Notes under the pieces: generated by a model
Database searches by the model: none
The model's input: only the letters and a program-made list of their open reading frames with translations
Told to the model about the DNA's origin: nothing
Position numbers and translations under genes: made by a program
Shown here: piece after piece, positions 1-64,000 of the stretch
Position numbering within the stretch: the first letter of the stretch is position 1
How the letters are laid out: each line of letters opens with the position of its first letter
NCBI GenBank assembly: GCA_016190985.1
Contig: JACPPI010000018.1
Location: forward strand, 62,001-126,000
Length of the DNA: 64,000 nt
Direction: 5' to 3'
Source of the DNA: Opitutia bacterium
Lineage (GTDB): Bacteria; Verrucomicrobiota; Verrucomicrobiia; Opitutales; Opitutaceae

Positions 1-426
1 GGCCTGCATGTGCTGGAGGACATCACGGTCATCATGCGGGAGGCGCCGGGTTTCGCGGACTACCTGCGCGGCGCCGTGCTGGTGCCGGTGCCATTGCACC
101 CGAAAAAGCAGCGCAAGCGTCGCTACAACCAGAGCCGGTTGCTGGCCGAGTGCGCCGCGCAGGCGGCCGACGGACAGGCCCGCGTGGAGGAATTGCTCTG
201 CCGGGTCGCGCACACCGAATCGCAAACGCACTACGACCGCGCCGCGCGCCAGCTTAACCTGAAAAATGCCTTTGCTTTGGCCCCGGGCGCCACCATTAAT
301 CCGGCCCAACGTTACGTGCTCGTCGATGATGTTTTCACAACCGGTTCCACTCTCAATGCCTGCGCCACGGTCCTCCGCCGGGGCGGCGCGCTGAACCTCG
401 ACGTCGTCACCTTCGGCCACGGCTAA
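1..426 (+). CDS. ComF family phosphoribosyltransferase (5' end outside window)
   Basis: The reading frame is open from base 1, so only the C-terminal ~141 residues are seen. The PRPP-binding motif VLVDDVFTTGST (bases 316-351) is intact, and a basic segment KKQRKRRYNQSR lies upstream of it, as in ComF/GntX proteins. The family resembles purine phosphoribosyltransferases and is tied to DNA uptake in naturally competent bacteria, though the reaction is unsettled. The stop lies 3 bp before the accD start, so the two are probably co-transcribed. Family assignment is secure; the cellular role is not. Confidence 0.85.
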   Translation, partial: GLHVLEDITVIMREAPGFADYLRGAVLVPVPLHPKKQRKRRYNQSRLLAECAAQAADGQARVEELLCRVAHTESQTHYDRAARQLNLKNAFALAPGATINPAQRYVLVDDVFTTGSTLNACATVLRRGGALNLDVVTFGHG

Positions 427-429
427 ACC

Positions 430-1353
430 ATGACCCATTTCGCCAAACCACGGCTGCCGTCCGCCAAGACGGGCGGCGGCAGGAAAAAGAACAAGATCAC
501 CACCGAGGGGCTCTGGACCAAGTGTCCGGTCTCGGGCGAGATCATCTTCAACAAGGATATGGAGGCCAACCTCATGGTCGTGCCCAAGAGCGGCCATCAT
601 TTCCCGATCGGCTGCCGCGAGCGCATCAGGAGCATGGTCGACACCGACACCTTCGAGGAGTTCGACGCCAACGTGAAGTCGGCCGACCCGCTGAAGTTCG
701 TCGATTCCGCCGCCTATCCCGACCGCATCAAGCGCTACGAAAAGGAAAGCGGCCTGCCCGAGGCGGTCATCTGCGGCCTGGCGAAGATCGACGGCATAGC
801 CGTTTCGCTCGCGGTGATGGACTTTCGCTTTTGCGGCGGCGCCATGGGCGCGGCGGTCGGCGAGAAGATCACCCGCGCCGTCGAGCGCGCGCTGAAGCAC
901 AAGACCCCGTGCATCATCGTCAGCTCGTCCGGCGGGGCGCGCATGCAGGAGGGCATCTTCAGCCTCATGCAGATGGCCAAGACCAGCGCGGCGCTCGGCC
1001 GCCTGGCCCAGGCCAGGCTGCTGTTCATCTCGATCCTCACTTACCCGACCACGGGCGGCGTGACCGCCAGCTTCGCGACGCTGGGCGACATCATCCTCGC
1101 CGAGCCGGGCGCGCTCATCGGCTTTGCCGGCGCCCGCGTGATCAAGGAGACCACCAAACAGACGCTGCCGCCCGGGTTCCAGACCGCGGAGTTCCTGCTC
1201 AAGCACGGGCTCATCGACCAGATTGTCAGCCGCCTGGAGATGCGGGACCGCCTGACCAGCCTGCTGCAGGCCCTGCAGGCGCACAAATACCATCCGCACA
1301 AGGTGCCGACGGCGGCGCCGTTTCCCCCGGCGGTCGCGGCCACGGCCGGCTGA
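430..1353 (+). CDS. accD: Acetyl-CoA carboxylase carboxyltransferase subunit beta, zinc-ribbon cysteines degenerate
   Basis: Beta subunit of the carboxyltransferase that moves the carboxyl group from biotin to acetyl-CoA to make malonyl-CoA for fatty acid synthesis. The 307 residues match family length. The crotonase-like core is clear, with SSSGGARMQEG and the LTYPTTGGVTASFA stretch. The N-terminal zinc ribbon is odd: where the E. coli protein has four cysteines in two CxxC pairs, this one has Cys32, Ser35, Val51 and Ser54 at the same spacing, so three of four zinc ligands are missing. The ATG follows the ComF stop by 3 bp. The alpha subunit is not in the window. Confidence 0.95.
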   Translation: MTHFAKPRLPSAKTGGGRKKNKITTEGLWTKCPVSGEIIFNKDMEANLMVVPKSGHHFPIGCRERIRSMVDTDTFEEFDANVKSADPLKFVDSAAYPDRIKRYEKESGLPEAVICGLAKIDGIAVSLAVMDFRFCGGAMGAAVGEKITRAVERALKHKTPCIIVSSSGGARMQEGIFSLMQMAKTSAALGRLAQARLLFISILTYPTTGGVTASFATLGDIILAEPGALIGFAGARVIKETTKQTLPPGFQTAEFLLKHGLIDQIVSRLEMRDRLTSLLQALQAHKYHPHKVPTAAPFPPAVAATAG

Positions 1354-1372
1354 GAAAGTCCTGGCTTTTGGC

Positions 1373-1533
1373 CACGGATGGCACGGGCTGACACGGATCA
1401 TTTGCCGTGACCTGTCATCCTCAGCGCCGCGAAGGATCCAGAATGACTCCCGCGAACGCATATCATGCTGGATTCTTCGCGGGGCTGAGAATGACAATCA
1501 ACGGATATTTCCTCCCCATCCGTGAAATCCGTG
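1373..1533. repeat. Nested inverted repeat between accD and folC (CACGGAT arms outside, 28-bp arms inside)
   Basis: The outer layer has CACGGAT at 1373-1379 and 1392-1398, answered by ATCCGTG at 1518-1524 and 1527-1533. Inside it lies a 28-bp inverted repeat: the left arm (1414-1441) starts GTCATCCTCAGC and the right arm (1468-1495) ends GCTGAGAATGAC, with 25 of 28 positions complementary. The folC start codon (GTG, 1522) lies inside the right outer arm. A related GTCATCCTCAGC sequence recurs near 7967. The repeat could fold in RNA as a long stem; no poly-T tract follows, so it is not a clear terminator. Confidence 0.75.
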
Positions 1534-2832
1534 GCTAAAGAAATATCCGATTACACCGCGGTCACCGCATACCTGTATTCCCTCAAGGCGGGCGGGGTGA
1601 AATTCGGCATCGACCGGATGCGGCGCCTCGCCGCCGCCCTCGGGCATCCCGAGCGCAGCTATCCGGTGATCCATGTCGCCGGCACCAACGGCAAGGGCTC
1701 GGTCTCGGCCATGCTTGACGCCATCCTGCGCGCCGCCGGCTGGCGCACCGGGCTCTACACCTCGCCGCACCTGGTGAAGCTCGGCGAGCGCGTCCAGGTG
1801 GACCGCCGCCTGCTCACCGAGGCGGAGATCGCGGCCTACGTGCACGAGCTCCGGCCGCTCGCGGCGCAGGCCGCCGCCGGCGCGGCCGATGAGCACGCGA
1901 CTTTCTTTGAGTTCATGACGGCGATGGCGTTCCTGCAATTCCAGCGGCAGCAGGTCGACATCGCCATCGTCGAGGTCGGCCTGGGCGGCCGACTCGACGC
2001 GACCAATGTCGTGCAGCCCGAGATCACGGTCATCACCTCCATCGGCCTCGACCACGTCGCCGAGCTGGGCGGCACGGTCGAGCTGATCGCCCGTGAGAAA
2101 GCCGGCATCATCAAACCCGGCCGGCCGGTGGTCATCGGGCGGGTGCCCCCGGAGGCGGAGCGCGTGATCCGCGAGGTCGCGGCCGGTGTCGGAGCGCCGG
2201 CTCACTCCGTCCGCCTGGAGTTCGGAGAAGAGCTGAACGCCTATCCCTCGACCAACCTCGCGGGCGATTACCAACGGTGGAACGCCGCCACCGCCACGCT
2301 CACGGCGCGGTTGCTGCCGGCGAAATGGAAACTCACCGAAGCGACTGTTGCGCGAGGCCTGCGGTCGGTGAACTGGCCCGGCCGGTGGCAGCGCACGACG
2401 CTCGGCGGCCGCCCGCTCATCCTCGATGCCTCGCACAATCCCGAGGGCGCGCAGGTGCTGGAGCGGAATCTGCAGCAGCTCGTCGCGGAGACCGGCCGCC
2501 AGCCGGTGGTCATTGCGGGTGCGCTGGGCGAGTTCCGGGCCCGGGCGCTGCTTGAGGTGGTCTGTCGATATGCCCGGGAAATCCATCTCGTCACGCCGCT
2601 TCAGGCCCGGGCGAGCAGCTTTGAGGAGCTGCTTGCCCTGGTGCCGGAACCACAGCGCGCGTTGGTGCATCGCGGCACGGTGGCGCAGCTGTTTCCCGAT
2701 GCCCGCACCTGCGCCGTGGGGGATCCGGGCGACACCGTGGTCGTCACCGGTTCGATCTACCTGCTCGGCGAGGTGCTGGAGCGCGTCGAACCCGGCCGCG
2801 GCGCGGGCGAGGGCAAGCTGCAGGATTTCTGA
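1522..2832 (+). CDS. folC: Bifunctional folylpolyglutamate synthase / dihydrofolate synthase
   Basis: ATP-dependent Mur-ligase-like enzyme that adds glutamate to dihydropteroate or folates in the cytoplasm. The P-loop GTNGKGS is at residues 54-60, followed by the family's TSPHL segment and the EVGLGGRLDATN motif; a C-terminal domain begins near DASHNPEGA. The 436 residues are typical. The start is GTG at 1522, inside a dispersed repeat, with no good ribosome site, so a slightly later start is possible. The pairing of folC downstream of accD is common in bacteria. Confidence 0.93.
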   Translation: MKSVAKEISDYTAVTAYLYSLKAGGVKFGIDRMRRLAAALGHPERSYPVIHVAGTNGKGSVSAMLDAILRAAGWRTGLYTSPHLVKLGERVQVDRRLLTEAEIAAYVHELRPLAAQAAAGAADEHATFFEFMTAMAFLQFQRQQVDIAIVEVGLGGRLDATNVVQPEITVITSIGLDHVAELGGTVELIAREKAGIIKPGRPVVIGRVPPEAERVIREVAAGVGAPAHSVRLEFGEELNAYPSTNLAGDYQRWNAATATLTARLLPAKWKLTEATVARGLRSVNWPGRWQRTTLGGRPLILDASHNPEGAQVLERNLQQLVAETGRQPVVIAGALGEFRARALLEVVCRYAREIHLVTPLQARASSFEELLALVPEPQRALVHRGTVAQLFPDARTCAVGDPGDTVVVTGSIYLLGEVLERVEPGRGAGEGKLQDF

Positions 2833-2889
2833 GCGGCGCACTGCGCGCTTGTTTCCCGGAGGTTCCGCTGCAAGCGTCGGACACAGCTG

Positions 2890-3891
2890 ATGCAACCCCG
2901 CCCGTCATTCGCCAAGGCTTTCAAGGGCAGGCGCGTGCTCATCACCGGCGGCCTCGGCTTCATCGGCTCCAACCTCGCCCGAGCGCTGGTGGCCCTCGGC
3001 GCCCGGGTCACGATCCTCGACAGCCTCATCCCGGAATACGGCGGCAACCGCCGCAACCTGCACGGTCTCGGGCGCCAGGTGGCCGTCCACATCGCCGACG
3101 TGCGCGACCGGCCCAGCCTGCCGGAATTCCTGCGCGGGCAGCATTTCCTTTTCAATCTCGCCGGGCAGACGAGCCACATGGACTCGATGACCGACCCCGA
3201 GACCGACCTCGAGATCAACTGCCGCGCGCAGCTCACGCTGCTTGAAGCCTGCCGCAAGCACAACCCCGGCATCCGCGTCGTGTTCGCCAGCACCCGCCAG
3301 ATCTACGGCCGCCCGGACTACCTGCCGGTGGACGAGAAGCACCCTTTGCGACCGGTCGACGTCAACGGCATCAACAAGCTCGCCGGCGAGGAATACCATC
3401 TGCTCTACAGCGGGGTCCATGGCATCCGCAGCACCGTGCTGCGGCTGACCAACACCATCGGCCCGCGCATGCGGGTGAAGGACGCCCGCCAGACCTTTGT
3501 CGGCGTCTGGATCCGCCAGATCCTCGAAGGCAAACCCGTCGAGGTCTGGGGCGGCGACCAGTTGCGCGACTTCACCTACGTGGACGACGCCGTCGAGGCG
3601 TTCCTGCTTGCCGCCACACACCCCAAGGCTGTGGGCGGGGTCTTCAATCTCGGCGGCATGGGTCGCGTCAGTCTGCGTGGCCTGGCGAAAACCCTCGTGG
3701 CCGTGGCCGGGCAGGGGAGCTACGCCATGAAAGCCTTTCCCGCCGACCGGAAGAAGATCGACATCGGCAACTACTATTCCGACTGCCGCCTCATCGCGCA
3801 AAAGCTCGGCTGGAAACCGCGCACGACCATCCGGCAGGCGCTGGCCCGCACCGTGGAATACTACCGTCAGGAGTTGCCGTATTACCTCTGA
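2890..3891 (+). CDS. NAD-dependent epimerase/dehydratase (extended SDR), catalytic Tyr replaced by Asn
   Basis: Sugar-nucleotide modifying protein of the extended short-chain dehydrogenase family. The Rossmann motif GGLGFIGS is at residues 20-27, and the FTYVDDAVEAF segment is typical of UDP-sugar epimerases. The usual YxxxK active site reads NGINK, with Asn159 where the catalytic Tyr should be and Lys163 kept. Either chemistry is altered or the protein belongs to a subfamily with a displaced Tyr (Tyr169 lies nearby). It precedes a DegT aminotransferase, suggesting the pair makes an amino or deoxy sugar. Substrate unknown. Confidence 0.85.
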   Translation: MQPRPSFAKAFKGRRVLITGGLGFIGSNLARALVALGARVTILDSLIPEYGGNRRNLHGLGRQVAVHIADVRDRPSLPEFLRGQHFLFNLAGQTSHMDSMTDPETDLEINCRAQLTLLEACRKHNPGIRVVFASTRQIYGRPDYLPVDEKHPLRPVDVNGINKLAGEEYHLLYSGVHGIRSTVLRLTNTIGPRMRVKDARQTFVGVWIRQILEGKPVEVWGGDQLRDFTYVDDAVEAFLLAATHPKAVGGVFNLGGMGRVSLRGLAKTLVAVAGQGSYAMKAFPADRKKIDIGNYYSDCRLIAQKLGWKPRTTIRQALARTVEYYRQELPYYL

Positions 3892-3898
3892 ATTTGAA

Positions 3899-3976
3899 CG
3901 CGGAGATCACGGAGACGGCGGAGGTTTTAATGAAAACAGGTTGGATTTCTCCGCGATCTCTGCGACCTCTGTGTCA
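3899..3976. repeat. Dispersed CGGAG / CTCTG repeat cluster between epimerase and aminotransferase
   Basis: The left part (3899-3924) has short units of the form CGGAGAT, CGGAGAC and CGGAGG. The right part (about 3949-3976) has the opposite orientation: CTCCGCG, CTCTGCG, CCTCTGTG. Related right-hand units occur at 25917-25950, 28234-28255 and 62911-62936, always just before a start codon. It is a dispersed intergenic repeat of unknown function. Confidence 0.65.
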
Positions 3977-3984
3977 AATCTGCC

Positions 3985-5121
3985 GTGATTAAAATCCTTC
4001 CCGCTGACCCCAAGGCCGCCTACCTCGCCGCGCAGGCCGACATCGACGCCGCCATCAAACGCGTGATGCTGAGCGGGCACTACGTCCTCGGGCCCGAGTT
4101 GGACGCCTTCGAGAAGGAATTCTCCGCCTGGCTCGGCACCGCCGGCGCGGTCGGCGTGGCCAACGGCACCGACGCCATCGAGCTGGCGCTGCTCGCCGCC
4201 GGCATTGGGCCCGGCGACAAGGTTGTCACCGTCGCCAACACCGTGACGGCGACCGTCTCGGCCATCGTCGCCACCGGCGCCAAGCCCGTGTTCGTGGACA
4301 TCGAGCCCGGCACGATGCTCATGGATGTGACCGCGCTCGAGACCATGCTCGCCACCCTGCGCGACCCGAAGATCAAGGCCGTCGTGCCGGTGCACCTCTA
4401 CGGCCAGGCGGTGGACATGCCGCGCCTCATGGAAATCACCGGACGACACAATCTCTTCGTCATGGAGGATTGCGCGCAAGCCCACGGCTCCCTGGTCGGC
4501 GGGAAAATGGCCGGCACCTGGGGTTCGCTTGCGTCGTTCAGTTTTTATCCGACGAAAAACATCGGGGCCTTTGGCGACGCCGGTGCCGTCACGGGCCGCG
4601 ACACCGCGCTGCTGGAGAAAGTGCGGCTGCTGCGCCAATACGGCTGGCGGAAACGCTACGTGAGCGACCACCACGGCCGCAACAGCCGGCTCGACGAGTT
4701 GCAGGCCGCGATCCTCCGGGTGCAGCTGGCCCGGATCGAGGCCGGCAACCGCCGCCGCGACGAGATCGCCCGGCACTATCTCACGGCGCTCAAGGACACC
4801 CCGCTCAAGCTCCCAGCCCTCGCCGAGGGCCGCACGCACACCTGGCATCAATTCGTGGTCCGCACCACGCGGCGCGACGAGTTGCAGACGCACCTGGCGA
4901 GGAAGGACATCGTCTGCGGCGTGCTTTACCCGATGCCGATCCACCGCCAGCCGGCGTATCACGACGCCTCGCTCTCCCTGCCCCACACCGAGCAAGCCTG
5001 CGCCGAGGTGCTGTCCCTGCCGCTGCACCCCGGCCTAAAGGACGAGGACGTTGCCCGGGTGGTCCGGGAGATAAGTGCCTTGCTCACGGCGGCCAATGGT
5101 CGGACAGTTCCCGGCAGTTGA
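3985..5121 (+). CDS. DegT/DnrJ/EryC1/StrS-type sugar aminotransferase
   Basis: PLP-dependent aminotransferase that converts keto-sugar nucleotides to amino sugars. The 378 residues match the family. The NGTDAIELAL segment, the EDCAQAHGS motif and the PLP-binding lysine Lys191 in the FYPTKNIGAFGDAG stretch are all present, as is the substrate-side motif HGRNSRLDELQAAIL. The start is GTG at 3985, right after a repeat. It probably works with the epimerase upstream. A diverged copy of its 3' end reappears at 5657-5755 beyond a small HTH gene. Confidence 0.92.
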   Translation: MIKILPADPKAAYLAAQADIDAAIKRVMLSGHYVLGPELDAFEKEFSAWLGTAGAVGVANGTDAIELALLAAGIGPGDKVVTVANTVTATVSAIVATGAKPVFVDIEPGTMLMDVTALETMLATLRDPKIKAVVPVHLYGQAVDMPRLMEITGRHNLFVMEDCAQAHGSLVGGKMAGTWGSLASFSFYPTKNIGAFGDAGAVTGRDTALLEKVRLLRQYGWRKRYVSDHHGRNSRLDELQAAILRVQLARIEAGNRRRDEIARHYLTALKDTPLKLPALAEGRTHTWHQFVVRTTRRDELQTHLARKDIVCGVLYPMPIHRQPAYHDASLSLPHTEQACAEVLSLPLHPGLKDEDVARVVREISALLTAANGRTVPGS

Positions 5122-5153
5122 CCTGGAATATTTGTAATCTATTATATTACAAA
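5118..5153 (+). promoter_or_regulatory. Promoter with 23-bp palindromic operator for the HTH gene
   Basis: A -35 box TTGACC (5118-5123) and a -10 box TATTAT (5140-5145) are spaced by 16 bases. A palindrome with arms TTTGTAAT and ATTACAAA (5131-5153) covers the -10 box. Placement suggests autorepression by the HTH protein that starts at 5160. The -35 box overlaps the stop region of the aminotransferase gene. Confidence 0.7.
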
Positions 5154-5159
5154 ATAACG

Positions 5160-5591
5160 ATGCCTACCCTGCGCCAAGCCGTCTACGGACCGACGCCAAT
5201 GCCGTTCGCCTTGGTCGAGGACCTGATAGACGCAGCCACCGAGGCCGCCCACAAGTTGCGGCAGAAGCCGATCCGTCCGGATGAGTCCGGACGCAACCTG
5301 ACACTGCGGCCTGGCCCGGACACGCCGCTGTGGAACGAGCTGGTCCGCCAGGTGCGGCCGTATCTCCGCAAGCGAGGCAGCAAGGCGCAATTGGCGCGTC
5401 TGCTGGCATTGCCGCGCCAGCGCCTGCACGCCGGCCTCAAGGCGGGGTCCGCCTGCCTCGATGCGGAACGCACGCTGCTCCTTATCGGCTGGCTGGGTTT
5501 CTTCCAACGGGGCGGCGAGCTTTCGCCCTCCGTCCGCTCTGGACGCCCGCGACTCAAGAAGGAGGGCCGGTCGCACCCCGGAAACTTGTAA
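5160..5591 (+). CDS. Small putative helix-turn-helix protein, flanked by direct repeats
   Basis: A 143-residue protein beginning MPTLRQAVYG. I do not recognise a named family for the N-terminal half. The second half has a segment KAQLARLLALPRQRLH, followed by a helix ending LLIGWL, which resembles an XRE-type helix-turn-helix; the tail is basic. Identical 22-bp copies of a TTGTAAT...ATTACAAA palindrome lie at its promoter (5132-5153) and across its stop codon (5586-5607). The gene sits between an intact aminotransferase gene and a duplicated fragment of that gene's 3' end, so it looks like an inserted cassette. DNA-binding role inferred. Confidence 0.65.
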   Translation: MPTLRQAVYGPTPMPFALVEDLIDAATEAAHKLRQKPIRPDESGRNLTLRPGPDTPLWNELVRQVRPYLRKRGSKAQLARLLALPRQRLHAGLKAGSACLDAERTLLLIGWLGFFQRGGELSPSVRSGRPRLKKEGRSHPGNL

Positions 5592-5607
5592 TCTATTATA
5601 TTACAAA
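5586..5607. repeat. Second copy of the TTGTAAT...ATTACAA palindrome
   Basis: This is an exact 22-bp copy of the sequence at 5132-5153. The stop codon TAA of the HTH gene (5589-5591) lies within it. The two copies are in direct orientation 454 bp apart and bracket the HTH gene, so they may be cassette borders as well as binding sites. Confidence 0.8.
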
Positions 5608-5656
5608 TTTCTGGGGTGTAGTCGGAGAAAGCGGAGGGGAGCGCTGGGGGATTTCC

Positions 5657-5755
5657 GGCAGCCGGCGTATCACGACGCCTCGTTGTCGCTGCCGCAGACC
5701 GAGCAGGCCTGCGCCGAAGTCCTTGCGCTGCCGCTGCACCCCGGCCTGTCCGGCG
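5657..5755 (+). pseudogene. Duplicated 3' fragment of the DegT aminotransferase gene
   Basis: The translation QPAYHDASLSLP... matches the aminotransferase from its QPAYHDASLSLP segment (near base 4946) to LPLHPGL, after which similarity is lost in a Gly-rich run. At the DNA level the two copies differ at scattered positions, so this is a diverged copy and not a recent exact duplication. It has no start and lacks the catalytic domain. Confidence 0.8.
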
Positions 5756-5989
5756 GCGGCGGCGCGAGTTGTCGCGGTAGGGGCGCATCTCACTTTTTTG
5801 CAAAATCGGAGTAGTCAGCCGGGTTCCCCCTTGTGGGGCTCCCTCGGGGGCTGCAAAAAACTGCGAGGCGCCCTCTCGGAAGTGAAGGCGTTCTTTAGGC
5901 TGGCCTGACTGAGCCTCGGCCTTTGGGCTCAACCGGCAGCTGAAACTCCAGACCGTCACGGAGCGCCCCAAGCGCCGACTCTCGAAACC
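5756..5989. other. Non-coding stretch before queD with hairpins
   Basis: No credible gene is seen here. The stretch holds a GC-rich segment with several possible stems, for example TGAGCC pairing with GGCTCA around 5908-5931. The style is that of dispersed intergenic repeats. I looked for a queuosine-type riboswitch before queD and could not build one. Confidence 0.5.
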
Positions 5990-6337
5990 ATGAAATACAC
6001 CGTCTCCAAACGCTTCTCCTTCGAAGCCGCGCATTCCCTGCCCCACCTTCCCGAAGGGCACAAATGCCGCAACCTCCACGGGCACTCCTACGTGGTCGAG
6101 GTTTTCTGCTCGGGGCCGCTGGACGAGCGGGGTTTCGTGGTGGATTTCGCCGATATCAGCGCGGCCATGAAGCCGATCATCGACCGGCTCGACCACCGGA
6201 ACATCAACGAAATCCTGCCGTGCCCGACGACGGCCGAAAATCTCGGCGCTTGGATCCTGACCCAGCTCACCACCCTGCCAGTATCGCGGGTGGATGTGCA
6301 CGAGACCGCTCTGACCTGCGCGCGGGTGGAGCGATGA
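5990..6337 (+). CDS. queD: 6-carboxy-5,6,7,8-tetrahydropterin synthase
   Basis: Zinc enzyme of the PTPS/QueD family that makes 6-carboxytetrahydropterin, an early step of queuosine/7-deazaguanine synthesis. It has 115 residues. Predicted zinc ligands are His15 (FEAAHSL), His30 and His32 (HGHSY); the catalytic Cys26 lies in CRNLHGH; Asp68-His69 sits in LDHRNIN; PTTAEN and Glu105 complete the pterin site. It is monocistronic and convergent with purA, with a 33-bp gap. QueD is preferred over eukaryotic-type PTPS because of the compact length and motif set. Confidence 0.92.
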   Translation: MKYTVSKRFSFEAAHSLPHLPEGHKCRNLHGHSYVVEVFCSGPLDERGFVVDFADISAAMKPIIDRLDHRNINEILPCPTTAENLGAWILTQLTTLPVSRVDVHETALTCARVER

Positions 6338-6370
6338 GCGAAGGGGTTCTTTCCTTCCCGGTCATGTAGT

Positions 6371-7903
6371 TCAAACCAACTTGATCAAGTCGGCGGTGGC
6401 GGGGACGTCCTTGATGATCTGCGAGGGGAGCGGGCCGACGCCGAGGTAGCGGAGATTGGGCAGCACGGCGGGTCCCACAGCCGCGGGATCGGGATAGGCG
6501 ACCTCGATGAGGCTGCGGACCATCGCGGCGGTGTAGCGCTGGGCGTTCTTTGGCAGGTCGGCGAACTTGCGGATGCCGGTCAGGTCCTCCGTCCAGCCGG
6601 GATGTTTGGAATAGACGGGCCGGAGCGCGCGGCGGATGGCCTCGTTGCGCGGCACGTGGCCGTAGCGGCGGCCGTTGTCGTCCTCGTAGGCGGTGCAGAT
6701 GAGCAGCTCGGGCGCGCCGGTGAGGGCGTCAATTTTGTTGATCATCAGGTCCTGGAAGCCGCCGTAACGGAGGGCGTCGCCCTTTTCCACGGCGTCATAC
6801 CAGCCGACCATGCGCTGGCGGCCGGTGACGGTGCCGAACTCGATTTTTTTCAACTGCTGGCAGACCGGCAGCGCCTCGTCCATCTGCGTGAGGAAGGTGT
6901 GGGTGCCGACCTTGGTGTCGTAGGCCTTGGCGACGGCGAAGGTGTGGATCGGCTGCACGGGAATGCCGGCGCTTTCGAAGAACTCGGGCGTGAAGGTGTG
7001 CGAGGCCGTGACGTTGGGCGCGAAGCCGTGGCGCTTGTCGAGCCAGTAGGCCTGGCCGAACTCGCCGACGATGGAGCGGCCGGCGGCCAGCTCGCGCAGC
7101 ACCAGCTCGCGCACCTCGCCGATGTTCTTCTTCAACTGCTGGCCGGCGTCCCAGTAGACCGACGTGAGCTTCGCGACATCAAGGGTGAACGGCGCCGGGC
7201 CCTTGAACTGGGCGAGATCAAACTCCGCCTTGGTGAACAGACCCAGCTCGATCGCCTCGGCGTTGGCCTTCTGCTCGGCGGCGGTGAGTTTTTCGAAAAA
7301 GGCGTCCCACATCTTCGGGTTGACCTGGCAGACGTGCTGGATGGTGCGCAGGACGCGGTCGGCGCGGGCGGCGAGTTTGCGGGCAAAGAAATTCGGGCCG
7401 CCGAGGAAGTCGGCATAGGTGATCTGCCACTGGCCGGTCTCGTCCTGGTAGGCCGGCGTGATGCCGCGGCCGGTGGAGCCGCGTGGCTCCTCCTTGAGCA
7501 CGTTGGCGCGGTAATCCTCCCAGGCGAGGTCGAGCAGGCGGTGCGAAAGGTCGGAGACCATCGCGCGCTCGTCGACGACGAGGCGGGAGAAGATGGCGTG
7601 GCCCTTGTGCTCGAGCGGGCGGCCTTCCCAGAGGATCTTGCGCGGGTCGGCGACGACGCCGGCGCCGATGGCGAGGTGCGGCACGGATTTCACGACGACG
7701 CCAGCGGGGAGGAGGTTGAGCTTGATGCCACCGGCGGTATGGCCGGAGTTGGAGCCGCCGTTGACCTTGAACACCACCGTGACGGCGGCGGGCGTGCTGC
7801 CCAGCTCCTCGATAACCTCGGGGATCAGCCGGCCCTTGCCCTCGTCGCCGAAGGAAATGCCAACATCGGCGATGAGCTGGCTGGTGAAGGGGAGGAGGGA
7901 CAT
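6371..7903 (-). CDS. purA: Adenylosuccinate synthetase, long divergent form
   Basis: GTP-dependent enzyme joining IMP and aspartate in AMP synthesis. It is 510 residues, longer than the usual ~430. Motifs are present in divergent form: SFGDEGKG (Asp20 as catalytic base, where most enzymes read WGDEGKG), GGSNSGHT (His55 as acid) and [10 protein letters not shown] for the IMP loop. A region between about residues 190 and 260, rich in Lys/Glu/Ala, appears to be an insertion. It may be the organism's only PurA or a paralogue; the window cannot decide. The 5' side abuts an AGCTGA-type repeat. Confidence 0.88.
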
Positions 7904-7905
7904 CG

Positions 7906-7939
7906 GAGAGCTGAAAGCTGAGTGCTGAGTGCTGAGTGC
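7906..7939. repeat. Tandem GCTGAGT/GCTGAAA repeat upstream of purA
   Basis: A short array reads AGCTGAAAGCTGAGTGCTG and continues with two more CTGAGTG units. Relatives of this AGCTGA family lie near 22712, 27780, 30197, 48652 and 54526. The 7940-8054 stretch also carries a GTCATCCTCAGC sequence like that before folC. No gene is seen in 7904-8054. Confidence 0.65.
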
Positions 7940-8054
7940 GGCAACGCCAAACCGACTGGCCCCGTGTCATCCTCAGCGGCGCTCCGTGAACGCGGTTGGG
8001 GATCGGCGGTCATAGGCCGCCGCCACAGCATTGAGCCTGCCCCGCCGTGGCGGT

Positions 8055-9410
8055 TCAGAGCACGCGGTTGGCGGCGATGACCTGCGAATACCAATGGGCG
8101 CTGAGCTTGGGCGTGCGCCGCTGGGTCTTGAAATTGTTGTGGACGATGCCGAAGCGGCGGCGATAGCCGTCGGCCCACTCGAAGTTGTCGAGGAACGACC
8201 ACAGGAAGTAGCCGCGCACCGGCGCGCCGTCGGCGATGGCGCGGTGCAGCTCGCGCAGATAGCTGCGGAGGAACTCAACGCGGTGCAGGTCGAGACACTC
8301 GCCGCGGGTCACGATGTCGTCGTTGTAGCCGCAGCCGTTCTCGGTGATGTAGATGTTTTTCTCGCCGTAGGTCTCGGCGGCCAGGCGCGGCGTCCAGTAG
8401 AGCGCCCGGGGCGCGAGGTTGAGCCACGGGCTGTCGGTGCGCGGGTAGCTGGGGCTGGGCGGCACGACTTCCGGCCGGCCCCGTGCGCCGCGCCGGACGA
8501 AGGTCCCGGTATAGATATTGAGGCCGAGGAAATCGGCGGGCGAGCTGATGAGGGCGAAATCGCCGCGCGTGACGACGGGGCGGTCTTTGCCGCTGGAGCG
8601 CAGGTAGGCGGGGGCGTAGTGGCCGCGGTAGATGGGATCGAGCACGGGCCAGTTGCCTTCCTGGAACCGGGTGCGCGCTGCGGCGATGTCGGCCGGCGAC
8701 TCCGAGACCGGGATGACGGATTCACAGTTGTCGGTCAGGCCCACGCGGGCGCCGCGACCGCCGTGTTCGCGCACGGCGCGGACGCCGTGGCCGTGGCAGA
8801 CGAGGGCATGATGCATGGTCTGGTTGACCGTGCGGGCGCTTTCGCGAAAGCCCGGCGCCTTGCCGCCCTCGCCGTAGGCGTGGACGGTGAAGCAGCGGAT
8901 TTCGTTGAGGGTGATCCAGTTTTTGACGCGGTCGCCATAGGCGCGGACGATGGTGTCGGCATAGGCGGCGAAGGCGTCGGTCACGAGGCGCGAGCGCCAG
9001 CCGCCGCGGTCCTCGAGGGCCTGCGGCAGGTCCCAATGAAACATCGTCACCCACGGCGTGATGTCGTGGGCGAGGAGCGAATCGATCAGGCGGTTGTAGA
9101 AGTCCACGCCGCGCCGGTTCAGCGCGCCATCGCCAGCCGGGAAAATCCGCGGCCAGGCCAGCGAGAGGCGATAGTGACGGAATCCCAGCTTCCGCATCAG
9201 GGCGAAGTCCCGCCCGTAGCGATGATAGTGGTCGCAGGCGACATCAAGGTTGTCCCCGCCGTCAATTGCGCCCGGCCGCCGGGCGAATCGGTCCCACACG
9301 GACTCGCCCTTGCCATCGGTGAAGGCCGCGCCCTCGATCTGGGCGGCGGCAGTGGCGGTGCCCCAGGTGAAATTGCGGGGGAATGTGAAGAGTGCGGGAA
9401 GAGCGGGCAT
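8055..9410 (-). CDS. GH1 beta-glucosidase
   Basis: Family 1 glycoside hydrolase, 451 residues, a single TIM-barrel domain with no signal peptide, so probably cytoplasmic. Acid/base Glu170 lies in WITLNE (most relatives have TFNEP) and nucleophile Glu357 in YITENG. The substrate-side FLWSFLDNFEWADGY motif is intact. The start at 9410 was chosen because FTFPRNFTWGTATAAAQIEG follows at once; the frame is open further upstream but would run into lacI. It likely cleaves short beta-glucans imported by the neighbouring symporter. It follows lacI by 10 bp. Confidence 0.94.
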   Translation of the reverse strand: MPALPALFTFPRNFTWGTATAAAQIEGAAFTDGKGESVWDRFARRPGAIDGGDNLDVACDHYHRYGRDFALMRKLGFRHYRLSLAWPRIFPAGDGALNRRGVDFYNRLIDSLLAHDITPWVTMFHWDLPQALEDRGGWRSRLVTDAFAAYADTIVRAYGDRVKNWITLNEIRCFTVHAYGEGGKAPGFRESARTVNQTMHHALVCHGHGVRAVREHGGRGARVGLTDNCESVIPVSESPADIAAARTRFQEGNWPVLDPIYRGHYAPAYLRSSGKDRPVVTRGDFALISSPADFLGLNIYTGTFVRRGARGRPEVVPPSPSYPRTDSPWLNLAPRALYWTPRLAAETYGEKNIYITENGCGYNDDIVTRGECLDLHRVEFLRSYLRELHRAIADGAPVRGYFLWSFLDNFEWADGYRRRFGIVHNNFKTQRRTPKLSAHWYSQVIAANRVL

Positions 9411-9420
9411 GGGATTGGAG

Positions 9421-10473
9421 TCAGGGTTTCTGTGGGGAGGCGATGGTCTCGCCCTCCACGAGTTGGGCCTCAACGAGGATCTTGCGGCGCGGCGAAGCGG
9501 GATGCGACATGCGGTTGACGAGGCGAGTGAGGGCGGAAGAGCCGATGTGCTCGTGCGGCACACGCATCGACGCCACGCGGCGCAGCCCGGCCGGTGGCTC
9601 CAGACCGTCGAAACCGGTGATGGAACAGTCCTGCGGCACGCGGATGCCGTGGCCCGCCAGATCCTGCATGAGCGGGTAGGCCTGGTGATCGGCAGCACAA
9701 ACCCAGGCGGTCACGCCATCCTTCTTGAAAAGCCGGGCCACGGTCGCACTGACCTCGGGCGGCAGCAGGCGCGGCGAGTTTTTGTGGACGTTGATGACCC
9801 ACTCGGGACGGAACTCGAGGCCTTGATAGAAGAGGGCCTCGACGTAACCGCTGAAACGCCGGGCGACCCAGTGGCCGCCGACAGGGTAGGTCCAGGAGGC
9901 AAACCCGATGCGCCGGTGGCCGGCGGCGGAGAGGCGGAGGACGAGATCGAGAATCGCGGGGGCGTCATCGGTGTCGATGATGTCGATGCCCGGCTCGGTG
10001 TAGCTCTCCAGCACGGAGACAATGGAGATGCGGCTGGCGATCAGCGCCACGGCGGGCTCCGGGAAGGGGTGGATGAGAATCGCGCCCCGCCAGTCGTTGT
10101 TGCGAATCTGCCTCAGCAGGTTCTGCCGGCCGTCATCGGTGTCGAACTCGGCCGGAGGCTGGTAGGATACATCCACACTCACGCGCTCGATTTCGGCCCG
10201 CTCCCGGATGCCTTTCAAAATATGCGGATAAGTGACCATCGTCACGTTTTCGCGCGGGATGCCGATGACGACGCCGATGGTGAAGGTGCGGGATTTTTTC
10301 CCGCGGCGGGCGGCGCGCCCCGGAGTCTGCTTGTAGCCCAGCTTGGCGGCCATGTCCTGCACACGCCGCCGCGTCTCCGCACTGATGGCGGGGTGATTGG
10401 CCAGGCTGCGCGAGACTGTGGCGCGCGAGAGGTTCAGGCGCTGGGCGATGAGCTCTTGGTTGATCGTGGGCAT
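9421..10473 (-). CDS. LacI family transcriptional regulator
   Basis: Regulator with an N-terminal LacI helix-turn-helix (residues 1-48, including LNLSRATVSRSLANHPAIS) and a periplasmic-binding-protein-like sensor domain of about 290 residues. The start at 10473 places the HTH at the N-terminus as usual; in-frame starts also exist up to 10605. It is divergent from the TonB-dependent receptor and upstream of the GH1 gene, so it probably controls the beta-glucan locus. The intergenic region carries two copies of a TARTYATGCAA motif that recurs before the GH17 gene. Confidence 0.93.
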   Translation of the reverse strand: MPTINQELIAQRLNLSRATVSRSLANHPAISAETRRRVQDMAAKLGYKQTPGRAARRGKKSRTFTIGVVIGIPRENVTMVTYPHILKGIRERAEIERVSVDVSYQPPAEFDTDDGRQNLLRQIRNNDWRGAILIHPFPEPAVALIASRISIVSVLESYTEPGIDIIDTDDAPAILDLVLRLSAAGHRRIGFASWTYPVGGHWVARRFSGYVEALFYQGLEFRPEWVINVHKNSPRLLPPEVSATVARLFKKDGVTAWVCAADHQAYPLMQDLAGHGIRVPQDCSITGFDGLEPPAGLRRVASMRVPHEHIGSSALTRLVNRMSHPASPRRKILVEAQLVEGETIASPQKP

Positions 10474-10837
10474 GGGCTGGGGAGAGGTCGCGAAAGCGTG
10501 TGCTCTCATCTCTCGAATATCACTAAGGCTCGTGTGTATAGTCATGCAACAAAAATAATAATAATCAGTGATAAATGTGCGAGATAAGATATAATAACAG
10601 CGCAATCAATTGAAAATCAAGCGAAAACAACTACGTATAGCCTGGTTATAATTATGCAACTAAGTGCGCACATAATAGTTGACTGATGTGCACATGTGCA
10701 GCTCTCATTGTCGCAAGGAAAAAACACCGACCTGACTACTCAAACGCATACCCCATGAGCGACAGACTGAAAATCGGTTTCCCACAGAAATCAGGATCAG
10801 TCCGTCCGCAGCGGGGATCGCCCAAACCAACACCCCC
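10474..10837. promoter_or_regulatory. AT-rich divergent promoter region, lacI / TonB receptor
   Basis: This 364-bp stretch is markedly AT-rich against its surroundings and must hold both promoters. I see a shared motif TAGTCATGCAACA (10539-10551) and TAATTATGCAACTA (10649-10662), a perfect 12-bp palindrome TGCACATGTGCA (10689-10700) and a TTGACT box (10679-10684) overlapping that area. No convincing -10 box follows the TTGACT. No gene is seen. Confidence 0.6.
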
Positions 10838-13765
10838 ATGAAGTTCATGAATCGTTGCCCGTTCTATGCGGGAATGCTGATAAGCGCGGCCGCCCTTCTG
10901 GCGTGGCCGCTCGCGGCCAGTGCCCAGGAAAAGAAAACTGAACCCGCCGTCGAAGAGGCGGCGGCCAAGAAGGACGAAGCCACAAAGGAAGAAATTGTGG
11001 TCCTTTCCCCGTTCAAGGTCACGACGGAAAAGGACATCGGCTACAAGGTCACTAATGCGACTTCGGGCACACGCCTGAACACGCCGATCAAGGACCTGCC
11101 GATGCCCATCTCCGTAATCTCCGAGGGATTTCTGCGCGACACCGGATCGGGCGACCTGCGCCAGAGTCTAGCCTATACCTCCGGCATTCAATTGCAGTCA
11201 CAGAACGACCAAGGCGTCCCGGGTGGTGCCTATCAGGGACCCGGCGGAGTGAACAACCCGGAAGGAGCCACGGCGAACAAAACCCAGTCCTCCTACAAGA
11301 TTCGCGGTTACATCACCGACACAGTCCTGCGGGACGGGTTTCGCCGTCAGGTGTCCACCGATTCGGTCAACATCTCCCGCATTGAAGTCGCCTTCGGCCC
11401 GGCGGCGTTGCTCTACGGCATCGGGAACTTTGGTGGCATCGTGAATTACATCCCCAAGGCGCCCGAGTCCAAAACCCGCTCCGAAGTCGGGCTCGTGGCC
11501 GGCAGTTACGGCCTCTACCGTGCCACCTTGGACACCACCGGCCCCATCAGCGAGAAATGGGACTTCAACTACCGCCTCACTGGTGCCTTGCAATCTTCAG
11601 AGGACAGCAAGGATTTCTACAAGGAAAGCCATGATTTCATCTCGCCCTCGGTAAGTTTCAGACCGTTCAAGACAACCCAGGTCGATGTGGACTATGAGTC
11701 TGGCAGTCAGAAAAAGAAAGGTGTCGGATTCCAGCGCGTCCGCGCCATGGCGAACGTCGGGGTCAACAACGACCAAAATGAACACGTCGATTTCTATACC
11801 CTGCCGGGCACCGATCCGTATAGCTTCCGGTGGAGCGGCCCTGACACCTATGTCAATTCGTCGGCGACCAATCTGCGGGCGCAGATTGCCCAGTCGATTG
11901 GATCGAACCTCAACATCTTGGTCGGCTACAACCGTTCAACGTCGTCCTTTGATACGCGTGACGTCCAGGGCAACCTGATCCAGAACCAAGGCCCGGCCGC
12001 GCTGCGCGCCACGGTGAATTTTGGCAATCCCGCGCTCAACCCCTCGGTCGGGGGCAGCAACCTGAACGTGGTGAGCGGACAGGTGCCCAATGTCATCCTG
12101 CAGTATTTCTGGAATGACGGCCGCAGTGCCGTCACCCACGAGCAAGTTCGCGCCGAGCTCAACTGGAGGTTCAAGCTGTTCCAGAATTCCAGCAGATGGC
12201 TGAAGATGGATCACTCCTTCCTGCTGGGGCACTCCGAGGAGAAGCAGAACACGGGCTGGAGCAATATCAAGACCCCAGACAATATGTGGAACTACAAGAG
12301 TCCGCTTGATGCCGGCCCCATCCGCTTTGGCAAACAGGGGGATGGCAGCGCCGATCTGACCATGGTGCCCAAGGAAGACGGTTACAACATTGCCTGGGAC
12401 CAGTCCACTTACCTGGTATACTCCGGCAAGTTCCTGGACGATCGTCTCTTTGTGGTCTCGGGCGCACGCAATGACCACAGCGACAATTTTGTGCACTGGA
12501 ACTCGTCCGTCTGGAACACCTCATCCGATGTCCGCAGCGCGAAAGCCAAGGAGCGCACCTATCAGAACGGGGTGAGCTATCAGATCACCCGGAATATCTC
12601 GGCCTTTGCCCTGAAGGCGGAAGGCATCCAACCCAACTTCAGCGGAGCCAAGAACACCGACGGCAACCCGATCGGACCGATCCTCGCCAAAAGCACGGAA
12701 TACGGACTAAAATTCGACCTCTTCAACGGGAAGATCTCGGGTTCGGTCACCAAATTCAAGATCAACCGCACCGGCACGCCCGTTTCTTATTGGTGGGCGC
12801 CGACGAGCAACAACATCACGTTCAACCCGGCCAAGGACATTGTCTACAATGTGGGCAATTTCACCCCCAGCTCCGCTCCGGGGGGAAGCAACGGAGGCAA
12901 TGGCGCGACCGACGCCGCGCAGGCGCAATGGAATGCCGCCGTCGCCGCCGGCGCCGCTTATCAGAAAAACGGCAATTGGTATCTCAACGCCTCCAATGCC
13001 ACCGGCGCCGCCTACCTCGACAAGGTTTTCGATGTCACCAAGTCCCTGGGCATGTCCTGGCCGGGCTGGCTTTACATCACGGACTCGGAAACCAACCAGA
13101 CCTTTGGGGATATTGCGGCGGCCAAGGGTGAAGTCGTCATCGCCACGGATCAAGCCGATGGCTGGGGCGCCGAAATCGTGTGGAGCCCGAACCGCAATTT
13201 CCAACTGGTGGCCAGTTATGCCAATGTGAACAAGATTATCACCTCTGCCGGAAAGTTCTCGAAGTATCCGTATCCGCAGGATCGCTGGGCCGTGTGGTAT
13301 TTCCCCAACACCGACTGGGGTCTGACCGGCAAGCCGCTCTCCACGGTTTACACCGACACGAATGACAGTTCGACCTGGACCGGCATCGGCTATGGCTCGG
13401 GTGAGAAACAGGACGATACTCCTGAACACGTGGTGACGGCCTGGGGCAATTATCAATTCACAACGGGCCGGGCCAAAGGCTTGTCCCTTGGCTTGGGCTA
13501 TTCGTGGGAATCGCCTCGCGAATACCAGTCGGGCATCACCCGCGGTGGTGGCCAGCGGATAACCGACAGGAACGGCAACCTCGTCATCCTGAGGACGCCC
13601 GTCCGGGTCAACGTGAACCTGATGGCGAAATATGCCTTCAAGCTCGCGAACCGCGACACCAGCCTCCAGTTCAACGTCACCAATGTCCTCGATGACCGCC
13701 AGCGCTATGGCCTGATTTATGCCGCACCCCGCGCTTTTCGCCTGGAACTTGCCACCAGATTCTAA
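10838..13765 (+). CDS. TonB-dependent outer-membrane receptor
   Basis: A 975-residue outer-membrane receptor. A signal peptide (residues 1-29, ending AASA) is followed by a linker rich in Lys/Glu/Ala and a TonB-box-like EEIVVLSPFKV segment. A plug domain with SVISEGFLRDT follows, then a long beta-barrel ending in a C-terminal aromatic residue (ATRF). The style is that of the large Opitutaceae receptor family. With GH genes on both sides it probably imports oligosaccharides, here beta-glucan fragments. No SusD-type lipoprotein is present. A terminator follows at 13792. Confidence 0.93.
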   Translation: MKFMNRCPFYAGMLISAAALLAWPLAASAQEKKTEPAVEEAAAKKDEATKEEIVVLSPFKVTTEKDIGYKVTNATSGTRLNTPIKDLPMPISVISEGFLRDTGSGDLRQSLAYTSGIQLQSQNDQGVPGGAYQGPGGVNNPEGATANKTQSSYKIRGYITDTVLRDGFRRQVSTDSVNISRIEVAFGPAALLYGIGNFGGIVNYIPKAPESKTRSEVGLVAGSYGLYRATLDTTGPISEKWDFNYRLTGALQSSEDSKDFYKESHDFISPSVSFRPFKTTQVDVDYESGSQKKKGVGFQRVRAMANVGVNNDQNEHVDFYTLPGTDPYSFRWSGPDTYVNSSATNLRAQIAQSIGSNLNILVGYNRSTSSFDTRDVQGNLIQNQGPAALRATVNFGNPALNPSVGGSNLNVVSGQVPNVILQYFWNDGRSAVTHEQVRAELNWRFKLFQNSSRWLKMDHSFLLGHSEEKQNTGWSNIKTPDNMWNYKSPLDAGPIRFGKQGDGSADLTMVPKEDGYNIAWDQSTYLVYSGKFLDDRLFVVSGARNDHSDNFVHWNSSVWNTSSDVRSAKAKERTYQNGVSYQITRNISAFALKAEGIQPNFSGAKNTDGNPIGPILAKSTEYGLKFDLFNGKISGSVTKFKINRTGTPVSYWWAPTSNNITFNPAKDIVYNVGNFTPSSAPGGSNGGNGATDAAQAQWNAAVAAGAAYQKNGNWYLNASNATGAAYLDKVFDVTKSLGMSWPGWLYITDSETNQTFGDIAAAKGEVVIATDQADGWGAEIVWSPNRNFQLVASYANVNKIITSAGKFSKYPYPQDRWAVWYFPNTDWGLTGKPLSTVYTDTNDSSTWTGIGYGSGEKQDDTPEHVVTAWGNYQFTTGRAKGLSLGLGYSWESPREYQSGITRGGGQRITDRNGNLVILRTPVRVNVNLMAKYAFKLANRDTSLQFNVTNVLDDRQRYGLIYAAPRAFRLELATRF

Positions 13766-13791
13766 GCGGTTCGCTGTGGCTGATTGATTCG

Positions 13792-13828
13792 GCGCGCACC
13801 GGCCCGACAGCCCGTGCGCGCTTTTTTT
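13792..13828 (+). terminator. Rho-independent terminator after the TonB receptor
   Basis: The stem GCGCGCAC (13792-13799) pairs with GTGCGCGC (13814-13821) and is followed by seven T residues (13822-13828). It separates the receptor gene from the symporter gene. Confidence 0.88.
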
Positions 13829-13903
13829 GACGGCAGGCCGGTGCGAAGCTGTCTCGCCACCGGCCGGTCTTTGCCCCGATACTCCGCCAACCCCCATTAA
13901 CCT

Positions 13904-15289
13904 GTGTCCAACCCCAGCCCCCGACTCTCTTTCCGGGAAAAACTGGCCTACGGCCTCGGCGACACCGCGTCGAATTTCTTCTTCCAGGCGTTCAACATTT
14001 TTCTCGCCTACTACTACACCGACGTCGTCCGGATCAAGGACAGCGCGGCGGTGGGCACCCTCCTCGGGACCGTGCCGATCCTGGTCGCGGCGCTGAATCC
14101 CGTCATCGGCGTGCTCGCCGACCGCACCCGCTCCCGTTGGGGCAAGTTCCGCCCGTGGATCCTCTGGGGCGCCTTGCCCTACGGCGTGCTGGGCTACGTG
14201 ATGTTCACCAACCCCGACTTCTCGCCCGACGGCAAATTCTACTTCGCCTACGCCACCTACACGCTCATGCTGGTCGCCTACGCGGCGATCAACACCCCGT
14301 ATTCGGCCCTCATGGGCGTCATGTCGCCCTCGTCCGAGGACCGCACTTCGCTCTCCACCTACCGCTTCGCCTGCGCCTTTACCGGCGCGCTGCTCATCGG
14401 CTGGCTGGTGCCGATGCTGAGCGCCTTTTTCGCCAAGATCGGCGGCAGCGAGGCCGCCGGCTTCCGCTACACCATGGGCATCTTCGCCGTCGCGTCGGTG
14501 ATCCTGTTCCTCTACACGTTTCTCAACACCCGCGAGCGCGTCCTCCCGCCGGCCGACCAGGACAGCTCGCTCGGCCGCGACCTGCGCGACCTCTGCCGCA
14601 ACGGCCCGTGGCTCGTGCTCTTCTTCGCGGGCTTCCTCACCCTGGCCAACACCGGCCTGCGCAGCGGCTCCGGTGTCTACTATTTCAAATATGTCGTCGG
14701 CGACTTCGCCGGTCTCGGGAATTTCAATCTCTTCGGCTTCCTTGCCTTCATCGGCGGCGCGCTGAGCACCAGGCTTTTCACGCGCTTCTTCTCGCGCCGG
14801 AAGCTCATGATCGTGCTCACGATCCTCAACGCGCTCGGCATGGCGTCGCTCTATTTCGTCGATCCGCACAACCTGCCGCTGCTCTACGCGCTGAACATCT
14901 TCGCCTTGTTCGTCGCCGGCCCGACGCCGGCCATCGTCTGGTCGATGTATGCCGACACTGCCGACTACGGCGCGTGGAAGTTCGGACGCCGCACCACCGG
15001 GCTTATCTTCTCGGCCACCGTCTTCGTGCAGAAGGTCGGCCTGGCCATTGGCAGCGCGATGATCGGCTGGCTGCTGGCTTACTTCGGCTACGTGGCCGAG
15101 GCCGCGCAGTCCCCGCGTGCGCTGCATGGCATCATGCTGCTGTTCGCCGTGCTGCCGGGCGGCTTCGCGCTGCTCAGCGGTCTGGCCATCTTCTTCTACC
15201 CGCTCGACGAGCCGCAGGTGAAACGGATGGAGGCCGAGCTCGCCGCCCGCAAGGCGGCGGAAACGCCCACCGCCGCGCCCACCGCGTGA
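13904..15289 (+). CDS. GPH-type (glycoside-pentoside-hexuronide) sugar:cation symporter, MFS
   Basis: A 461-residue inner-membrane transporter with about 12 hydrophobic segments. KLAYGLGDTASNFFFQAFN at the N-terminus and the loop DRTRSRWGKFRPWILWGA are signatures of the GPH family (relatives of MelB and XynB). The start is GTG at 13904. It leads an apparent operon with GH30 (11-bp gap) and GH16. It likely moves mono- or oligosaccharides released by those enzymes; the exact sugar and coupling ion are not readable from sequence. Confidence 0.92.
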   Translation: MSNPSPRLSFREKLAYGLGDTASNFFFQAFNIFLAYYYTDVVRIKDSAAVGTLLGTVPILVAALNPVIGVLADRTRSRWGKFRPWILWGALPYGVLGYVMFTNPDFSPDGKFYFAYATYTLMLVAYAAINTPYSALMGVMSPSSEDRTSLSTYRFACAFTGALLIGWLVPMLSAFFAKIGGSEAAGFRYTMGIFAVASVILFLYTFLNTRERVLPPADQDSSLGRDLRDLCRNGPWLVLFFAGFLTLANTGLRSGSGVYYFKYVVGDFAGLGNFNLFGFLAFIGGALSTRLFTRFFSRRKLMIVLTILNALGMASLYFVDPHNLPLLYALNIFALFVAGPTPAIVWSMYADTADYGAWKFGRRTTGLIFSATVFVQKVGLAIGSAMIGWLLAYFGYVAEAAQSPRALHGIMLLFAVLPGGFALLSGLAIFFYPLDEPQVKRMEAELAARKAAETPTAAPTA

Positions 15290-15300
15290 TTTCCCCCATC

Positions 15301-16713
15301 ATGTCCCCCCTGAACCTTAAGTCTGCCGGACTCCTGCTGCTCGCCCCTCTCCTGCTGACCGCCGCCCCCTCCAGCCGCTGGACCGTCTTCGAGACGGCCC
15401 GGGACAACGGCCACCGTCTTGCGATGCTGGCGGCCCCTGCAGCCGGTGCCGTCACGCCGGGTGTGCTCACCGTCGACCCGGCGCAGAAATACCAGGAGAT
15501 GGTCGGCTTCGGCGGCGCGCTGACCGAGTCTTCCGCCTGGGTGCTCGCGCAGTTGCCGTCGGAGAAGCGCGCCGAGGTGCTGCGCCGCTATTACGACCCC
15601 ACGGAGGGCATCGGCTACACCCTGGCCCGCACCCACATCAACAGCTGCGATTTCTCGCTCAGCATGTGGGCGCTCGACGAGACGCCGGGCGATTATGACC
15701 TGCACCACTTCACGCTCGAACCGATGCGCCGCTGGCTCATGCCGCTGCTGCGCGACGCGCAGAAGGTCGCCGGCCAGGACCGCTTCAAACTGCTCGCTTC
15801 CCCGTGGAGCCCGCCGGCGTGGATGAAGACCAACAACCGCATGGACGACGGCGGCTCGTTGCGCGGCGAATACGCCCCGGCCTGGGCGAATTATTTCGTG
15901 AAGTTCGTCCAACGGATGAAAGCGGAGGAGAACATCGGGGTCTGGGCGCTCACCGTGCAGAACGAGCCCCAGGCCAAGCAGGTCTGGGAATCCTGCCTCT
16001 ACACGCCCGAGCAGGAGCGCGACTTTGTCAAAAAGCACCTCGGCCCCGCGCTGGCCGGCGCCGGCCTGTCCGGGGTCAAGCTCCTCGCGCTCGACCACAA
16101 CCGCGACCTCATCGAGGCGCATGCCGGCGCCAGCCTCGGCGACCCCGGGTCGGCAAAATATCTCTGGGGGATGGGTCTCCACTGGTATGTGAGCAGCGAT
16201 TTCGCCGCCTCGTCCCGCGTGCACGCCAAGTATCCCGACAAGCCCATCCTCTTCACCGAAGGCTGCTGGGAGGGCGGCGACAAGATCGGCGCCTGGGAGC
16301 ATGGCGAGGGTTACGCGCAGCAGATGATCGGCGACTTCAAGAACTGGGTCACCGGCTACATCGACTGGAACATCGTCCTCGACCAGCGCGGCGGCCCCAA
16401 CCACGTCGGCAATTTCTGCGACGCGCCCGTCATCGTTGACACGAACACGAAGGAGGTCCGCTACGGCCCGTCGTTCTACTACATCGCGCACTTCTCGAAG
16501 TTCGTCCGCCCCGGCGCACAGCGCATCGCCAGCAGCGGCGACCCGGCCGGGCTCGACTCCATCGCCTTTGCCAATCCCGATGGCTCCCTCGCGGTCGTTG
16601 TGCTCAACCGCACGGACGCCGCCGTGACCTTCACGCTCGCTGTGGGCGGCGAGGCGCTGGCCTGCACCGTGCCCGCCCACGCCGTCCAAACCTATCTCAG
16701 GCACAGGCCGTGA
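15301..16713 (+). CDS. GH30 glycoside hydrolase (beta-1,6-glucanase / glucosylceramidase-like)
   Basis: A secreted 470-residue enzyme with signal peptide LLLLAPLLLTAAPSS near residues 10-25. The acid/base is Glu222 in TVQNEP and the nucleophile is Glu320 in LFTEGCW; a beta-sandwich domain follows. GH30 members of this type cleave beta-1,6-glucan or glucosyl ceramides. Next to GH16 and GH17, a role on beta-1,6 branches of laminarin-like glucans is the best inference. The start ATG is 11 bp after the symporter stop; the gene's end nearly touches GH16. Confidence 0.92.
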   Translation: MSPLNLKSAGLLLLAPLLLTAAPSSRWTVFETARDNGHRLAMLAAPAAGAVTPGVLTVDPAQKYQEMVGFGGALTESSAWVLAQLPSEKRAEVLRRYYDPTEGIGYTLARTHINSCDFSLSMWALDETPGDYDLHHFTLEPMRRWLMPLLRDAQKVAGQDRFKLLASPWSPPAWMKTNNRMDDGGSLRGEYAPAWANYFVKFVQRMKAEENIGVWALTVQNEPQAKQVWESCLYTPEQERDFVKKHLGPALAGAGLSGVKLLALDHNRDLIEAHAGASLGDPGSAKYLWGMGLHWYVSSDFAASSRVHAKYPDKPILFTEGCWEGGDKIGAWEHGEGYAQQMIGDFKNWVTGYIDWNIVLDQRGGPNHVGNFCDAPVIVDTNTKEVRYGPSFYYIAHFSKFVRPGAQRIASSGDPAGLDSIAFANPDGSLAVVVLNRTDAAVTFTLAVGGEALACTVPAHAVQTYLRHRP

Positions 16714-16727
16714 GACCAATCTGTCTC

Positions 16728-17522
16728 ATGAAATCATATCCTTTGCTCATTCTTTCCCTCGTTATGACTTCCCACGCTACCACCCCCGTCTGGCAGGATG
16801 AGTTCAACCAGCCGGTCGGCACCGGGCCCGACCCGGCGAAATGGGTGCATGAACTCGGTGACAACGGCTGGGGCAACAAGGAACTGCAGACCTACACCAA
16901 CTCGCGCGAAAATTCCTTCATCGTGGACGATCCCGAGGCGACCGACGGCAAGGCGCTCGTCCTGAAGGCGGCGCGCACGGCTGCGGGCGGCTACACCTCC
17001 GCCCGGCTGAAGACACTCGGGAAATTCACCACCGGATTTGGTCGCATTGAGGCCCGCCTTAAGCTGCCGCGCGGGCAGGGGATCTGGCCGGCGTTCTGGA
17101 TGCTCGGTGACAAGATCGGCACCGTGCCTTGGCCGGCCTGTGGTGAAATCGATGTGGTTGAGCTCATCGGACACCAACCTGGCACCCTTTACGGCACGCT
17201 TCATGGTCCCGGTTACTCAGGCACGCAAGGCCTGACCAAGTCCACCGAGTTGCCAGGTGGGGCTGAGTTCTCCGAGGCCTATCATGTGTTCGCGGTCGAC
17301 TGGCGGCCCGGGCGCATCGACTGGTTGCTCGACGGCAAAATCTACCACACGCGGACTGCGAAAGATCTGCCGGCGCAGGCGAAATGGGTTTTCGATGACA
17401 TTTCCTGCTACCTCCTGCTCAATCTCGCCGTCGGCGGCGTCTGGCCCGGCTATCCGGATGCCACAACCCGATTCCCGCAGGAATACCGCATCGACTACGT
17501 TCGGGTCTATCGGCTCGACTAG
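16728..17522 (+). CDS. GH16 endo-beta-1,3-glucanase (laminarinase-like)
   Basis: A 264-residue secreted glycoside hydrolase. The catalytic signature EIDVVE gives nucleophile Glu140, Asp142 and acid/base Glu145 in GEIDVVELIG; GIWPAFWMLG precedes it as in laminarinases. The start ATG at 16728 opens a signal peptide (SYPLLILSLVMTSHA); an in-frame GTG at 16710 overlaps the GH30 stop. It ends the symporter-GH30-GH16 operon. Laminarinase is favoured over licheninase by motif and context. Confidence 0.92.
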   Translation: MKSYPLLILSLVMTSHATTPVWQDEFNQPVGTGPDPAKWVHELGDNGWGNKELQTYTNSRENSFIVDDPEATDGKALVLKAARTAAGGYTSARLKTLGKFTTGFGRIEARLKLPRGQGIWPAFWMLGDKIGTVPWPACGEIDVVELIGHQPGTLYGTLHGPGYSGTQGLTKSTELPGGAEFSEAYHVFAVDWRPGRIDWLLDGKIYHTRTAKDLPAQAKWVFDDISCYLLLNLAVGGVWPGYPDATTRFPQEYRIDYVRVYRLD

Positions 17523-17604
17523 GGCAGTGCGCCTCGACCGGCTCTCGTCTCGCCGGACTTGCAGAACAGGATTGCTCCCGGTCGGGATGGACTTGCGCAG
17601 GTAG

Positions 17605-18642
17605 TCAACGATTCGCCGGATAAAATTCCCCGATGATGGCCTCGAAGGAAGCCTTGGGGCGGCGCTGCTCATCGAATACACCCCAATGTTTCTCGGCGAC
17701 ATTGGGCGGAGTGCTGGCTCCGCCTCCTTTCCACGGTTCGTCGAAAGCCTCGAAAAGGATCGTGGGGACCTTCCGCTGCGCGACCCAACGGTAATGCTGG
17801 CGCAAGTATTGCTCCTGGGCGGAGACCGAGGTCTCCGCCTTCATCAGCGCGCCCTCCTCGCCGGGCTTGGTGCGGGTGCGATCGCTGGACGTGGCCCAGC
17901 CGGTCTCGCCGATGATGACCGGGATGCCGGCGTGAAAGCGCACCGCCGCGTCGTAGACTCCGGCCGTCCAAGCCATCGCCTCGTCGAGCCGGCGGCCGTT
18001 CCACAGCGCATAGGCGTGGAAGATGATGAAATCCAGCTCGGCGGCCACGGCGCGGGATGCCTCCTTGTTCCAGAAATTGTAGTCGTCCGCACAGGTGACT
18101 GGCTGGCGGATGGCGGCGCGCACCTCCCGGGCGGAACGGGCCAGGTTGGCCGGGTCCGTGCGATGGGCCGACCATTCGACGCCGGCTTCGTTGCCCACCG
18201 CAACGGCCGCGATGATGTCGGGATAGGTGTTGGCGAGCCGGATCGCGGTGGCGAGTTCCCGGCGGGTTTCCTCCTGCTCGGCCGGGGTGCGCCCGCTGTT
18301 GATCCAGGCGCCCAGAATGACCCGGAATGAAAGCCGGCGGTCGTGGATTATTTTGAGAGTCCGCTGGGCCATCTCGCCCGAATCATACATGCGGATGAAC
18401 CGCCAGTAGCGGCCGACCAGTCGGAGGTCGGCCAGGATCTCCGCTTCCGAGGGCACCTTCCCGCCCGGGGCTTGGCCGGCGCGATAGGGGCTGAAACTGA
18501 CCCCGTTGCCGTTCCACTCGCCGTCAATTTCCAGCACCAGCGGCCGGCGGCCGCCGGGCAAGTCGTGGTCGGCGGCGTATCCCGACATCGGCAACGTCAG
18601 GAGGGCCAGGCCGCCCGAGAAAATCCATTTGCGGAAGCTCAT
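17605..18642 (-). CDS. GH17-type beta-1,3-glucanase
   Basis: A 345-residue secreted enzyme with a signal peptide (GGLALLTLPMSGYAA). A (beta/alpha)8 barrel is implied by the strand motifs IRMYDSG, VAVGNE and VIIGETGW. The acid/base is Glu152 (VGNE) and the nucleophile Glu246 (GETGW). The VSFSPYRAGQAPGG N-terminus is typical of bacterial GH17. It is transcribed towards the GH16 gene and completes the beta-1,3/1,6-glucan set. The start at 18642 is chosen for the signal peptide; the frame is open 15 codons further. Confidence 0.88.
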   Translation of the reverse strand: MSFRKWIFSGGLALLTLPMSGYAADHDLPGGRRPLVLEIDGEWNGNGVSFSPYRAGQAPGGKVPSEAEILADLRLVGRYWRFIRMYDSGEMAQRTLKIIHDRRLSFRVILGAWINSGRTPAEQEETRRELATAIRLANTYPDIIAAVAVGNEAGVEWSAHRTDPANLARSAREVRAAIRQPVTCADDYNFWNKEASRAVAAELDFIIFHAYALWNGRRLDEAMAWTAGVYDAAVRFHAGIPVIIGETGWATSSDRTRTKPGEEGALMKAETSVSAQEQYLRQHYRWVAQRKVPTILFEAFDEPWKGGGASTPPNVAEKHWGVFDEQRRPKASFEAIIGEFYPANR

Positions 18643-18691
18643 GGGTATTCGTTGCTCGAATTCTCCCGGTCCGCTCCGCCCGGTCAAACGC

Positions 18692-18704
18692 TAGTTATGC
18701 AATA
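18692..18704. promoter_or_regulatory. Shared TARTYATGCAA motif before GH17
   Basis: TAGTTATGCAATA lies about 50 bp before the GH17 start. It matches the two copies in the lacI/receptor intergenic region at 10 of 13 positions, so it is a candidate operator for the locus regulator. Confidence 0.5.
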
Positions 18705-18740
18705 TCCGCCAAAACCCGGCTTTGGTGCACAGAACGCGCG

Positions 18741-20312
18741 TCACCCGTGGCGGGTGGCGACTTCGATCACGTCGTGCGGGGCCGCTTCCTTCTGGCCGGC
18801 GGGGGTGACACGGACGTAGCGGGCTTTCTGGCGAAGCTCGCCGAGATCCTTGGCGCCGAGGTAGCCCATGCCGCTCTGCACGCCGCCGATGAGGTTGCCG
18901 AGCACGTCGTCGACCGAGCCGGAGACTTCCTTGAGGGCCTCGATGCCTTCGGCGGCGACCTTGCGGGCGGTGTCGTTCTTGTCGTGGCCGTAGCGCGCGG
19001 CCGAGCCGGCCTTCATGGCGGCGTGGCTGCCCATGCCGCGGTATTGTTTGTAGAGCTTGCCCGAGATTTCCATGATCTCGCCCGGCGCCTCGCGACAGCC
19101 CGCGAGCAGGCCGCCGAGGATCACGGCGTCGGAGAGCGTGAGCGCCTTGACGATGTCGCCCGACTTCGTGATGCCGCCGTCGGCGATGAGGCGCACGCCT
19201 TTCCGGGCGGCGCCCTGGCCGGCGACATGGAGGGCCGTGAGCTGCGGAATGCCGACGCCCGCCACGATGCGCGTCGTGCAGATGGAGCCGGGGCCCTGGC
19301 CGATCTTGATGGCGTTGGCGCCGGCGGCGGCGAGGAACTCGACGCCCGCGCCGCTGGTGACGTTGCCCGCGATGATGGGGAGATCCTTGAAGGCGCCGCG
19401 GATGAGCTTCACCATGTCGCCGACCCCGGCGGTGTGGCCGTGCGCCGTGGAGACGGCGACGACATCGACGGCCTCGTGCACAAGGGCGCCGACCTGGGCG
19501 AGGATCTTGTCGCGGTCGAGTTCGCCACTCGGTTTGCGGACGGGCGAGACGGCGGCGCCGACAATGAGGCGGAACTGGGAGTCGCGCGCGGGCTTGCGGC
19601 GGGACTTGGCCTCGCTGGTGATGCGCTCGACGTCGGAGATCGTCACGAGGCCGCGCAGGTGGTCCTTGTCGTCCACGACGAGGATCTTGTGGATGCCGAC
19701 GTTCGCGGTGAAGAACTTGTCGGCGGCCTTGATCGGGTCGGCGGCCATCTGCTTTTCCGTGACGGTGATGAGCTGCTGGCGGGGCGTCATGACCTCGGCG
19801 ACCTTCTTGGACTTGTAACGGTCCTTGACAAGGTTGCCGGAGAGCAGGCCGGCGAGCTTGCCCGTGGCGTCGACGACGGGAAAGGTGCGGAAATCGAAAC
19901 GCTTCTGGTCGATCATCGCGAGCACTTCGCTGACCAGCGCGTCGGGGGAGACGGTGATCGGGTCCTGGATGAGGCCGTGGATGTGGCGCTTCACCCGGGC
20001 GACCTCCTTGATCTGGTCGGCGGCAGGCAGGTTGTAGTGGATCAGGCCGAGGCCGCCGTTGAGCGCCATGGCGATGGCCATGCGCGACTCGGTCACCGTG
20101 TCCATGTCCGACGAGATGATCGGGATCTGGAGGCGCAGGCCCTCGGCGAGGGTGGTGGCCAGGTCGGTCTCCTTGGGCAGGATCTCCGAATGGAGCGTGG
20201 CGAGCGAGACGTCGTCGTAGGTCAGCGCGCTCGGCAGGTTGGCGGCGAAGAAGCGGTCGGCGGGCAGGTAGAAGTCCGCGTCGCTGGCGGTGTGGGCAAC
20301 AGGCTTGGTCAT
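18741..20312 (-). CDS. guaB: IMP dehydrogenase
   Basis: Converts IMP to XMP, the first committed step of GMP synthesis, using NAD+. It has 523 residues. A catalytic barrel is split by a CBS-domain pair at about residues 115-240. The active-site loop [11 protein letters not shown] holds Cys345 (most bacterial enzymes read [11 protein letters not shown]), followed by ADGGI and the GMGSHAAM flap region. The start at 20312 was chosen because a conserved N-terminal helix and ALTYDDVSL follow; the frame is open for 48 more codons. An inverted repeat lies just upstream. Confidence 0.95.
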
Positions 20313-20369
20313 CGTTGCCGAGAACGAAGTAATCCCGGCGCGCGAAAGCTCAACGAGAAATTTGGGGTG

Positions 20370-20457
20370 TTTGGACAGAATTGACAGAATGGGATGAAAG
20401 AAGCGGAGCCAGATCCACGGGGGCAATTTCCGTCCAATTCTGTTAATTCTGTCCAAA
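20370..20457. repeat. Inverted repeat (ACAGAATT type) between guaB and menC
   Basis: The left arm (20370-20390, TTTGGACAGAATT...) and right arm (20437-20457, ...AATTCTGTCCAAA) are complementary at 20 of 21 positions. Each arm holds two ACAGAAT-like units 9 bp apart. It lies between the divergent guaB and menC genes. Confidence 0.75.
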
Positions 20458-20484
20458 ATAGCGTTTCCCTGTTCAGTTTGGGCG

Positions 20485-21492
20485 ATGGCCTATCGCTTCA
20501 GTTTCAAGTCCTACCGTCTGCCGCTGCGGGCCCCGCTGCGCACCGCGCACGGCGTCTGGGCCGAGCGCGAGGGCATCCTCGTGCGGCTGGAGGAGGAGAC
20601 AGGAAGGGTGGGTTTCGGGGAAATTGCGCCGCTGCCGTGGTTCGGAACGGAAACCATGGTCGAGGCGGAGGAGATTTGCCGGAAGTTTGGCGCCACCGTG
20701 GACGCGGGGACGCTCGAGGCGGTGCCGGCGCGGTTCGGTTGCGTGCGATTCGCGCTGGCCGGGGCCCGATCCGGAACTTGTCATCTAATAGATGACAAAG
20801 AGTCGGCGATGCGCCTGCCGGTCACGGCGTTGCTTCCTGTCGGACGGACGGCGCTGGTGACTCTGCCCGCAAAACTCGAGGCGGGCTTTCTCTCCTTCAA
20901 GTGGAAGGTCGGCGTCGGCGCCGTGGACGACGAGCTTGGCATCCTCGACGACCTGCTGGCCGCGTTGCCGTCGTATGCGCAGTTGCGCCTCGATGCCAAC
21001 GGCGCCTGGGACCGGCGGCAGGCGGCTCGGTGGCTCAAGCGCTGCGCCGAGCGGCCGGTGGAGTTTGTCGAGCAGCCGGTGCCGGCCGCGGACGAGGCGG
21101 CGCTGCTCGGGCTCGCGGCGGATTATCCGGTGACCCTCGCCCTCGACGAATCCGTCACCGGTCTGGCGGCGGCGCAGCGCTGGCAGGGCTTGGGCTGGTC
21201 CGGGGTGTTTGTCATCAAGCCATCGCTCGCGGGACCGCTGGAAGAAACCGCGGCGTGGATCACCACGACCAAGGCCGACGTCGTGCTCTCCAGCGCGATC
21301 GAAACAGCTCTCGGTCGCGCGGCGATCCTGCGCACGGCGCTCACGCAGCCGCTGACAAGGCGGGCCCTCGGTTTCGGGGTCGGCGAGATTTTCGGCGACC
21401 GGCGCTGGGACGGCCCCATCCTTGGGCCGGTGCTCGACCGCAGTTGGATCAGCGCGGTGAACCCGGAGGAAATATGGAACGCACTGAATTAG
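20485..21492 (+). CDS. menC: o-Succinylbenzoate synthase
   Basis: Enolase-superfamily enzyme of menaquinone synthesis that dehydrates SHCHC to o-succinylbenzoate. It has 335 residues. Catalytic lysine Lys141 is in FKWKVG (with Lys139), metal ligands are Asp170 (RLDANGAW), Glu196 (VEQP) and Asp221 (LDES), and the second lysine is Lys245 (VIKPS). A perfect 21-bp palindrome (20778-20798) lies inside the reading frame and encodes GTCHLIDDK. The stop lies within menE, so the two are translationally coupled. Confidence 0.93.
20778..20798. repeat. Palindrome inside menC, resembling the HTH-gene operator
   Basis: Arms TTGTCATCTA and TAGATGACAA flank a single A. The overall length and 17 of 21 positions agree with the TTGTAAT...ATTACAA palindromes at 5132 and 5586. 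It lies in frame within the menC coding sequence. Confidence 0.6.
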
Positions 21493-22715
21493 CCCGGATG
21501 CTCGGCGCCCCCGCCGGACTGGTCGCCGAGCCGTCGCTCGCGACGACCGTGATCGAGGAAAGCGATCCGCGTCGTTTCATGACCGCGCTGGCCGCCGCCA
21601 CCGCGCAAGGAGGAACGGTGATCCTGGCGAGTGAGAACTGGGGGGAGCATGAGCGCCGTCAGCTGGCGGCATTGCGCGACCGGGCGCAGGTCACCCCGGC
21701 CACGGCGGCCGGCAAGGGCTGGCTATGTATCCCGACGGGCGGCACGGGTGGCGTGCTGAAGTTTGCCCGGCATGACGAGGACACGATCGCCGCGGCTGTG
21801 GTTGGATTTCACCGGCACTTCAAATCCGCCGGCTTTAACGCCGCCGGAGTGCTGCCCTTGCACCATGTCAGCGGCTTGATGGCTTGGCTGCGCTCCACGC
21901 TCACGGGCTGTGAATATTGGCCGCTCGACTGGAAAAAGATCGAGGCGGGCGAGCTGCCGCCGCTGCCGGCCAGGCGGGAGGGTTGGGTGATCTCGCTGGT
22001 GCCGACCCAGCTTGAGCGGCTGCTGCGCAGCGCAACCGCCGTCGAGTGGTTGCAAGGCTTCAGGATCATCTTTCTCGGCGGCGCCCCGGCGTGGCCGGAA
22101 CTGCTGGCGGCGGCCGCGGCCGCCCAGCTGCCCTTGTCGCTGGGCTACGGTCTGACAGAAACGGCGGCCATGGTCACGGCGCTGCGGCCGGAAGAATTCC
22201 TGCTCGGCGCCCGCGACAGCGGCTCGGCTTTGGAGCATGCGGCCGTCCAGGTCGGCCGCAACGGCGTGATCTCCGTGTGGGGCGACTCGCTCTTCCGCGG
22301 CTATCATCCTGAGTGGCGCGACCGCCGGCCGTTTGCGACCGGCGACCTCGGTCGCCTGGATGCCAACGGACACCTGCATGTGCTCGGCCGGCGAGACGCG
22401 GTCATCATCACCGGGGGCGAAAAGGTCGTTCCAGCCGAGATCGAGGCGGTGTTGCGCGGCACGGGGCAGTTTCCGGATGTCGTGGTGCTGGGCCTGCCGG
22501 ATGCCAGGTGGGGGCAGCTGGTCGTGGCGGTTTATCCCGGCTCGGCGCAGCCCGATTTCCACTCGGTGATCCGGGTGATGAGCCGGCTGGCCGTCTATAA
22601 GCGGCCGAAGAGCTACATCCCGCTCGTCGGGCCCTGGCCGGCCAACGCGCAGGGCAAGGTGGACCGCGCCGCGCTGCTGGCGCAGGTCGTGCGACAGCGG
22701 AAGGAGCGGCGTTGA
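21474..22715 (+). CDS. menE: o-Succinylbenzoate-CoA ligase (AMP-forming)
   Basis: ANL-superfamily ligase that activates o-succinylbenzoate for menaquinone synthesis. It has 413 residues, shorter than most MenE. The P-loop-like segment PTGGTGG, the GYGLTETAA motif, FATGDLGRLD and the C-terminal hinge GRRDAVIITGGEKV are present; Lys in NAQGKVDR is the adenylation lysine. The ATG at 21474 overlaps the menC stop by 19 bp. The N-terminal subdomain is abbreviated. MenE is preferred over a general acyl-CoA ligase because of the menC neighbour. Confidence 0.9.
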   Translation: MERTELARMLGAPAGLVAEPSLATTVIEESDPRRFMTALAAATAQGGTVILASENWGEHERRQLAALRDRAQVTPATAAGKGWLCIPTGGTGGVLKFARHDEDTIAAAVVGFHRHFKSAGFNAAGVLPLHHVSGLMAWLRSTLTGCEYWPLDWKKIEAGELPPLPARREGWVISLVPTQLERLLRSATAVEWLQGFRIIFLGGAPAWPELLAAAAAAQLPLSLGYGLTETAAMVTALRPEEFLLGARDSGSALEHAAVQVGRNGVISVWGDSLFRGYHPEWRDRRPFATGDLGRLDANGHLHVLGRRDAVIITGGEKVVPAEIEAVLRGTGQFPDVVVLGLPDARWGQLVVAVYPGSAQPDFHSVIRVMSRLAVYKRPKSYIPLVGPWPANAQGKVDRAALLAQVVRQRKERR

Positions 22716-22731
22716 GAGCTGAAACTGTAGG

Positions 22732-22760
22732 TTGACCCAGTCGGGATTGGGCGAATACTC
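22732..22760 (+). promoter_or_regulatory. Promoter of the 22.8-kb small ORF / nucleotidyltransferase module
   Basis: The -35 box TTGACC (22732-22737) and -10 box ATACTC (22755-22760) are 17 bases apart. The ATG follows only 5 bases later, so the transcript would start at or next to the start codon (leaderless). Confidence 0.55.
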
Positions 22761-22765
22761 ACAGC

Positions 22766-22951
22766 ATGGTGAAAAAAGGGGAGATATTGGTTGTGGGCAA
22801 ATTAACGGCGTCGCCGATGGCGCGGTTTGGCCGCAATCAACGCCGGGCTGCCTCGGTCGCACCGGCGGCAGGCGCAAAATCAGGCATCGTGCGGTTTCGG
22901 ACTTGGGAAGAGTTTGACTCATGGAAGCTGAAACGCCGGCAGGGGGCCTGA
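22766..22951 (+). CDS. Small basic protein paired with nucleotidyltransferase
   Basis: A 61-residue protein beginning MVKKGEILVVG and rich in Arg/Lys, with a C-terminal FRTWEEFDSWKLKRR segment. I do not recognise a family. It overlaps the next gene by 31 bp, and its position before a nucleotidyltransferase repeats at 31,438 and 56,098, where different small ORFs precede related enzymes. By analogy it may be the partner (antitoxin or chaperone) of the enzyme. The start is set by the promoter only 5 bases upstream. Confidence 0.5.
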   Translation: MVKKGEILVVGKLTASPMARFGRNQRRAASVAPAAGAKSGIVRFRTWEEFDSWKLKRRQGA

Positions 22952-23430
22952 CCCGGCCGCCCGATGAGAGGGATTTGGCCGCGCTGGCACGGGAGCTGAA
23001 CCGGCTGGGAGCGCGCTATGTGGTGATCGGTGGTGTGGCGATAAACCGGCTGGGTTTCATCCGGGCGACGGATGATCTGGATCTGCTGATCGCCCGCGAT
23101 CTGGCCAACCAACAGTTGGTCCGAAAGGCGCTGGAAGTGCTGCCCGACAAGGCCGTGCGGGAATTGGGCCCGGAAGAGGATCTGGCGGCGTGGGTGGTTG
23201 TCCGCGTCAATGATCAGATCACCGTGGACTTGATGACTGAAGCATCGGGCATTGGCTATGACGAAGCCGAGAAATTCATCGAGTGGCAGGTGATAGAGGG
23301 CGTGAGGGTGCCATTTGCGAATTCAGTCCTGATGCTGCGCTTCAAACAGGGTTGGAGGGAAAAGGATGCGATGGACCGGAAATATTTGGAAGAACGGCGA
23401 AACAATCCGCCCGAAAACCAAACACCGTGA
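22921..23430 (+). CDS. Nucleotidyltransferase-fold protein (AbiEii/MNT-like)
   Basis: A 169-residue protein with the minimal nucleotidyltransferase signature: GG at residues 37-38 followed by ATDDLDLLI, with Asp52 and Asp54 as metal ligands. Proteins of this kind occur in type IV or MNT-type toxin-antitoxin pairs and can transfer nucleotides to tRNA or proteins. It overlaps a small ORF upstream by 31 bp, and its stop overlaps the polX start by 4 bases (GTGA). Toxin role inferred from family and pairing. Confidence 0.75.
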   Translation: MEAETPAGGLTRPPDERDLAALARELNRLGARYVVIGGVAINRLGFIRATDDLDLLIARDLANQQLVRKALEVLPDKAVRELGPEEDLAAWVVVRVNDQITVDLMTEASGIGYDEAEKFIEWQVIEGVRVPFANSVLMLRFKQGWREKDAMDRKYLEERRNNPPENQTP

Positions 23431-25190
23431 ACAAGACCGAGATCGCCGCCGTGCTGACCGAGATCGGCACCTTGCTGGAATTGAAGGGGGAGAACCCGTT
23501 CAAGATCCGCGCCTACCAGGCCGGCGCGCGCGTCGTGGAGTCGTTGGGTGAGGACGAGCTCACGCAGCGAATCGAGGCCGGCACGCTGGAGGAGGTGAAG
23601 GGCATCGGCGAGGCGCTCGCGCAGAAGATCACCGAGCTGCACACGACCGGCCGGCTGGAGTTTTTCGATAAACTGGCGCAGTCCGTGCCGGCCGGTCTGA
23701 TTGAGATTTTGCGCATCCCCGGCATCGGGGCGAAGAAGGCGCGGACCTTGCAGGAAAAACTCGGCATCGACACGGTCGCGAAGCTCCGGGCGGCGTGCGC
23801 CGCGGGCTCGGTCGCGGCCTTGGACGGGTTTGGCGAGAAGACGCAGGAGAAAATCCTGGAGGGCATCCGCAACCGCGAGGCCTACGACAAGAGGCACCTC
23901 TGGCTCACGGCGGCGGAGGCGGCCGCGCCCATCCTGGCCGGCCTCAGGAAACTGCCGGGCGTGAAGCAGGTGGAATCCTGCGGCAGCCTGCGCCGGCGCA
24001 TGGAGACGGTGGGGGATCTGGACTTTCTGGTCGCGATGACCGACCCGGCGCCGATCGTCGGGTGGTTTGTCACGCAGCCCGCGGTCAAGGAGATCACCGC
24101 GCGCGGCGAGACCAAGGCCAGCGTGCGACTCGAATCCGGCCTGCAGGCGGACCTGCGGCTCGTGCCGCCGGAGCAGTTTGTCTTTACGTTGCACCACCTC
24201 ACCGGCTCCAAGGATCACAATGTCCAGATGCGGCACCGGGCCCAGCAGCGCGGTCTGTCCATGAGCGAGTGGGGACTGGTGCCGGCGGCGGGCGAGGGGA
24301 CGGCGAAGGAGAAGGCGGAGCACCTGGGCCGGAAAACGGATATCAGGACCGAGGAGCAGTTGTTCCGGAAGCTCGGGCTGGCGCATATCCCGCCGGAGTT
24401 GCGCGAGGGTCTCGGCGAGATCGAGGCGGCGGCGGAGGACGCGTTGCCGCCGCTGGTCGAGGAAGGCGACATTCGCGGGGTGTTTCACAACCACACGACG
24501 GCTTCCGATGGACACAACACGCTCGAAGAGATGACGGCGGCGGCGCAAGCGCTGGGACTGGAATACCTCGGCATTGCCGACCACTCGAAATCGAGCGTGC
24601 AAGCACGGGGCCTCAGCGAGGAACGCCTTGTGGCGCAGATCGCCGAGATCGGCCGGTTGAATGCGACGAAGAAGTTCAAATGCCACGTCTTCACGGGCAC
24701 GGAATGCGACATCCTGCCCGACGGGAAACTCGATTTCGACGCGGGCCTGCTCGCGCAACTGGATTACACGGTCGTGTCGGTGCACAGCTCCTTCCGGCAG
24801 GAGAGCGCGGTCATGACCAAGCGCATCATCCGCGCCCTGGAGCAGCCGCACGTGACGATGCTCGGGCACCTCACCGGCCGGCTGCTGCTGGAGCGCGAGG
24901 CCTACGCGGTGGAGGTGGACAAGGTGATCGATGCGGCCATCGCCAACGGGGTCGTCATTGAGCTGAACGCCAACCCCTCGCGCCTCGACCTGGACTGGCG
25001 GCACTGGCGAAAGGCGGCCGAGAAGGGGCTCCTCACCAGCATCAATCCCGACGCCCACGGGACCGACCAGCTGGCCTACCACAAGGTCGGCGTGGGCGCC
25101 GCCCGCAAAGGCTGGCTGACAAAGGACCACGTGCTGAACACCCGGCCGCTCGCGGCGATGAAAAAGTGGCTCGCCGCCCGGCGGGGCTGA
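23427..25190 (+). CDS. polX: DNA polymerase/3'-5' exonuclease PolX (PHP domain)
   Basis: Family X DNA polymerase with a C-terminal PHP phosphoesterase, acting in base-excision-type gap repair. It has 587 residues. The N-terminal 8-kDa-like and HhH segments (VKGIGEALAQKI, IPGIGAKKA) lead to the palm, with SCGSLRRRMETVGDLDFLV (catalytic Asp pair) and ADLRLV. The PHP domain starts at VFHNHTTASDGHNTLEEM and ends with NPDAHGTDQL. The GTG start at 23427 overlaps the stop of the nucleotidyltransferase gene, so translation is coupled to it. Confidence 0.94.
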   Translation: MNKTEIAAVLTEIGTLLELKGENPFKIRAYQAGARVVESLGEDELTQRIEAGTLEEVKGIGEALAQKITELHTTGRLEFFDKLAQSVPAGLIEILRIPGIGAKKARTLQEKLGIDTVAKLRAACAAGSVAALDGFGEKTQEKILEGIRNREAYDKRHLWLTAAEAAAPILAGLRKLPGVKQVESCGSLRRRMETVGDLDFLVAMTDPAPIVGWFVTQPAVKEITARGETKASVRLESGLQADLRLVPPEQFVFTLHHLTGSKDHNVQMRHRAQQRGLSMSEWGLVPAAGEGTAKEKAEHLGRKTDIRTEEQLFRKLGLAHIPPELREGLGEIEAAAEDALPPLVEEGDIRGVFHNHTTASDGHNTLEEMTAAAQALGLEYLGIADHSKSSVQARGLSEERLVAQIAEIGRLNATKKFKCHVFTGTECDILPDGKLDFDAGLLAQLDYTVVSVHSSFRQESAVMTKRIIRALEQPHVTMLGHLTGRLLLEREAYAVEVDKVIDAAIANGVVIELNANPSRLDLDWRHWRKAAEKGLLTSINPDAHGTDQLAYHKVGVGAARKGWLTKDHVLNTRPLAAMKKWLAARRG

Positions 25191-25264
25191 GGGGTCCGCC
25201 GGCCCGAAGTTTACTTCAAAATGAATTGAACTTTGCGGCGCGAGCTGCCTCACTGGGTTCTGTC

Positions 25265-25804
25265 ATGCCATCGGTCGCAATCAGTCCGTCCCACCCGGGC
25301 CTTGTCCTGCCTGGCGGCCGCGCGGCCGACGTGGTCGCATTCGAGGGAGCGATGGTGGATTTCTTCGTGGACGCGGCGGAGCTGCTGGGGGTGCCCAAAT
25401 CGGTGGCGGCGATCTACGGCATCGTGTTCGCCTCGCCCGTGCCGCTCAGCTTCGCCGACATCGGGTCGCGGCTGGACATCAGCAAGGGCTCGGTGAGCCA
25501 GGGCCTGCGCGTGCTGCGGGAGGTGGGGGCGGTGAAGGAGGTCTCGGCCGCCGCCGACCGCGCCGAGCTTTTCGAGCCCGACCTGGAGATGCGGAAGATG
25601 GTGCAGCGGTTTCTCGAAAACCGGCTGGCCCGGCAGCTGGAGCAAGGCGGCACCCGGCTCGGGCAGCTGGCCAAGACCCTCCCCCAGGGTCGCAACGGCG
25701 ACGCCGCGGTGCTGCGAGCCCGCGTAAAACAATTGCAGAACTGGAACACCAAGGCGCGGGCGCTGCTGCCCGTCGTCCGGACCTTTTTGAAACTCGGCGG
25801 CTAG
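25265..25804 (+). CDS. GbsR/MarR-like transcriptional regulator heading the polysaccharide cluster
   Basis: A 179-residue winged-helix protein. The HTH reads FADIGSRLDISKGSVSQGLRVLREVGAVKEV (about residues 68-98, quoted in two parts: FADIGSRLDISKG and SVSQGLRVLREVG). A C-terminal helical part probably mediates dimerisation. GbsR-type regulators are often found ahead of exopolysaccharide genes in Opitutaceae. It lies alone, 155 bp before gmd, in the same direction. Target genes are inferred from position only. Confidence 0.82.
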   Translation: MPSVAISPSHPGLVLPGGRAADVVAFEGAMVDFFVDAAELLGVPKSVAAIYGIVFASPVPLSFADIGSRLDISKGSVSQGLRVLREVGAVKEVSAAADRAELFEPDLEMRKMVQRFLENRLARQLEQGGTRLGQLAKTLPQGRNGDAAVLRARVKQLQNWNTKARALLPVVRTFLKLGG

Positions 25805-25916
25805 TTCCGCCGGGCCGGCCCTCTTGGCCGCCACGCCCAAATCATCCTCATTCCGGGTTGCTTTGACCGAAGCGACGGGGCGAAGCCGTGTTGGCGGTCG
25901 CGATGCGGTTTCTCGA

Positions 25917-25950
25917 TTTCCTCCGTGCGCTCCGCGTCCTCCGTGTTAAA
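25917..25950. repeat. CTCCGTG-type repeat just before gmd
   Basis: Units of the form CTCCGTG, CTCCGCG and CTCCGTG are followed by TTAAAT, ending 9 bases before the gmd ATG. It is the same family as at 3949, 28234 and 62911. Confidence 0.6.
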
Positions 25951-25959
25951 TCCCAGCCT

Positions 25960-27018
25960 ATGAACAAAACCGCGCTCATCACCGGCATCACGGGGCAGGA
26001 CGGCTCCTATCTGGCCGAGCACCTGCTGGCCAAGGGCTACGCGGTGCACGGCCTCGTGCGCCGCGCGAGCATGTTCAACCGCTCGCGCATCGACCACCTG
26101 CGTTCGCCGGGCGGCCGGACCGGACGCCCGAGCGTGTCCGTTGAGCGGCTGGTGCTGCATTACGGTGATCTGGCGGACCTGACCTCCGTGCGCCGGCTGC
26201 TGCGGAAGCTCGCGCCGCGCGAGGTCTATCATCTGGCCGGCCAGAGCCACGTCGGCCTGAGCTTCGAGATTCCCGAGGTCACCTGCCAGGAAAACGGCAT
26301 GGCCACGCTCGGCCTGCTCGAGGCGCTGCGCGACCTCGACTACCCGGTGCGCTTTTATCACGCCGCCAGCTCGGAGATGTTTGGTTCGCCCCGGTCGGGC
26401 CCGCAGAACGAGCAGACCTCCTTCAATCCCGTCAACCCCTACGGCTGCGCCAAGGCCTTTGCCACCCAGCTCTGCCGCGTCTACCGGAGCGCCTACGGGC
26501 TTTTCGCTTGCAGCGGCATCGCCTACAACCACGAGTCGCCGCGGCGGGGCGAGAATTTCGTGACCCGCAAGATCACGCTCGGGGCGGCCCGCATCGCGGC
26601 CGGGAAACAGTCGGTCCTGACGCTGGGCAACCTCGACGCCCGGCGCGACTGGGGCTACGCCCCGGAATATGTGGCTGCGATGTGGCGGATGCTTCAGGCC
26701 AAGGCTCCCGCCGACTACGTCCTCGCCACCGGCAAGACCTGCTCGGTGCGCGATTTCGCCACGGCGGCGTTCGCCGAGCTCGGAATCAAGCTGAAGTTCA
26801 GCGGGCGCGGCACGGCGGAGACCGGGCGGCGCACCGACACCGGCGCCATCGTAATCCGAATTGCCCCACGCTTCTACCGGGCCACGGACCCGAGTCACCT
26901 TGTCGGCAATGCTGCGCTCGCCAAAAAGGCGCTCAACTGGACACCCAAGGTGACCGGCACCGCCGTCGCGCGCCTCATGGCGCGGGCGGACTACGACGCC
27001 CTGATGTCGGCAATGTGA
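25960..27018 (+). CDS. gmd: GDP-mannose 4,6-dehydratase
   Basis: Extended SDR that converts GDP-mannose to GDP-4-keto-6-deoxymannose, precursor of GDP-fucose, rhamnose or perosamine. It has 352 residues. GITGQDGSYLAEHLL is the NADP-binding signature; HLAGQSHVG, the active-site YGCAK (YxxxK) and RRDWGYAPEYV follow. The first biosynthetic gene of the cluster. No GDP-fucose synthase or perosamine synthase is adjacent; the DegT enzyme at 49,574 could act later on the product. Start chosen at the ATG before NKTALITG. Confidence 0.93.
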   Translation: MNKTALITGITGQDGSYLAEHLLAKGYAVHGLVRRASMFNRSRIDHLRSPGGRTGRPSVSVERLVLHYGDLADLTSVRRLLRKLAPREVYHLAGQSHVGLSFEIPEVTCQENGMATLGLLEALRDLDYPVRFYHAASSEMFGSPRSGPQNEQTSFNPVNPYGCAKAFATQLCRVYRSAYGLFACSGIAYNHESPRRGENFVTRKITLGAARIAAGKQSVLTLGNLDARRDWGYAPEYVAAMWRMLQAKAPADYVLATGKTCSVRDFATAAFAELGIKLKFSGRGTAETGRRTDTGAIVIRIAPRFYRATDPSHLVGNAALAKKALNWTPKVTGTAVARLMARADYDALMSAM

Positions 27019-27071
27019 TTTCGAGAGACTTGACTGAACAGCCGGGCGCGGGCTCACCTCGCCACAATCTC

Positions 27072-28094
27072 ATGGCCACTTATCTCGTCACCGGCGCGGC
27101 CGGGTTCATCGCCTCCAAGGTGGCGGAAATGCTGCTGGCGGACGGCCACACGGTCGTCGGGGTGGACAACCTCAATGATTACTACGATGTGCGCCTGAAG
27201 GACTATCGGCTCGCCCAACTGACGCCGAAGCCGGGCTTCAGTTTTCATCGTCTCGACATCGAGGATCTGCCCGGACTGGAGAGAATCTTCACGGCGCACC
27301 GGTTCGACGCCGTGTTCAACCTCGCCGCCCGGGCCGGGGTGCGGGCGAGCCTGGAGCAGCCGGAGCTTTACCGGCGGACCAACGTCGCCGGCGAGGCCAA
27401 CGTGCTGCAGTGCCAGGTGAAATACGGCGTGAAGAAGCACGTGCTCGCCTCGAGTTCGTCGGTCTACGCCGGGTGCGCGATGCCGTTCACCGAGGAGGCC
27501 GCGCTTGGGAAGATGCAGTCGCCTTACGCCGAAACGAAGCGGCAGGCGGAGATTCTGGCCCATGACGGTCATCGGCAGCATGGCCTTGATGTCTCGGTGC
27601 TGCGTTACTTCACCGTCTTCGGTCCCGCCGGCCGGCCCGACATGGCGCCGTTGCGGTTCATCAAGTGGATCGACGAGGGCACGCCCATCACGCTCTTCGG
27701 TGACGGCACGCAGGCACGCGATTTCACCTATGTGGACGACATTGCCCGCGGCACCGTCCTCGCCGGGCAGTTGTTCGGCTCTCAGCTCTCAACTCTCAGC
27801 TCTCAACCTCGGGGCTCTGTAGCCCCGACTTATGAGGTGATCAACCTCGGTGGCGGCCGCAACCCGATCAGCATACAGGCCGTGCTTGCCCTCATTGAAA
27901 AAGCGCTGGGCAAAAAGGCGCGGATCAACGGCCAACCCCCGAGCGCCGCCGACATGAAGGAAACCTGGGCCGATATCGCCAAAGCCAAGGCGCTGCTTGG
28001 TTGGGAACCGCGTGTGTCGATCGAGGAAGGGTTCAGTCGCACCGTCGAGTGGCACGCCGCGAACCGCGACTGGCTCAAGGAAATTAAACTTTGA
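27072..28094 (+). CDS. UDP-glucuronate 4-epimerase-type SDR, with an in-frame repeat insertion
   Basis: A 340-residue NAD-dependent epimerase. GAAGFIASKV is the Rossmann motif, NLNDYYDVRLK is typical of UDP-glucuronate 4-epimerases, and the catalytic YxxxK is YAETK. Compared with its paralogue at 32,567 it carries 17 extra residues (beginning SQLSTLSSQP) encoded by bases 27780-27830, a dispersed repeat with an eight-bp hairpin. The frame is kept, so the protein may still fold, with a surface loop between ARGTVLAG and YEVINLGGG. Substrate inferred. Confidence 0.9.
   Translation: MATYLVTGAAGFIASKVAEMLLADGHTVVGVDNLNDYYDVRLKDYRLAQLTPKPGFSFHRLDIEDLPGLERIFTAHRFDAVFNLAARAGVRASLEQPELYRRTNVAGEANVLQCQVKYGVKKHVLASSSSVYAGCAMPFTEEAALGKMQSPYAETKRQAEILAHDGHRQHGLDVSVLRYFTVFGPAGRPDMAPLRFIKWIDEGTPITLFGDGTQARDFTYVDDIARGTVLAGQLFGSQLSTLSSQPRGSVAPTYEVINLGGGRNPISIQAVLALIEKALGKKARINGQPPSAADMKETWADIAKAKALLGWEPRVSIEEGFSRTVEWHAANRDWLKEIKL
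27780..27830. repeat. Dispersed repeat inserted in frame in the epimerase gene
   Basis: 51 bp absent from the paralogue. It has tandem CTCAGCTCTCAA units (the AGCTGA family in reverse) and then a hairpin TCGGGGCT-CTGT-AGCCCCGA (27809-27828). The length is a multiple of three and there are no stops in the coding frame. Confidence 0.8.
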
Positions 28095-28110
28095 GACGAT
28101 CCGATTTTTT

Positions 28111-28255
28111 AACACAGAGAGCACTGAGAGCGCAGAGAAAACAGGACCTGGGCTTTTTTGCCACGGATCACACGGATATGAAATTAACCACCGAGCTCAC
28201 AATGGCCACGGGAGGTGATTCTGGTGCTTCAATACTCTGCGTCCTCTGTGTTAAA
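28111..28255. repeat. Repeat-filled gap between epimerase and asnB
   Basis: The gap 28095-28320 holds no gene. It has ACAGAGAGCACTGAGAGCGC units (28113-28136), a CACGGATCACACGGAT pair (28163-28178), and the opposing CTCTGCGTCCTCTGTG unit (28236-28251). The outer two sets face each other. Confidence 0.7.
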
Positions 28256-28320
28256 TCGTATTTGGTGTTTCCCGTTCGCCTGAACTCCATACTCATTGCT
28301 CCCAGCTCCCAGCTTCCTTC

Positions 28321-30210
28321 ATGTGCGGCATAGCCGGCATCATTGACGGCCGCAGGCCGACCGCCGGCCGGGAGGCGGCGGTGCGCCGCATGATCGCACG
28401 GCAGCGGCACCGCGGGCCGGATGACGACGGGCTGGTCTCGCACGCGTCCGCGACCCTGGGCATGGCCCGGCTGGCCATCATCGATCCGGCGCACGGACAC
28501 CAGCCGATGGCGACCCCCGACGGGCGTTTCCATCTCGTCTTCAACGGCGCCATCTACAACCACCGCGAACTGCGGGCGGAACTGGCGGGGAAGGGGCACC
28601 GCTTCGGCACGCAGTGCGACACCGAGGTGCTGCTGGCCGCGTATGCGGAGTGGGGGCGGGGCTGTCTGCCGCGCCTGCGCGGCATGTTCGCCTTCGTCGT
28701 GTGGGATGCGCAGGAGCGCACGCTCTTCGCCGCCCGCGACCCGCTGGGAATCAAGCCGCTCTATTACGCCCAGCTCGCGGAGGACACCTTTGTCTTCGCC
28801 TCGGAGCTCAACGCCCTCTTCGCCAGCGGACTCGTGCCCCGGGAGATCGACCCGGTGGCGGTCGGGGATTATCTCGCGTGGTTCGCCGTGCCGGCGCCCC
28901 GCACCATCTACCGCGGCATTGCCAACCTGCCGCCCGGCCACGCCATCAGTGTCAATGCCATCGGCCGGTGCGAGATCGCGCCCTGGTGGCACCTGCCGGA
29001 ATCGCAGCCGGGCAAGCCGGGCGGTTCGTATGATGACTTCGTGCGGGAGTTGCGCAGCAAGCTCGACGACACCATCCGCGCCCATCGCGTGGCCGATGTG
29101 CCGGTGGGCGCCTTTCTCTCCGGCGGCCTGGATTCGACCGCCATCGTCGGCCTCATGTCGGCGGCGGGCGCCGGTAAGCTGAAAACCTTCTCGCTTATCT
29201 TCAACGAGGCGGAGTATTCGGAGCAGTCGCCGGCCCGGCTGGCGGCGCAGACCTTCGGCACCGACCATCACGAGGAGGTTCTCACCGGCCGGCAGGTCGC
29301 CGCCGACCTGCCTCGCATCATCGGCGCACTCGACCAGCCGACCGGCGACGGCATCAACACCTACTATGTCAGCCGCGCCGCCCACGCCGGCGGGGTCAAG
29401 GTGGCGCTGTCGGGCCTGGGCGGGGACGAGCTGTTCGGCGGCTACCCCTCTTTCAATGACATGCCGCGGCTCGCGCGCTGGATTCCATATTGGCGGCAGC
29501 TACCGCAGTCGCTGCGCAGTGGCATTGTGAGGCAGCTCCGAAAACGCGGCGCGCGCGCCCGCAAGCTGGCCGACATGTTGGAATTTGCCCGGGACCTGAA
29601 CGAACTCTGCTCGCTGCGGCGGCGTGTGCTGTCGGAGTCGGTGCGGCTGCCGCTGTTGGCCCCGGCGGCCCGGCGGCTGGCCGTGCGCCAGGGGCCCAGC
29701 CACCCCATGCTCGACGATTTCGTGTTCGAGCTGTTGGGCGCGGATCCGGCGCAGACCGTCAGTGCGTGGGAGATGCGCACCTACATGACGGATGTGCTGC
29801 TGCGGGACAGCGACGTGTTCAGCATGGCGAATTCGCTGGAGCTGCGGGTGCCCTTTGTGGACCGGGTGTTCGTCGAGTGGTGGTGGAACCAGCCCCGCGA
29901 GTTCCGCTACAACCCGGACCGGGCCAAGGCCGCCCTGGCCGACGCCGTGGCCGATCTGGTGCCCGAGGCCATCCGCACCCGGCGCAAGCAGGGCTTCGGC
30001 CTGCCCTTTCCCGTCTGGATGCAGGCGGAATTGAAACCGTTTCTGGAGGAGACATTCTCCGCCTCCTCCCTCGCCAATTGCCCGTGGCTCGATGCCGCCG
30101 CCGTGCAGGCGGAATGGAAGGAGTTTGTCCTCGGTCGTGACCCCCGCAACTGGACCCGCGTCTGGACCCTCGCCGTGCTCGTCGCCTTCGCGAACCGAGC
30201 TGTGAGCTGA
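28321..30210 (+). CDS. asnB: Asparagine synthase (glutamine-hydrolysing)
   Basis: A 629-residue protein. The N-terminal Ntn glutaminase domain has Cys2 as nucleophile (MCGIAG), with RHRGPDD and FNGAIYN; the C-terminal synthetase domain has the PP-loop SGGLDST near residue 267. AsnB homologues in surface-polysaccharide clusters often amidate uronic-acid sugars or serve modified roles. A second copy lies at 42,296. It starts at base 28321, right after repeats. Whether it makes asparagine or amidates a sugar is not decided by sequence. Confidence 0.9.
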   Translation: MCGIAGIIDGRRPTAGREAAVRRMIARQRHRGPDDDGLVSHASATLGMARLAIIDPAHGHQPMATPDGRFHLVFNGAIYNHRELRAELAGKGHRFGTQCDTEVLLAAYAEWGRGCLPRLRGMFAFVVWDAQERTLFAARDPLGIKPLYYAQLAEDTFVFASELNALFASGLVPREIDPVAVGDYLAWFAVPAPRTIYRGIANLPPGHAISVNAIGRCEIAPWWHLPESQPGKPGGSYDDFVRELRSKLDDTIRAHRVADVPVGAFLSGGLDSTAIVGLMSAAGAGKLKTFSLIFNEAEYSEQSPARLAAQTFGTDHHEEVLTGRQVAADLPRIIGALDQPTGDGINTYYVSRAAHAGGVKVALSGLGGDELFGGYPSFNDMPRLARWIPYWRQLPQSLRSGIVRQLRKRGARARKLADMLEFARDLNELCSLRRRVLSESVRLPLLAPAARRLAVRQGPSHPMLDDFVFELLGADPAQTVSAWEMRTYMTDVLLRDSDVFSMANSLELRVPFVDRVFVEWWWNQPREFRYNPDRAKAALADAVADLVPEAIRTRRKQGFGLPFPVWMQAELKPFLEETFSASSLANCPWLDAAAVQAEWKEFVLGRDPRNWTRVWTLAVLVAFANRAVS

Positions 30211-30234
30211 TGGCTGGAGCTCGAAGCGAAATCC

Positions 30235-31317
30235 ATGAAGACCTTCTTTATCCTGCCGGAATTGTTCCAGGCCGAAGGGGGGATAGCGCGCATCATGCGG
30301 CTATACCTGAAAGCGGTGGGAGAGCTGTCGGTTCCAGGCGACGAGATACGCTACGTGGCTCTGCTCGACAACGGCGACACGAGGGAAAGGGCCCGTGCGC
30401 TGGCCGGGCAGCGTCTGGCGGGCCTCGACAATTGCGGGCGCAGCAAATGGCTGTTCTTTTTTACCGTGCTCTGGCGGGGCCGTGAGGCCGACCGCATTGT
30501 CTGCGGACACCTGCATCATCTCATTCTCGCCCGCTTCGCCGCGGTCTTCCGGCCCAGGCTCCGATACTATCTGGTGGCGCACGGCATTGAGGCTTGGCGG
30601 CCCTATTCGGCTCTCGAACGGGCGGCCCTGCGCGACGCCCATCGGATTTTCTGTGTGAGCGAATATACGCGACGGCAGATGCTGCGCTTCGCTCCGTTTC
30701 TCAGCCCGGTTCGACTGGTCGTCATTCCAAACACTTTCGATCCGGTCTTTGTGCCGGGGCTCAAGCCAGCGCCGATGCAGCCGAGCGGCAAACACCCGCG
30801 TATCCTCATGGTGTCGCGTCTGGCCGCATCAGACCCATACAAGGGCGTTGATACGATGATCGAAGCCATGCCCCGCATCCTGCGGCAATATCCGTCCGCC
30901 CAATTGCGCATCGCCGGGGGTGGCGACGACCAGCCTCGGCTTGCGGAGATCGCCGGCTCACTCGGGCTTGCCGGCGCGGTGCAATTTGCCGGGACGATAG
31001 ATGACAATGCGCTGAAGCACGAATATTCGGCCTGCGACATCTTCGCCCTGCCCAGCCGGAAGGAAGGTTTCGGCTTGGTGTATCTGGAGGCCATGAGCTA
31101 CGGCAAACCCTGTCTCGCTGCCCGGGCCGGCGGAGCGCCCGAGGTCGTGAACAGCACAGTGGGTGCGCTTGTGGAATACGGCAACACCGACCAGATCGCG
31201 GTGGCCGTGGCCGACCTCGTCCGCCATCCGCGCGATCAGAGCGCCATGCTCCGCCGGGCGCAGGAGTTTGCCTTCCCGGAGTTCAAGCGGCGGCTGGCGG
31301 CGGCCTTGAGCGGTTAG
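30235..31317 (+). CDS. Glycosyltransferase family 4
   Basis: A 360-residue GT-B fold glycosyltransferase. The acceptor-side motif FQAEGGIARIMR is at the N-terminus; the donor-side half has VSRLAASDPYKGVDTMIEA and the EX7E motif in SRKEGFGLVYLEAMSYGKP. It presumably adds a hexose from a nucleotide sugar to the lipid-linked repeat unit on the inner membrane's cytoplasmic face. A diverged, broken copy of its last 50 codons lies at 32,186-32,548 beyond a nucleotidyltransferase module. Confidence 0.9.
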   Translation: MKTFFILPELFQAEGGIARIMRLYLKAVGELSVPGDEIRYVALLDNGDTRERARALAGQRLAGLDNCGRSKWLFFFTVLWRGREADRIVCGHLHHLILARFAAVFRPRLRYYLVAHGIEAWRPYSALERAALRDAHRIFCVSEYTRRQMLRFAPFLSPVRLVVIPNTFDPVFVPGLKPAPMQPSGKHPRILMVSRLAASDPYKGVDTMIEAMPRILRQYPSAQLRIAGGGDDQPRLAEIAGSLGLAGAVQFAGTIDDNALKHEYSACDIFALPSRKEGFGLVYLEAMSYGKPCLAARAGGAPEVVNSTVGALVEYGNTDQIAVAVADLVRHPRDQSAMLRRAQEFAFPEFKRRLAAALSG

Positions 31318-31403
31318 CCTTTCCGAGCGTTCTTCATGAGAATCCACTCATTCGCTCGCAAGGAAAGGAACCAAGCTCCACCGTGGGCTGGATTTGCGGG
31401 TGC

Positions 31404-31431
31404 TCGACAAAGTGCCGGTCGGGGATAGGAT
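31404..31431 (+). promoter_or_regulatory. Promoter of the 31.4-kb module
   Basis: TCGACA (31404-31409) and TAGGAT (31426-31431) are 16 bases apart. The ATG at 31438 follows the -10 box by 6 bases, which predicts a leaderless mRNA. Confidence 0.5.
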
Positions 31432-31437
31432 TCTGTC

Positions 31438-31674
31438 ATGGCATTCCAGCCCAATGCGCCGCGGCCCCCGGCACCGAGTTTCCAACTCGATCGTTCGCGC
31501 ATAGTCATCGGCTCGGTCGGCGATGAACCGGATGATCTGGCGTTCTGGCTGGAGCAACCGGCACACACCCGGTTGGCGGGCATCGAGTTTTTACGTCACC
31601 AGTTTTATAGTTATGGAGAGGCTCGACCGGAATTTTGCAGATTTCTTGAGATCACTCAACCGCCACGACGTTGA
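31438..31674 (+). CDS. Small acidic partner protein of a nucleotidyltransferase
   Basis: A 78-residue protein. The segment DDLAFWLEQPAHTRLAGIEF and the following LRHQFYSYG resemble small proteins that precede nucleotidyltransferases in many genomes and are thought to be their cognate antitoxins. It overlaps the next gene by 62 bp in another frame. The start is set by the promoter 6 bases upstream. Role inferred from pairing. Confidence 0.65.
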   Translation: MAFQPNAPRPPAPSFQLDRSRIVIGSVGDEPDDLAFWLEQPAHTRLAGIEFLRHQFYSYGEARPEFCRFLEITQPPRR

Positions 31675-32089
31675 GTATCTGGTCGTTGGCGGCTATGCCG
31701 TCGGCTATCATGGATTTGTCCGGGCGACCGGTGATCTGGATGTGTTTGTGGGGATTTCGCCTGCCAATGCGGGCAAGCTGATGGACGCATTCAAGGATTT
31801 CGGTTTCACCGCACCTGAGCTGAGTGCGGCGATATTCCTGGAACCGGGCCGCATTGTGCGGATAGGCGTTCCGCCTCTGCGTCTGGAAGTGATGAACGAG
31901 ATCTCCGGAGTCACGTTTGCCGAGTGCTATGCCCGGCGGATAGAGGAGACCATCGACGGTGTTCGCCTTTGTTTCATCGACCGGGACAAGTTGCTGGCGA
32001 ACAAGCGGTCTGCCGGGCGGCCAAAGGATCTGGCCGATGTGGCAGCCCTGACGGGGGCTGATCAGCGCGACAAAAAACGAGAATCATGA
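31613..32089 (+). CDS. Nucleotidyltransferase-fold protein (AbiEii/DUF6036-like)
   Basis: A 158-residue protein. VVGGYAVGYHGFVRATGDLDVFV holds the signature, quoted in parts: GG at residues 26-27, and Asp41 and Asp43 in ATGDLDVFV. The C-terminal KRSAGRPKDLADVAAL segment is typical of the family. The start at 31613 was chosen over an upstream in-frame ATG because family members begin just before this region. The module follows the GT4 gene and is followed by a broken duplicate of that gene's 3' end. Confidence 0.8.
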   Translation: MERLDRNFADFLRSLNRHDVEYLVVGGYAVGYHGFVRATGDLDVFVGISPANAGKLMDAFKDFGFTAPELSAAIFLEPGRIVRIGVPPLRLEVMNEISGVTFAECYARRIEETIDGVRLCFIDRDKLLANKRSAGRPKDLADVAALTGADQRDKKRES

Positions 32090-32104
32090 GTCACTCCACT
32101 CCGT

Positions 32105-32131
32105 GCTTGTGCGTCCGAATGTCGCACAAGC
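32105..32131. repeat. GTGCG hairpin repeat, copy 1
   Basis: Perfect nine-bp arms GCTTGTGCG and CGCACAAGC flank a 9-base loop. It is the first of four related hairpins between 32.1 and 35.7 kb. Confidence 0.75.
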
Positions 32132-32185
32132 TCCTGCCGCCTGGGAATTGGAGAGGGGGTTGAAGTGGAACTGGTGAGCCAGAAG

Positions 32186-32548
32186 TGTCGAGCTACGGCA
32201 ACACCGATCAGCCGGCACCCCGGGCTTCAGCCTTCGCCCGGTCGTTAAACTTCGGCCAGGCTTTAGCCGTCGCCAAGGCTATGGCCGACAAGAAGGCACG
32301 ACGCAGCCAGATCGCGGTGACAGTGCTCGTGCGTCGATACGACGCACGAGCTCAGGCCGCCGGGAGTGGGGGATGAGAGAAGTCAACAGATGCCAGCCAA
32401 GCTGATTTTCAGAGCGGTCCCACAGAGTCAGATCGCCGTCGCCGATCTGATCCGTCGTCCGCGCGACCCGGCTAGGATGCTCCGCCGCGCGGAGGGGTTT
32501 TCGTTTCCGATCTTCAAGCAAAGGCTGGCTTCCGTGCTCGCACTCTGA
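32186..32548 (+). pseudogene. Broken duplicate of the GT4 gene 3' end, interrupted by repeats
   Basis: SSYGNTDQ (32186 onward) matches EYGNTDQ of the GT4 protein, then similarity stops for about 230 bases. It resumes at QIAVADLIRRPRDPARMLRRA and runs to LASVLAL (stop at 32546-32548), matching the GT4 C-terminus. The gap holds an AVAKAMA-type repeat (about 32264-32289) and the hairpin at 32325-32351. A short QIAV-coding sequence appears on both sides of the gap. The rest of 32090-32566 holds no other gene. Confidence 0.8.
32325..32351. repeat. GTGCGTC hairpin repeat, copy 2
   Basis: Perfect 11-bp arms GCTCGTGCGTC and GACGCACGAGC flank GATAC. It lies inside the broken GT4 fragment. Confidence 0.8.
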
Positions 32549-32566
32549 AAAATACGGACAAATAAC

Positions 32567-33607
32567 ATGGCCACCTACCTTGTCACCGGCGCCGCCGGCT
32601 TCATCGCCTCCAAGGTATGCGAGTATCTGCTCGCCGAGGGGCACGCCGTTGTCGGCGTCGATAACCTCAATGACTACTATGATGTCCGGCTGAAAGACTG
32701 GCGACTATCACGTCTGCTGGGCGCTTCGAGTTTGAAGTTGGGAGCCGATCCCAGGAAGTCGGTTTACGCGGGCAACTCAAAGTCCATCACACATGGCTGG
32801 TTTTCTTTCCAGCATCTCGATATCGAAAATCTCCCGGCGCTCGATGCACTCTTCTGCGGCCAGAAATACGACGCAGTGTTCAACCTGGCGGCGAGGGCCG
32901 GTGTGCGTTACTCGATGGAGAATCCCTATGTTTACCTGAGCACGAACACGCTCGGCACGCTCAACCTGCTCGAATGCCAGAGGAAGTATGGTGTCAAGAA
33001 ACAGGTGCTGGCGTCCACTTCGTCGCTCTATGCCGGCTGCCCGCTGCCCTTCACCGAGGAGCTGCCGGTCAACACGCCACTCTCTCCTTACGCTGCCACC
33101 AAAAAGGCGGCCGAGATGATGGCCTACAGCTACCACAAGCTCTACGGGCTCGATATCTCGGTCGTGCGTTTTTTCACGGTCTTCGGTCCAGCGGGCCGGC
33201 CAGACATGAGCATTTTCCGTTTCATCAAGTGGATTGATGAGGGGAAACCGCTCGAGCTTTTTGGTGACGGCACTCAGTCACGCGACTTCACCTATATCGA
33301 CGACATCGCTCGAGGCACGGTCCTTGCCGCCAAGCCCTTGGGCTATGAGATCATCAATCTCGGCGGGGGACGCAATCCCATCAATCTCCAGACCGTCATC
33401 ACCTTCATCGAAAAGGCCCTAGGGAAGAAAGCCATCATCTCCGGTCAGCCATTCCACATTGCCGACATCAAGGAGACTTGGGCCGACATCGCCAAAGCGG
33501 ACCGACTCCTTGGGTGGAAGCCGACAGTATCCAACATCGAGGGGTTCCAGCGTTCCGTCGACTGGTATCGGGAGCACCGATCCTGGCTGGCGGACATCCA
33601 TCTTTGA
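32567..33607 (+). CDS. UDP-glucuronate 4-epimerase-type SDR, second copy
   Basis: A 346-residue paralogue of the epimerase at 27,072. GAAGFIASKV, NLNDYYDVRLKDW and the catalytic YAATK (YxxxK) are present. Relative to the first copy it has about 20 extra residues after LSRLLGASS (bases ~32722-32790), and it lacks the repeat-coded loop. It is followed within 2 bp by the UDP-sugar dehydrogenase, the usual partner that supplies a UDP-uronic acid. Together they likely make UDP-galacturonate-type sugars. Confidence 0.9.
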   Translation: MATYLVTGAAGFIASKVCEYLLAEGHAVVGVDNLNDYYDVRLKDWRLSRLLGASSLKLGADPRKSVYAGNSKSITHGWFSFQHLDIENLPALDALFCGQKYDAVFNLAARAGVRYSMENPYVYLSTNTLGTLNLLECQRKYGVKKQVLASTSSLYAGCPLPFTEELPVNTPLSPYAATKKAAEMMAYSYHKLYGLDISVVRFFTVFGPAGRPDMSIFRFIKWIDEGKPLELFGDGTQSRDFTYIDDIARGTVLAAKPLGYEIINLGGGRNPINLQTVITFIEKALGKKAIISGQPFHIADIKETWADIAKADRLLGWKPTVSNIEGFQRSVDWYREHRSWLADIHL

Positions 33608-33608
33608 T

Positions 33609-35030
33609 ATGCCCATGAAAATCACGCGTCCGAGTTTTGAACAATTTACCCGTGGTGAAGCCAAGATCGCCATCATCGGCCTGGGCTATGTTGGCCTGCC
33701 CCTCGCGGCGGTGTTCAGCCGCAAATTCAAGGTCATTGGCTTCGACATCAATGAACGGCGGGTGAAAGAGCTCAGGGAGGGGCATGATCGCACGAGGGAG
33801 CTGAGCCGCGAGCAGCTGAAAACTGCCAGAGGACTGACGGCAGAGGACGGAGGTCAGGCTAAACGAGGCGGAAAGGAGCCTGTGCGTCCAAAAGACGCAC
33901 GAGCTCAGAGGACAGGCGGATTGGAGTTCAGCACGGACCCGAAGGTGCTGAGTCAGGCGCGGTTGATTATTGTCACAGTGCCGACGCCGATCGACAATCA
34001 TAAGAATCCCGACCTGACGCCGCTCATCAAGGCCTCGACCATGATCGGCCGGCATATCCAACCCGGCACCACTGTGGTCTATGAATCGACGGTCTATCCT
34101 GGCTGCACGGAGGAAGACTGCCTCCCGCTCATCGAAAAGGAGAGTGGATTGAAATGGAAGCAGGACTTCTTCGCCGGTTATTCGCCGGAGCGCATCAATC
34201 CCGGCGACAAGGAGCATACGGTGGATAAAATCAAGAAAGTCGTGTCGGGGGACACGGCGGACACGGCTGAAATGCTGAAACAGATCTACGGCGCCGTGAT
34301 CACGGCGGGCATCTTTGTGGCGGCAAGCATCAAGACCGCCGAGGCAGCCAAGGTCATTGAGAATACCCAGCGTGACCTGAACATCGCCCTGATGAACGAG
34401 CTCGCGCTCATCTTTGACCGCATGGGCATTCGCACGCTGGATGTGCTTGAGGCTGCCGGCACGAAGTGGAACTTCCTCCCGTTCCGCCCGGGTCTGGTCG
34501 GAGGACACTGCATCGGCGTCGATCCGTATTACCTCACATTCAAGGCAGAGAGCCTGGGCTATCATCCGCAGGTGATTCTCGCCGGCCGGCGGATCAACGA
34601 CGGCATGGGCAAGTTCATTGCTGAAAAAACCGTGAAGCTCCTCATCGCGAATGACCGCCCGGTCAAGGGCGCGAAAGTCCTGATCCTCGGCTGGACGTTC
34701 AAAGAAGACGTGCCTGACATCCGCAACACCCGCGTGATCGACATCTACCGCGAGTTGGAGAGCTACTACGTTAATGTCAGCTGCTATGATCCCCATGCAG
34801 ATGTGGCCGAGGTGAAGCACGAATACGGTATCGAGTTGCTCATGGCCGCGCCGCGCAAGGGGCCATTCGACGCGGTCATTCTTGCGGTGAAGCACCGCAG
34901 CCTGTTTGCCGCCTATCCTTTGGAGATAATCCAGTCTCTTGGCGGGTCTCGCCCGCCGGTGGTCATCGATGTGAAGGGGTTTCTGGCCAGAGGGCAGACG
35001 GGCTTCGCCTCGGCCATATGGCAGTTATGA
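33609..35030 (+). CDS. UDP-sugar 6-dehydrogenase (WbpO/TviB-type) with repeat-coded insertion
   Basis: A 473-residue NAD-dependent dehydrogenase oxidising a UDP-hexose to the uronic acid in two steps. The Rossmann motif GLGYVGLP is at residues 24-31, VTVPTPID follows, and catalytic Cys301 is in GGHCIGVDPYY. Residues ~75-103, between KTARG and LEFSTDP, look inserted: they are coded by an ACGGAGG-type repeat and a GTGCGTC hairpin (33876-33906) and are low in hydrophobic residues. It starts 1 bp after the epimerase stop. A copy of the last third lies at 35,862-36,194. Confidence 0.9.
   Translation: MPMKITRPSFEQFTRGEAKIAIIGLGYVGLPLAAVFSRKFKVIGFDINERRVKELREGHDRTRELSREQLKTARGLTAEDGGQAKRGGKEPVRPKDARAQRTGGLEFSTDPKVLSQARLIIVTVPTPIDNHKNPDLTPLIKASTMIGRHIQPGTTVVYESTVYPGCTEEDCLPLIEKESGLKWKQDFFAGYSPERINPGDKEHTVDKIKKVVSGDTADTAEMLKQIYGAVITAGIFVAASIKTAEAAKVIENTQRDLNIALMNELALIFDRMGIRTLDVLEAAGTKWNFLPFRPGLVGGHCIGVDPYYLTFKAESLGYHPQVILAGRRINDGMGKFIAEKTVKLLIANDRPVKGAKVLILGWTFKEDVPDIRNTRVIDIYRELESYYVNVSCYDPHADVAEVKHEYGIELLMAAPRKGPFDAVILAVKHRSLFAAYPLEIIQSLGGSRPPVVIDVKGFLARGQTGFASAIWQL
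33876..33906. repeat. GTGCGTC hairpin repeat, copy 3, inside the dehydrogenase gene
   Basis: Arms GTGCGTC and GACGCAC flank CAAAA, with outer GAGC and GCTC also able to pair. It is read in frame as part of PVRPKDARAQ. Confidence 0.75.
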
Positions 35031-35102
35031 TGGCTTCAGCCTTGCAGAGCGCAACGGGTTCATAAACATTCACAATTGGCTGGACGAACCCAAGCGACAC
35101 TG

Positions 35103-35348
35103 ATGCCAACCGTCTTACGCGTCGGCCCCTACCGGTTTCATTTTTACACCCGCGAGCCTGGGGAGCCGCCGCACATTCATGTGTAGCGTGACGAAAAGGA
35201 GGCGAAGTTCTGGCTTCAGTCACTTGCCTTGGCCCGCAATTATGGTTTTGCTCCCCCTGAGATCAGCGAACTAGCGAATCTTGTGCGGATACACCAAGTC
35301 ACACTGATGCAAAAATGGAATGAATACCATGGAACGAAACACCGATGA
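35103..35348 (+). pseudogene. DUF4160 protein gene with internal amber stop
   Basis: The frame from ATG 35103 reads MPTVLRVGPYRFHFYTREPG, then EPPHIHV, a TAG at 35184-35186, and RDEKEAKFWLQ through KWNEYHGTKHR to TGA at 35348. Both halves match the DUF4160 family, in which the stop position is normally a coding residue (HIHVxR). DUF4160 is usually paired with DUF2442, as here. The single nonsense codon would give a 27-residue product. It may be inactive, or the base may be a sequencing error. Confidence 0.8.
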
Positions 35349-35598
35349 GATGATTGCGGTGGAGGCGGCCTTGCGCGATGGCCAGATCTGGCTGCGGTTG
35401 CTGGACGGGGCGACGCACACCTTTCCGGTGCAGTATTATCCCCGCTTGGCCGCAGCTGCGCCTGGCCAGTTGGCCGCGGTAAAACTCCGGGTCGGGGGCA
35501 GGGCCTTGCGCTGGGAGGAAATTGACGAGGATATCTGGATTTTCGACGCCGTGACGGGACGGTATCCAGTGGTGGAGGCAGGCATGGGCACGGCGTGA
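35320..35598 (+). CDS. DUF2442 domain protein
   Basis: A 92-residue protein. DGATHTFPVQYYPRLAAA and RWEEIDEDIWI match the DUF2442 fold, in which a small beta-sheet protein follows DUF4160 in toxin-antitoxin-like pairs. It overlaps the DUF4160 frame by 29 bp (or 20 from the ATG at 35329). With the partner interrupted, it may be an orphan. The pair sits between the UDP-sugar dehydrogenase and a duplicate of that gene's 3' end. Confidence 0.75.
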   Translation: MNTMERNTDEMIAVEAALRDGQIWLRLLDGATHTFPVQYYPRLAAAAPGQLAAVKLRVGGRALRWEEIDEDIWIFDAVTGRYPVVEAGMGTA

Positions 35599-35684
35599 CG
35601 ATGGATTGCTGCCGGCGCCTGAACTGCCTGGGAAAGTCCAAAAGTATTGAGTGCAACCGCAGATTCCGGTTTGAAGACCATTTT

Positions 35685-35715
35685 GAGCTTGTGCGTCCGA
35701 ATGACGCACGGGCTC
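35685..35715. repeat. GTGCGTC hairpin repeat, copy 4
   Basis: GAGCTT-GTGCGTC, loop CGAAT, then GACGCAC-GGGCTC. With two G-U pairs the stem is 13 bp. It lies just upstream of the truncated dehydrogenase fragment. Confidence 0.8.
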
Positions 35716-35810
35716 TGAGCGGCAGGGGGGTGGAAACAGCAATGAGGAGAAAAGCATTTACCGAAGTGACAACGGGATCGCTGCACCGGGGGGCCGAGCA
35801 GCAAGGAGTG

Positions 35811-35836
35811 CCAGCCGTCGCCAAGGCTATGGCTGG
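35811..35836. repeat. PAVAKAMAG-coding repeat, copy at 35.8 kb
   Basis: CCAGCC and GGCTGG arms flank GTCGCCAAGGCTAT. The same 26 bp occur at 62318-62343 inside a UDP-sugar pyrophosphorylase gene, and a weaker copy lies at ~32264. In both strong copies the frame used reads PAVAKAMAG. Confidence 0.75.
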
Positions 35837-35861
35837 TTCGACCAGTCGCGCTGCGGCAGGC

Positions 35862-36194
35862 GAAGAGGACGTGTCCGACATCCGCAACACGCGGGTCATC
35901 GATATCTATTACGAGTTGCAGACCTACGGGGTGGATGTCAGCTGCTACGATCCGGAGGCAAACCTCAGCGAGGTGAAGCATGAATACGGCATCGAGCTAT
36001 TGAGTGAGGCTCCGCAAAAAGGGCCTTTCGATGCGGTCATCCTCGCCGTCAAACACCGGGCCATTGTTCAAGAATTTGCTCTCAAGAAGCTCCAAGCGCT
36101 AGGGGGGCACCAGAGTCCGATCCTGATCGATGTGAAAGGAATGATCGGGAAGAGTGCTGCGTCTGCCCCTGACGGACTGCGCTGGCAGCTATAA
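35862..36194 (+). pseudogene. Duplicated 3' third of a UDP-sugar dehydrogenase gene
   Basis: EEDVSDIRNTRVIDIYYELQ matches KEDVPDIRNTRVIDIYRELE of the intact dehydrogenase, and similarity continues to the C-terminal RWQL (AIWQL in the intact copy). The Rossmann and catalytic domains are absent. The frame runs open back to 35595 through repeats, so a 199-residue fusion could be translated, but it would lack an active site. Confidence 0.85.
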
Positions 36195-36197
36195 ACG

Positions 36198-36554
36198 ATG
36201 CATGCCGCCCTCATCCATCCCCTGATTCCCGCAGAAATCCTGCGCAACCGGCGCGCGATCAGGCGCGAACTCCTACAGCGACCGCCGCAGAAGAATGTGC
36301 GCATTGCGATCCTGGGCGGCTCCACGACGCATGAGATCAAGGCGAATCAGGAGTTATTCCTCCTCGATGGTGGCATTGCTCCCGCGTTCTACGAGTCGGA
36401 TTACAACCGGTTCCACGAGGAACTCATGTTCGCGGAGCCCAAGCTCCTCGCCTCCAATCCGGAGATCATCTATTTCCATGTCACCTGGCGGAATCTTTCT
36501 TCCTTGCCGCCACCGTTCGCCCCCGAGTCTGAGGGGAAGGCGTTTTTCGATTGA
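36198..36554 (+). pseudogene. Truncated FkbH-like protein (N-terminal part only)
   Basis: A 118-residue frame. RIAILGGSTTHEIKANQELF, then the FYESDYNRFHEELMF and IIYFHVTWRN segments, match the N-terminal domain of FkbH-like enzymes, which are about 600 residues and continue into a HAD phosphatase domain that loads glyceryl groups onto an acyl carrier protein. Here the frame stops at TGA 36552-36554, overlapping the flippase ATG. The catalytic HAD domain is missing. Base composition drops right after the junction. Confidence 0.8.
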
Positions 36555-37801
36555 TGGACAAAAAATCAGTCCTTCGCACTGGCTTGGTTGGACAACTGAT
36601 CTGGTCTACAGCTGCAACACTAGTCTATGCGCTGGCTCAGTGGCTTTTGCTGAGGATTATTATTAACATCGGTGGACTCAACGAAGCCGGCCGATATGCC
36701 TACTTTATGGCCATACTGACGCCACTGCTCGCGGCGACATCCTTTAATTTGAGGGCGGTAAGTGCTTCCGGCACGTATCCTGATGAAAATAATGTGCACC
36801 TTTTTTCCCTCAGATTAATATCATCAATATGCGGGTTCCTGATATCTACCATTATTGCTGTGTTGGTGATGTCTTGGGAGCTGGCGGTCATTTCCGCGTT
36901 CCTAGCCCAATCAGCCTACAGGTTCTTCGATGTGATTGGAGATTTTCTGCAGTCTAAATATCAGCGAGCTGCCGAGATGCATTTTGCATTCATGTCTAGT
37001 GTTTACCGGTGTGGTTTGGGTATCGGGGCGTTCTATCTTTTGTATGCCAACTCCCATAGTCTCACCCTCGCTTTTGCGGGCCTCCTTATTTGCAGCGCAG
37101 TGGTCACCCTAATGTTCGACATTCCCAAGACCAGAAACGTATTCCGGTTTTCGCCCCACCTTTCCAAGAAGTTATTCGAGGTGGCGAAGGAACTTGCGCC
37201 AGCATCCATCGGAGTTGTTTTGGCCGCCATTGCCGCAAGCGTTCCGCGCATTATCCTAGAGATGTCTGCTGGGCAGCATGAGCTGGGTGCGTTTGCAGCG
37301 TTGTCTTATATTGCGGTGGTAGCGGGAGTGGTCGCTACAGCCTTGGGCTATGTGACAATACCCATCTTGGGGCGCGCTTGGATGCAGAACGAATTCGCTA
37401 AACTGTGGCAATGCTTGGCGATTATAGTGATCACGGATGCCTGCTTGGTGCTGCTATTGGGAGCTGCACTTATCGCGGGCGGCGAGCAAATCTTGGTTTT
37501 TCTCTTTGGAACTGATATGGTGCTTTATGCGGACAAGTTGCCTATTGTAGTTATTGCCGTCTTTTTTCAGTTTCTTGAAATCCATTTCGGCAATGCCTTG
37601 ACTGCAATTGGCGGGTATAAGCAGGTTGCCGCAGCTCAGGCGCTTCGGCTGATCTTCACATTATCAGTTGCGTGCTTGCTGTTGGGTTCGTTGGTTATTC
37701 GCTCGGCGTTGATCTTGGTAACCGCCAGTGCAGCCTTTGCATCGCTCGGTTCTTTGGCTTTAATTTACATGAAAGTGCGGGCAGCTACCAAGGTCGACTG
37801 A
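36554..37801 (+). CDS. Wzx-like polysaccharide flippase
   Basis: A 415-residue very hydrophobic protein with about 12 membrane segments. It belongs to the MOP/polysaccharide transporter superfamily by overall pattern (N-terminal STAATLVYALAQWLLLRIII, repeated GLG and GAG turns), with few family-specific residues, as is normal for Wzx. It would flip the undecaprenyl-linked repeat unit. The ATG overlaps the stop of the FkbH fragment. Composition is more AT-rich than the neighbours, suggesting transfer with the next gene. Confidence 0.78.
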   Translation: MDKKSVLRTGLVGQLIWSTAATLVYALAQWLLLRIIINIGGLNEAGRYAYFMAILTPLLAATSFNLRAVSASGTYPDENNVHLFSLRLISSICGFLISTIIAVLVMSWELAVISAFLAQSAYRFFDVIGDFLQSKYQRAAEMHFAFMSSVYRCGLGIGAFYLLYANSHSLTLAFAGLLICSAVVTLMFDIPKTRNVFRFSPHLSKKLFEVAKELAPASIGVVLAAIAASVPRIILEMSAGQHELGAFAALSYIAVVAGVVATALGYVTIPILGRAWMQNEFAKLWQCLAIIVITDACLVLLLGAALIAGGEQILVFLFGTDMVLYADKLPIVVIAVFFQFLEIHFGNALTAIGGYKQVAAAQALRLIFTLSVACLLLGSLVIRSALILVTASAAFASLGSLALIYMKVRAATKVD

Positions 37802-37842
37802 CATAAGTCGACTGTCATAAATAAAATTCACCATAACGCGAA

Positions 37843-39165
37843 ATGCTATACGGTATCAAGCTATCAGGAATTGATCTGGTTTGGAGCATTTTAATCATTG
37901 TTGGTGTTTTAGTAGTCGGCTTCATGGCGCATTTCCGGTGGATCACTCGAAATGTCCTGATAATTTTCCTGCTGACCAAGCTAGTGATCGGTCTTGGTTC
38001 TACTGTGTGGTTAATTTCTCTGGATGTGGAATTTGACGCCGCAGGATATTATCGAGACGGGCAACTCTACGCAGACATGCTGACGGATTTGTTCAAAGCT
38101 GAATCTAGGGAATACCTAGGCACTACTCCCTTTTGGACCTTAAATGGGACTTCGACTGACCGGCTCGGCAGCCTGACGGGATTATTCTTGGTGCTGGTCC
38201 AAGGCAGTTTTCTCGGGGCGACCGCCATTGCCTGTCTGTTTGGCGCAGTAGGGCAGTTGCTGGTTTATCGATATTTTCGCGAGCGATTTCCGCAAGTCAG
38301 GCCCGTATATTTCCTCCCTATTCTTTTTCATCCTAGCTTCATGCTTTGGTCTGGAATGTTGCTCAAGGACTCATTTGGCATCTTCGGCTTGGGCGGCGCG
38401 GTGTATGCGCTACACATCCTGTTAAGCCGACAAAAATTGTCAGCACTGATCCTGCTGCTCCTCTACCTGTATAGTATTCTTCTTTTTCGGTCTTTCATTT
38501 TCCTTCCGCTAGCGGCCTTGACCGTCTTCATGTTTTGGGACCGGGTGATTTTGCTCTATGCAAGCATGCGTAGGGAAGGGGGGATCGTAAAAATTCTCTA
38601 TCTCATGGCGGGTTCGGCAATCTGCGCCAGCGTCTTGTGGACCTTGGCGGCCAAGTTTGGAGATAATCTTGTTGAAGACCGTCGCGAGGGCGCGGCAATA
38701 TTTTCCCAAATTGAAGCCGGATCGTCGTTCGAAAACACAGATCTGAGCTTCTCGCCTAGCGGCATCCTGTCCTTGGGCATCGGTGCTACCAACTGCCTGT
38801 TCCGACCGCTTCCCTGGGATGTGACAAAGCCGATACAAGCGGCCGCCGCCTTGGAAAATCTGGTGGTCGTATGCTTTGTCGTGGTTGGATTCCATTGCTA
38901 TCTGCGCCGACTGACGTCGCAACAGCGTGAACAATTCTCTGGATTATTTTGGGGGATGCTGATGGTCGCCCTGATAATTGCCACCGGCGTTGGTCTTTTT
39001 GCCAGCAACTCGGGCACGATATCCCGCTACCGCATTCCCATGATTCCATTTCTCGTGGCGGTGCCTTGCCTGGCCTTGGGGATGGCCGACTATTTCGTCC
39101 GGATGCGCCAGCATTCACCTCGGGGAGTCCACGCGCAACAATTCAAGATGGCACGCCCGACGTGA
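37843..39165 (+). CDS. Wzy-like polysaccharide polymerase
   Basis: A 440-residue integral membrane protein with about ten to twelve hydrophobic segments and a large loop with YRDGQLYADMLTDLF near residue 70, a pattern seen in O-antigen/EPS polymerases. It sits right after the flippase in the same low-GC stretch. No sequence signature proves Wzy, so the call rests on topology and context. Its stop overlaps the GTG start of the next glycosyltransferase. Confidence 0.65.
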   Translation: MLYGIKLSGIDLVWSILIIVGVLVVGFMAHFRWITRNVLIIFLLTKLVIGLGSTVWLISLDVEFDAAGYYRDGQLYADMLTDLFKAESREYLGTTPFWTLNGTSTDRLGSLTGLFLVLVQGSFLGATAIACLFGAVGQLLVYRYFRERFPQVRPVYFLPILFHPSFMLWSGMLLKDSFGIFGLGGAVYALHILLSRQKLSALILLLLYLYSILLFRSFIFLPLAALTVFMFWDRVILLYASMRREGGIVKILYLMAGSAICASVLWTLAAKFGDNLVEDRREGAAIFSQIEAGSSFENTDLSFSPSGILSLGIGATNCLFRPLPWDVTKPIQAAAALENLVVVCFVVVGFHCYLRRLTSQQREQFSGLFWGMLMVALIIATGVGLFASNSGTISRYRIPMIPFLVAVPCLALGMADYFVRMRQHSPRGVHAQQFKMARPT

Positions 39166-40265
39166 GAGGCGGTGTTACACTGGTATTGAATTGCCTGCGG
39201 AGCGGTGGCGCGGAAAAGCAGTTACTTTGGATTGCCTCTGAAATTGTGTCCTTGGGGATACCGTGTAGCATTCTTGAACTGGCTGCTGGTGAACGAACCG
39301 AACGAATTGAAGCGATGGTTCGTGTCGCCCTTGAGAAAGGTGTGCTGGTGCTGCGAGCTCCTCCACACAGTGGAAACTGGCAGGGGTTAGGGCGACTCCG
39401 GAGACATCTTAGTGACACCCGGCCTGATCTAATCTGGTCATGGGGGCTGCGCGCTGACGGTATTTGCTATCTGGGCCGATTGCTTAATGCCCCGACCAAA
39501 TGGATAATGTCGATTCGCAGCGCAAATACACAGCTAGGAAATTTTGGTTCATGGATTCGGAAGCAACTGGCCAGGCGTTGTGACGGTGTGATTTCCAATA
39601 CCCATGCGGGATTGGTAATGAGTGAGATTCAGTATATCCCGACCTTGCGACAGTGGGTTTTGCCCAATGCGGTGGCGCTTGATTCCAGCACTCAGGTCGA
39701 TCTGCCCGATTTACCGCCGCAAAGATTGGTGTTGGTCATGCTGGGGAATATCAAAATCATGACAAAGGGCTACGACCTCGCGGCCCAGCTTGCGCAGATA
39801 CTGCTGGGCAAGGCTTTCTTATTTGAACTCAGGATTGCCGGTCGACCGGATGAACTGGCGGAGCTCGAGACAATATTCCACCGGCTAAATGTGCAGTCGG
39901 TCGTTAAGTTTTATGGAGAAGTTTCGCATCCCGAGGAGTTTTTACGCGAGGGGCACCTGTTTCTGCTATTGAGTCGTTTCGAGGGTATGCCCAACACTTT
40001 ACTGGAGGCTCTCAGCGTCGGCTTGCCGGCTATCGCCACCGATGTGGGCGATTTGCGGGTGCTAAAAGACAAGGGGGCGCCTTTTGATCTAGTCCCAATT
40101 GAGAACGTCAAAGCAGCGACTGAGGCAGTGGAACGAGCGCTGGCCCAATGGTCGAACACCAGAGTGGCCGCGGCGAAAGGGAGGGGGTGGGTGCAGGCTA
40201 ACTTTTCCGAAGAAGCCTGCCGCGCAGTGCTGCGGGAAATATTGGCCGAGGTGCTGGAAGCATGA
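39162..40265 (+). CDS. Glycosyltransferase family 4
   Basis: A 367-residue GT-B enzyme. The N-terminal LNCLRSGGAEKQLLW is the glycine-rich acceptor motif, and the donor site has LSRFEGMPNTLLEALSVGLP with the EX7E arrangement. The start is GTG at 39162, chosen because it overlaps the previous stop (GTGA) and the conserved N-terminus follows at once. The downstream gene starts in its stop (ATGA), so translation of the three genes is linked. Sugar specificity unknown. Confidence 0.9.
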   Translation: MRGGVTLVLNCLRSGGAEKQLLWIASEIVSLGIPCSILELAAGERTERIEAMVRVALEKGVLVLRAPPHSGNWQGLGRLRRHLSDTRPDLIWSWGLRADGICYLGRLLNAPTKWIMSIRSANTQLGNFGSWIRKQLARRCDGVISNTHAGLVMSEIQYIPTLRQWVLPNAVALDSSTQVDLPDLPPQRLVLVMLGNIKIMTKGYDLAAQLAQILLGKAFLFELRIAGRPDELAELETIFHRLNVQSVVKFYGEVSHPEEFLREGHLFLLLSRFEGMPNTLLEALSVGLPAIATDVGDLRVLKDKGAPFDLVPIENVKAATEAVERALAQWSNTRVAAAKGRGWVQANFSEEACRAVLREILAEVLEA

Positions 40266-41455
40266 ATCCCCAAACCATGCTTGTTTTGGGTGGCTATGAT
40301 GAGTCACTGGTGAATTTTCGCGGACCGTTGCTGAGGGCCATGGTGAAGGCCGGGCATACCGTGATTGGAGTAGCACCGACGGAGACTCCGGGTGTGCCTC
40401 AGGCGCTGTCCGAAATGGGTGTGCGGTTTGTGCCGGTGGCTCTGGCCCGGGCCGGACTCAATCCGTTGGCCGATTTGCTGAGTTTGCTTCGGCTCAAAGC
40501 ACTTTTCCGGCGGGAACGTCCCGATGTGGTGCTGAGCTATACCATCAAGCCGGTGATCTATGGTTCACTGGCAGCCAGTTGGAGCGGGGTGCCGCGAATT
40601 TACGCGCTCATCACCGGACTGGGTGCGGCCTTTCACACAGCGGGGATCAAGGGCAGGCTGTTGCGGTTCATTGCAGCGCAGATGTATCGGTTGGCACTTA
40701 AGCGATGCACCAAGGTGCTCGTGCAAAACCAGGAAATCGCCGACCTGTTCGTCAAGGAAGGGATTGTCGATGCCTGGAGAATGATGGTAGTGCCGGGTTC
40801 AGGAGTTGATACGGCTCATTTTGCCTTCATCCCTCCGCGGGCAGGACCGCCGGTATTCCTCTTGCTAGCGAGGATGCTGCGGGACAAGGGAGTGGAGGAA
40901 TATGTCGCTGCCGCCCGGTTGGTTAAAAAGCAGCTACCCCGGGCACGATTTCTCCTCGTGGGTAATACGGATCCGAATCCAGCGGCCATTTCCAAGGAGC
41001 AGCTAAACCAGTGGAATCAGGAAGGGGCCGTAGAGTATCGATCAGCCGTATCCGACGTCCGTCCTCTGCTGACCGATTGCTCGATCTATGTCCTGCCTTC
41101 CTATCACGAGGGTATGCCGCGTTCAGTGTTGGAGGCCATGGCGATGGGCAGACCAGTCATCACGACGAATACCATTGGCTGCCGCGACATGGTGTTCGAG
41201 GCGGGACCACCGGATGTCGACGGGGTGAAATGGGGAAACAATGGGGCGCTCGTCCCGGTGCGTGAAGATGAATGTCTGGCGGTAGCGATGCTACGGCTTG
41301 CCCGCGACCCCGGGCTGGCCGTGAGGATGGGACAACAGGGCCGCTTGCTCGCCGAGCGTTTTTTTGATGTCAATCAAGTGAATGCACGGATGATGTCGGA
41401 AATGAACATCTCGGCAGAATATTCAAAGTCACGTCCTCCAGTGTCTGTCGCCTGA
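40262..41455 (+). CDS. Glycosyltransferase family 4 (PglA-like)
   Basis: A 397-residue GT-B enzyme. The N-terminal LVLGGYDESLVNFRGPLLRA and the VLSYTIKPVIYGSLAA segment resemble the group of GalNAc/HexNAc transferases near PglA. The donor-side motif is PSYHEGMPRSVLEAMAMGRP. ATGA overlaps join it to the genes on both sides. It probably adds an early sugar to the lipid carrier-linked chain, which is inference. Confidence 0.9.
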   Translation: MNPQTMLVLGGYDESLVNFRGPLLRAMVKAGHTVIGVAPTETPGVPQALSEMGVRFVPVALARAGLNPLADLLSLLRLKALFRRERPDVVLSYTIKPVIYGSLAASWSGVPRIYALITGLGAAFHTAGIKGRLLRFIAAQMYRLALKRCTKVLVQNQEIADLFVKEGIVDAWRMMVVPGSGVDTAHFAFIPPRAGPPVFLLLARMLRDKGVEEYVAAARLVKKQLPRARFLLVGNTDPNPAAISKEQLNQWNQEGAVEYRSAVSDVRPLLTDCSIYVLPSYHEGMPRSVLEAMAMGRPVITTNTIGCRDMVFEAGPPDVDGVKWGNNGALVPVREDECLAVAMLRLARDPGLAVRMGQQGRLLAERFFDVNQVNARMMSEMNISAEYSKSRPPVSVA

Positions 41456-42288
41456 TGAACACGAACAACCGAGACGACGCAGTGGTGGCAGGTTTCGGCC
41501 AGGAGTGGAAAACTTTCACACATTCGATTGCCAATTCCGAGGGATTGGAACGAAACTTTGCCGATTATTTTGCTATTTTCCCTTGGGATAAACTGCCAGC
41601 ACAAGCCAAAGGATTCGATATTGGGTGTGGCAGCGGGCGTTGGGCGCGCTTCGTCGCTCCTAAGGTAGGAGAGTTGCACTGCATTGATGCGAGTGATGAG
41701 GCGTTGACCGTCGCCCGGAGCAACTTGCAGGGAGTTCCGCAGGCACAATTCCACCTCGCATCGGTTGATGCCATCCCATTACCTGACGATTCAATGGATT
41801 TCGGCTATTCGCTGGGTGTGCTCCATCATGTGCCTGACACTACGGCCGGACTGGCGACATGCGTCCGGAAACTGCGCCGTGGCGCCCCGTTTCTCGTTTA
41901 TCTCTACTATGCCTTCGATAACCGGCCCGCCTGGTTTCGCGGAGTGTGGCGAGTGAGTGACATGGCTCGTCGACTCATTTCGAGCCGGCCGTTCTGGGTA
42001 AAGCGGATAGCCTGCGAAGTGCTTGCCCTCATGGTGTATTGGCCGCTGGCAAGGCTGGCATTGCTGGGTGAACGTGCCGGGCGAAAGGTCGGTAACTGGC
42101 CGCTGTCTGCTTATAGACAGGCCAGTTTCTATGTCATGCGAAATGATTCACTGGATAGGTTCGGCACCAAATTGGAGCAACGATTCACGCGAGCGGAAAT
42201 TGAGGCGATGATGCAGCGGGCCGGGCTCGATCAGATCCAATTTAGTGAGGCTGAGCCCTATTGGTGTGCGGTAGGCTACAAGCAATGA
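41455..42288 (+). CDS. SAM-dependent methyltransferase (class I)
   Basis: A 277-residue Rossmann-fold methyltransferase. Motif I is DIGCGSGRWARF; FGYSLGVLHHVPDT is motif IV/V of the Methyltransf_11 type. The C-terminal half has a hydrophobic segment (ALMVYWPLARLALLG) that may contact the membrane. Placed between a glycosyltransferase and AsnB, it probably methylates a sugar of the polysaccharide. The ATG overlaps the previous stop by one base. Confidence 0.88.
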   Translation: MNTNNRDDAVVAGFGQEWKTFTHSIANSEGLERNFADYFAIFPWDKLPAQAKGFDIGCGSGRWARFVAPKVGELHCIDASDEALTVARSNLQGVPQAQFHLASVDAIPLPDDSMDFGYSLGVLHHVPDTTAGLATCVRKLRRGAPFLVYLYYAFDNRPAWFRGVWRVSDMARRLISSRPFWVKRIACEVLALMVYWPLARLALLGERAGRKVGNWPLSAYRQASFYVMRNDSLDRFGTKLEQRFTRAEIEAMMQRAGLDQIQFSEAEPYWCAVGYKQ

Positions 42289-42295
42289 CAATTCA

Positions 42296-44275
42296 ATGTG
42301 CGGCATAACCGGATTCATTAACGACGGAACCTCGCGACGGGAGGATGCCCGGGCCGTGCTGCAGCGGATGACGGATGCGATCCGGCATCGTGGGCCCGAT
42401 GCGGATGGACTCTGGCAGAGTTCAGACGGCCAGGTGAACCTGGGTCACCGGCGGCTGAGCATCATCGACCTTTCCCCCACCGGAGCACAGCCCATGATTT
42501 CACCCGATGAGCGTTTTGTGCTCATATACAATGGAGAGATCTTCAATTTTTCCGAACTTAGGGCTGAACTGGAAGCGGTTGGACAGCGCTTCAGGGGCAC
42601 GTCGGATACCGAGGTGCTGCTGGGCGGGATCGAGCGTTGGGGGGTGAAGGCCACGCTGCCGCGGCTCAACGGGCAGTTTGCCTTTGCGCTGTGGGATGCG
42701 CAGGAGAGCAAACTCACTTTGGCGCGCGACCGGTTTGGCGAAAAGCCGCTCTACTATGCCTGGCACAACGGGGTTCTGCTTTTTGGCTCGGAACTGAAAG
42801 CGCTGATGCAGCATCCGGCCTTTCGCCGAGAGATCGAGCCGGCCGGTCTCGCCCGGTTGGTCAGCTTCGGCTACATCGGCACGCCTCAGTCGGTTTTTTC
42901 GGGGGTCATGAAATTGCGCGCAGGTTGTTTCCTGGAAGTCACGCCCGGGCATGAGCCTGGCACTCCGCAGGCCTATTGGAACCCGCAGGAAATGCTCGCT
43001 GGGCGGGGCAATAACTCCTCGGAACTGGGTGATGAGGAGACCATCAACCGGCTTGATGTCATGCTCCGGCGGGCGATAAAAAGCCGCATGGTGGCTGATG
43101 TGCCACTGGGTGCATTCCTCTCCGGCGGTATTGATTCTTCTACGGTGGTTGCACTCATGCAGGCGCAGAGCACCCGGCCGGTTAAGACGTTCACAATCGG
43201 CTTTTGGGAAAGTGACTACGACGAGGCCAAGGATGCAGCCAATGTAGCACGACACCTTCGGACGGAACATCACGAGTTTTATCTAAGCAGCAGCGAATGC
43301 ATCGAGACAATCAGGCGGCTGCCGGAAATCTACGATGAGCCTTTTGCGGACTCGTCACAAATCCCGACCACTCTGGTATCGGAATTCACGCGTAAGCACG
43401 TGACGGTGGCATTGTCGGGCGATGCGGGTGACGAATTCTTCGGCGGTTATAATCGCTACTTTTGGAGTCAGCGGCTGTGGAAGCGGTTTCAGTCTTTTCC
43501 ACAAGGGATGCGATTGATCGGGCGGGACATGATCAGGACAGTAAGCGCACATATGTGGGAGCAGGTGGTCAACCTGGGCAATCATTGTGTGCCTAGGCGG
43601 TATCGGGTCCGGGGTGGCGGCGACAAGATGCACAAGATGGCGCGCATCCTGGATGCGAAGACCTTGGAAGCACTCTACCTGGAGTTGGTCTCGAATCCGC
43701 AATGGGCGGGCAACGCACTGGCACACCCCGAAGCCTTGCGCAGTCCCTTTGTCGATTGGGACAGCGCCACGAAATCGTTGGGGGATATCGAACGCATGAT
43801 GTTCCTCGACCAGATGACCTACATGACGGATGATATCCTTTGCAAAGTGGACCGGGCGAGTATGTCGACCGGGTTGGAAGCGAGGGTGCCTTTTTTGGAC
43901 AATCAATTGACGGAGTTTGCCTGGTCATTGCCAATGGAATTCAAGATTCGTGGTGGGGTGGGGAAGTGGCCTTTGCGGCAGGTGCTGAAGCGCTATGTGC
44001 CAGAGGAATTGTTCGAGCGTCCCAAGATGGGGTTTGGCATTCCCGTAGGAGGCTGGCTGCGAGGGCCGCTGCGCGACTGGGCGGAGGATCTGTTGAGTGA
44101 AGCCAGTATTGAGGATGGAGGCTGGCTGAATACCAAAGCGGTGCGTAGCAACTGGGCAGAGCACCTCAGCGGCCGACGCAATTTGGTTCATCAACTGTGG
44201 TCCGTGCTCATGTTTTTGTCGTGGAAAAGAAAATGGATCGACGCGAATCCCACAAATGCAAAGTCAAATCCTTGA
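42296..44275 (+). CDS. asnB: Asparagine synthase-like amidotransferase, second copy
   Basis: A 659-residue protein with Cys2 (MCGITGF), IRHRGPDADG, YNGEIFNF and the PP-loop SGGIDSS. It is longer than the first copy and differs throughout, so it is not a recent duplicate. Its last 20 bases overlap an acyl carrier protein gene. In such clusters AsnB-like proteins are often thought to amidate a uronic acid, which fits the UDP-uronate genes upstream. Substrate undecided. Confidence 0.9.
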   Translation: MCGITGFINDGTSRREDARAVLQRMTDAIRHRGPDADGLWQSSDGQVNLGHRRLSIIDLSPTGAQPMISPDERFVLIYNGEIFNFSELRAELEAVGQRFRGTSDTEVLLGGIERWGVKATLPRLNGQFAFALWDAQESKLTLARDRFGEKPLYYAWHNGVLLFGSELKALMQHPAFRREIEPAGLARLVSFGYIGTPQSVFSGVMKLRAGCFLEVTPGHEPGTPQAYWNPQEMLAGRGNNSSELGDEETINRLDVMLRRAIKSRMVADVPLGAFLSGGIDSSTVVALMQAQSTRPVKTFTIGFWESDYDEAKDAANVARHLRTEHHEFYLSSSECIETIRRLPEIYDEPFADSSQIPTTLVSEFTRKHVTVALSGDAGDEFFGGYNRYFWSQRLWKRFQSFPQGMRLIGRDMIRTVSAHMWEQVVNLGNHCVPRRYRVRGGGDKMHKMARILDAKTLEALYLELVSNPQWAGNALAHPEALRSPFVDWDSATKSLGDIERMMFLDQMTYMTDDILCKVDRASMSTGLEARVPFLDNQLTEFAWSLPMEFKIRGGVGKWPLRQVLKRYVPEELFERPKMGFGIPVGGWLRGPLRDWAEDLLSEASIEDGGWLNTKAVRSNWAEHLSGRRNLVHQLWSVLMFLSWKRKWIDANPTNAKSNP

Positions 44276-44510
44276 AGCTCTAATCAATGAGGTGCGCTCA
44301 AATAAGCGGCAGCCTCCAATCACCAATCTGACAGCCATGTTGCGGTTACGGGAAGATTTGGACTTCGCATCACTGGACCTGGCAGAGCTGACCGTCCGTA
44401 TAGAGGAAAAATTCGGCGTCGATGTGTTTGCCGACGGGCTGGTGCACACGGTGGGGGAAATCGCCGCCAAACTGGAAAAGGCGGCGAAGCAGACGACAGA
44501 CGGCGGATGA
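44256..44510 (+). CDS. Acyl carrier protein
   Basis: An 84-residue acidic protein. DFASLDLAELTVRIEEKFGV holds the phosphopantetheine site, Ser39, in the place of the usual DSL motif. It overlaps AsnB by 20 bp, and the next gene, an AMP-dependent ligase, starts within its stop region. An ACP with its own ligase in a polysaccharide cluster suggests acyl transfer to a sugar. The FkbH fragment at 36,198 is of a kind that normally works with such an ACP. Confidence 0.85.
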   Translation: MQSQILEALINEVRSNKRQPPITNLTAMLRLREDLDFASLDLAELTVRIEEKFGVDVFADGLVHTVGEIAAKLEKAAKQTTDGG

Positions 44511-44516
44511 CGGAGG
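44490..44516. repeat. ACAGAGG/ACGGAGG repeat at the ACP-ligase junction
   Basis: Units AGACGACAGACGGCGG and ATGACGGAGG straddle the ACP stop and supply the ligase start codon. Related arrays are at 33827, 48549, 50152, 51505 and 53500. Confidence 0.65.
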
Positions 44517-45802
44517 TTGGCTGCAATAAGGCGCTGAAAGCCAATATTGTGACCGATAAAGAAAGCAGACCTTGGTTCATCGACGGTCGGACAGGCGTCA
44601 CAGCGAACTACGGTGATTTGCTGGCTGATCTGAACAGGAAACCGGCCAGCTTGCACCCTCTGTGCCAGCCGGAATCGACTCAAGATGCCCTTAGAGAGAT
44701 CGCCAAGGCGATTGCCTTTGGCGAGGAGATCACACTGCACGACACGGATTTTGGTGAGCGAGAGATCGAGGCGCTGGGCATTAAGCGATCAGAACTCAAT
44801 CATACCAAACCGGTGAATTTCCCAAAGGCAGTAAATCAATCGAGTTTGGCCACAGCCGCCGCAGGCAACTCGTCGGCTAGAATCGGTCTTTTTACCTCGG
44901 GTTCGACGGGTTTGCCAAAGCTGGTCTGGCAGAAGATTTCCAACCTGGCGCGGGCAGTGAAAGTTTCGCCGCGACACGCCGAGGCTGTCTGGGCCCTGGC
45001 TTACAACCCGACGCACGTGGCGGCGATCCAAGTCTATCTGCAGGCCTTGGCCAACGGCTGCCCCATTGTGGATGTCTATGGGCTCGGTCGGGAGCAGGTG
45101 CTGGCCGCGCTGGAGCGGCATCACGTCACCCACCTCTCCGCCACGCCCAGTTTCTTTCGACTGCTACTGCCGGCGGACCGACCGTTGCATTCAGTCAAAT
45201 CGGTGACGCTCGGAGGTGAGAGTGCCGACGCCCGCTTGCTGGCCAAGCTGGGGGAGCTGTTTCCCAACGCCCGGATGCACAATGTCTATGCCTCGACCGA
45301 AGCGGGCACCCTGCTGGTCGCGGACGGTGACGTCTTTGCAATCGCCCCCGGCATGGAGGACAGGGTCGTCGTGCGCGCTGGGAGGCTGAGTGTCCACCAG
45401 AGTCTGCTGGGTGAGTTTACCGGCGGTGCCATGATTGGCGACTGGTATGATACCGGTGATGTGGTGGAGGTAGTATCTGAGCAGCCGCTGCGATTTCGCA
45501 TCGTCGCCCGCGAGCGGGACTGGGTGAATGTCGGCGGGAGCAAGGTGAACCCGCATGAAGTTGAGGCAATGCTGAGCGAACATCCCGGAGTGGGGCAGGT
45601 GCGGGTGTTTGGTCGCAGGAATTCCGTCATGGGACATATCCTGTGCGCGGAGATTTTGGCCCGGCCGCCGGCGCCAACAGAAGCCGAGATTCGGGCATTC
45701 TTGGCAGAGCGCTTGCAACCCTACAAAATTCCGCGAATGATTCGGTTTGTGGACAACCTCGCCACCACCCGCACAGGTAAGGCCAGTAGAACGGACGGCT
45801 GA
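44507..45802 (+). CDS. AMP-dependent acyl/aryl ligase
   Basis: A 431-residue ANL-superfamily enzyme. The ATP-binding loop is FTSGSTGLPK, VYASTEAG is the A5-type motif, and YDTGDVV, RERDWVNVGGSKVNP and the TRTGKASR lysine are present. It is shorter than full acyl-CoA synthetases because of a reduced N-terminus. Next to an ACP gene it most likely loads an acid onto that ACP. The start codon lies inside an ACGGAGG-type repeat (44490-44516), so the first residues (MTEVG) are repeat-coded. Confidence 0.85.
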   Translation: MTEVGCNKALKANIVTDKESRPWFIDGRTGVTANYGDLLADLNRKPASLHPLCQPESTQDALREIAKAIAFGEEITLHDTDFGEREIEALGIKRSELNHTKPVNFPKAVNQSSLATAAAGNSSARIGLFTSGSTGLPKLVWQKISNLARAVKVSPRHAEAVWALAYNPTHVAAIQVYLQALANGCPIVDVYGLGREQVLAALERHHVTHLSATPSFFRLLLPADRPLHSVKSVTLGGESADARLLAKLGELFPNARMHNVYASTEAGTLLVADGDVFAIAPGMEDRVVVRAGRLSVHQSLLGEFTGGAMIGDWYDTGDVVEVVSEQPLRFRIVARERDWVNVGGSKVNPHEVEAMLSEHPGVGQVRVFGRRNSVMGHILCAEILARPPAPTEAEIRAFLAERLQPYKIPRMIRFVDNLATTRTGKASRTDG

Positions 45803-45809
45803 AGACGGC

Positions 45810-45837
45810 TTGCCAAAAGAAAGAGGGTAGAGATAGT
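45810..45837 (+). promoter_or_regulatory. Promoter of the 45.8-kb PIN module
   Basis: TTGCCA (45810-45815) and GATAGT (45832-45837) are spaced by 16 bases, and the GTG start follows 7 bases later. Confidence 0.5.
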
Positions 45838-45844
45838 TCCAAGC

Positions 45845-46054
45845 GTGAGCACGCAGGAGATCATCGCCGAACTGCCCAAGCTGACCCGTCCGGAACTGGA
45901 GGCGGTGGAGGCCAGGTTGCAGCAACTGCTAGGACGTCAACCTGTCCGCCTTTGGGGTGAGGCGCTGGCTGAGTTTGCCGGGGTTGTGCAAGAATTGCCG
46001 GCGGACTACGCCAGCAATCACGACCATTACCTGCATGGGGCGCCCAAACGGTGA
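45845..46054 (+). CDS. Putative antitoxin of a PIN toxin
   Basis: A 69-residue protein. The N-terminus EIIAELPKLTRPELEAVEARL is a short helical segment typical of small antitoxins in which 'L..L.R.EL..V...L' precedes a PIN toxin. The C-terminal half would wrap the toxin. The start is GTG at 45845. It overlaps the toxin by 4 bases (GTGA). Role inferred from pairing and size. Confidence 0.75.
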   Translation: MSTQEIIAELPKLTRPELEAVEARLQQLLGRQPVRLWGEALAEFAGVVQELPADYASNHDHYLHGAPKR

Positions 46055-46455
46055 AACCGATCTTTGGCGACACCTCGTATTTTCTGGCTTTGGTCAATGC
46101 GCGCGATCACTGGCATGCACAGGCTCTGGCACTCAGCCAGCGACCGCCTGGTCCGTTGCTGACTACCGAATGGGTGCTGATGGAACTCGGGGATGCCTTG
46201 GTCAGCCCGCCCGCCCGCGACAAGTTCAGCCGTCTGGTCGCCACCCTCCAGACACAGCCTGATGTGGCGATTGTGGCGGCAAACCATGAGACTTTCGCCC
46301 GAGCCTTGGCTTTGTTTGCCCAGCGTGCCGACAAGGCTTGGTCGCTGACCGACTGCACGTCATTTGTGGTGATGCGGGAGCACGGGCTGGAGTCGGCGCT
46401 GACCGCAGACCAGCATTTTGAGCAGGCAGGGTTTCGGCGGTTAATGCAGCCATGA
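46051..46455 (+). CDS. PIN-domain ribonuclease toxin (VapC-like)
   Basis: A 134-residue PIN protein. Acidic residues that bind metal are Asp7 (FGDTSYFLAL), Glu in TTEWVLMELGDAL, Asp in SLTDCTSFVVM and Asp in TADQHFEQAGF; the last matches the usual C-terminal 'D.HF...GF' of VapC toxins. Family members cut RNA, often tRNA. It sits inside the operon between the ACP ligase and the SDR, and its stop overlaps the SDR start (ATGA), so biosynthesis is coupled to the module. Confidence 0.88.
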   Translation: MKPIFGDTSYFLALVNARDHWHAQALALSQRPPGPLLTTEWVLMELGDALVSPPARDKFSRLVATLQTQPDVAIVAANHETFARALALFAQRADKAWSLTDCTSFVVMREHGLESALTADQHFEQAGFRRLMQP

Positions 46456-47180
46456 CAAAAAATATCCTCGTTACCGGTGTTTCGCAAGGCCTGGGTCTGG
46501 CCATTGCCCGGGCCGTGCTTGCCCAAGGGTGGACAGTCTCAGGAGTCAGCCGGCGACTGTCCGCGGAATACACCGCACTGCAACGGGAGCACGGGCCCCG
46601 GGCACGCTTTCACGCTTTTGACTTGAGCCGCACCGACGACGTGAAGTCGGAACTCTTCGACAAATATTTGCCGTTCGAGCTGCCGTTGCATGGCTATGTG
46701 AACAATGCCGCCGTGGCCTATGATGACATCGTCACCAACCTCGATGCCGCGCGTCTGCGGGCGATGTATGAGGTCAACGTATTCGCGCCGATGATGGTCA
46801 CCAAATACGCCATTCGCCACATGCTCTTCAACCGGTTGGCCGGTTCCATCGTGCACATCTCCTCGATCAGCGTGCACACCGGCTACAAGGGCTTGGCAAT
46901 GTATGCCTCGACCAAGGGAGCACTGGAGGCTTTTTCCAAGAACACGGCCCGGGAGTGGGGTGAGCGTGGCATTCGTTCGAATTGTGCCGTCGCCGGTTTT
47001 ATGGACACGGCGATGAGTGGAAAGCTCACGGAGGAACAGCGCCAGTGGATCTACAACCGCACGGCCCTGAAACAGGTGACCAAACTCGACTCGGTCGCGG
47101 CGACGACCGTCCACCTGCTGGGCGAGGGGGCTGCTTCCATCACCGGGCAAAATATTTTCGTGGATTCGGGCACAATTTAG
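46452..47180 (+). CDS. Short-chain dehydrogenase/reductase (FabG-like)
   Basis: A 242-residue classical SDR. TGVSQGLGLAIA is the cofactor motif, NNAAVAYDD matches NNAG, and the active site is Ser in HISSISVHTGYKG with YASTK (YxxxK). The C-terminal FVDSGTI is usual. Together with the ACP and AMP ligase it could reduce an ACP-bound keto acid before transfer to a sugar. ATGA overlap with the toxin gene upstream and a 3-bp gap to the acetyltransferase show it is in the same operon. Confidence 0.88.
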   Translation: MTKNILVTGVSQGLGLAIARAVLAQGWTVSGVSRRLSAEYTALQREHGPRARFHAFDLSRTDDVKSELFDKYLPFELPLHGYVNNAAVAYDDIVTNLDAARLRAMYEVNVFAPMMVTKYAIRHMLFNRLAGSIVHISSISVHTGYKGLAMYASTKGALEAFSKNTAREWGERGIRSNCAVAGFMDTAMSGKLTEEQRQWIYNRTALKQVTKLDSVAATTVHLLGEGAASITGQNIFVDSGTI

Positions 47181-47183
47181 ACC

Positions 47184-47825
47184 ATGGCGACCTTACCACG
47201 GTTGGTGATCATTGGGGCAGGTGGCTTTGGTCGTGAGATGTGGGCCTGGGCCGAGCAGTCCGTCCAGTTTGAGCGTGAATGGACCCTCAAGGGTTTTATC
47301 GATGACAACCTCGATGCATTGAAGGGCAAGCCGAGTCCCGGCGCACTATTGGGCACGATTATGGACTATCAGCCGGCAGCCGAGGATGCCTTCATCTGCG
47401 CGATCGGCGTCCCGGAGATCAAGCGTCGTTGCTCGGAGTTGATTGCTTCACGGGGAGGACGATTTACCCGCTTGTTTCATCGCAGTGCGGTTTTGGGACA
47501 TAATGTTGAGATGGCCGAGGGCGTCATCCTCTGTCCCTATGCCGTGGCATCGGCTAACAACCGACTGGGTCGCGGGGTTGCCTTGAATCTTCATGCCACG
47601 GTCGACCATGATGCCACCGTCGGAGACTGGACCCAGATCAACTGCCACTGTGATCTAACGGCATCGGTCGAGGTGGGCAGAGAAGTATTTTTTGGCAGCC
47701 GGGTTTCTGTGATCCCGAATGTGAAGATTGGCGATAAAGCCTACATTGGAGCAGGCTCGGTCGTATTGAGAGACGTGGCGGCGGGGGTGAAAGTTGTTGG
47801 TGTTCCCGCACGGCGGATCGGGTGA
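47184..47825 (+). CDS. NeuD/PglD-like sugar O/N-acyltransferase
   Basis: A 213-residue protein. The N-terminal Rossmann-like part (VIIGAGGFGREMWAW) binds the sugar nucleotide and is typical of NeuD/PglD; the C-terminus is a left-handed beta-helix of hexapeptide repeats with IGAGSVV near the end and the GVPARRIG tail. It likely acylates an amino sugar of the repeat unit, perhaps using the acyl group handled by the ACP genes. Ends in a TGATG overlap with epsI. Confidence 0.88.
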   Translation: MATLPRLVIIGAGGFGREMWAWAEQSVQFEREWTLKGFIDDNLDALKGKPSPGALLGTIMDYQPAAEDAFICAIGVPEIKRRCSELIASRGGRFTRLFHRSAVLGHNVEMAEGVILCPYAVASANNRLGRGVALNLHATVDHDATVGDWTQINCHCDLTASVEVGREVFFGSRVSVIPNVKIGDKAYIGAGSVVLRDVAAGVKVVGVPARRIG

Positions 47826-48541
47826 TGTTCTCACAGCGGCAATTTCTCATCTTGGGTGGCGGAATTGCTGTTCTACTCGGGGGTATTGTTCTGCAATGGG
47901 TTAATGTAAGAGACGTCAAGAAAGGAGACCGGGCGGCGGAGTTGCGTCCGGTGGGATTAGCGGAGCGTATGCCAGTGACCCTGGCCGGATGGAAAGGGCG
48001 AGACGAGCCACTGGGACTAAATGAGGCAACCCGTAGCGCGGCGGAACGTGTTCTCAATTATGACGACTATGTTTTTCGCGTCTTTGAGAAAGACAGCAGA
48101 CAGGTAGGCGTCTATATCGCCTATTGGGCGGCGGGGCGTATGCCCATGCAGAAAGTTGCTTCGCATACTCCTGACCGTTGCTGGACGGAGAACGGCTGGC
48201 GGTGCGAGGATATGCGCTTTGCGGAACCGGTCGGAGTCGGAGAATTGCACCTGCGGCCTGCGCAATGGCGGCGGTTCACACCGCCCAATGGGGCAGCGAT
48301 GCAATATGTGGTCTACTGGCACTTGGTCGGTGATCGCCTTTATGACTACGGAACACGCTTCAATTCCCGTCCGGCAATGGACAAATGGTGGCGGGACACT
48401 TTGGAATATGCCTTCAGCGGCAGTGAGGCTCAGTATTTTATCCGGGTTACAAGCAACCAGCCGTTTGAGGAGCTGAAGGGTGATCCGGGTTGGGAAGAAT
48501 TGCTCGGCGCCCTCGCCAAGCTCGGGCTGGCGGCGCGCTGA
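47825..48541 (+). CDS. epsI: EpsI family protein (exosortase-associated, DUF3485)
   Basis: A 238-residue protein. One N-terminal membrane anchor (FLILGGGIAVLLGGIVLQW) is followed by a periplasmic domain with GWKGRDEPL and the conserved VASHTPDRCWTENGW segment (family: HSPEVC-like). EpsI is normally fused to or beside an exosortase in EPS clusters; no exosortase is in the window. The start ATG at 47825 overlaps the acetyltransferase stop. Function in the family is tied to EPS export and sorting but not well defined. Confidence 0.85.
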   Translation: MFSQRQFLILGGGIAVLLGGIVLQWVNVRDVKKGDRAAELRPVGLAERMPVTLAGWKGRDEPLGLNEATRSAAERVLNYDDYVFRVFEKDSRQVGVYIAYWAAGRMPMQKVASHTPDRCWTENGWRCEDMRFAEPVGVGELHLRPAQWRRFTPPNGAAMQYVVYWHLVGDRLYDYGTRFNSRPAMDKWWRDTLEYAFSGSEAQYFIRVTSNQPFEELKGDPGWEELLGALAKLGLAAR

Positions 48542-48791
48542 CGCACGCACAGAGGACAGAGGGCGCGCCGTTGTTGCCTGCTGGCAACCCGGTGTTTGTC
48601 CCGAGAACTCCGTCCTCCGGCGGATTCACGGGCAAAGAAAGCAGTCAGAGAAAGCTGACAGCTATGAGCTGTAGGCTGTAAGCTCGGAATCGTGCTGCGG
48701 AGTTGACCCGCCTGCGTCCCGCAGTCGCGGGACTACGGCGCGGCAAGCGTGATGGGGCGTAGCTTGTGGCTGATGTGGGTGGGATGCACGG
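48542..48791. repeat. Repeat-rich gap after epsI
   Basis: No gene is seen in 48542-48826. It has an ACAGAGG unit (48549-48562), a TTGTTGCCTGCTGGCAACCC element (48571-48590 and beyond), an AGCTGA-type array (48652-48684) and a hairpin GTCCCGCAGTCGCGGGAC (48716-48733). The CGGTGT element recurs at 49731, 53531 and 59557. Confidence 0.65.
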
Positions 48792-48821
48792 TTGACGACC
48801 TGACTGGCAGTTGCTTTTGTA
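48792..48821 (+). promoter_or_regulatory. Promoter of the MNT/HEPN module
   Basis: TTGACG (48792-48797) and TTTGTA (48816-48821), 18 bases apart; ATG follows after 5 bases. Confidence 0.45.
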
Positions 48822-48826
48822 GGCGC

Positions 48827-49174
48827 ATGGTAATAACTCGCGAACCAGACACTTCCGGCTTGGAGGACGCCGCCCTGCTAAAGTCCACAGCGCGACGCCT
48901 GGGCGTGGCTTGCGCGGCCGATCAGGTGATTTTGTTTGGATCAAGGGCCAAAGGACAGGCCGCGACGGACAGTGATGTGGACCTGGCTTTGATCCTGCCC
49001 GACGGCACGGATACACGGGTGAGACTGCAAGAGGCACATCGCCTGCTCTGGCCGCGGCGATTCCCGGTCGATTTGGTGGCAATCCCTGCCTCGGTCTGGC
49101 GGCGGAAGACCACCCTGTTGGCCAGGCAAATCACCGCTCACGGCGTTGTGCTCTATGACCGCGGAGCGACCTGA
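48827..49174 (+). CDS. MNT-type minimal nucleotidyltransferase (antitoxin of HEPN/MNT pair)
   Basis: A 115-residue protein with the polymerase-beta-like signature ILFGSRAKGQAATDSDVDLAL: GSR at residues 38-40, Asp50 and Asp52. In MNT/HEPN modules this enzyme inactivates the HEPN toxin by AMPylating it. The start at 48827 is preferred over the in-frame ATG at 48749 because the fold begins here and a promoter precedes it. It overlaps the HEPN gene by 20 bp. Confidence 0.88.
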   Translation: MVITREPDTSGLEDAALLKSTARRLGVACAADQVILFGSRAKGQAATDSDVDLALILPDGTDTRVRLQEAHRLLWPRRFPVDLVAIPASVWRRKTTLLARQITAHGVVLYDRGAT

Positions 49175-49577
49175 TCCCGGCGAGCCGAAGCGCTGGTTGG
49201 AATCCGCCCGCGAGGACTTGGCCTATGGCGAAGGCGGCCGGGCGGCCCATCCGCGCCCAGCCACTTGGAGCTTTCAACAAGCCGCCGAGAAAGCCCTGAA
49301 GGCGGTTCTATTGGCCAAGGGTCGGCCGGTGCCGCGAACTCATGACGTGGCTTTTCTCCTTTCCGGGCTGGCAGACATCATTCCGGAAACGCAGGAAGTC
49401 CGTGATGCGGTCTTGCTGTTGGCGACCATCACCTCGGCCAGCCGATACCCGGATGACAGCATTGATATCAGGCCGCGGGATGCGGCCGAGTTTGCGCTGG
49501 CGGCCCGAACGATTGTGGAGTGGGCACAGCAGCATAGCGGAACTTCACCCCGTGACATCTCCGGCAAGCATCCGTGA
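49155..49577 (+). CDS. HEPN domain protein (toxin of MNT/HEPN pair)
   Basis: A 140-residue all-helical protein. KRWLESAREDLAYGEGG, FQQAAEKALKAVLLAKG and PRTHDVAFLLSGL are the family's helices, and ASRYPDDSIDI follows. HEPN toxins are usually RNases. It pairs with the MNT gene in front of it, and its stop overlaps the GTG start of the DegT gene by 4 bases. The ATG at 49155 is chosen over a TTG at 49146. Confidence 0.88.
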   Translation: MTAERPDPGEPKRWLESAREDLAYGEGGRAAHPRPATWSFQQAAEKALKAVLLAKGRPVPRTHDVAFLLSGLADIIPETQEVRDAVLLLATITSASRYPDDSIDIRPRDAAEFALAARTIVEWAQQHSGTSPRDISGKHP

Positions 49578-50842
49578 CCAAATCCCGCATCTATCTTTCG
49601 TCACCGCACATGGGCGGGGAGGAGCTCGAGTTGGTAAAAGAGGCCTTTGCGACCAACTGGATCGCGCCACTGGGGCCGCAGGTTGATGCCTTTGAGCGGG
49701 AATTTGCCGATTTGATCGGAAGGGCACCGTTGTTGGCTGGCTGCCAACCCGGTGTAGGTCCGGGCCGGTCGCCCGGCCTACATGCGGCTGCACTCTCCTC
49801 GGGCACGGCGGCGCTACACTTGGCGATGCGCTGGCTCAACCTCCAGCCGGGCGACGAGGTCATCTGCTCGACACTGACGTTCTCAGCGAGCGTCAACCCG
49901 GTGCTCTACGAGCGAGCGACGCCGGTGTTTGTGGACTGCGACGACATCTCCTGGAACATGGCGCCGGCTTTGTTGGCCGAAGCGATCGAGCACCGCCTGA
50001 AGCAGGGCAAGAAGCCCAAGGCGGTAATCCTGGTCCACCTCTACGGCCAGAGTGCCGACATCGACCCTATCGCGGCGACGTGCGCCAAACATGCCATACC
50101 GCTAATCGAAGACGCGGCGGAAGCGCTGGGTGCGGTTTACTACGGCACCGCGCAGAGGACCGAGGACAGTGGTCAGATGACAACTGCCAAATCGTCCTCC
50201 GTCGTCCGTCCTCCGTCCTCTGGAGTAGCCCCCGGCAGCGTGGGGCTCTGCGGGGTGCATTCTTTTAACGGCAACAAGATCATCACTACCTCGGGCGGAG
50301 GCATGCTGACGTCGAACAACGCCAAGCTGATCGACAAGGCTAGATTCTGGGCGACCCAGGCGCGTGATCCGGCACCGCACTACGAGCACTCGGAAATCGG
50401 TTTCAATTACCGCATGAGCAATGTGCTGGCGGCCATCGGCCGCGGCCAACTGCGCGTGCTGGAGGAGCGCGTGGACGCCCGGCGGCGCAACTGCGCCTTC
50501 TACCAGGCCGCGTTCAAGGATCTGCCGGGCGTGGCGTTCATGCCGGAAGCGAACTTCGGTCGCTGCACGCGCTGGCTGACCTGCATCACGGTCGATCCCA
50601 GGGCGGCGGGCACCGACCGGGAGAAAATCCGCCTCGCGCTGGAGCGGGAGAACATCGAAGCGCGCCCCGTCTGGAAGCCGATGCACCTCCAGCCGATCTT
50701 CAAGGGCTGTCCCGCTTACGGCGGAGCGGTGGCAGAGCGTCTGTTTGAAAATGGCCTGTGCCTGCCTTCGGGGTCGAATTTGGCTGAGTCCGACTTGGTG
50801 CGAGTGGTTGAGGCGTTCCGGAAGGCATTTGACCGCAGATGA
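49574..50842 (+). CDS. DegT-type sugar aminotransferase with two repeat-coded insertions
   Basis: A 422-residue PLP enzyme of the group that makes UDP-4-amino-sugars (PglE/EpsN-like: YLSSPHMGGEELELV, FNWI-type N-terminus). The PLP lysine is Lys235 in FNGNKIITTSGGG. Two segments are foreign to the family: about 20 residues after FADLIG (bases ~49725-49790, LAGCQPGVGPGRSPG) and about 28 after YYGT (bases ~50150-50233, QRTEDSGQMTTAK and on), both coded by dispersed repeats and in frame. It likely uses the keto-sugar made by the CapD-like enzyme. GTGA overlap with the HEPN gene. Confidence 0.9.
   Translation: MTKSRIYLSSPHMGGEELELVKEAFATNWIAPLGPQVDAFEREFADLIGRAPLLAGCQPGVGPGRSPGLHAAALSSGTAALHLAMRWLNLQPGDEVICSTLTFSASVNPVLYERATPVFVDCDDISWNMAPALLAEAIEHRLKQGKKPKAVILVHLYGQSADIDPIAATCAKHAIPLIEDAAEALGAVYYGTAQRTEDSGQMTTAKSSSVVRPPSSGVAPGSVGLCGVHSFNGNKIITTSGGGMLTSNNAKLIDKARFWATQARDPAPHYEHSEIGFNYRMSNVLAAIGRGQLRVLEERVDARRRNCAFYQAAFKDLPGVAFMPEANFGRCTRWLTCITVDPRAAGTDREKIRLALERENIEARPVWKPMHLQPIFKGCPAYGGAVAERLFENGLCLPSGSNLAESDLVRVVEAFRKAFDRR
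49731..49782. repeat. CGGTGT repeat with GTAGG hairpin, in frame in the aminotransferase gene
   Basis: TGTTGGCTGGCTGCCAACCC is followed by GGTGTAGGTCCGGGC-CGGTC-GCCCGGCCTAC, an imperfect hairpin (quoted in parts). Relatives lie at 48571, 53531 and 59557. Confidence 0.7.
50152..50221. repeat. Inverted ACAGAGG/CCTCTGT repeat, in frame in the aminotransferase gene
   Basis: The left part (50152-50179) reads CAGAGGACCGAGGACAG and the right part (50194-50221) TCCTCCGTCGTCCGTCC onward. They face each other and could pair. No stop is introduced. Confidence 0.7.
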
Positions 50843-50895
50843 ACACGGATGGTCACAGATGGAACAATCCGTGGTAATCCGTTCAATCCGTGGTG
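50838..50895. repeat. CACGGAT / ATCCGTG repeat before the sugar transferase
   Basis: CACGGATGGTCACAGATGG is followed by ATCCGTGGTAATCCG and TCAATCCGTGG, so direct and inverted units surround the end of the aminotransferase gene and the start of the next. Confidence 0.7.
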
Positions 50896-50897
50896 AA

Positions 50898-51524
50898 ATG
50901 AAATCGGCGTTCGCAAAGCGCCTCTTCGACCTCGCAGCCGTGGTTCTCACCGTGCCGCTCTGGCTGCCGGTGCTGACGGTGCTCGCGGTGCTCGTTCGCG
51001 TGAAGCTGGGCTCACCAGTGTTCTTCCGCCAAAAACGCCCGGGCTTCCGGGAGGAGATTTTCGAGCTGATCAAGTTTCGCACCATGACGGATGCCCGGGA
51101 TCCCTCAGGTAACCTCTTGCCCGATGCCTCACGACTCACACCTTTCGGTCAATGGCTGCGCTCGACCTCAGTGGATGAACTGCCGGAGCTGCTGAACGTG
51201 CTGCGGGGCGAGATGAGCCTGGTAGGGCCGAGACCGTTGCTGGTGCAATACCTGCCGCGCTATTCGCCCGCGCAGAGGCGGCGACACGACGTGCGGCCGG
51301 GGCTGACGGGCTGGGTGCAGGTGAACGGTCGCAACGCGCTGTCGTGGGAGGACAAGTTCAAGCTGGATGTCTGGTATGTGGACCACCGGAGTTTCTGGCT
51401 CGATTTGCGCATCCTTTCCCGCACCGTCTGGCAGGTGGTCGCGCGGGAGGGCATATCGGCCCCCGGTGACGCCACGATGCCGGAATTTCAACCGAACCAA
51501 ACCAACAGGACAGAGGACAGATGA
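50898..51524 (+). CDS. Undecaprenyl-phosphate sugar phosphotransferase (PglC-type)
   Basis: A 208-residue bacterial sugar transferase. A single N-terminal membrane segment (LAAVVLTVPLWLPVLTVLAV) is followed by SPVFFRQKRPG, FELIKFRTM and the SVDELPELLNVLRGEMSLVGPRP core, and the RPGLTGW motif. It starts the polysaccharide by moving a sugar-1-phosphate to undecaprenyl phosphate. The start at 50898 matches the family; the frame is open upstream through a repeat. The last residues (NRTEDR) are coded by an ACAGAGG repeat. Confidence 0.93.
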   Translation: MKSAFAKRLFDLAAVVLTVPLWLPVLTVLAVLVRVKLGSPVFFRQKRPGFREEIFELIKFRTMTDARDPSGNLLPDASRLTPFGQWLRSTSVDELPELLNVLRGEMSLVGPRPLLVQYLPRYSPAQRRRHDVRPGLTGWVQVNGRNALSWEDKFKLDVWYVDHRSFWLDLRILSRTVWQVVAREGISAPGDATMPEFQPNQTNRTEDR

Positions 51525-51537
51525 CAGATGACGGAGG
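51505..51537. repeat. 7-bp tandem ACAGATG/ACAGAGG array at the gene junction
   Basis: Consecutive units ACAGAGG, ACAGATG, ACAGATG and ACGGAGG code for the end of the sugar transferase and contain the ATG (51528) of the next gene. It is a clear 7-bp-period array. Confidence 0.8.
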
Positions 51538-53486
51538 ATGGAAAACAAAACCTAAAGCATAAAAAACCAGCAGCTTTGACCAATCCAGTGAATCAACCAA
51601 CCTCCACCCCCCGCTCTTTCTCCGCCTCCACCTTTGGGGAACGGATTAGCCGCGCGCTGGCACTGATCGCGCTTTACACCGCAGTCCTGACGGCCTGTCG
51701 CTATTTCGCCTACGAGGTGCGCTTTGATTTTCTGGTGCCGCATGAGTTCCAGGAGGAGCGGCTGTATTCCCTGGCCGTCAACCTGCCCATCAAGCTGGGG
51801 TTCCTGCTGCTGTTCCGCCAGTTTGGCAGCCTGCTGACCTATTTCAGCGTGCCGGACCTGATGCGCATCGCGGCGGCCATGGCCAGCGCCAACCTCGTCA
51901 GCTACTTGCTGCGCTACGGTTTCAACCCGGGCCTGATGTCGCCGCGCGGCGTCGTCTTGATTGATTTTGTGCTCGGGGTCGGCGCGTTGAGCGCCATGCG
52001 ACTGGGCTTTCGCATCTACCGGGAGCGTTACCTGACCGGGCACAGCCCAAACGGCAAGGCCGCCCGGCGCATCGCCGTGCTGGGGGCCGGGGATGCAGGG
52101 GCGGAGTTTGTGCGCGAGACCCAGGCGAAGCCTTCGTTGGGCCTGCGCCCGGTGTTCTTCCTCGATGATGACTGGAAGAAGCATGGCCATTCCATTCACG
52201 GCATCTCGGTGCTGGGGGCGCCGGAGGAAATCGCCCGGTTGCGCAAGGATTACCCGATCGACGCCTGCGTGCTGGCGATGCCGTCGGCCCCGGCGAAGCG
52301 GTTGCAGGAAATCTACAAGGTGCTCACCGCCGAGGGGCTGAAGGTGGAGATCGTGCCGTCCATGGCCGAGCTGGCCAGCGGCCGGGTGCAGGTCACCAAG
52401 ATCCGCCCGGTGCAGGTCGAGGATCTGTTGGGGCGCGACACGGTTGATCTGCGCAGCGACGACGTCGCGGCGCTCGTAAGGGACAAGGTGATCCTCGTCA
52501 CGGGCGCGGGGGGCAGCATTGGCGCCGAACTGTGCCGGCAGATCGCCGGCTACCATCCGCAGCGCCTGCTGCTCGTGGAGCAGGCCGAGGGCAGCCTGTT
52601 CAACATCGAGGCGGAACTGAACGAGCGCGGGCAGCAGCACCTGATCGTGCCGCTGGTGGCGGACATCATGGACGCCGACCGCATGCGCTTCATCTTCGAG
52701 CGCTACACCCCGCAGGTGGTGTTCCATGCGGCGGCCCACAAGCATGTCTTCATGATGGAGCGCCAGCCCGGCGAGGCCGTGAAGAACAACACCACCGGCA
52801 CGCGCCGCCTGGCCGAGCTGGCGGTGGCGAAGGGCGTCGGGGTGTTTGTGCTGATTTCCACCGACAAGGCCATCAATCCGACCAGCGCCATGGGGGCGAG
52901 CAAGCGTCTGGCGGAATTGCACCTGCTCGCGCTGCAGGACAAGCCCGGCAACCGGACCCGTTTCATGGCCGTGCGCTTCGGCAACGTCCTCGGCTCCTCC
53001 GGCAGCGTGATCCCGATCTTCAAGCAGCAGATCGCCACCGGCGGTCCGGTGACGGTCACGCATCCGGACGTGACGCGCTATTTCATGACCATCCCCGAGG
53101 CCGTGGGGCTGGTGCTGCGCACCACCACGCTGGGGCAGGGCGGCGAGATCTTCGTGTTGGATATGGGCAAGCCGGTGAAAATCGTCGATCTGGCGCGGCA
53201 ATTGATCGAGTTGAGCGGCCTGCGTCCCGGCGAGGACATCGAGATCAAGTTTATCGGCCTGCGCGCGGGCGAAAAGCTGTTCGAGGAACTCCAGCACCAC
53301 TCGGAGCAACTGAAACCGACGGCGCACGAACGCATCCACCTGCTGGCCGCCAGCGCACCGCACGGTGAAAAATGGGTGGCCGACTGCCGCGCCGAGCTGG
53401 AGGAGCAGGCCGGACAACTGGACCCGAATCAATTGAGGCAACGGATCAGGAAGTTCGTGCCGGAATACAGTCCGCACCTGGACTGA
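51528..53486 (+). CDS. CapD/WbpM-type nucleotide-sugar 4,6-dehydratase/epimerase
   Basis: A 652-residue membrane protein. The N-terminal part has about four membrane segments and a CoA-binding-like domain (IAVLGAGDAGAEFVRET); the C-terminal SDR domain has TGAGGSIGAEL near residue 325, AAAHKHV, the catalytic SMK-type region (STDKAINPTSAMGASK) and RYFMTIPEAV. Family members convert UDP-GlcNAc to a 4-keto-6-deoxy sugar, the substrate of the DegT enzyme two genes upstream. The start ATG is within a repeat, so it may be recent. Confidence 0.93.
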   Translation: MTEDGKQNLKHKKPAALTNPVNQPTSTPRSFSASTFGERISRALALIALYTAVLTACRYFAYEVRFDFLVPHEFQEERLYSLAVNLPIKLGFLLLFRQFGSLLTYFSVPDLMRIAAAMASANLVSYLLRYGFNPGLMSPRGVVLIDFVLGVGALSAMRLGFRIYRERYLTGHSPNGKAARRIAVLGAGDAGAEFVRETQAKPSLGLRPVFFLDDDWKKHGHSIHGISVLGAPEEIARLRKDYPIDACVLAMPSAPAKRLQEIYKVLTAEGLKVEIVPSMAELASGRVQVTKIRPVQVEDLLGRDTVDLRSDDVAALVRDKVILVTGAGGSIGAELCRQIAGYHPQRLLLVEQAEGSLFNIEAELNERGQQHLIVPLVADIMDADRMRFIFERYTPQVVFHAAAHKHVFMMERQPGEAVKNNTTGTRRLAELAVAKGVGVFVLISTDKAINPTSAMGASKRLAELHLLALQDKPGNRTRFMAVRFGNVLGSSGSVIPIFKQQIATGGPVTVTHPDVTRYFMTIPEAVGLVLRTTTLGQGGEIFVLDMGKPVKIVDLARQLIELSGLRPGEDIEIKFIGLRAGEKLFEELQHHSEQLKPTAHERIHLLAASAPHGEKWVADCRAELEEQAGQLDPNQLRQRIRKFVPEYSPHLD

Positions 53487-53499
53487 AGCGGAGCGAGAA

Positions 53500-53686
53500 C
53501 AGAGGAAAGACGGCGGAGGACAGTGGACGCTTGCTGTTGCTTGATCGCAATCCGGTGTGTCCGGTTGAAACCTGCTGGTTTCACGGGGTTCGTCCGCCGG
53601 CCTGTGCCGGGGCAAAAGTCCGGCAACCTGCGAGCGGCGCCGCAGTTTCAGGCAAAGAGGACGGAGACATGCAAGTATGTGGCATC
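53500..53686. repeat. Repeat-rich gap before vapB
   Basis: 53487-53720 holds no gene. It has an ACAGAGGAAAGACGGCGGAG unit (53500-53519), a CGGTGT element (53531-53570) and short hairpins (e.g. CCGGCCTGTGCCGG, 53597-53610). Confidence 0.6.
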
Positions 53687-53716
53687 TTGACGTAAGTGCA
53701 AATAGCATCATGATGC
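53687..53716 (+). promoter_or_regulatory. vapBC promoter and 12-bp palindromic operator
   Basis: TTGACG (53687-53692) serves as the -35 box. A perfect palindrome GCATCATGATGC (53705-53716) covers the expected -10 position (weak ATGATG) and ends 4 bases before the vapB ATG. The layout fits autoregulation by the VapBC complex. Confidence 0.6.
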
Positions 53717-53720
53717 CTGC

Positions 53721-53966
53721 ATGAGAACCACCCTGACCCTTGATCCCGACATCTCGGCCAAAGCCCGCAAGGGGGCGGCGCGCCTGCGCCAGCCGTTCAA
53801 GCAGGTCGTCAATTCCGCGCTGCGCATCGGCCTGGAGCAGCTGCTGAAGCCGGCCCCGGCCAAGCCCTACAAAACCAAGGCCCGTCCGCTGGGGCTGAAT
53901 GAGGGGTTCAGCTACGACAATGTGGCGGAACTGCTGGCCCGTGCGGAAGGCGAGGACCACTCATGA
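53721..53966 (+). CDS. vapB: VapB-type ribbon-helix-helix antitoxin
   Basis: An 81-residue protein. The N-terminus MRTTLTLDPDISAKARKGAA is a ribbon-helix-helix start, and QPFKQVVNSALRIGLEQLL is the following helix pair. The C-terminal FSYDNVAELLARAEGED would bind the toxin. A palindrome sits 4 bases before the start. The toxin gene follows after 67 bp that contain a short hairpin insertion (ATGGCTGCGGCCAT, near 53996), unlike the usual overlap. Confidence 0.85.
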   Translation: MRTTLTLDPDISAKARKGAARLRQPFKQVVNSALRIGLEQLLKPAPAKPYKTKARPLGLNEGFSYDNVAELLARAEGEDHS

Positions 53967-54033
53967 GACCAGCGGACAGAAGCTCGACGCAGGACATGGC
54001 TGCGGCCATCCAGCCGGAGGCTAAGCGCGCCTG

Positions 54034-54468
54034 ATGATCCTGGTAGATGCCAATCTGCTGCTTTATGCCGAGGACAGCCTGTCGGCCCAGCATGACGCCG
54101 CCCGGGAATGGTGGGACAGGCAACTGAGCGGCACCGGACCGGTGGCGCTGTGCTGGCCGGTGTTGACGGCCTTTATCCGCATCGGCACCAATGTGCGACT
54201 GCATCGGCGGCCTTTGACCCTGCGGGAAGCGGTCGACCGCACCCAAAGCTGGTTCGACCAGCCGTGTGTCCGGCTCATCCAGCCCACGGACCAACATTGG
54301 GTGATCTTTCAGAAGATGCTGCGGGAGGGCAATGCCGTCGCCAACCTGGTGTCCGACGCCCATCTCGCGGCGCTGGCGGTGGAGCACAATTGCGTGCTGC
54401 AATCCACCGATGCGGATTTCGCGCGTTTTCGCGGGCTGAAATGGAAGAATCCGCTGACGGACAAGTGA
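54034..54468 (+). CDS. vapC: VapC-type PIN ribonuclease toxin
   Basis: A 144-residue PIN protein. MILVDANLLLYAED carries Asp5; Glu is unusually absent from the ALCWPVLTAFIRI helix, where most relatives have one; SDAHLAALAVEH and STDADFARF hold the C-terminal acidic residues. Such TA-typical PIN proteins with 'IRI.T..R.....P' match the VapC family found with RHH antitoxins. It lies between capD-like and O-antigen ligase genes. Confidence 0.88.
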   Translation: MILVDANLLLYAEDSLSAQHDAAREWWDRQLSGTGPVALCWPVLTAFIRIGTNVRLHRRPLTLREAVDRTQSWFDQPCVRLIQPTDQHWVIFQKMLREGNAVANLVSDAHLAALAVEHNCVLQSTDADFARFRGLKWKNPLTDK

Positions 54469-54563
54469 GGGTCAGGCTGAAAGGGCGCCTTGTTCAATCG
54501 GGCGCTGGCAAAGAGCCTAATTCATGGCTGACAACTGAAGGCTGAGAGCCGACTACTGGTCCC

Positions 54564-56027
54564 ATGCAAGTAGCAGGACACAAGCAGCGGCCGCCCCTGC
54601 ACCCGCAGGAGAAATGGTTTCTGGGGCTGGCCATGCTCCAACTGGTCTTCCTGCCGTGGGCGTTCGGGACCATGCATGTCTGGAGCCAGTTGACTGCACT
54701 CGGTCTCGGGGCGGTGTTGCTGGGCGTGGCGCTGTGGCCGCGATTTTATTCGACCGACCTGTGCGAGGGGCCCGAGTTCCAGCTGCGCAGCTGGCCGCGG
54801 CTGATGCGGTTCCCTTTGTTCTGGCTGGGGCTCGGTCTGCTCTTCTACCTCGGGTTGCAGGCCTGGAACCCCGCCTGGCTGTGGACCCGCAACGCGACTT
54901 CCTGGTGGTTGGTGCGGGTGAACGAAGTGGAGTGGCTGCCCACCTCCATCCAGACGCCGTTCGAGCGTTTCAACCTGTGGCGGCAATTCATCATCTATGC
55001 GATCACCTGGCTGACCGCCTGTGCCTGCTGGATTGGAGTCACCCGCCGCAGGACCATGCATGTCCTGTTGGGAGCACTCGTGGCCAATGCCTGCGTCCTC
55101 GGCCTCGTGGGGTTTGTGCACAAGGCAAGCGGCGAGCCCCGGTTGCTCTGGATGCGCGATTTCCCCGGGGCGTCCTCGTTTGCCAGTTTTGTCTATCAGA
55201 ACCATGCGGGGGCCTACTTCAGCCTCATGAGCTTCACGGCTCTCGGTTTGGCGGTCTGGCATTTCTTCGAGGGGCGCAAGCGCATGGCGCGCTCCACGCC
55301 GGCGGCGTTGTGGCTGATCGCCGCGCTGCTCCTGGTTTTCGCTGTGGTGTTCTCCCTGTCGCGCGGCGCCATCATCAGCCTGGCGCTGTTCGCCATCGCA
55401 GCCATGATCGCGCTGCTGCTGCTGCGCTTCACCACCGCCACGCAGTCCACCATTCCCACGATCGTCCCGGTGCTGGTCGCGCTCGGGGTCATCGGCACGG
55501 TGGCCTGGATGGTCCGGCAGATCGATTTTTCGGCCGTCTATTTTCGTTTTGAGCAGCTTTCCCGGCTGCAGGCGAACGATCCGAGCGTGCTCAGCCGCCA
55601 ACTCGCCCGGGAGTCGGCGACCCAGATGCTGGGCGACCACTGGGTGCGCGGCGTGGGTGCCGGCGGATTCCGGTATCTGTTCCCGGGATACATCAAGGAC
55701 AAGCCGCTGATCTACGAACGCGGTCAGCTTTTCTGGGAACACGCCCACAACGACTGGCTGGAGATTCCGATTGAGCTGGGGCTGACGGGCGTTCTCTTGC
55801 TGGTGGCCGGAGCTGGCTGGCTCGCCTGGACCTGGTTCAGGGGCGGCGGGTGGCGGCACCCGCTTGTGCTGATGATCGGACTCGGGGTCTGCCAGGTGAT
55901 GGCGCATGCCGTGATGGACTTCCCGTTTCAAAATCCGGCCATCCTGGTGACTTGGCTGGTGCTGCTGATCGTCAGCCTGCGCTGGCTGGAACTGGACGGC
56001 GGCAATCCATCGCGGCCGTCCCACTGA
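54564..56027 (+). CDS. O-antigen ligase / polymerase family membrane protein (Wzy_C)
   Basis: A 487-residue protein with about twelve hydrophobic segments. The large periplasmic loop has RGVGAGGFRYLFP and the family signature WEHAHNDWLEIPIELG. It belongs to the WaaL/Wzy_C superfamily, which either ligates or polymerises glycans. With a Wzy-like protein already at 37,843, a ligase-type or second polymerase role is possible. Upstream is an AGCTGA-type repeat (54526-54548). Confidence 0.85.
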   Translation: MQVAGHKQRPPLHPQEKWFLGLAMLQLVFLPWAFGTMHVWSQLTALGLGAVLLGVALWPRFYSTDLCEGPEFQLRSWPRLMRFPLFWLGLGLLFYLGLQAWNPAWLWTRNATSWWLVRVNEVEWLPTSIQTPFERFNLWRQFIIYAITWLTACACWIGVTRRRTMHVLLGALVANACVLGLVGFVHKASGEPRLLWMRDFPGASSFASFVYQNHAGAYFSLMSFTALGLAVWHFFEGRKRMARSTPAALWLIAALLLVFAVVFSLSRGAIISLALFAIAAMIALLLLRFTTATQSTIPTIVPVLVALGVIGTVAWMVRQIDFSAVYFRFEQLSRLQANDPSVLSRQLARESATQMLGDHWVRGVGAGGFRYLFPGYIKDKPLIYERGQLFWEHAHNDWLEIPIELGLTGVLLLVAGAGWLAWTWFRGGGWRHPLVLMIGLGVCQVMAHAVMDFPFQNPAILVTWLVLLIVSLRWLELDGGNPSRPSH

Positions 56028-56063
56028 GCGCAAAAACCCGCCACCCCGGCTGCTGGCGCGGGC

Positions 56064-56091
56064 TTGCGTTGAGGAGTCCGCAGACTAGCTT
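56064..56091 (+). promoter_or_regulatory. Promoter of the 56.1-kb module
   Basis: TTGCGT (56064-56069) and TAGCTT (56086-56091) are spaced by 16 bases; ATG comes 6 bases later. Confidence 0.45.
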
Positions 56092-56097
56092 GTGGGC

Positions 56098-56334
56098 ATG
56101 ACGAGTGTCGCGCAGTCAATCCAGCCCGAGACCGGTCAGGAGAATCCGTTGGAACCGCGGTTGCTGGCGCTCTACCGCGTCGCGACGCCGGAGCAAAAGC
56201 TGACGGCCGTGGTGCGCTTGAACCAGGTCTTGCAGGGGCTGAAGGAAGCACAGCTGGCCGACGCCCGGCCGGAGTTGACCGGCGCGCAGCGACAGGCGGA
56301 GTTGCGCCACTGGTGGATGTCGGCCCGGGATTGA
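56098..56334 (+). CDS. Small partner protein of a nucleotidyltransferase
   Basis: A 78-residue protein. The segment TPEQKLTAVVRLNQVLQGLK and the tail LRHWWMSARD are typical of small ORFs that precede nucleotidyltransferase genes. It lies 14 bp before such a gene. Start at 56098 (ATG) is preferred to GTG 56092 because of the promoter spacing. Likely antitoxin-like; role inferred. Confidence 0.7.
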   Translation: MTSVAQSIQPETGQENPLEPRLLALYRVATPEQKLTAVVRLNQVLQGLKEAQLADARPELTGAQRQAELRHWWMSARD

Positions 56335-56348
56335 AGGAACCCGCCGTC

Positions 56349-56881
56349 ATGTGGGGCTGGCTGTTTCAGTTCATCGATCCGTTGGAGCAGGAGGGGCTGC
56401 CTTACGCCATGGTCGGCTCCGTGGCTTCATCGATCTACGGTGAACCCCGGGCCACGAACGACCTCGACCTGGTCATCCAGATCGGGACGGATGACGCGGC
56501 GCGGCTCGTGCCGGCTTTTCCTGCGGACAAGTTTTATATCCCCCCGGTCGAGGTGGTGCTGGCCGAACTCGGCCGGGCCCGCGGCGCGCACCGGAACATC
56601 ATCGCGCTGGAGGGCATGACGAAAGCCGATCTTTATCCGCTGCCCGCAAGTCAGCGAACGTGGTTTGAACGCCGTCGTCCTCTGCCGGTGGCCGGCCGCA
56701 AGGTCTGGGTGGCGGCCCCTGAAGCCGTGATCCTGCACAAACTGCTTTTCACCGGGAGGGCGGAGGCGAAAAGCACCGGCGCGATGTGCGCGCCATGGTG
56801 CCGGCCTCGGGGTCAACGCTGGACAGACAATGGCTGGAAGCCGAGGCGGTGCGGCTGGGTCTCGACCTGACTTTGGAATGA
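56349..56881 (+). pseudogene. Nucleotidyltransferase gene with a frameshift near 56,750
   Basis: The N-terminal part has MVGSVASSIYGEPRATNDLD with Asp38 and Asp40, as in the other modules. After ILHKLLF the frame goes wrong (TGRAEAKSTG...). The neighbouring frame reads HREGGGEKHRRDVRAMV and on to GLDLTLE, which is the family's normal C-terminus, and ends in a TGA (56879-56881) that overlaps the next ATG. One missing base near 56,750 explains this. It may be a true mutation or a sequencing error. Confidence 0.8.
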
Positions 56882-59247
56882 GGACTTGCCGCCAGGCCGC
56901 CGCCCTGCTCGCCACTGTGCTGGGTTTGGCTGTTCTTTCCGGTTGCCGAAAGGAGGGGGAGGAAGCCGCGGCCTCCAGTTTCCTGGTTTTTGACCAAGGC
57001 CACGGTTGCGTGGTGAGCCTGCCGGAGAATCCGAGCCCCGAGGCGCGAAGGGCGGCCAAGCTGATCCAGCACACCCTGGCCAAAGCATCGGGACTTTCGG
57101 AGAACAGGTTTCCCATTCGGGAGCAAGAGCAGGCGAGCCCCGGTTCCATCCGCGTCGAGGGCAGCAATCATCGCAAGGTGGGCGAGCCCCGGCTCGGGGA
57201 GAAAGTGTCGTGGCGGGCCATGCCCGGCCGGGTGGTGATCTCCAGCTATCCGGCCGATGCCATCGAGGCTGCGGCGGCGTGGTTCCTGGAGCAAACGACC
57301 GGCGCCCGGTGGTTCATGCCGGGGAAATTGGGCGAGCATGTGCCGCGGCGCACCGAATTGCGGTTGCCGTTCGGCGAAAAGCAGCATTCACCGTCTTTTA
57401 TTTCGCGAAACCTGGGCTTGGGTGGCTCTCCCGAGGAGAAGGAATGGTGGAGCCGGAATCGCCTGCGGGCCTGGTTCAGGCACGGGCACGCCATGAGCGG
57501 ACTCTTCAGCCCGGATGACATGAGGCGGAATCCCGATTACGCCCCGCTGGTCAATGGGGCGAAATATTTTCCCGCATCGGCCAATGACGGCAATTGGCAG
57601 CCCAACATCGCCGCCGTCGGCGCCGCCGAACATGCAGCCACCATTCTGCGCCAGCGCCGCGAGTTTTCCTCGGCGATCGGCATGAACGACAGCATGCGCT
57701 TTGATCAGTCGCCCCAGACTCGCGAGCTGATCGGTGCCCCGCGCTGGTTCCGGCTGAAGCCGGATTACTCCAAGCTGGTGTTTCGCTTCGTCAACGAAGT
57801 GGCGAAGCGGGTGCCGGGAAGATACCTGGGGGCCTATGCCTACGACTGGACTGAGGACACACCGGGATTTCCGATCGAGCGCAACGTGGTGCCCTACCTG
57901 ACGGCGGACCGCAGCGAATGGCATAATCCGGAATTCGCCGAGGAAGACCGGGCGCTCATCCGCCGCTGGGTGGCCGCCGGGCCCGAAGTGGTGGGGCTCT
58001 ACGACTATTACTACGGCGCGCCGTTCCTTGTGCCACGCCCGACGCTGTATGCCGTGGGGCAGTCGATCCCCTTTGCCCATCAGGCCGGAGTGCGGGCGTT
58101 TTATGCCGAGGTGTTTCCCAATTGGGGGCTCGACGGGCCCAAGGCCTGGCTGGCGGCGCAACTGCTGTGGGACGCCACGGCCAAGCCCGATGATTTGCTG
58201 GAGACCTACTATCGCGATTTCTGGCGCGAGGCGGCTGCGCCGATGCGGGAATATTTTGCGCTCTGCGACGAGCAGTGGCGCAACCAGCCGAAGCCGTCCT
58301 ACTGGCTCAAGTATTTCAAGGACGAGCAGCAGCACTTGCTTTTCCCGACGGGAGTCCGTATGAAACTGCGGGGACTGATCGAGGCGGCCCGACAGGCCGC
58401 GCAAGCGGACCTGACCCGGCAACGGGTGGAGTTTTTCGCAAAGGCATTCTCCGTCACGGAGGCGTTTTGCGGCTGGCAGGAATCCAAGGGCCGGCTGTCC
58501 CATCTGGCCCTGCTCCCTGCACCCGACGCCGGCCAGCTAAGGGCGGCCTCGCAGGCAGTCACCGATAGCGGGATACATTTGCGGCAGATCCACGCCGCCA
58601 CGGTCAAGGCCGCGCCGCTCGCGGTGGTGGCGAAGGTGATGGGTGAATTTGAGCGCAACGATCCCCGCCGGCGCGCCGGGTGGCGGTTAAGGGAGTCGGC
58701 TGACGGGGCGGATTTGCTCGCGAGTTTGGGCGGCCCGGTGGCCTTGCGACTCACTGGCCAGGAGCTCCTCAGCGACACCTTGCTGGAGAAGACCCGGATC
58801 AAGCCGCCGACCGGATCAATGGACCTGGAGTGGGTGACGCAGGGTGCCTGGCGCGGGCATGGCGAGCCCTATGAAACGCGCCGGGTGATCCTCGGTCCCG
58901 GCAACATCCTGGCCATGCGCGGCTGCAAGCAGGAGACCTTCTCGCAATTTGCCGCCGCCGAGCCGGGCCGGTGGTATGTGGCCCGGGTCAGGGTGCGCGC
59001 GAAAGTCAGTCCGGGCAACATGACTTACCTGATCCTGAACTTTCAGGACGAGGGCAGGCGAACGCTCGGGCTGGGCCTGGTCGACCGTCTGCCGGCGGGG
59101 GATTACAGCGCTGAGGTCGAACTGGTCACTTGGGCGCAGGCGCCGGCGAAGGCCAAGCATGTCGGCCTCGGCGTGCGCGCCCTCAATCAGGTGGGCGACG
59201 ATTACGCGACCTTCAGGGATTTCACGCTGCAGGCGGCGGCGCCGTGA
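56878..59247 (+). CDS. DUF4838 lipoprotein (glycoside-hydrolase-like)
   Basis: A 789-residue protein with a lipoprotein signal (ALLATVLGLAVLSGC, lipobox LSGC). A GH20/GH67-like N-terminal domain with AAAWFLEQTTGARWFMPG and YAPLVNGAK and the AYDWTEDTPGF segment mark the DUF4838 family, followed by a helical region and a C-terminal beta-sandwich. Such proteins are seen near EPS loci in Verrucomicrobiota. The substrate is unknown, perhaps a uronic-acid-rich polymer made by this cluster. The ATG overlaps the nucleotidyltransferase stop (ATGA). Confidence 0.85.
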   Translation: MRTCRQAAALLATVLGLAVLSGCRKEGEEAAASSFLVFDQGHGCVVSLPENPSPEARRAAKLIQHTLAKASGLSENRFPIREQEQASPGSIRVEGSNHRKVGEPRLGEKVSWRAMPGRVVISSYPADAIEAAAAWFLEQTTGARWFMPGKLGEHVPRRTELRLPFGEKQHSPSFISRNLGLGGSPEEKEWWSRNRLRAWFRHGHAMSGLFSPDDMRRNPDYAPLVNGAKYFPASANDGNWQPNIAAVGAAEHAATILRQRREFSSAIGMNDSMRFDQSPQTRELIGAPRWFRLKPDYSKLVFRFVNEVAKRVPGRYLGAYAYDWTEDTPGFPIERNVVPYLTADRSEWHNPEFAEEDRALIRRWVAAGPEVVGLYDYYYGAPFLVPRPTLYAVGQSIPFAHQAGVRAFYAEVFPNWGLDGPKAWLAAQLLWDATAKPDDLLETYYRDFWREAAAPMREYFALCDEQWRNQPKPSYWLKYFKDEQQHLLFPTGVRMKLRGLIEAARQAAQADLTRQRVEFFAKAFSVTEAFCGWQESKGRLSHLALLPAPDAGQLRAASQAVTDSGIHLRQIHAATVKAAPLAVVAKVMGEFERNDPRRRAGWRLRESADGADLLASLGGPVALRLTGQELLSDTLLEKTRIKPPTGSMDLEWVTQGAWRGHGEPYETRRVILGPGNILAMRGCKQETFSQFAAAEPGRWYVARVRVRAKVSPGNMTYLILNFQDEGRRTLGLGLVDRLPAGDYSAEVELVTWAQAPAKAKHVGLGVRALNQVGDDYATFRDFTLQAAAP

Positions 59248-59257
59248 ATGCGCTCGC

Positions 59258-60076
59258 TCAGAGTGTCCGCGTGTAGCGGGCGCCGCGCTCGTCCTCGAAG
59301 GTGAGCGAGTTGGCGGTGATGCCGACCAGTTTCAGGCCCAGGTCCGCGTCGACCTGGCTGCCGATGCGGTAGACCCGGTCGTTCATGAGCACCTTGGCGT
59401 CGGTCGCCGAGGCGCGGACCCCGGCGACCTTGATGTTGTCGATGAATTGGATCGCCCGCGGCTCGAGCTTAGGCGGTGGTGCGGCCACCGCCGGTTGAGG
59501 GTTTACAGTTGAGGGTTGAGGGACCGGAGGCTTGGTCGCCGGCGAAGCGGAGAGCACCGTTGCCACCTGCTGTGGGCCCGGTGTTTGTCCGGCAGATTCC
59601 CGTTGCGGGCCGCTGCCCGCCCGGGATTTGTCCTGACCGCCGTCAGGCAAATGCCTGGCATCTGCCGGCAAAGGTGCGCTCTTCGGGGCCTGCGCAACGG
59701 ACAGGACGAAAGTGACGGGGGCGGACCCGCCGTCGCTCTTCGAGCTAGGGCGAGGCTCTTCCTGTGGTTTCACCGCAGGCGAGGCGGGCGTGGACTGCTG
59801 CGCGGCCGGCGAAGAGGACTGGGCCACGGGGGTGGGGGTAGCATCCACGTTCTTTGCGGTCGGAGAGGAGCGGAAAGCGAAATAACCACCGACCAGGAGC
59901 AGCACGCCGACGCCGGCTCCGGCCCAGATCAGCATCGAACCAGGGGCGCCGGATTTGGCGCGGCGAGAAATGCTGGCCGCGGATTCACCGCCGACGCCGG
60001 GCATCGAGGCGAGCACCGGGGCCTCGCCGGTGCGCTGCTTCTGGGCCTTCTTGAGGGCGTCGTTGATGAGGCTCAT
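59258..60076 (-). CDS. GspB/ExeB-like protein
   Basis: A 272-residue bitopic membrane protein. The N-terminus SLINDALKKAQKQR and the single anchor MLIWAGAGVGVLLLVGGYFA lead to a Pro/Ala/Ser-rich linker and a C-terminal domain with GVRASATDAKVLMNDRVYRI, like GspB, which helps place the type II secretin. The linker contains sequence coded by dispersed repeats (bases ~59557-59680, PDGGQDKSRAG...). It follows the ExeA-like gene by 2 bp. Confidence 0.8.
   Translation of the reverse strand: MSLINDALKKAQKQRTGEAPVLASMPGVGGESAASISRRAKSGAPGSMLIWAGAGVGVLLLVGGYFAFRSSPTAKNVDATPTPVAQSSSPAAQQSTPASPAVKPQEEPRPSSKSDGGSAPVTFVLSVAQAPKSAPLPADARHLPDGGQDKSRAGSGPQRESAGQTPGPQQVATVLSASPATKPPVPQPSTVNPQPAVAAPPPKLEPRAIQFIDNIKVAGVRASATDAKVLMNDRVYRIGSQVDADLGLKLVGITANSLTFEDERGARYTRTL
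59557..59680. repeat. CGGTGT-type repeat and hairpins inside the GspB-like gene
   Basis: CCGTTGCCACCTGCTG and CCCGGTGTTTGTCCGG (+ strand) match the elements at 48571 and 49731. CCTGAC-CGCC-GTCAGG follows at 59633-59648. They are read in frame on the minus strand within the linker. Confidence 0.65.
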
Positions 60077-60078
60077 GG

Positions 60079-60894
60079 TCAGTCGGTCAGTTTTTCCAGG
60101 TCCTTGGCGGCGCGGCGGGCGTCCCAGTAGTTGACCTCGTCGGATTCGCGGATGAAGGCGGAGAGGAGGGCCTTGTCGCAAAGATTGTTGATCACACGGG
60201 GAATTCCGCGCGAGGCCTTGTAGATGTGGCGCAGCGCCCAGGGCGTGAAATGCGGCCGGCCCATGCTGCCGGAGACGGTCAGGCGGTGGTGGATGTAGCG
60301 GTCCATCTCCTCGCGCAGGAAGGGCCGCAGCTCGTAGTGGACGAGGATGCGCTGCCGGAGCTGGCGGAGTTCCTCGGCGGCGAGCCGGTCCTTCAGCTCG
60401 GTCTGGCCCATGAGGACGATCTGGAGGAGTTTCTGCTTGTCGGTCTCGAGATTGGAGAGGAGGCGCACCTGCTCGAAGACCTCGAAGGAGAGATTCTGGG
60501 CCTCGTCGACGATGAGGACGATCTCTCGGCCCTTGGCGATGCGGTCGAGCAGCACCTGGTTCATCTGGGCGACAAGGTCGTTCTTGCTGCGCGCGAGGTT
60601 GGGCTCGCCCAACTCGGTCAGGATGGCCTTGAGCATCTGCGTCTCGGTGACGCGCGGATTCAGGACGAGGGCCGTGTCGTAGTGGGTGGAATCGAGGTCG
60701 CCGAGGAATTTCCGGCACAGCGTGGTCTTGCCGCAGCCGACCTCGCCGATGAGCACGATGAAGCCCTTTTTCTCCTGCACCCCGTATTTCAGATGCTGCA
60801 GCGCCTCCTGGTGGGTGGCGCTGAGATAGAGGAACTTCGGGTCCGGAGTGATGTGAAACGGCATCTCCGCAAAACCGTAGTAGCTTTGATACAT
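60079..60894 (-). CDS. ExeA/GspA-like AAA+ ATPase
   Basis: A 271-residue ATPase. MYQSYYGFAEMPFHITPDP is the typical start; Walker A is GEVGCGKTT and Walker B IVDEAQNL, and RGIPRVINNLCDKALL the sensor region. ExeA/GspA works with GspB in type II secretion or, as XrtA-associated ATPase, in exosortase EPS clusters. Here it is in an operon with the GspB-like gene, next to the EPS cluster with EpsI, so either role is possible. Confidence 0.9.
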   Translation of the reverse strand: MYQSYYGFAEMPFHITPDPKFLYLSATHQEALQHLKYGVQEKKGFIVLIGEVGCGKTTLCRKFLGDLDSTHYDTALVLNPRVTETQMLKAILTELGEPNLARSKNDLVAQMNQVLLDRIAKGREIVLIVDEAQNLSFEVFEQVRLLSNLETDKQKLLQIVLMGQTELKDRLAAEELRQLRQRILVHYELRPFLREEMDRYIHHRLTVSGSMGRPHFTPWALRHIYKASRGIPRVINNLCDKALLSAFIRESDEVNYWDARRAAKDLEKLTD

Positions 60895-61001
60895 CGCGCG
60901 GGCAACTATCTGGGCCGCACGGGAAAAAGCACGCCAAAACCGCGCGAAGAGCCCGTGAAAAACGTTGCCGAAACGTCCGCCCCCGCCATTTGCTTACCGC
61001 C

Positions 61002-61316
61002 ATGCCCCCCGTGAACATCGGCAAGCTCACCCTCGGGGTTTTCCTGGCGCTCTTTGCGGCGGTGACCCTGTGGGCGGCCGTCTTCTTTGTGCAGATGCAC
61101 CGCGAGGTCACGGCGCTGCGCGCGCAGGAAAGCCTCAACCAACGCCGCCTCGCCGAGGCCGAGGCCCGGCTGCGGGCGCAGGAAAAATATCTCGACCAGC
61201 TCCGGAATGATCCGGCGCTGGTCGAGCGCCTCATCCGCGAAAAACTCGGCTACGCCCAATCGCAGGAGTTCGTTTTCCGGTTTGATGACAAGCCGAAGGA
61301 GCCGGCCCGCCCGTGA
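61002..61316 (+). CDS. FtsB/DivIC-like septum formation initiator
   Basis: A 104-residue bitopic membrane protein. One membrane segment (LTLGVFLALFAAVTLWAAVFF) precedes a coiled coil rich in Arg/Glu/Ala and ends with DPALVERLIREKLGYAQSQEFVFRF, the FtsB/DivIC signature. It would link early and late divisome proteins. The start at 61002 (ATG) is preferred over TTG 60990. GTGA overlap with the next gene. Confidence 0.85.
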   Translation: MPPVNIGKLTLGVFLALFAAVTLWAAVFFVQMHREVTALRAQESLNQRRLAEAEARLRAQEKYLDQLRNDPALVERLIREKLGYAQSQEFVFRFDDKPKEPARP

Positions 61317-62803
61317 ACGCCGGCACTTTGATCGCCGCCTATCGCGCCGCGGGGCAGGGCCAGGTGTTTGCCTTCTGGGATTCGCTCAACCCCGCCGAGC
61401 GGGCGGAGCTGGCCGCGCAAGCCGCCGAGATTGACCTGGCCGAGATCGCGCACCTGAGCCGCACGCTGGTGCTGAAGTCTGCCGGCGCGACCGGCGTGAG
61501 CCTCGACGGCCTGAGCCCGGCGCCGTGCGAGCACCTGCCGGAAAACGGCGGCGAGGCGGCAAGATGGGCGGCAGCCAAAGCCACCGGCGAGGCGGCCTTG
61601 CGTGCCGGACGGGTCGCGGCCTTCACCGTGGCGGGCGGGCAGGGAACGCGCCTCGGCTACGACGGACCGAAGGGCACCTTCGCCGTCACGCCGCTGAAAA
61701 AGAAATCACTTTTCCAGGTGTTCGCGGAAAAAATCCGGTCGGCAGGCCTGCGCCATGGGAAGCCGCTGCACTGGTTCATCATGACCAGCCACGCGAACCA
61801 CGAACGGACGGAGCAGTTCTTCGCGGAGCACAGGTTCTTCGGTTTGGACAAGGCCCGGGTGCATTTCTTCCGGCAAGGCCGCATGCCGGCGGTGGATTTC
61901 GCGGGGAGAATCCTGCTCGAGACCAAATCGTCGCTCGCGCTGAGCCCCGACGGCCACGGCGGCTCGCTCCGCGCGCTGCACCGCAGCGGGGCGCTCGACC
62001 TCATGCAGTCGGAGGGCGTCGACACCATCAGTTACTTCCAGGTCGACAATCCGCTGGTGCGCTGCGTGGACGCGGCGTTCATCGGGTTTCACCTCCAGGC
62101 GCGCGCCGGGATGTCGAGCAAGATGGTGCCCAAGGCCTATCCAGAGGAGCGGGTCGGGTTGTTCTGCCGGCAAAACGGCAAGGTGGTTGTCGTGGAATAC
62201 AGCGACATGCCGCTGGTCATGCAGCGCGAGACCAACCCGGATGGCACGCTCCGTTACGGCGCCGGCAGCATCGCCATCCACGTCATCGACCGGGAGTTCG
62301 CGCGGCGCATGGCCGCGCCAGCCGTCGCCAAGGCTATGGCTGGTTCGTCCAGTCCCGCAAAAAGCGGGACAGGCGAAGCGGTCTTCGGGATTCCGGCACT
62401 GCCTTTCCATCGCGCCGACAAGAAAATCGCGACGATCGATTGTGCGGGCCGACCCGTGAAGCCCGAGAACGCCAACGGCGTGAAGTTCGAGATGTTCGTG
62501 TTCGACGCGCTGCCTTTCGCCGACAACTCCGTCGTCATCGAGACGGCGCGCGCCGACGACTTCAGCCCGGTCAAGAACGCCGAGGGCGTGGACTCGCCGT
62601 CGACCGCCCGCGACGACCAGTTGCGGCAGGCCGCGCGCTGGCTGAGGGCGGCGGGGGCTGCGGTCGAGGCCGACGCCACCGGGCGGCCCAAATGCGGCCT
62701 CGAAATCTCGCCGCTCTTCGGCTACGACGCCGGCTCCTTCGCCGAGCGGTGGCACTCCTTGCCGATCAAGCCGGTCGTGGCCGAGGGGCTGTATTTGGAA
62801 TAG
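61313..62803 (+). CDS. UDP-sugar pyrophosphorylase (UAP1/UGP-like) with repeat-coded insertion
   Basis: A 496-residue UTP-dependent nucleotidyltransferase forming UDP-GlcNAc or UDP-glucose. VAGGQGTRLGYDGPKGTF is the nucleotide-binding signature, and FQVDNPLVR and the VVEYSDMP segment are typical of the eukaryotic-like UAP1 family. Between RRMA and LPFHRADKKI about 25 residues (PAVAKAMAGSSSPAKSGTGE) are coded by a dispersed repeat and absent from the family pattern. It probably supplies nucleotide sugars to the cluster. The GTG start overlaps the FtsB-like stop. Confidence 0.88.
   Translation: MNAGTLIAAYRAAGQGQVFAFWDSLNPAERAELAAQAAEIDLAEIAHLSRTLVLKSAGATGVSLDGLSPAPCEHLPENGGEAARWAAAKATGEAALRAGRVAAFTVAGGQGTRLGYDGPKGTFAVTPLKKKSLFQVFAEKIRSAGLRHGKPLHWFIMTSHANHERTEQFFAEHRFFGLDKARVHFFRQGRMPAVDFAGRILLETKSSLALSPDGHGGSLRALHRSGALDLMQSEGVDTISYFQVDNPLVRCVDAAFIGFHLQARAGMSSKMVPKAYPEERVGLFCRQNGKVVVVEYSDMPLVMQRETNPDGTLRYGAGSIAIHVIDREFARRMAAPAVAKAMAGSSSPAKSGTGEAVFGIPALPFHRADKKIATIDCAGRPVKPENANGVKFEMFVFDALPFADNSVVIETARADDFSPVKNAEGVDSPSTARDDQLRQAARWLRAAGAAVEADATGRPKCGLEISPLFGYDAGSFAERWHSLPIKPVVAEGLYLE
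62318..62370. repeat. PAVAKAMAG repeat plus GTCCCGC hairpin, in frame
   Basis: CCAGCC...GGCTGG (62318-62343) is identical to 35811-35836. A perfect hairpin GTCCCGC-AAAAA-GCGGGAC (62352-62370) follows. Both are within the pyrophosphorylase reading frame. Confidence 0.8.
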
Positions 62804-62820
62804 AACAAAACTTTTTTAAC

Positions 62821-62936
62821 CACGGATTGCACGATGATCACGGATAAATACCCGGGCCAGTTGGTTTGCCTCCATCCGTGTCATCCGGGGTCAAACAGCC
62901 TTGAGCCTTCTCTGCGCACTCTGCGTTCTCTGTGTC
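62821..62936. repeat. CACGGAT and CTCTGTG repeats before the phosphohexomutase gene
   Basis: CACGGAT (62821, 62839) faces ATCCGTG (62874), and CTCTGCGCACTCTGCG plus TTCTCTGTG follow (62911-62935). The gap 62804-62931 holds no gene. Confidence 0.7.
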
Positions 62937-64000
62937 GCCCCCTAACTTGAATTCCACCGACAAAATCTCCGCGGCCGTCAGGGACGGCAAACTGATGGCG
63001 AGCGCCGCCGACAACCTGAACGCCTGGCTGCAGGGCGGGCTGCCGGAGTGGGCCACGCAAAGCCTGGCCGAGCTGATCGAGCGCGGCGAGTGGGCCGAAC
63101 TGAACGACCGGTTCTACCGCTACCTCGAATTCGGCACGGGCGGCATGCGCGGCCGCACGATCGGTCAGGTCGCGGCCCAGGCCGAGACCGGCACGCTTTC
63201 GTCCACCGGCAGTCCCGAGCATGCGGCCGTGGGCAGCAATTTGCTCAACGAGTTCACCCTGGCGCGCGCCGTGATCGGCCTGCACCGCTACATCGCGAAA
63301 TATCTTTCGGCACAGAAAATCACGGCGCAGCCCAAGATCGTCATCGCGCACGACGTGCGGCACTTCTCGCGGCATTTCTGCGAACTGGCGGCCTCCACCT
63401 GGACGCGGCTGGGCGGCGAGGCCGTGATCTTCGACGGGCCGCGCTCGACCCCGCAGCTGAGTTTTTCCGTGCGCTACCTGAAGGCGCATGCGGGTGTGGT
63501 AATAACGGCGAGCCACAATCCGCCGCACGACAACGGCTTCAAGGCCTACTTCACCGACGGCGCGCAGGTCACGCCGCCGCACGACAAGGGCATCATCGCC
63601 GAGGTGGACGCGGTGCCGCTGTCCGCCGTGCACGAATTTCTCACGAAGGATCTGACGAAGGTCGTCACGCTCGGCCGGAAGGCCGACGACGATTACCTGA
63701 GCGCGGCGGCGCAGGCGGCGTTGGACCCGGCGGTTCTGAAAAAAACGGAGCTGCGGGTGGTCTTCACCAACATCCACGGGGTGGGCGCCATCTCGTCGAT
63801 CCCGCTGCTGCATCACGCCGGCGCCAAGATCACGGAGGTGCCCGAGCAACTCGCGTTTGACGCCCGGTTCCCGACGGTGAAGTCACCCAACCCCGAGAAC
63901 ACCGAGGCGCTGACCTTGGCGCTCGCGCTGGCCGAGAAGGGCGGGCACGACCTCGTGATGGCCACCGATCCGGACAGCGACCGCATGGGCGCGGCGGTGC
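62932..64000 (+). CDS. Phosphoglucomutase/phosphomannomutase (3' end outside window)
   Basis: An alpha-D-phosphohexomutase, open to the window edge. FYRYLEFGTGGMRGRTIG is near the N-terminus; the catalytic serine loop is VVITASHNPPHDNGFKAYF; the metal-binding loop ATDPDSDRMG appears just before the edge. It interconverts hexose 1- and 6-phosphates and could feed the pyrophosphorylase upstream. The start is uncertain: GTG 62932, TTG 62947 and ATG 62995 are in frame, and the first lies in a repeat. Confidence 0.9.
   Translation, partial: MSPPNLNSTDKISAAVRDGKLMASAADNLNAWLQGGLPEWATQSLAELIERGEWAELNDRFYRYLEFGTGGMRGRTIGQVAAQAETGTLSSTGSPEHAAVGSNLLNEFTLARAVIGLHRYIAKYLSAQKITAQPKIVIAHDVRHFSRHFCELAASTWTRLGGEAVIFDGPRSTPQLSFSVRYLKAHAGVVITASHNPPHDNGFKAYFTDGAQVTPPHDKGIIAEVDAVPLSAVHEFLTKDLTKVVTLGRKADDDYLSAAAQAALDPAVLKKTELRVVFTNIHGVGAISSIPLLHHAGAKITEVPEQLAFDARFPTVKSPNPENTEALTLALALAEKGGHDLVMATDPDSDRMGAAV

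Follow-up and report, generated by a model that had tools for sequence, protein, structure and literature searches.

The stretch of DNA analysed here, referred to as the window, spans 64,000 nucleotides of the genome of an Opitutia bacterium (G000; 2.95 Mb in 34 contigs). It carries a menC gene with a palindrome inside its coding sequence and a gene for an XRE/Cro-like HTH protein that is bordered on both sides by similar palindromes (Table 1).

Table 1 Genes and palindromes under study, with their positions in the window
Feature	Position	Strand	Remarks
Upstream palindrome of the HTH gene, TTGTAATCTATTATATTACAA	5132..5152	.	Ends 7 bp before the ATG
HTH gene, XRE/Cro-like, 143 aa	5160..5591	+	ORF; family alignment; model and Foldseek
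Downstream palindrome of the HTH gene, TTGTAATCTATTATATTACAA	5586..5606	.	Contains the TAA stop of the HTH gene
menC, o-succinylbenzoate synthase-like, 335 aa	20485..21492	+	Pfam MenC_N, MR_MLE_C
Palindrome in menC, TTGTCATCTAATAGATGACAA	20778..20798	.	Perfect, in frame

All ten arm pairs of the menC palindrome are complementary, leaving only the central A unpaired. Its codons specify residues 99–105 (CHLIDDK), between MenC_N and the barrel domain; Pfam places MenC_N at residues 9–92 and MR_MLE_C at 131–288. As RNA, this copy would fold into a nine-pair hairpin. An earlier note had described a perfect 21-bp palindrome within menC that agrees with the sites around the HTH gene at 17 of 21 positions. 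We reproduced both statements, and in the other orientation the agreement is 18 of 21. With up to three mismatches allowed, menC and the two HTH-gene sites were the only three matching places in the window, and 100 dinucleotide shuffles of the window produced no match to the family at this threshold.

We then looked for this palindrome family across the genome and the genus, using a set of one genome per species, many of them metagenome-assembled. The pattern TTGTNANNTANTANNTNACAA, with one mismatch allowed, matched G000 55 times, corresponding, after merging by context, to 53 distinct sites in the stretches analysed, while the reversed pattern, used as a control, matched nowhere in this genome. 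Exact matches were found in 19 of the 21 genomes of the genus, compared with none for the control. The earlier note had further held that such a site rarely arises by chance in coding DNA. Palindromy alone does not bear this out, as the window holds palindromes of other sequences with arms of 9 to 12 bp; it is membership in the family, with its many genomic sites and empty control, that upholds the claim.

Nearly all G000 sites share a TANTA centre and fall into discrete arm types: TTGTAATCTA with TTGTAATATA (11 sites, including the two of the window HTH gene), TTGTAACGTA with T[TC]GTCAATTA (8 sites), TTGTAACCTA on both sides (7 sites), and the menC type, with two identical, perfect copies (in menC and at C10:168929) and a few imperfect ones. 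The core measures 21 bp, and some copies reach about 49 bp. Pairing past the 21-mer is locus-specific in G000, with 5.26 of 10 outer pairs complementary versus 3.94 when flanks were re-dealt (maximum 4.58), and it weakens more than about 10 bp outside the core. G000 sites are mostly single. In G017, 20 spacings among 50 listed sites were below 200 bp, nine of them 52–54 bp; the GTTCG-type palindromes of this genome (L217–L231) often form doublets at this distance, with spacers that look dissimilar to each other. Helical phasing of the doublets was considered and set aside, the Rayleigh value falling to 0.31 (n=11) once the 52–54 class was removed. Other repeats are found in the same DNA: a dispersed hairpin repeat, GTGCGTC...GACGCAC, has four copies in the window, all within 4 kb (32096–32152, 32316–32372, 33869–33925 and 35678–35734), and a 37-nt repeat family has four copies, two of them adjacent (48565–48601, 53559–53595, 59554–59590 and 59597–59633). 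Elsewhere in G000, there is a REP-like short repeat (C26; L216:6085–6140) that is found dozens of times in relatives, on either strand.

The HTH protein of the window had no Pfam match of its own. Among 49 relatives, weak matches to YdaS (31) and HTH_3 (12) were obtained, the best at 3.9e-5 to 7.8e-5. Its AlphaFold2 model is helical and of moderate confidence (pLDDT 74), and the Foldseek results for this model were dominated by XRE/lambda-repressor-like DNA-binding domains, none reaching E ≤0.001. We saw no nuclease or recombinase domain in the protein. G000 encodes eight members of the family, and matches were found in 25 of the 57 genomes searched, among them G000 and each of the 20 other genomes of its genus. 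Scanning the GTDB genomes recovered 66 HTH loci, titled, among others, Opitutaceae, Opitutia/Opitutae, Opitutus, Lacunisphaera, Oleiharenicola, Didemnitutus and unspecified Verrucomicrobia. A phage or plasmid origin was rejected, as searches of viral contigs, of plasmids and of phages yielded no family member. Around the HTH gene of the window, a 93-bp piece of a DegT-like aminotransferase gene (4944–5036) recurs with 87% identity just past the downstream palindrome (5655–5747), so that the HTH unit sits between two copies of host sequence.

The HTH genes carry their own type of palindrome on their flanks. Among 58 whole-genome HTH loci, we counted the 55 with at least 200 bp on both sides, applying a cut-off of 6/8 arm pairs with a TANTA centre and an upstream reach of 350 bp. 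Palindromes were present upstream of 39 genes, downstream of 31 and on both flanks of 29, compared with 0/386 two-sided and 4/772 one-sided occurrences in control windows; at this cut-off, 16/55 genes lacked an upstream and 24/55 a downstream palindrome. The cut-off missed the visible flanks of one G000 HTH gene (C5:276k), one of which was added by hand to the arm-fit test described below. Block shuffling at this loose threshold gave 0.49 TANTA palindromes per 64 kb, and a lone one-sided match is therefore not proof. Many of the upstream palindromes lie less than 40 bp from the HTH ATG. Similarly, words of at least 14 nt were common to both flanks at 41 of the 66 GTDB loci, some of which belong to genomes already in the whole-genome set, versus 1/236 shifted controls. 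At one HTH gene (L101, G023), the flanks carry the palindrome AGTTTCACGTAATACGTGAAACT, which we take to resemble a parS site split by three bases, possibly by chance.

The arms also track the protein. From 122 parsed genes, 90 had palindromes, representing 70 distinct HTH cores, and the distances between arms and between proteins were correlated with a Mantel r of 0.546, a value that still includes shared ancestry and that none of 2000 permutations reached (maximum 0.237). For pairs of HTH proteins below 60 percent identity, r was 0.39. Copy number points in the same direction: GTTCGTANTACGAAC occurs 52 times in G017, 27 in G020, 10 in G000 and 8 in G011, precisely the four genomes in which an HTH gene is so flanked, and 0–4 times in the other 17. 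Finally, we compared gene-borne palindromes with the flanks of the HTH genes resident in the same genome, for the 14 of 16 palindromes that had a same-genome flank set. The mean best identity was 18.64/21, whereas permuting the genomes gave a mean of 15.43 and a maximum of 17.86 (0/2000 reaching the observed value). Poor individual fits were the menC palindrome of G015 (14/21) and the Fmt palindromes of G020 (12), G018 (16) and G004 (17).

The earlier note had proposed that the HTH protein binds the menC site. Judged from the flanks and the co-variation of arms and proteins, the palindromes do resemble cognate binding sites of this family, and this part of the proposal gains credibility. The HTH protein of the window, in contrast, has become a weaker candidate, as the TGTCATCTA arms of the menC copy fit the sites of other HTH genes better: the window HTH sites agree at 17–18 of 21 positions, the flanks of another G000 HTH gene (C5:241k) at 19/21, the best within G000, and the flank of an HTH gene from another genus (G029) at 20/21, the best overall. 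Comparing the lists by eye, we found none of the eight G000 HTH proteins to be of the type flanked by TGTCATCTA arms on both sides.

How the palindrome came to lie in menC is best seen in relatives. Our search detected menC in 49 of 57 genomes, and we aligned the 30 best loci, one being G000 itself. The aligned linker has 37 residues in G000 versus 33 in the shortest relatives, and most homologues lack the residues that the palindrome encodes; the comparison suggested by the earlier note thus did not turn up palindrome-free homologues that all encode these residues. In G015, this codon position is occupied by another palindrome, ATGTCACTTAATAGGTGACAT, with paired changes in the arms at orthologous codons. 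By eye, the linkers of G010 and G013 contain GTGG...CCAC inverted repeats, that of G012 a GTAG...CTAC repeat and that of G011 a possible decayed copy, with no clear palindrome in the remaining aligned loci. In a three-gene tree, G010, which has the other type of insert, is the sister of G000 (support 0.71), and G015 groups away from G000 at a node with support 0.02. As this small tree does not place G000 and G015 as sisters, it gives no proof that the menC copy goes back to a common ancestor, and the two palindromes may share a common descent or have arisen independently. In-frame insertion, the second possibility raised in the earlier note, is favoured by the longer linker and by the other palindromic and inverted-repeat inserts in relatives, though not as a clean 21-bp insertion, since the linker exceeds that of the shortest relatives by a net four codons.

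The same pattern recurs in other genes. We chose 15 palindrome-bearing ORFs by eye from the site table and translated them; ten were submitted to Pfam, and eight matched. In six, the palindrome falls within the Pfam match: a radical SAM protein, a formyltransferase (Fmt), a T2SSE/PilB protein, a 3-beta-HSD-type SDR, IPPT and an RNA methyltransferase. In a DEAD_2 helicase and an AMP-binding protein the palindrome precedes the domain, so that translation may begin at a later start codon. Counting menC, whose palindrome lies between domains, at least seven Pfam-supported genes thus carry in-gene palindromes. Six of the seven read the palindrome in a single stop-free frame (C[NH]...); the exception is the imperfect copy in IPPT, translated as DVTYYVTK. 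In the PilB/T2SSE gene (L027, G000:C5:224390), the palindrome TTGTAACCTAATAGGTTACAA overlies GCAACNLLGYKGR without apparent insertion, and we take GCAACNLLGYKGR to be the native CxxCxxxGYxGR motif.

The Fmt and SDR genes show how the arms change at a fixed position. Nine of the 19 species with a readable Fmt linker carry a palindrome at the same linker (G000, G004, G007, G009, G010, G012, G018, G019 and G020), with seven different cores; among the other ten, three have a linker of the same length without a palindrome and seven have other or shorter linkers. In the SDR gene, palindromes are present in 5 of 20 species, in G018 in the form of a 54-bp doublet, and the others have REP-like inserts or decayed or short loops. 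We tested covariation of the arms on nine Fmt and eight SDR rows; six Fmt rows were read later, outside the test. In Fmt, 62 of 90 arm cells were complementary, against a mean of 51.4 when right arms were re-dealt (1/5000 reached the observed value), and the signal was weaker in SDR (27/5000). Intergenic sites behave alike. We compared G000 and seven relatives over a 10.6-kb syntenic stretch that holds three sites in G000: G010 has a palindrome with other inner bases at site A; site B is common to G000 and G015, with other hairpins or nothing elsewhere; and at site C, a doublet with arms of another type begins in G015 as far from the conserved sequence before it as the site does in G000, with no palindrome in the other six relatives. 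In the tree, sister species often differ in the presence of a palindrome.

Taken together, we consider the menC palindrome to be a member of a dispersed REP/RPE-like family that is maintained or spread with the multi-copy family of XRE/Cro-like HTH genes (probability about 0.72). Tolerant linkers, such as those of menC, Fmt and SDR, are occupied in frame, and their arms change between species at the same position. From the sequences at hand, the most economical reading is that the HTH protein would act as the cognate binder, regulate its own gene from the upstream site and be accompanied by some spreading or conversion of sites. An HTH dimer would bind one palindrome, and the palindrome immediately preceding each HTH gene would serve as its autoregulatory operator. 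As the HTH protein shows no catalytic domain, copies would reach, or convert, other places through a step that uses enzymes of the host or of another element. Within genes, only copies that read in one stop-free frame at tolerant linkers would survive. For the enzyme itself, the menC copy is probably without function; its subfamily is small and no dedicated HTH gene was found for it in G000, which suggests a remnant or a site that a related paralogue recognises. Conversion rather than plain insertion is hinted at by the four codons gained on balance in menC and several Fmt genes, and by the PilB overlap. The locus-specific pairing beyond the 21-mer makes a hairpin or cruciform stage plausible, and template switching could also yield such extended pairing.

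A bolder version is a selfish or domesticated system that needs no transposase, in which HTH binding itself causes palindromes to be copied, or near matches to be converted, throughout the genome, coding sequence included. We regard this version as speculative and rather doubtful. If it were true, the arms in Fmt, SDR, menC and intergenic sites would be rewritten species by species to follow the resident HTH gene.

Alternatively, the HTH proteins could be autoregulated transcription factors, and the palindromes, including that of menC, functional operators kept by selection for binding, with arms that follow shifts in HTH specificity. The proximity of many palindromes to HTH start codons, the tracking of arms with the HTH protein and with resident HTH genes, and the palindromy retained at orthologous codons despite changing bases, as in Fmt, all fit an operator network. 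We nevertheless judge it unlikely, given the sites deep within functionally unrelated genes and between genes, the patchy presence even among sister species, and the doublets and copy numbers of up to 52 for one type, which are repeat-like rather than regulon-like. Still less probable is that symmetry is made and kept by mutation, through template switching at quasi-palindromes, with no role for the HTH protein. Such correction would account for the paired changes between G000 and G015 in menC and for outer arms that are locus-specific yet complementary in G000, but it leaves the TANTA centre, the few discrete arm types and the fit to HTH flanks unexplained; it may operate in addition to the HTH-linked process. 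That the menC palindrome is a product of chance or of the protein sequence, unrelated to the other sites, is refuted for practical purposes, for although a single perfect 21-bp palindrome per 64 kb is not very improbable, the family match absent from shuffles, the identical copy at C10:168929 and the family counts speak against chance, and the absence of the encoded residues from most homologues against a protein constraint.

The HTH-linked family resembles several known systems, without coinciding with any of them. In the excerpts of PMC3733652 that bear on this question, GTAG REPs come with a Y1 transposase (RAYT) and CGTC REPs have no known partner, and Opitutus terrae has many intragenic REPs and a GTGG variant of GTAG-20; the GTGG and GTAG inserts in the menC genes of relatives are probably REPs of this type. 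REPIN doublets are defined in an excerpt of PMC3116915. As far as these excerpts go, the family shares with REPs and REPINs its dispersed short palindromes, some of them in doublets, the association of a repeat type with a gene that it borders, the variation of arms between species and the intragenic copies. It differs from REP/RAYT in its linked gene, the product of which is an XRE/Cro-like DNA-binding protein lacking an HUH/Y1 domain, in its TANTA centre and in the lack of a common GTAG or CGTC end tag in the listed arms, GTAG occurring within one arm type only, TTGTAGTC. A Y1 transposase was also tried as a partner and discarded: of seven Y1 matches, the four loci examined, all from G000, had no TANTA palindrome. 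RPEs, about 150 bp in the excerpted text of PMC10969869, are likewise palindromic repeats read in frame at tolerated places of many unrelated genes; in contrast to elements of about 100–150 bp, the family has a 21-bp core, and it comes with a specificity-matched HTH gene family. Like XRE/Cro-type autoregulators (YdaS-like PF15943, C-proteins, HigA-like antitoxins), it combines an HTH fold with palindromes near the gene's own start; unlike them, it has weak sequence matches and sites that are dispersed over the genome and present on both gene flanks. The terms Opitut-, Verrucomicrob-, RAYT and helix-turn are absent from the main text of PMC12306157, and within the sampled portion of the open-licence PMC literature we found no description of a palindrome family with such a linked HTH gene.

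A dedicated, specificity-matched family of DNA-binding proteins makes the spreading of repeats directly testable. The 70 distinct HTH cores and their sites would constitute a readable series of protein–DNA specificities. The Fmt, SDR and menC linkers, in turn, form a natural series in which the place is fixed and the arms change, and they illustrate how elements at the DNA level shape the linkers of proteins.
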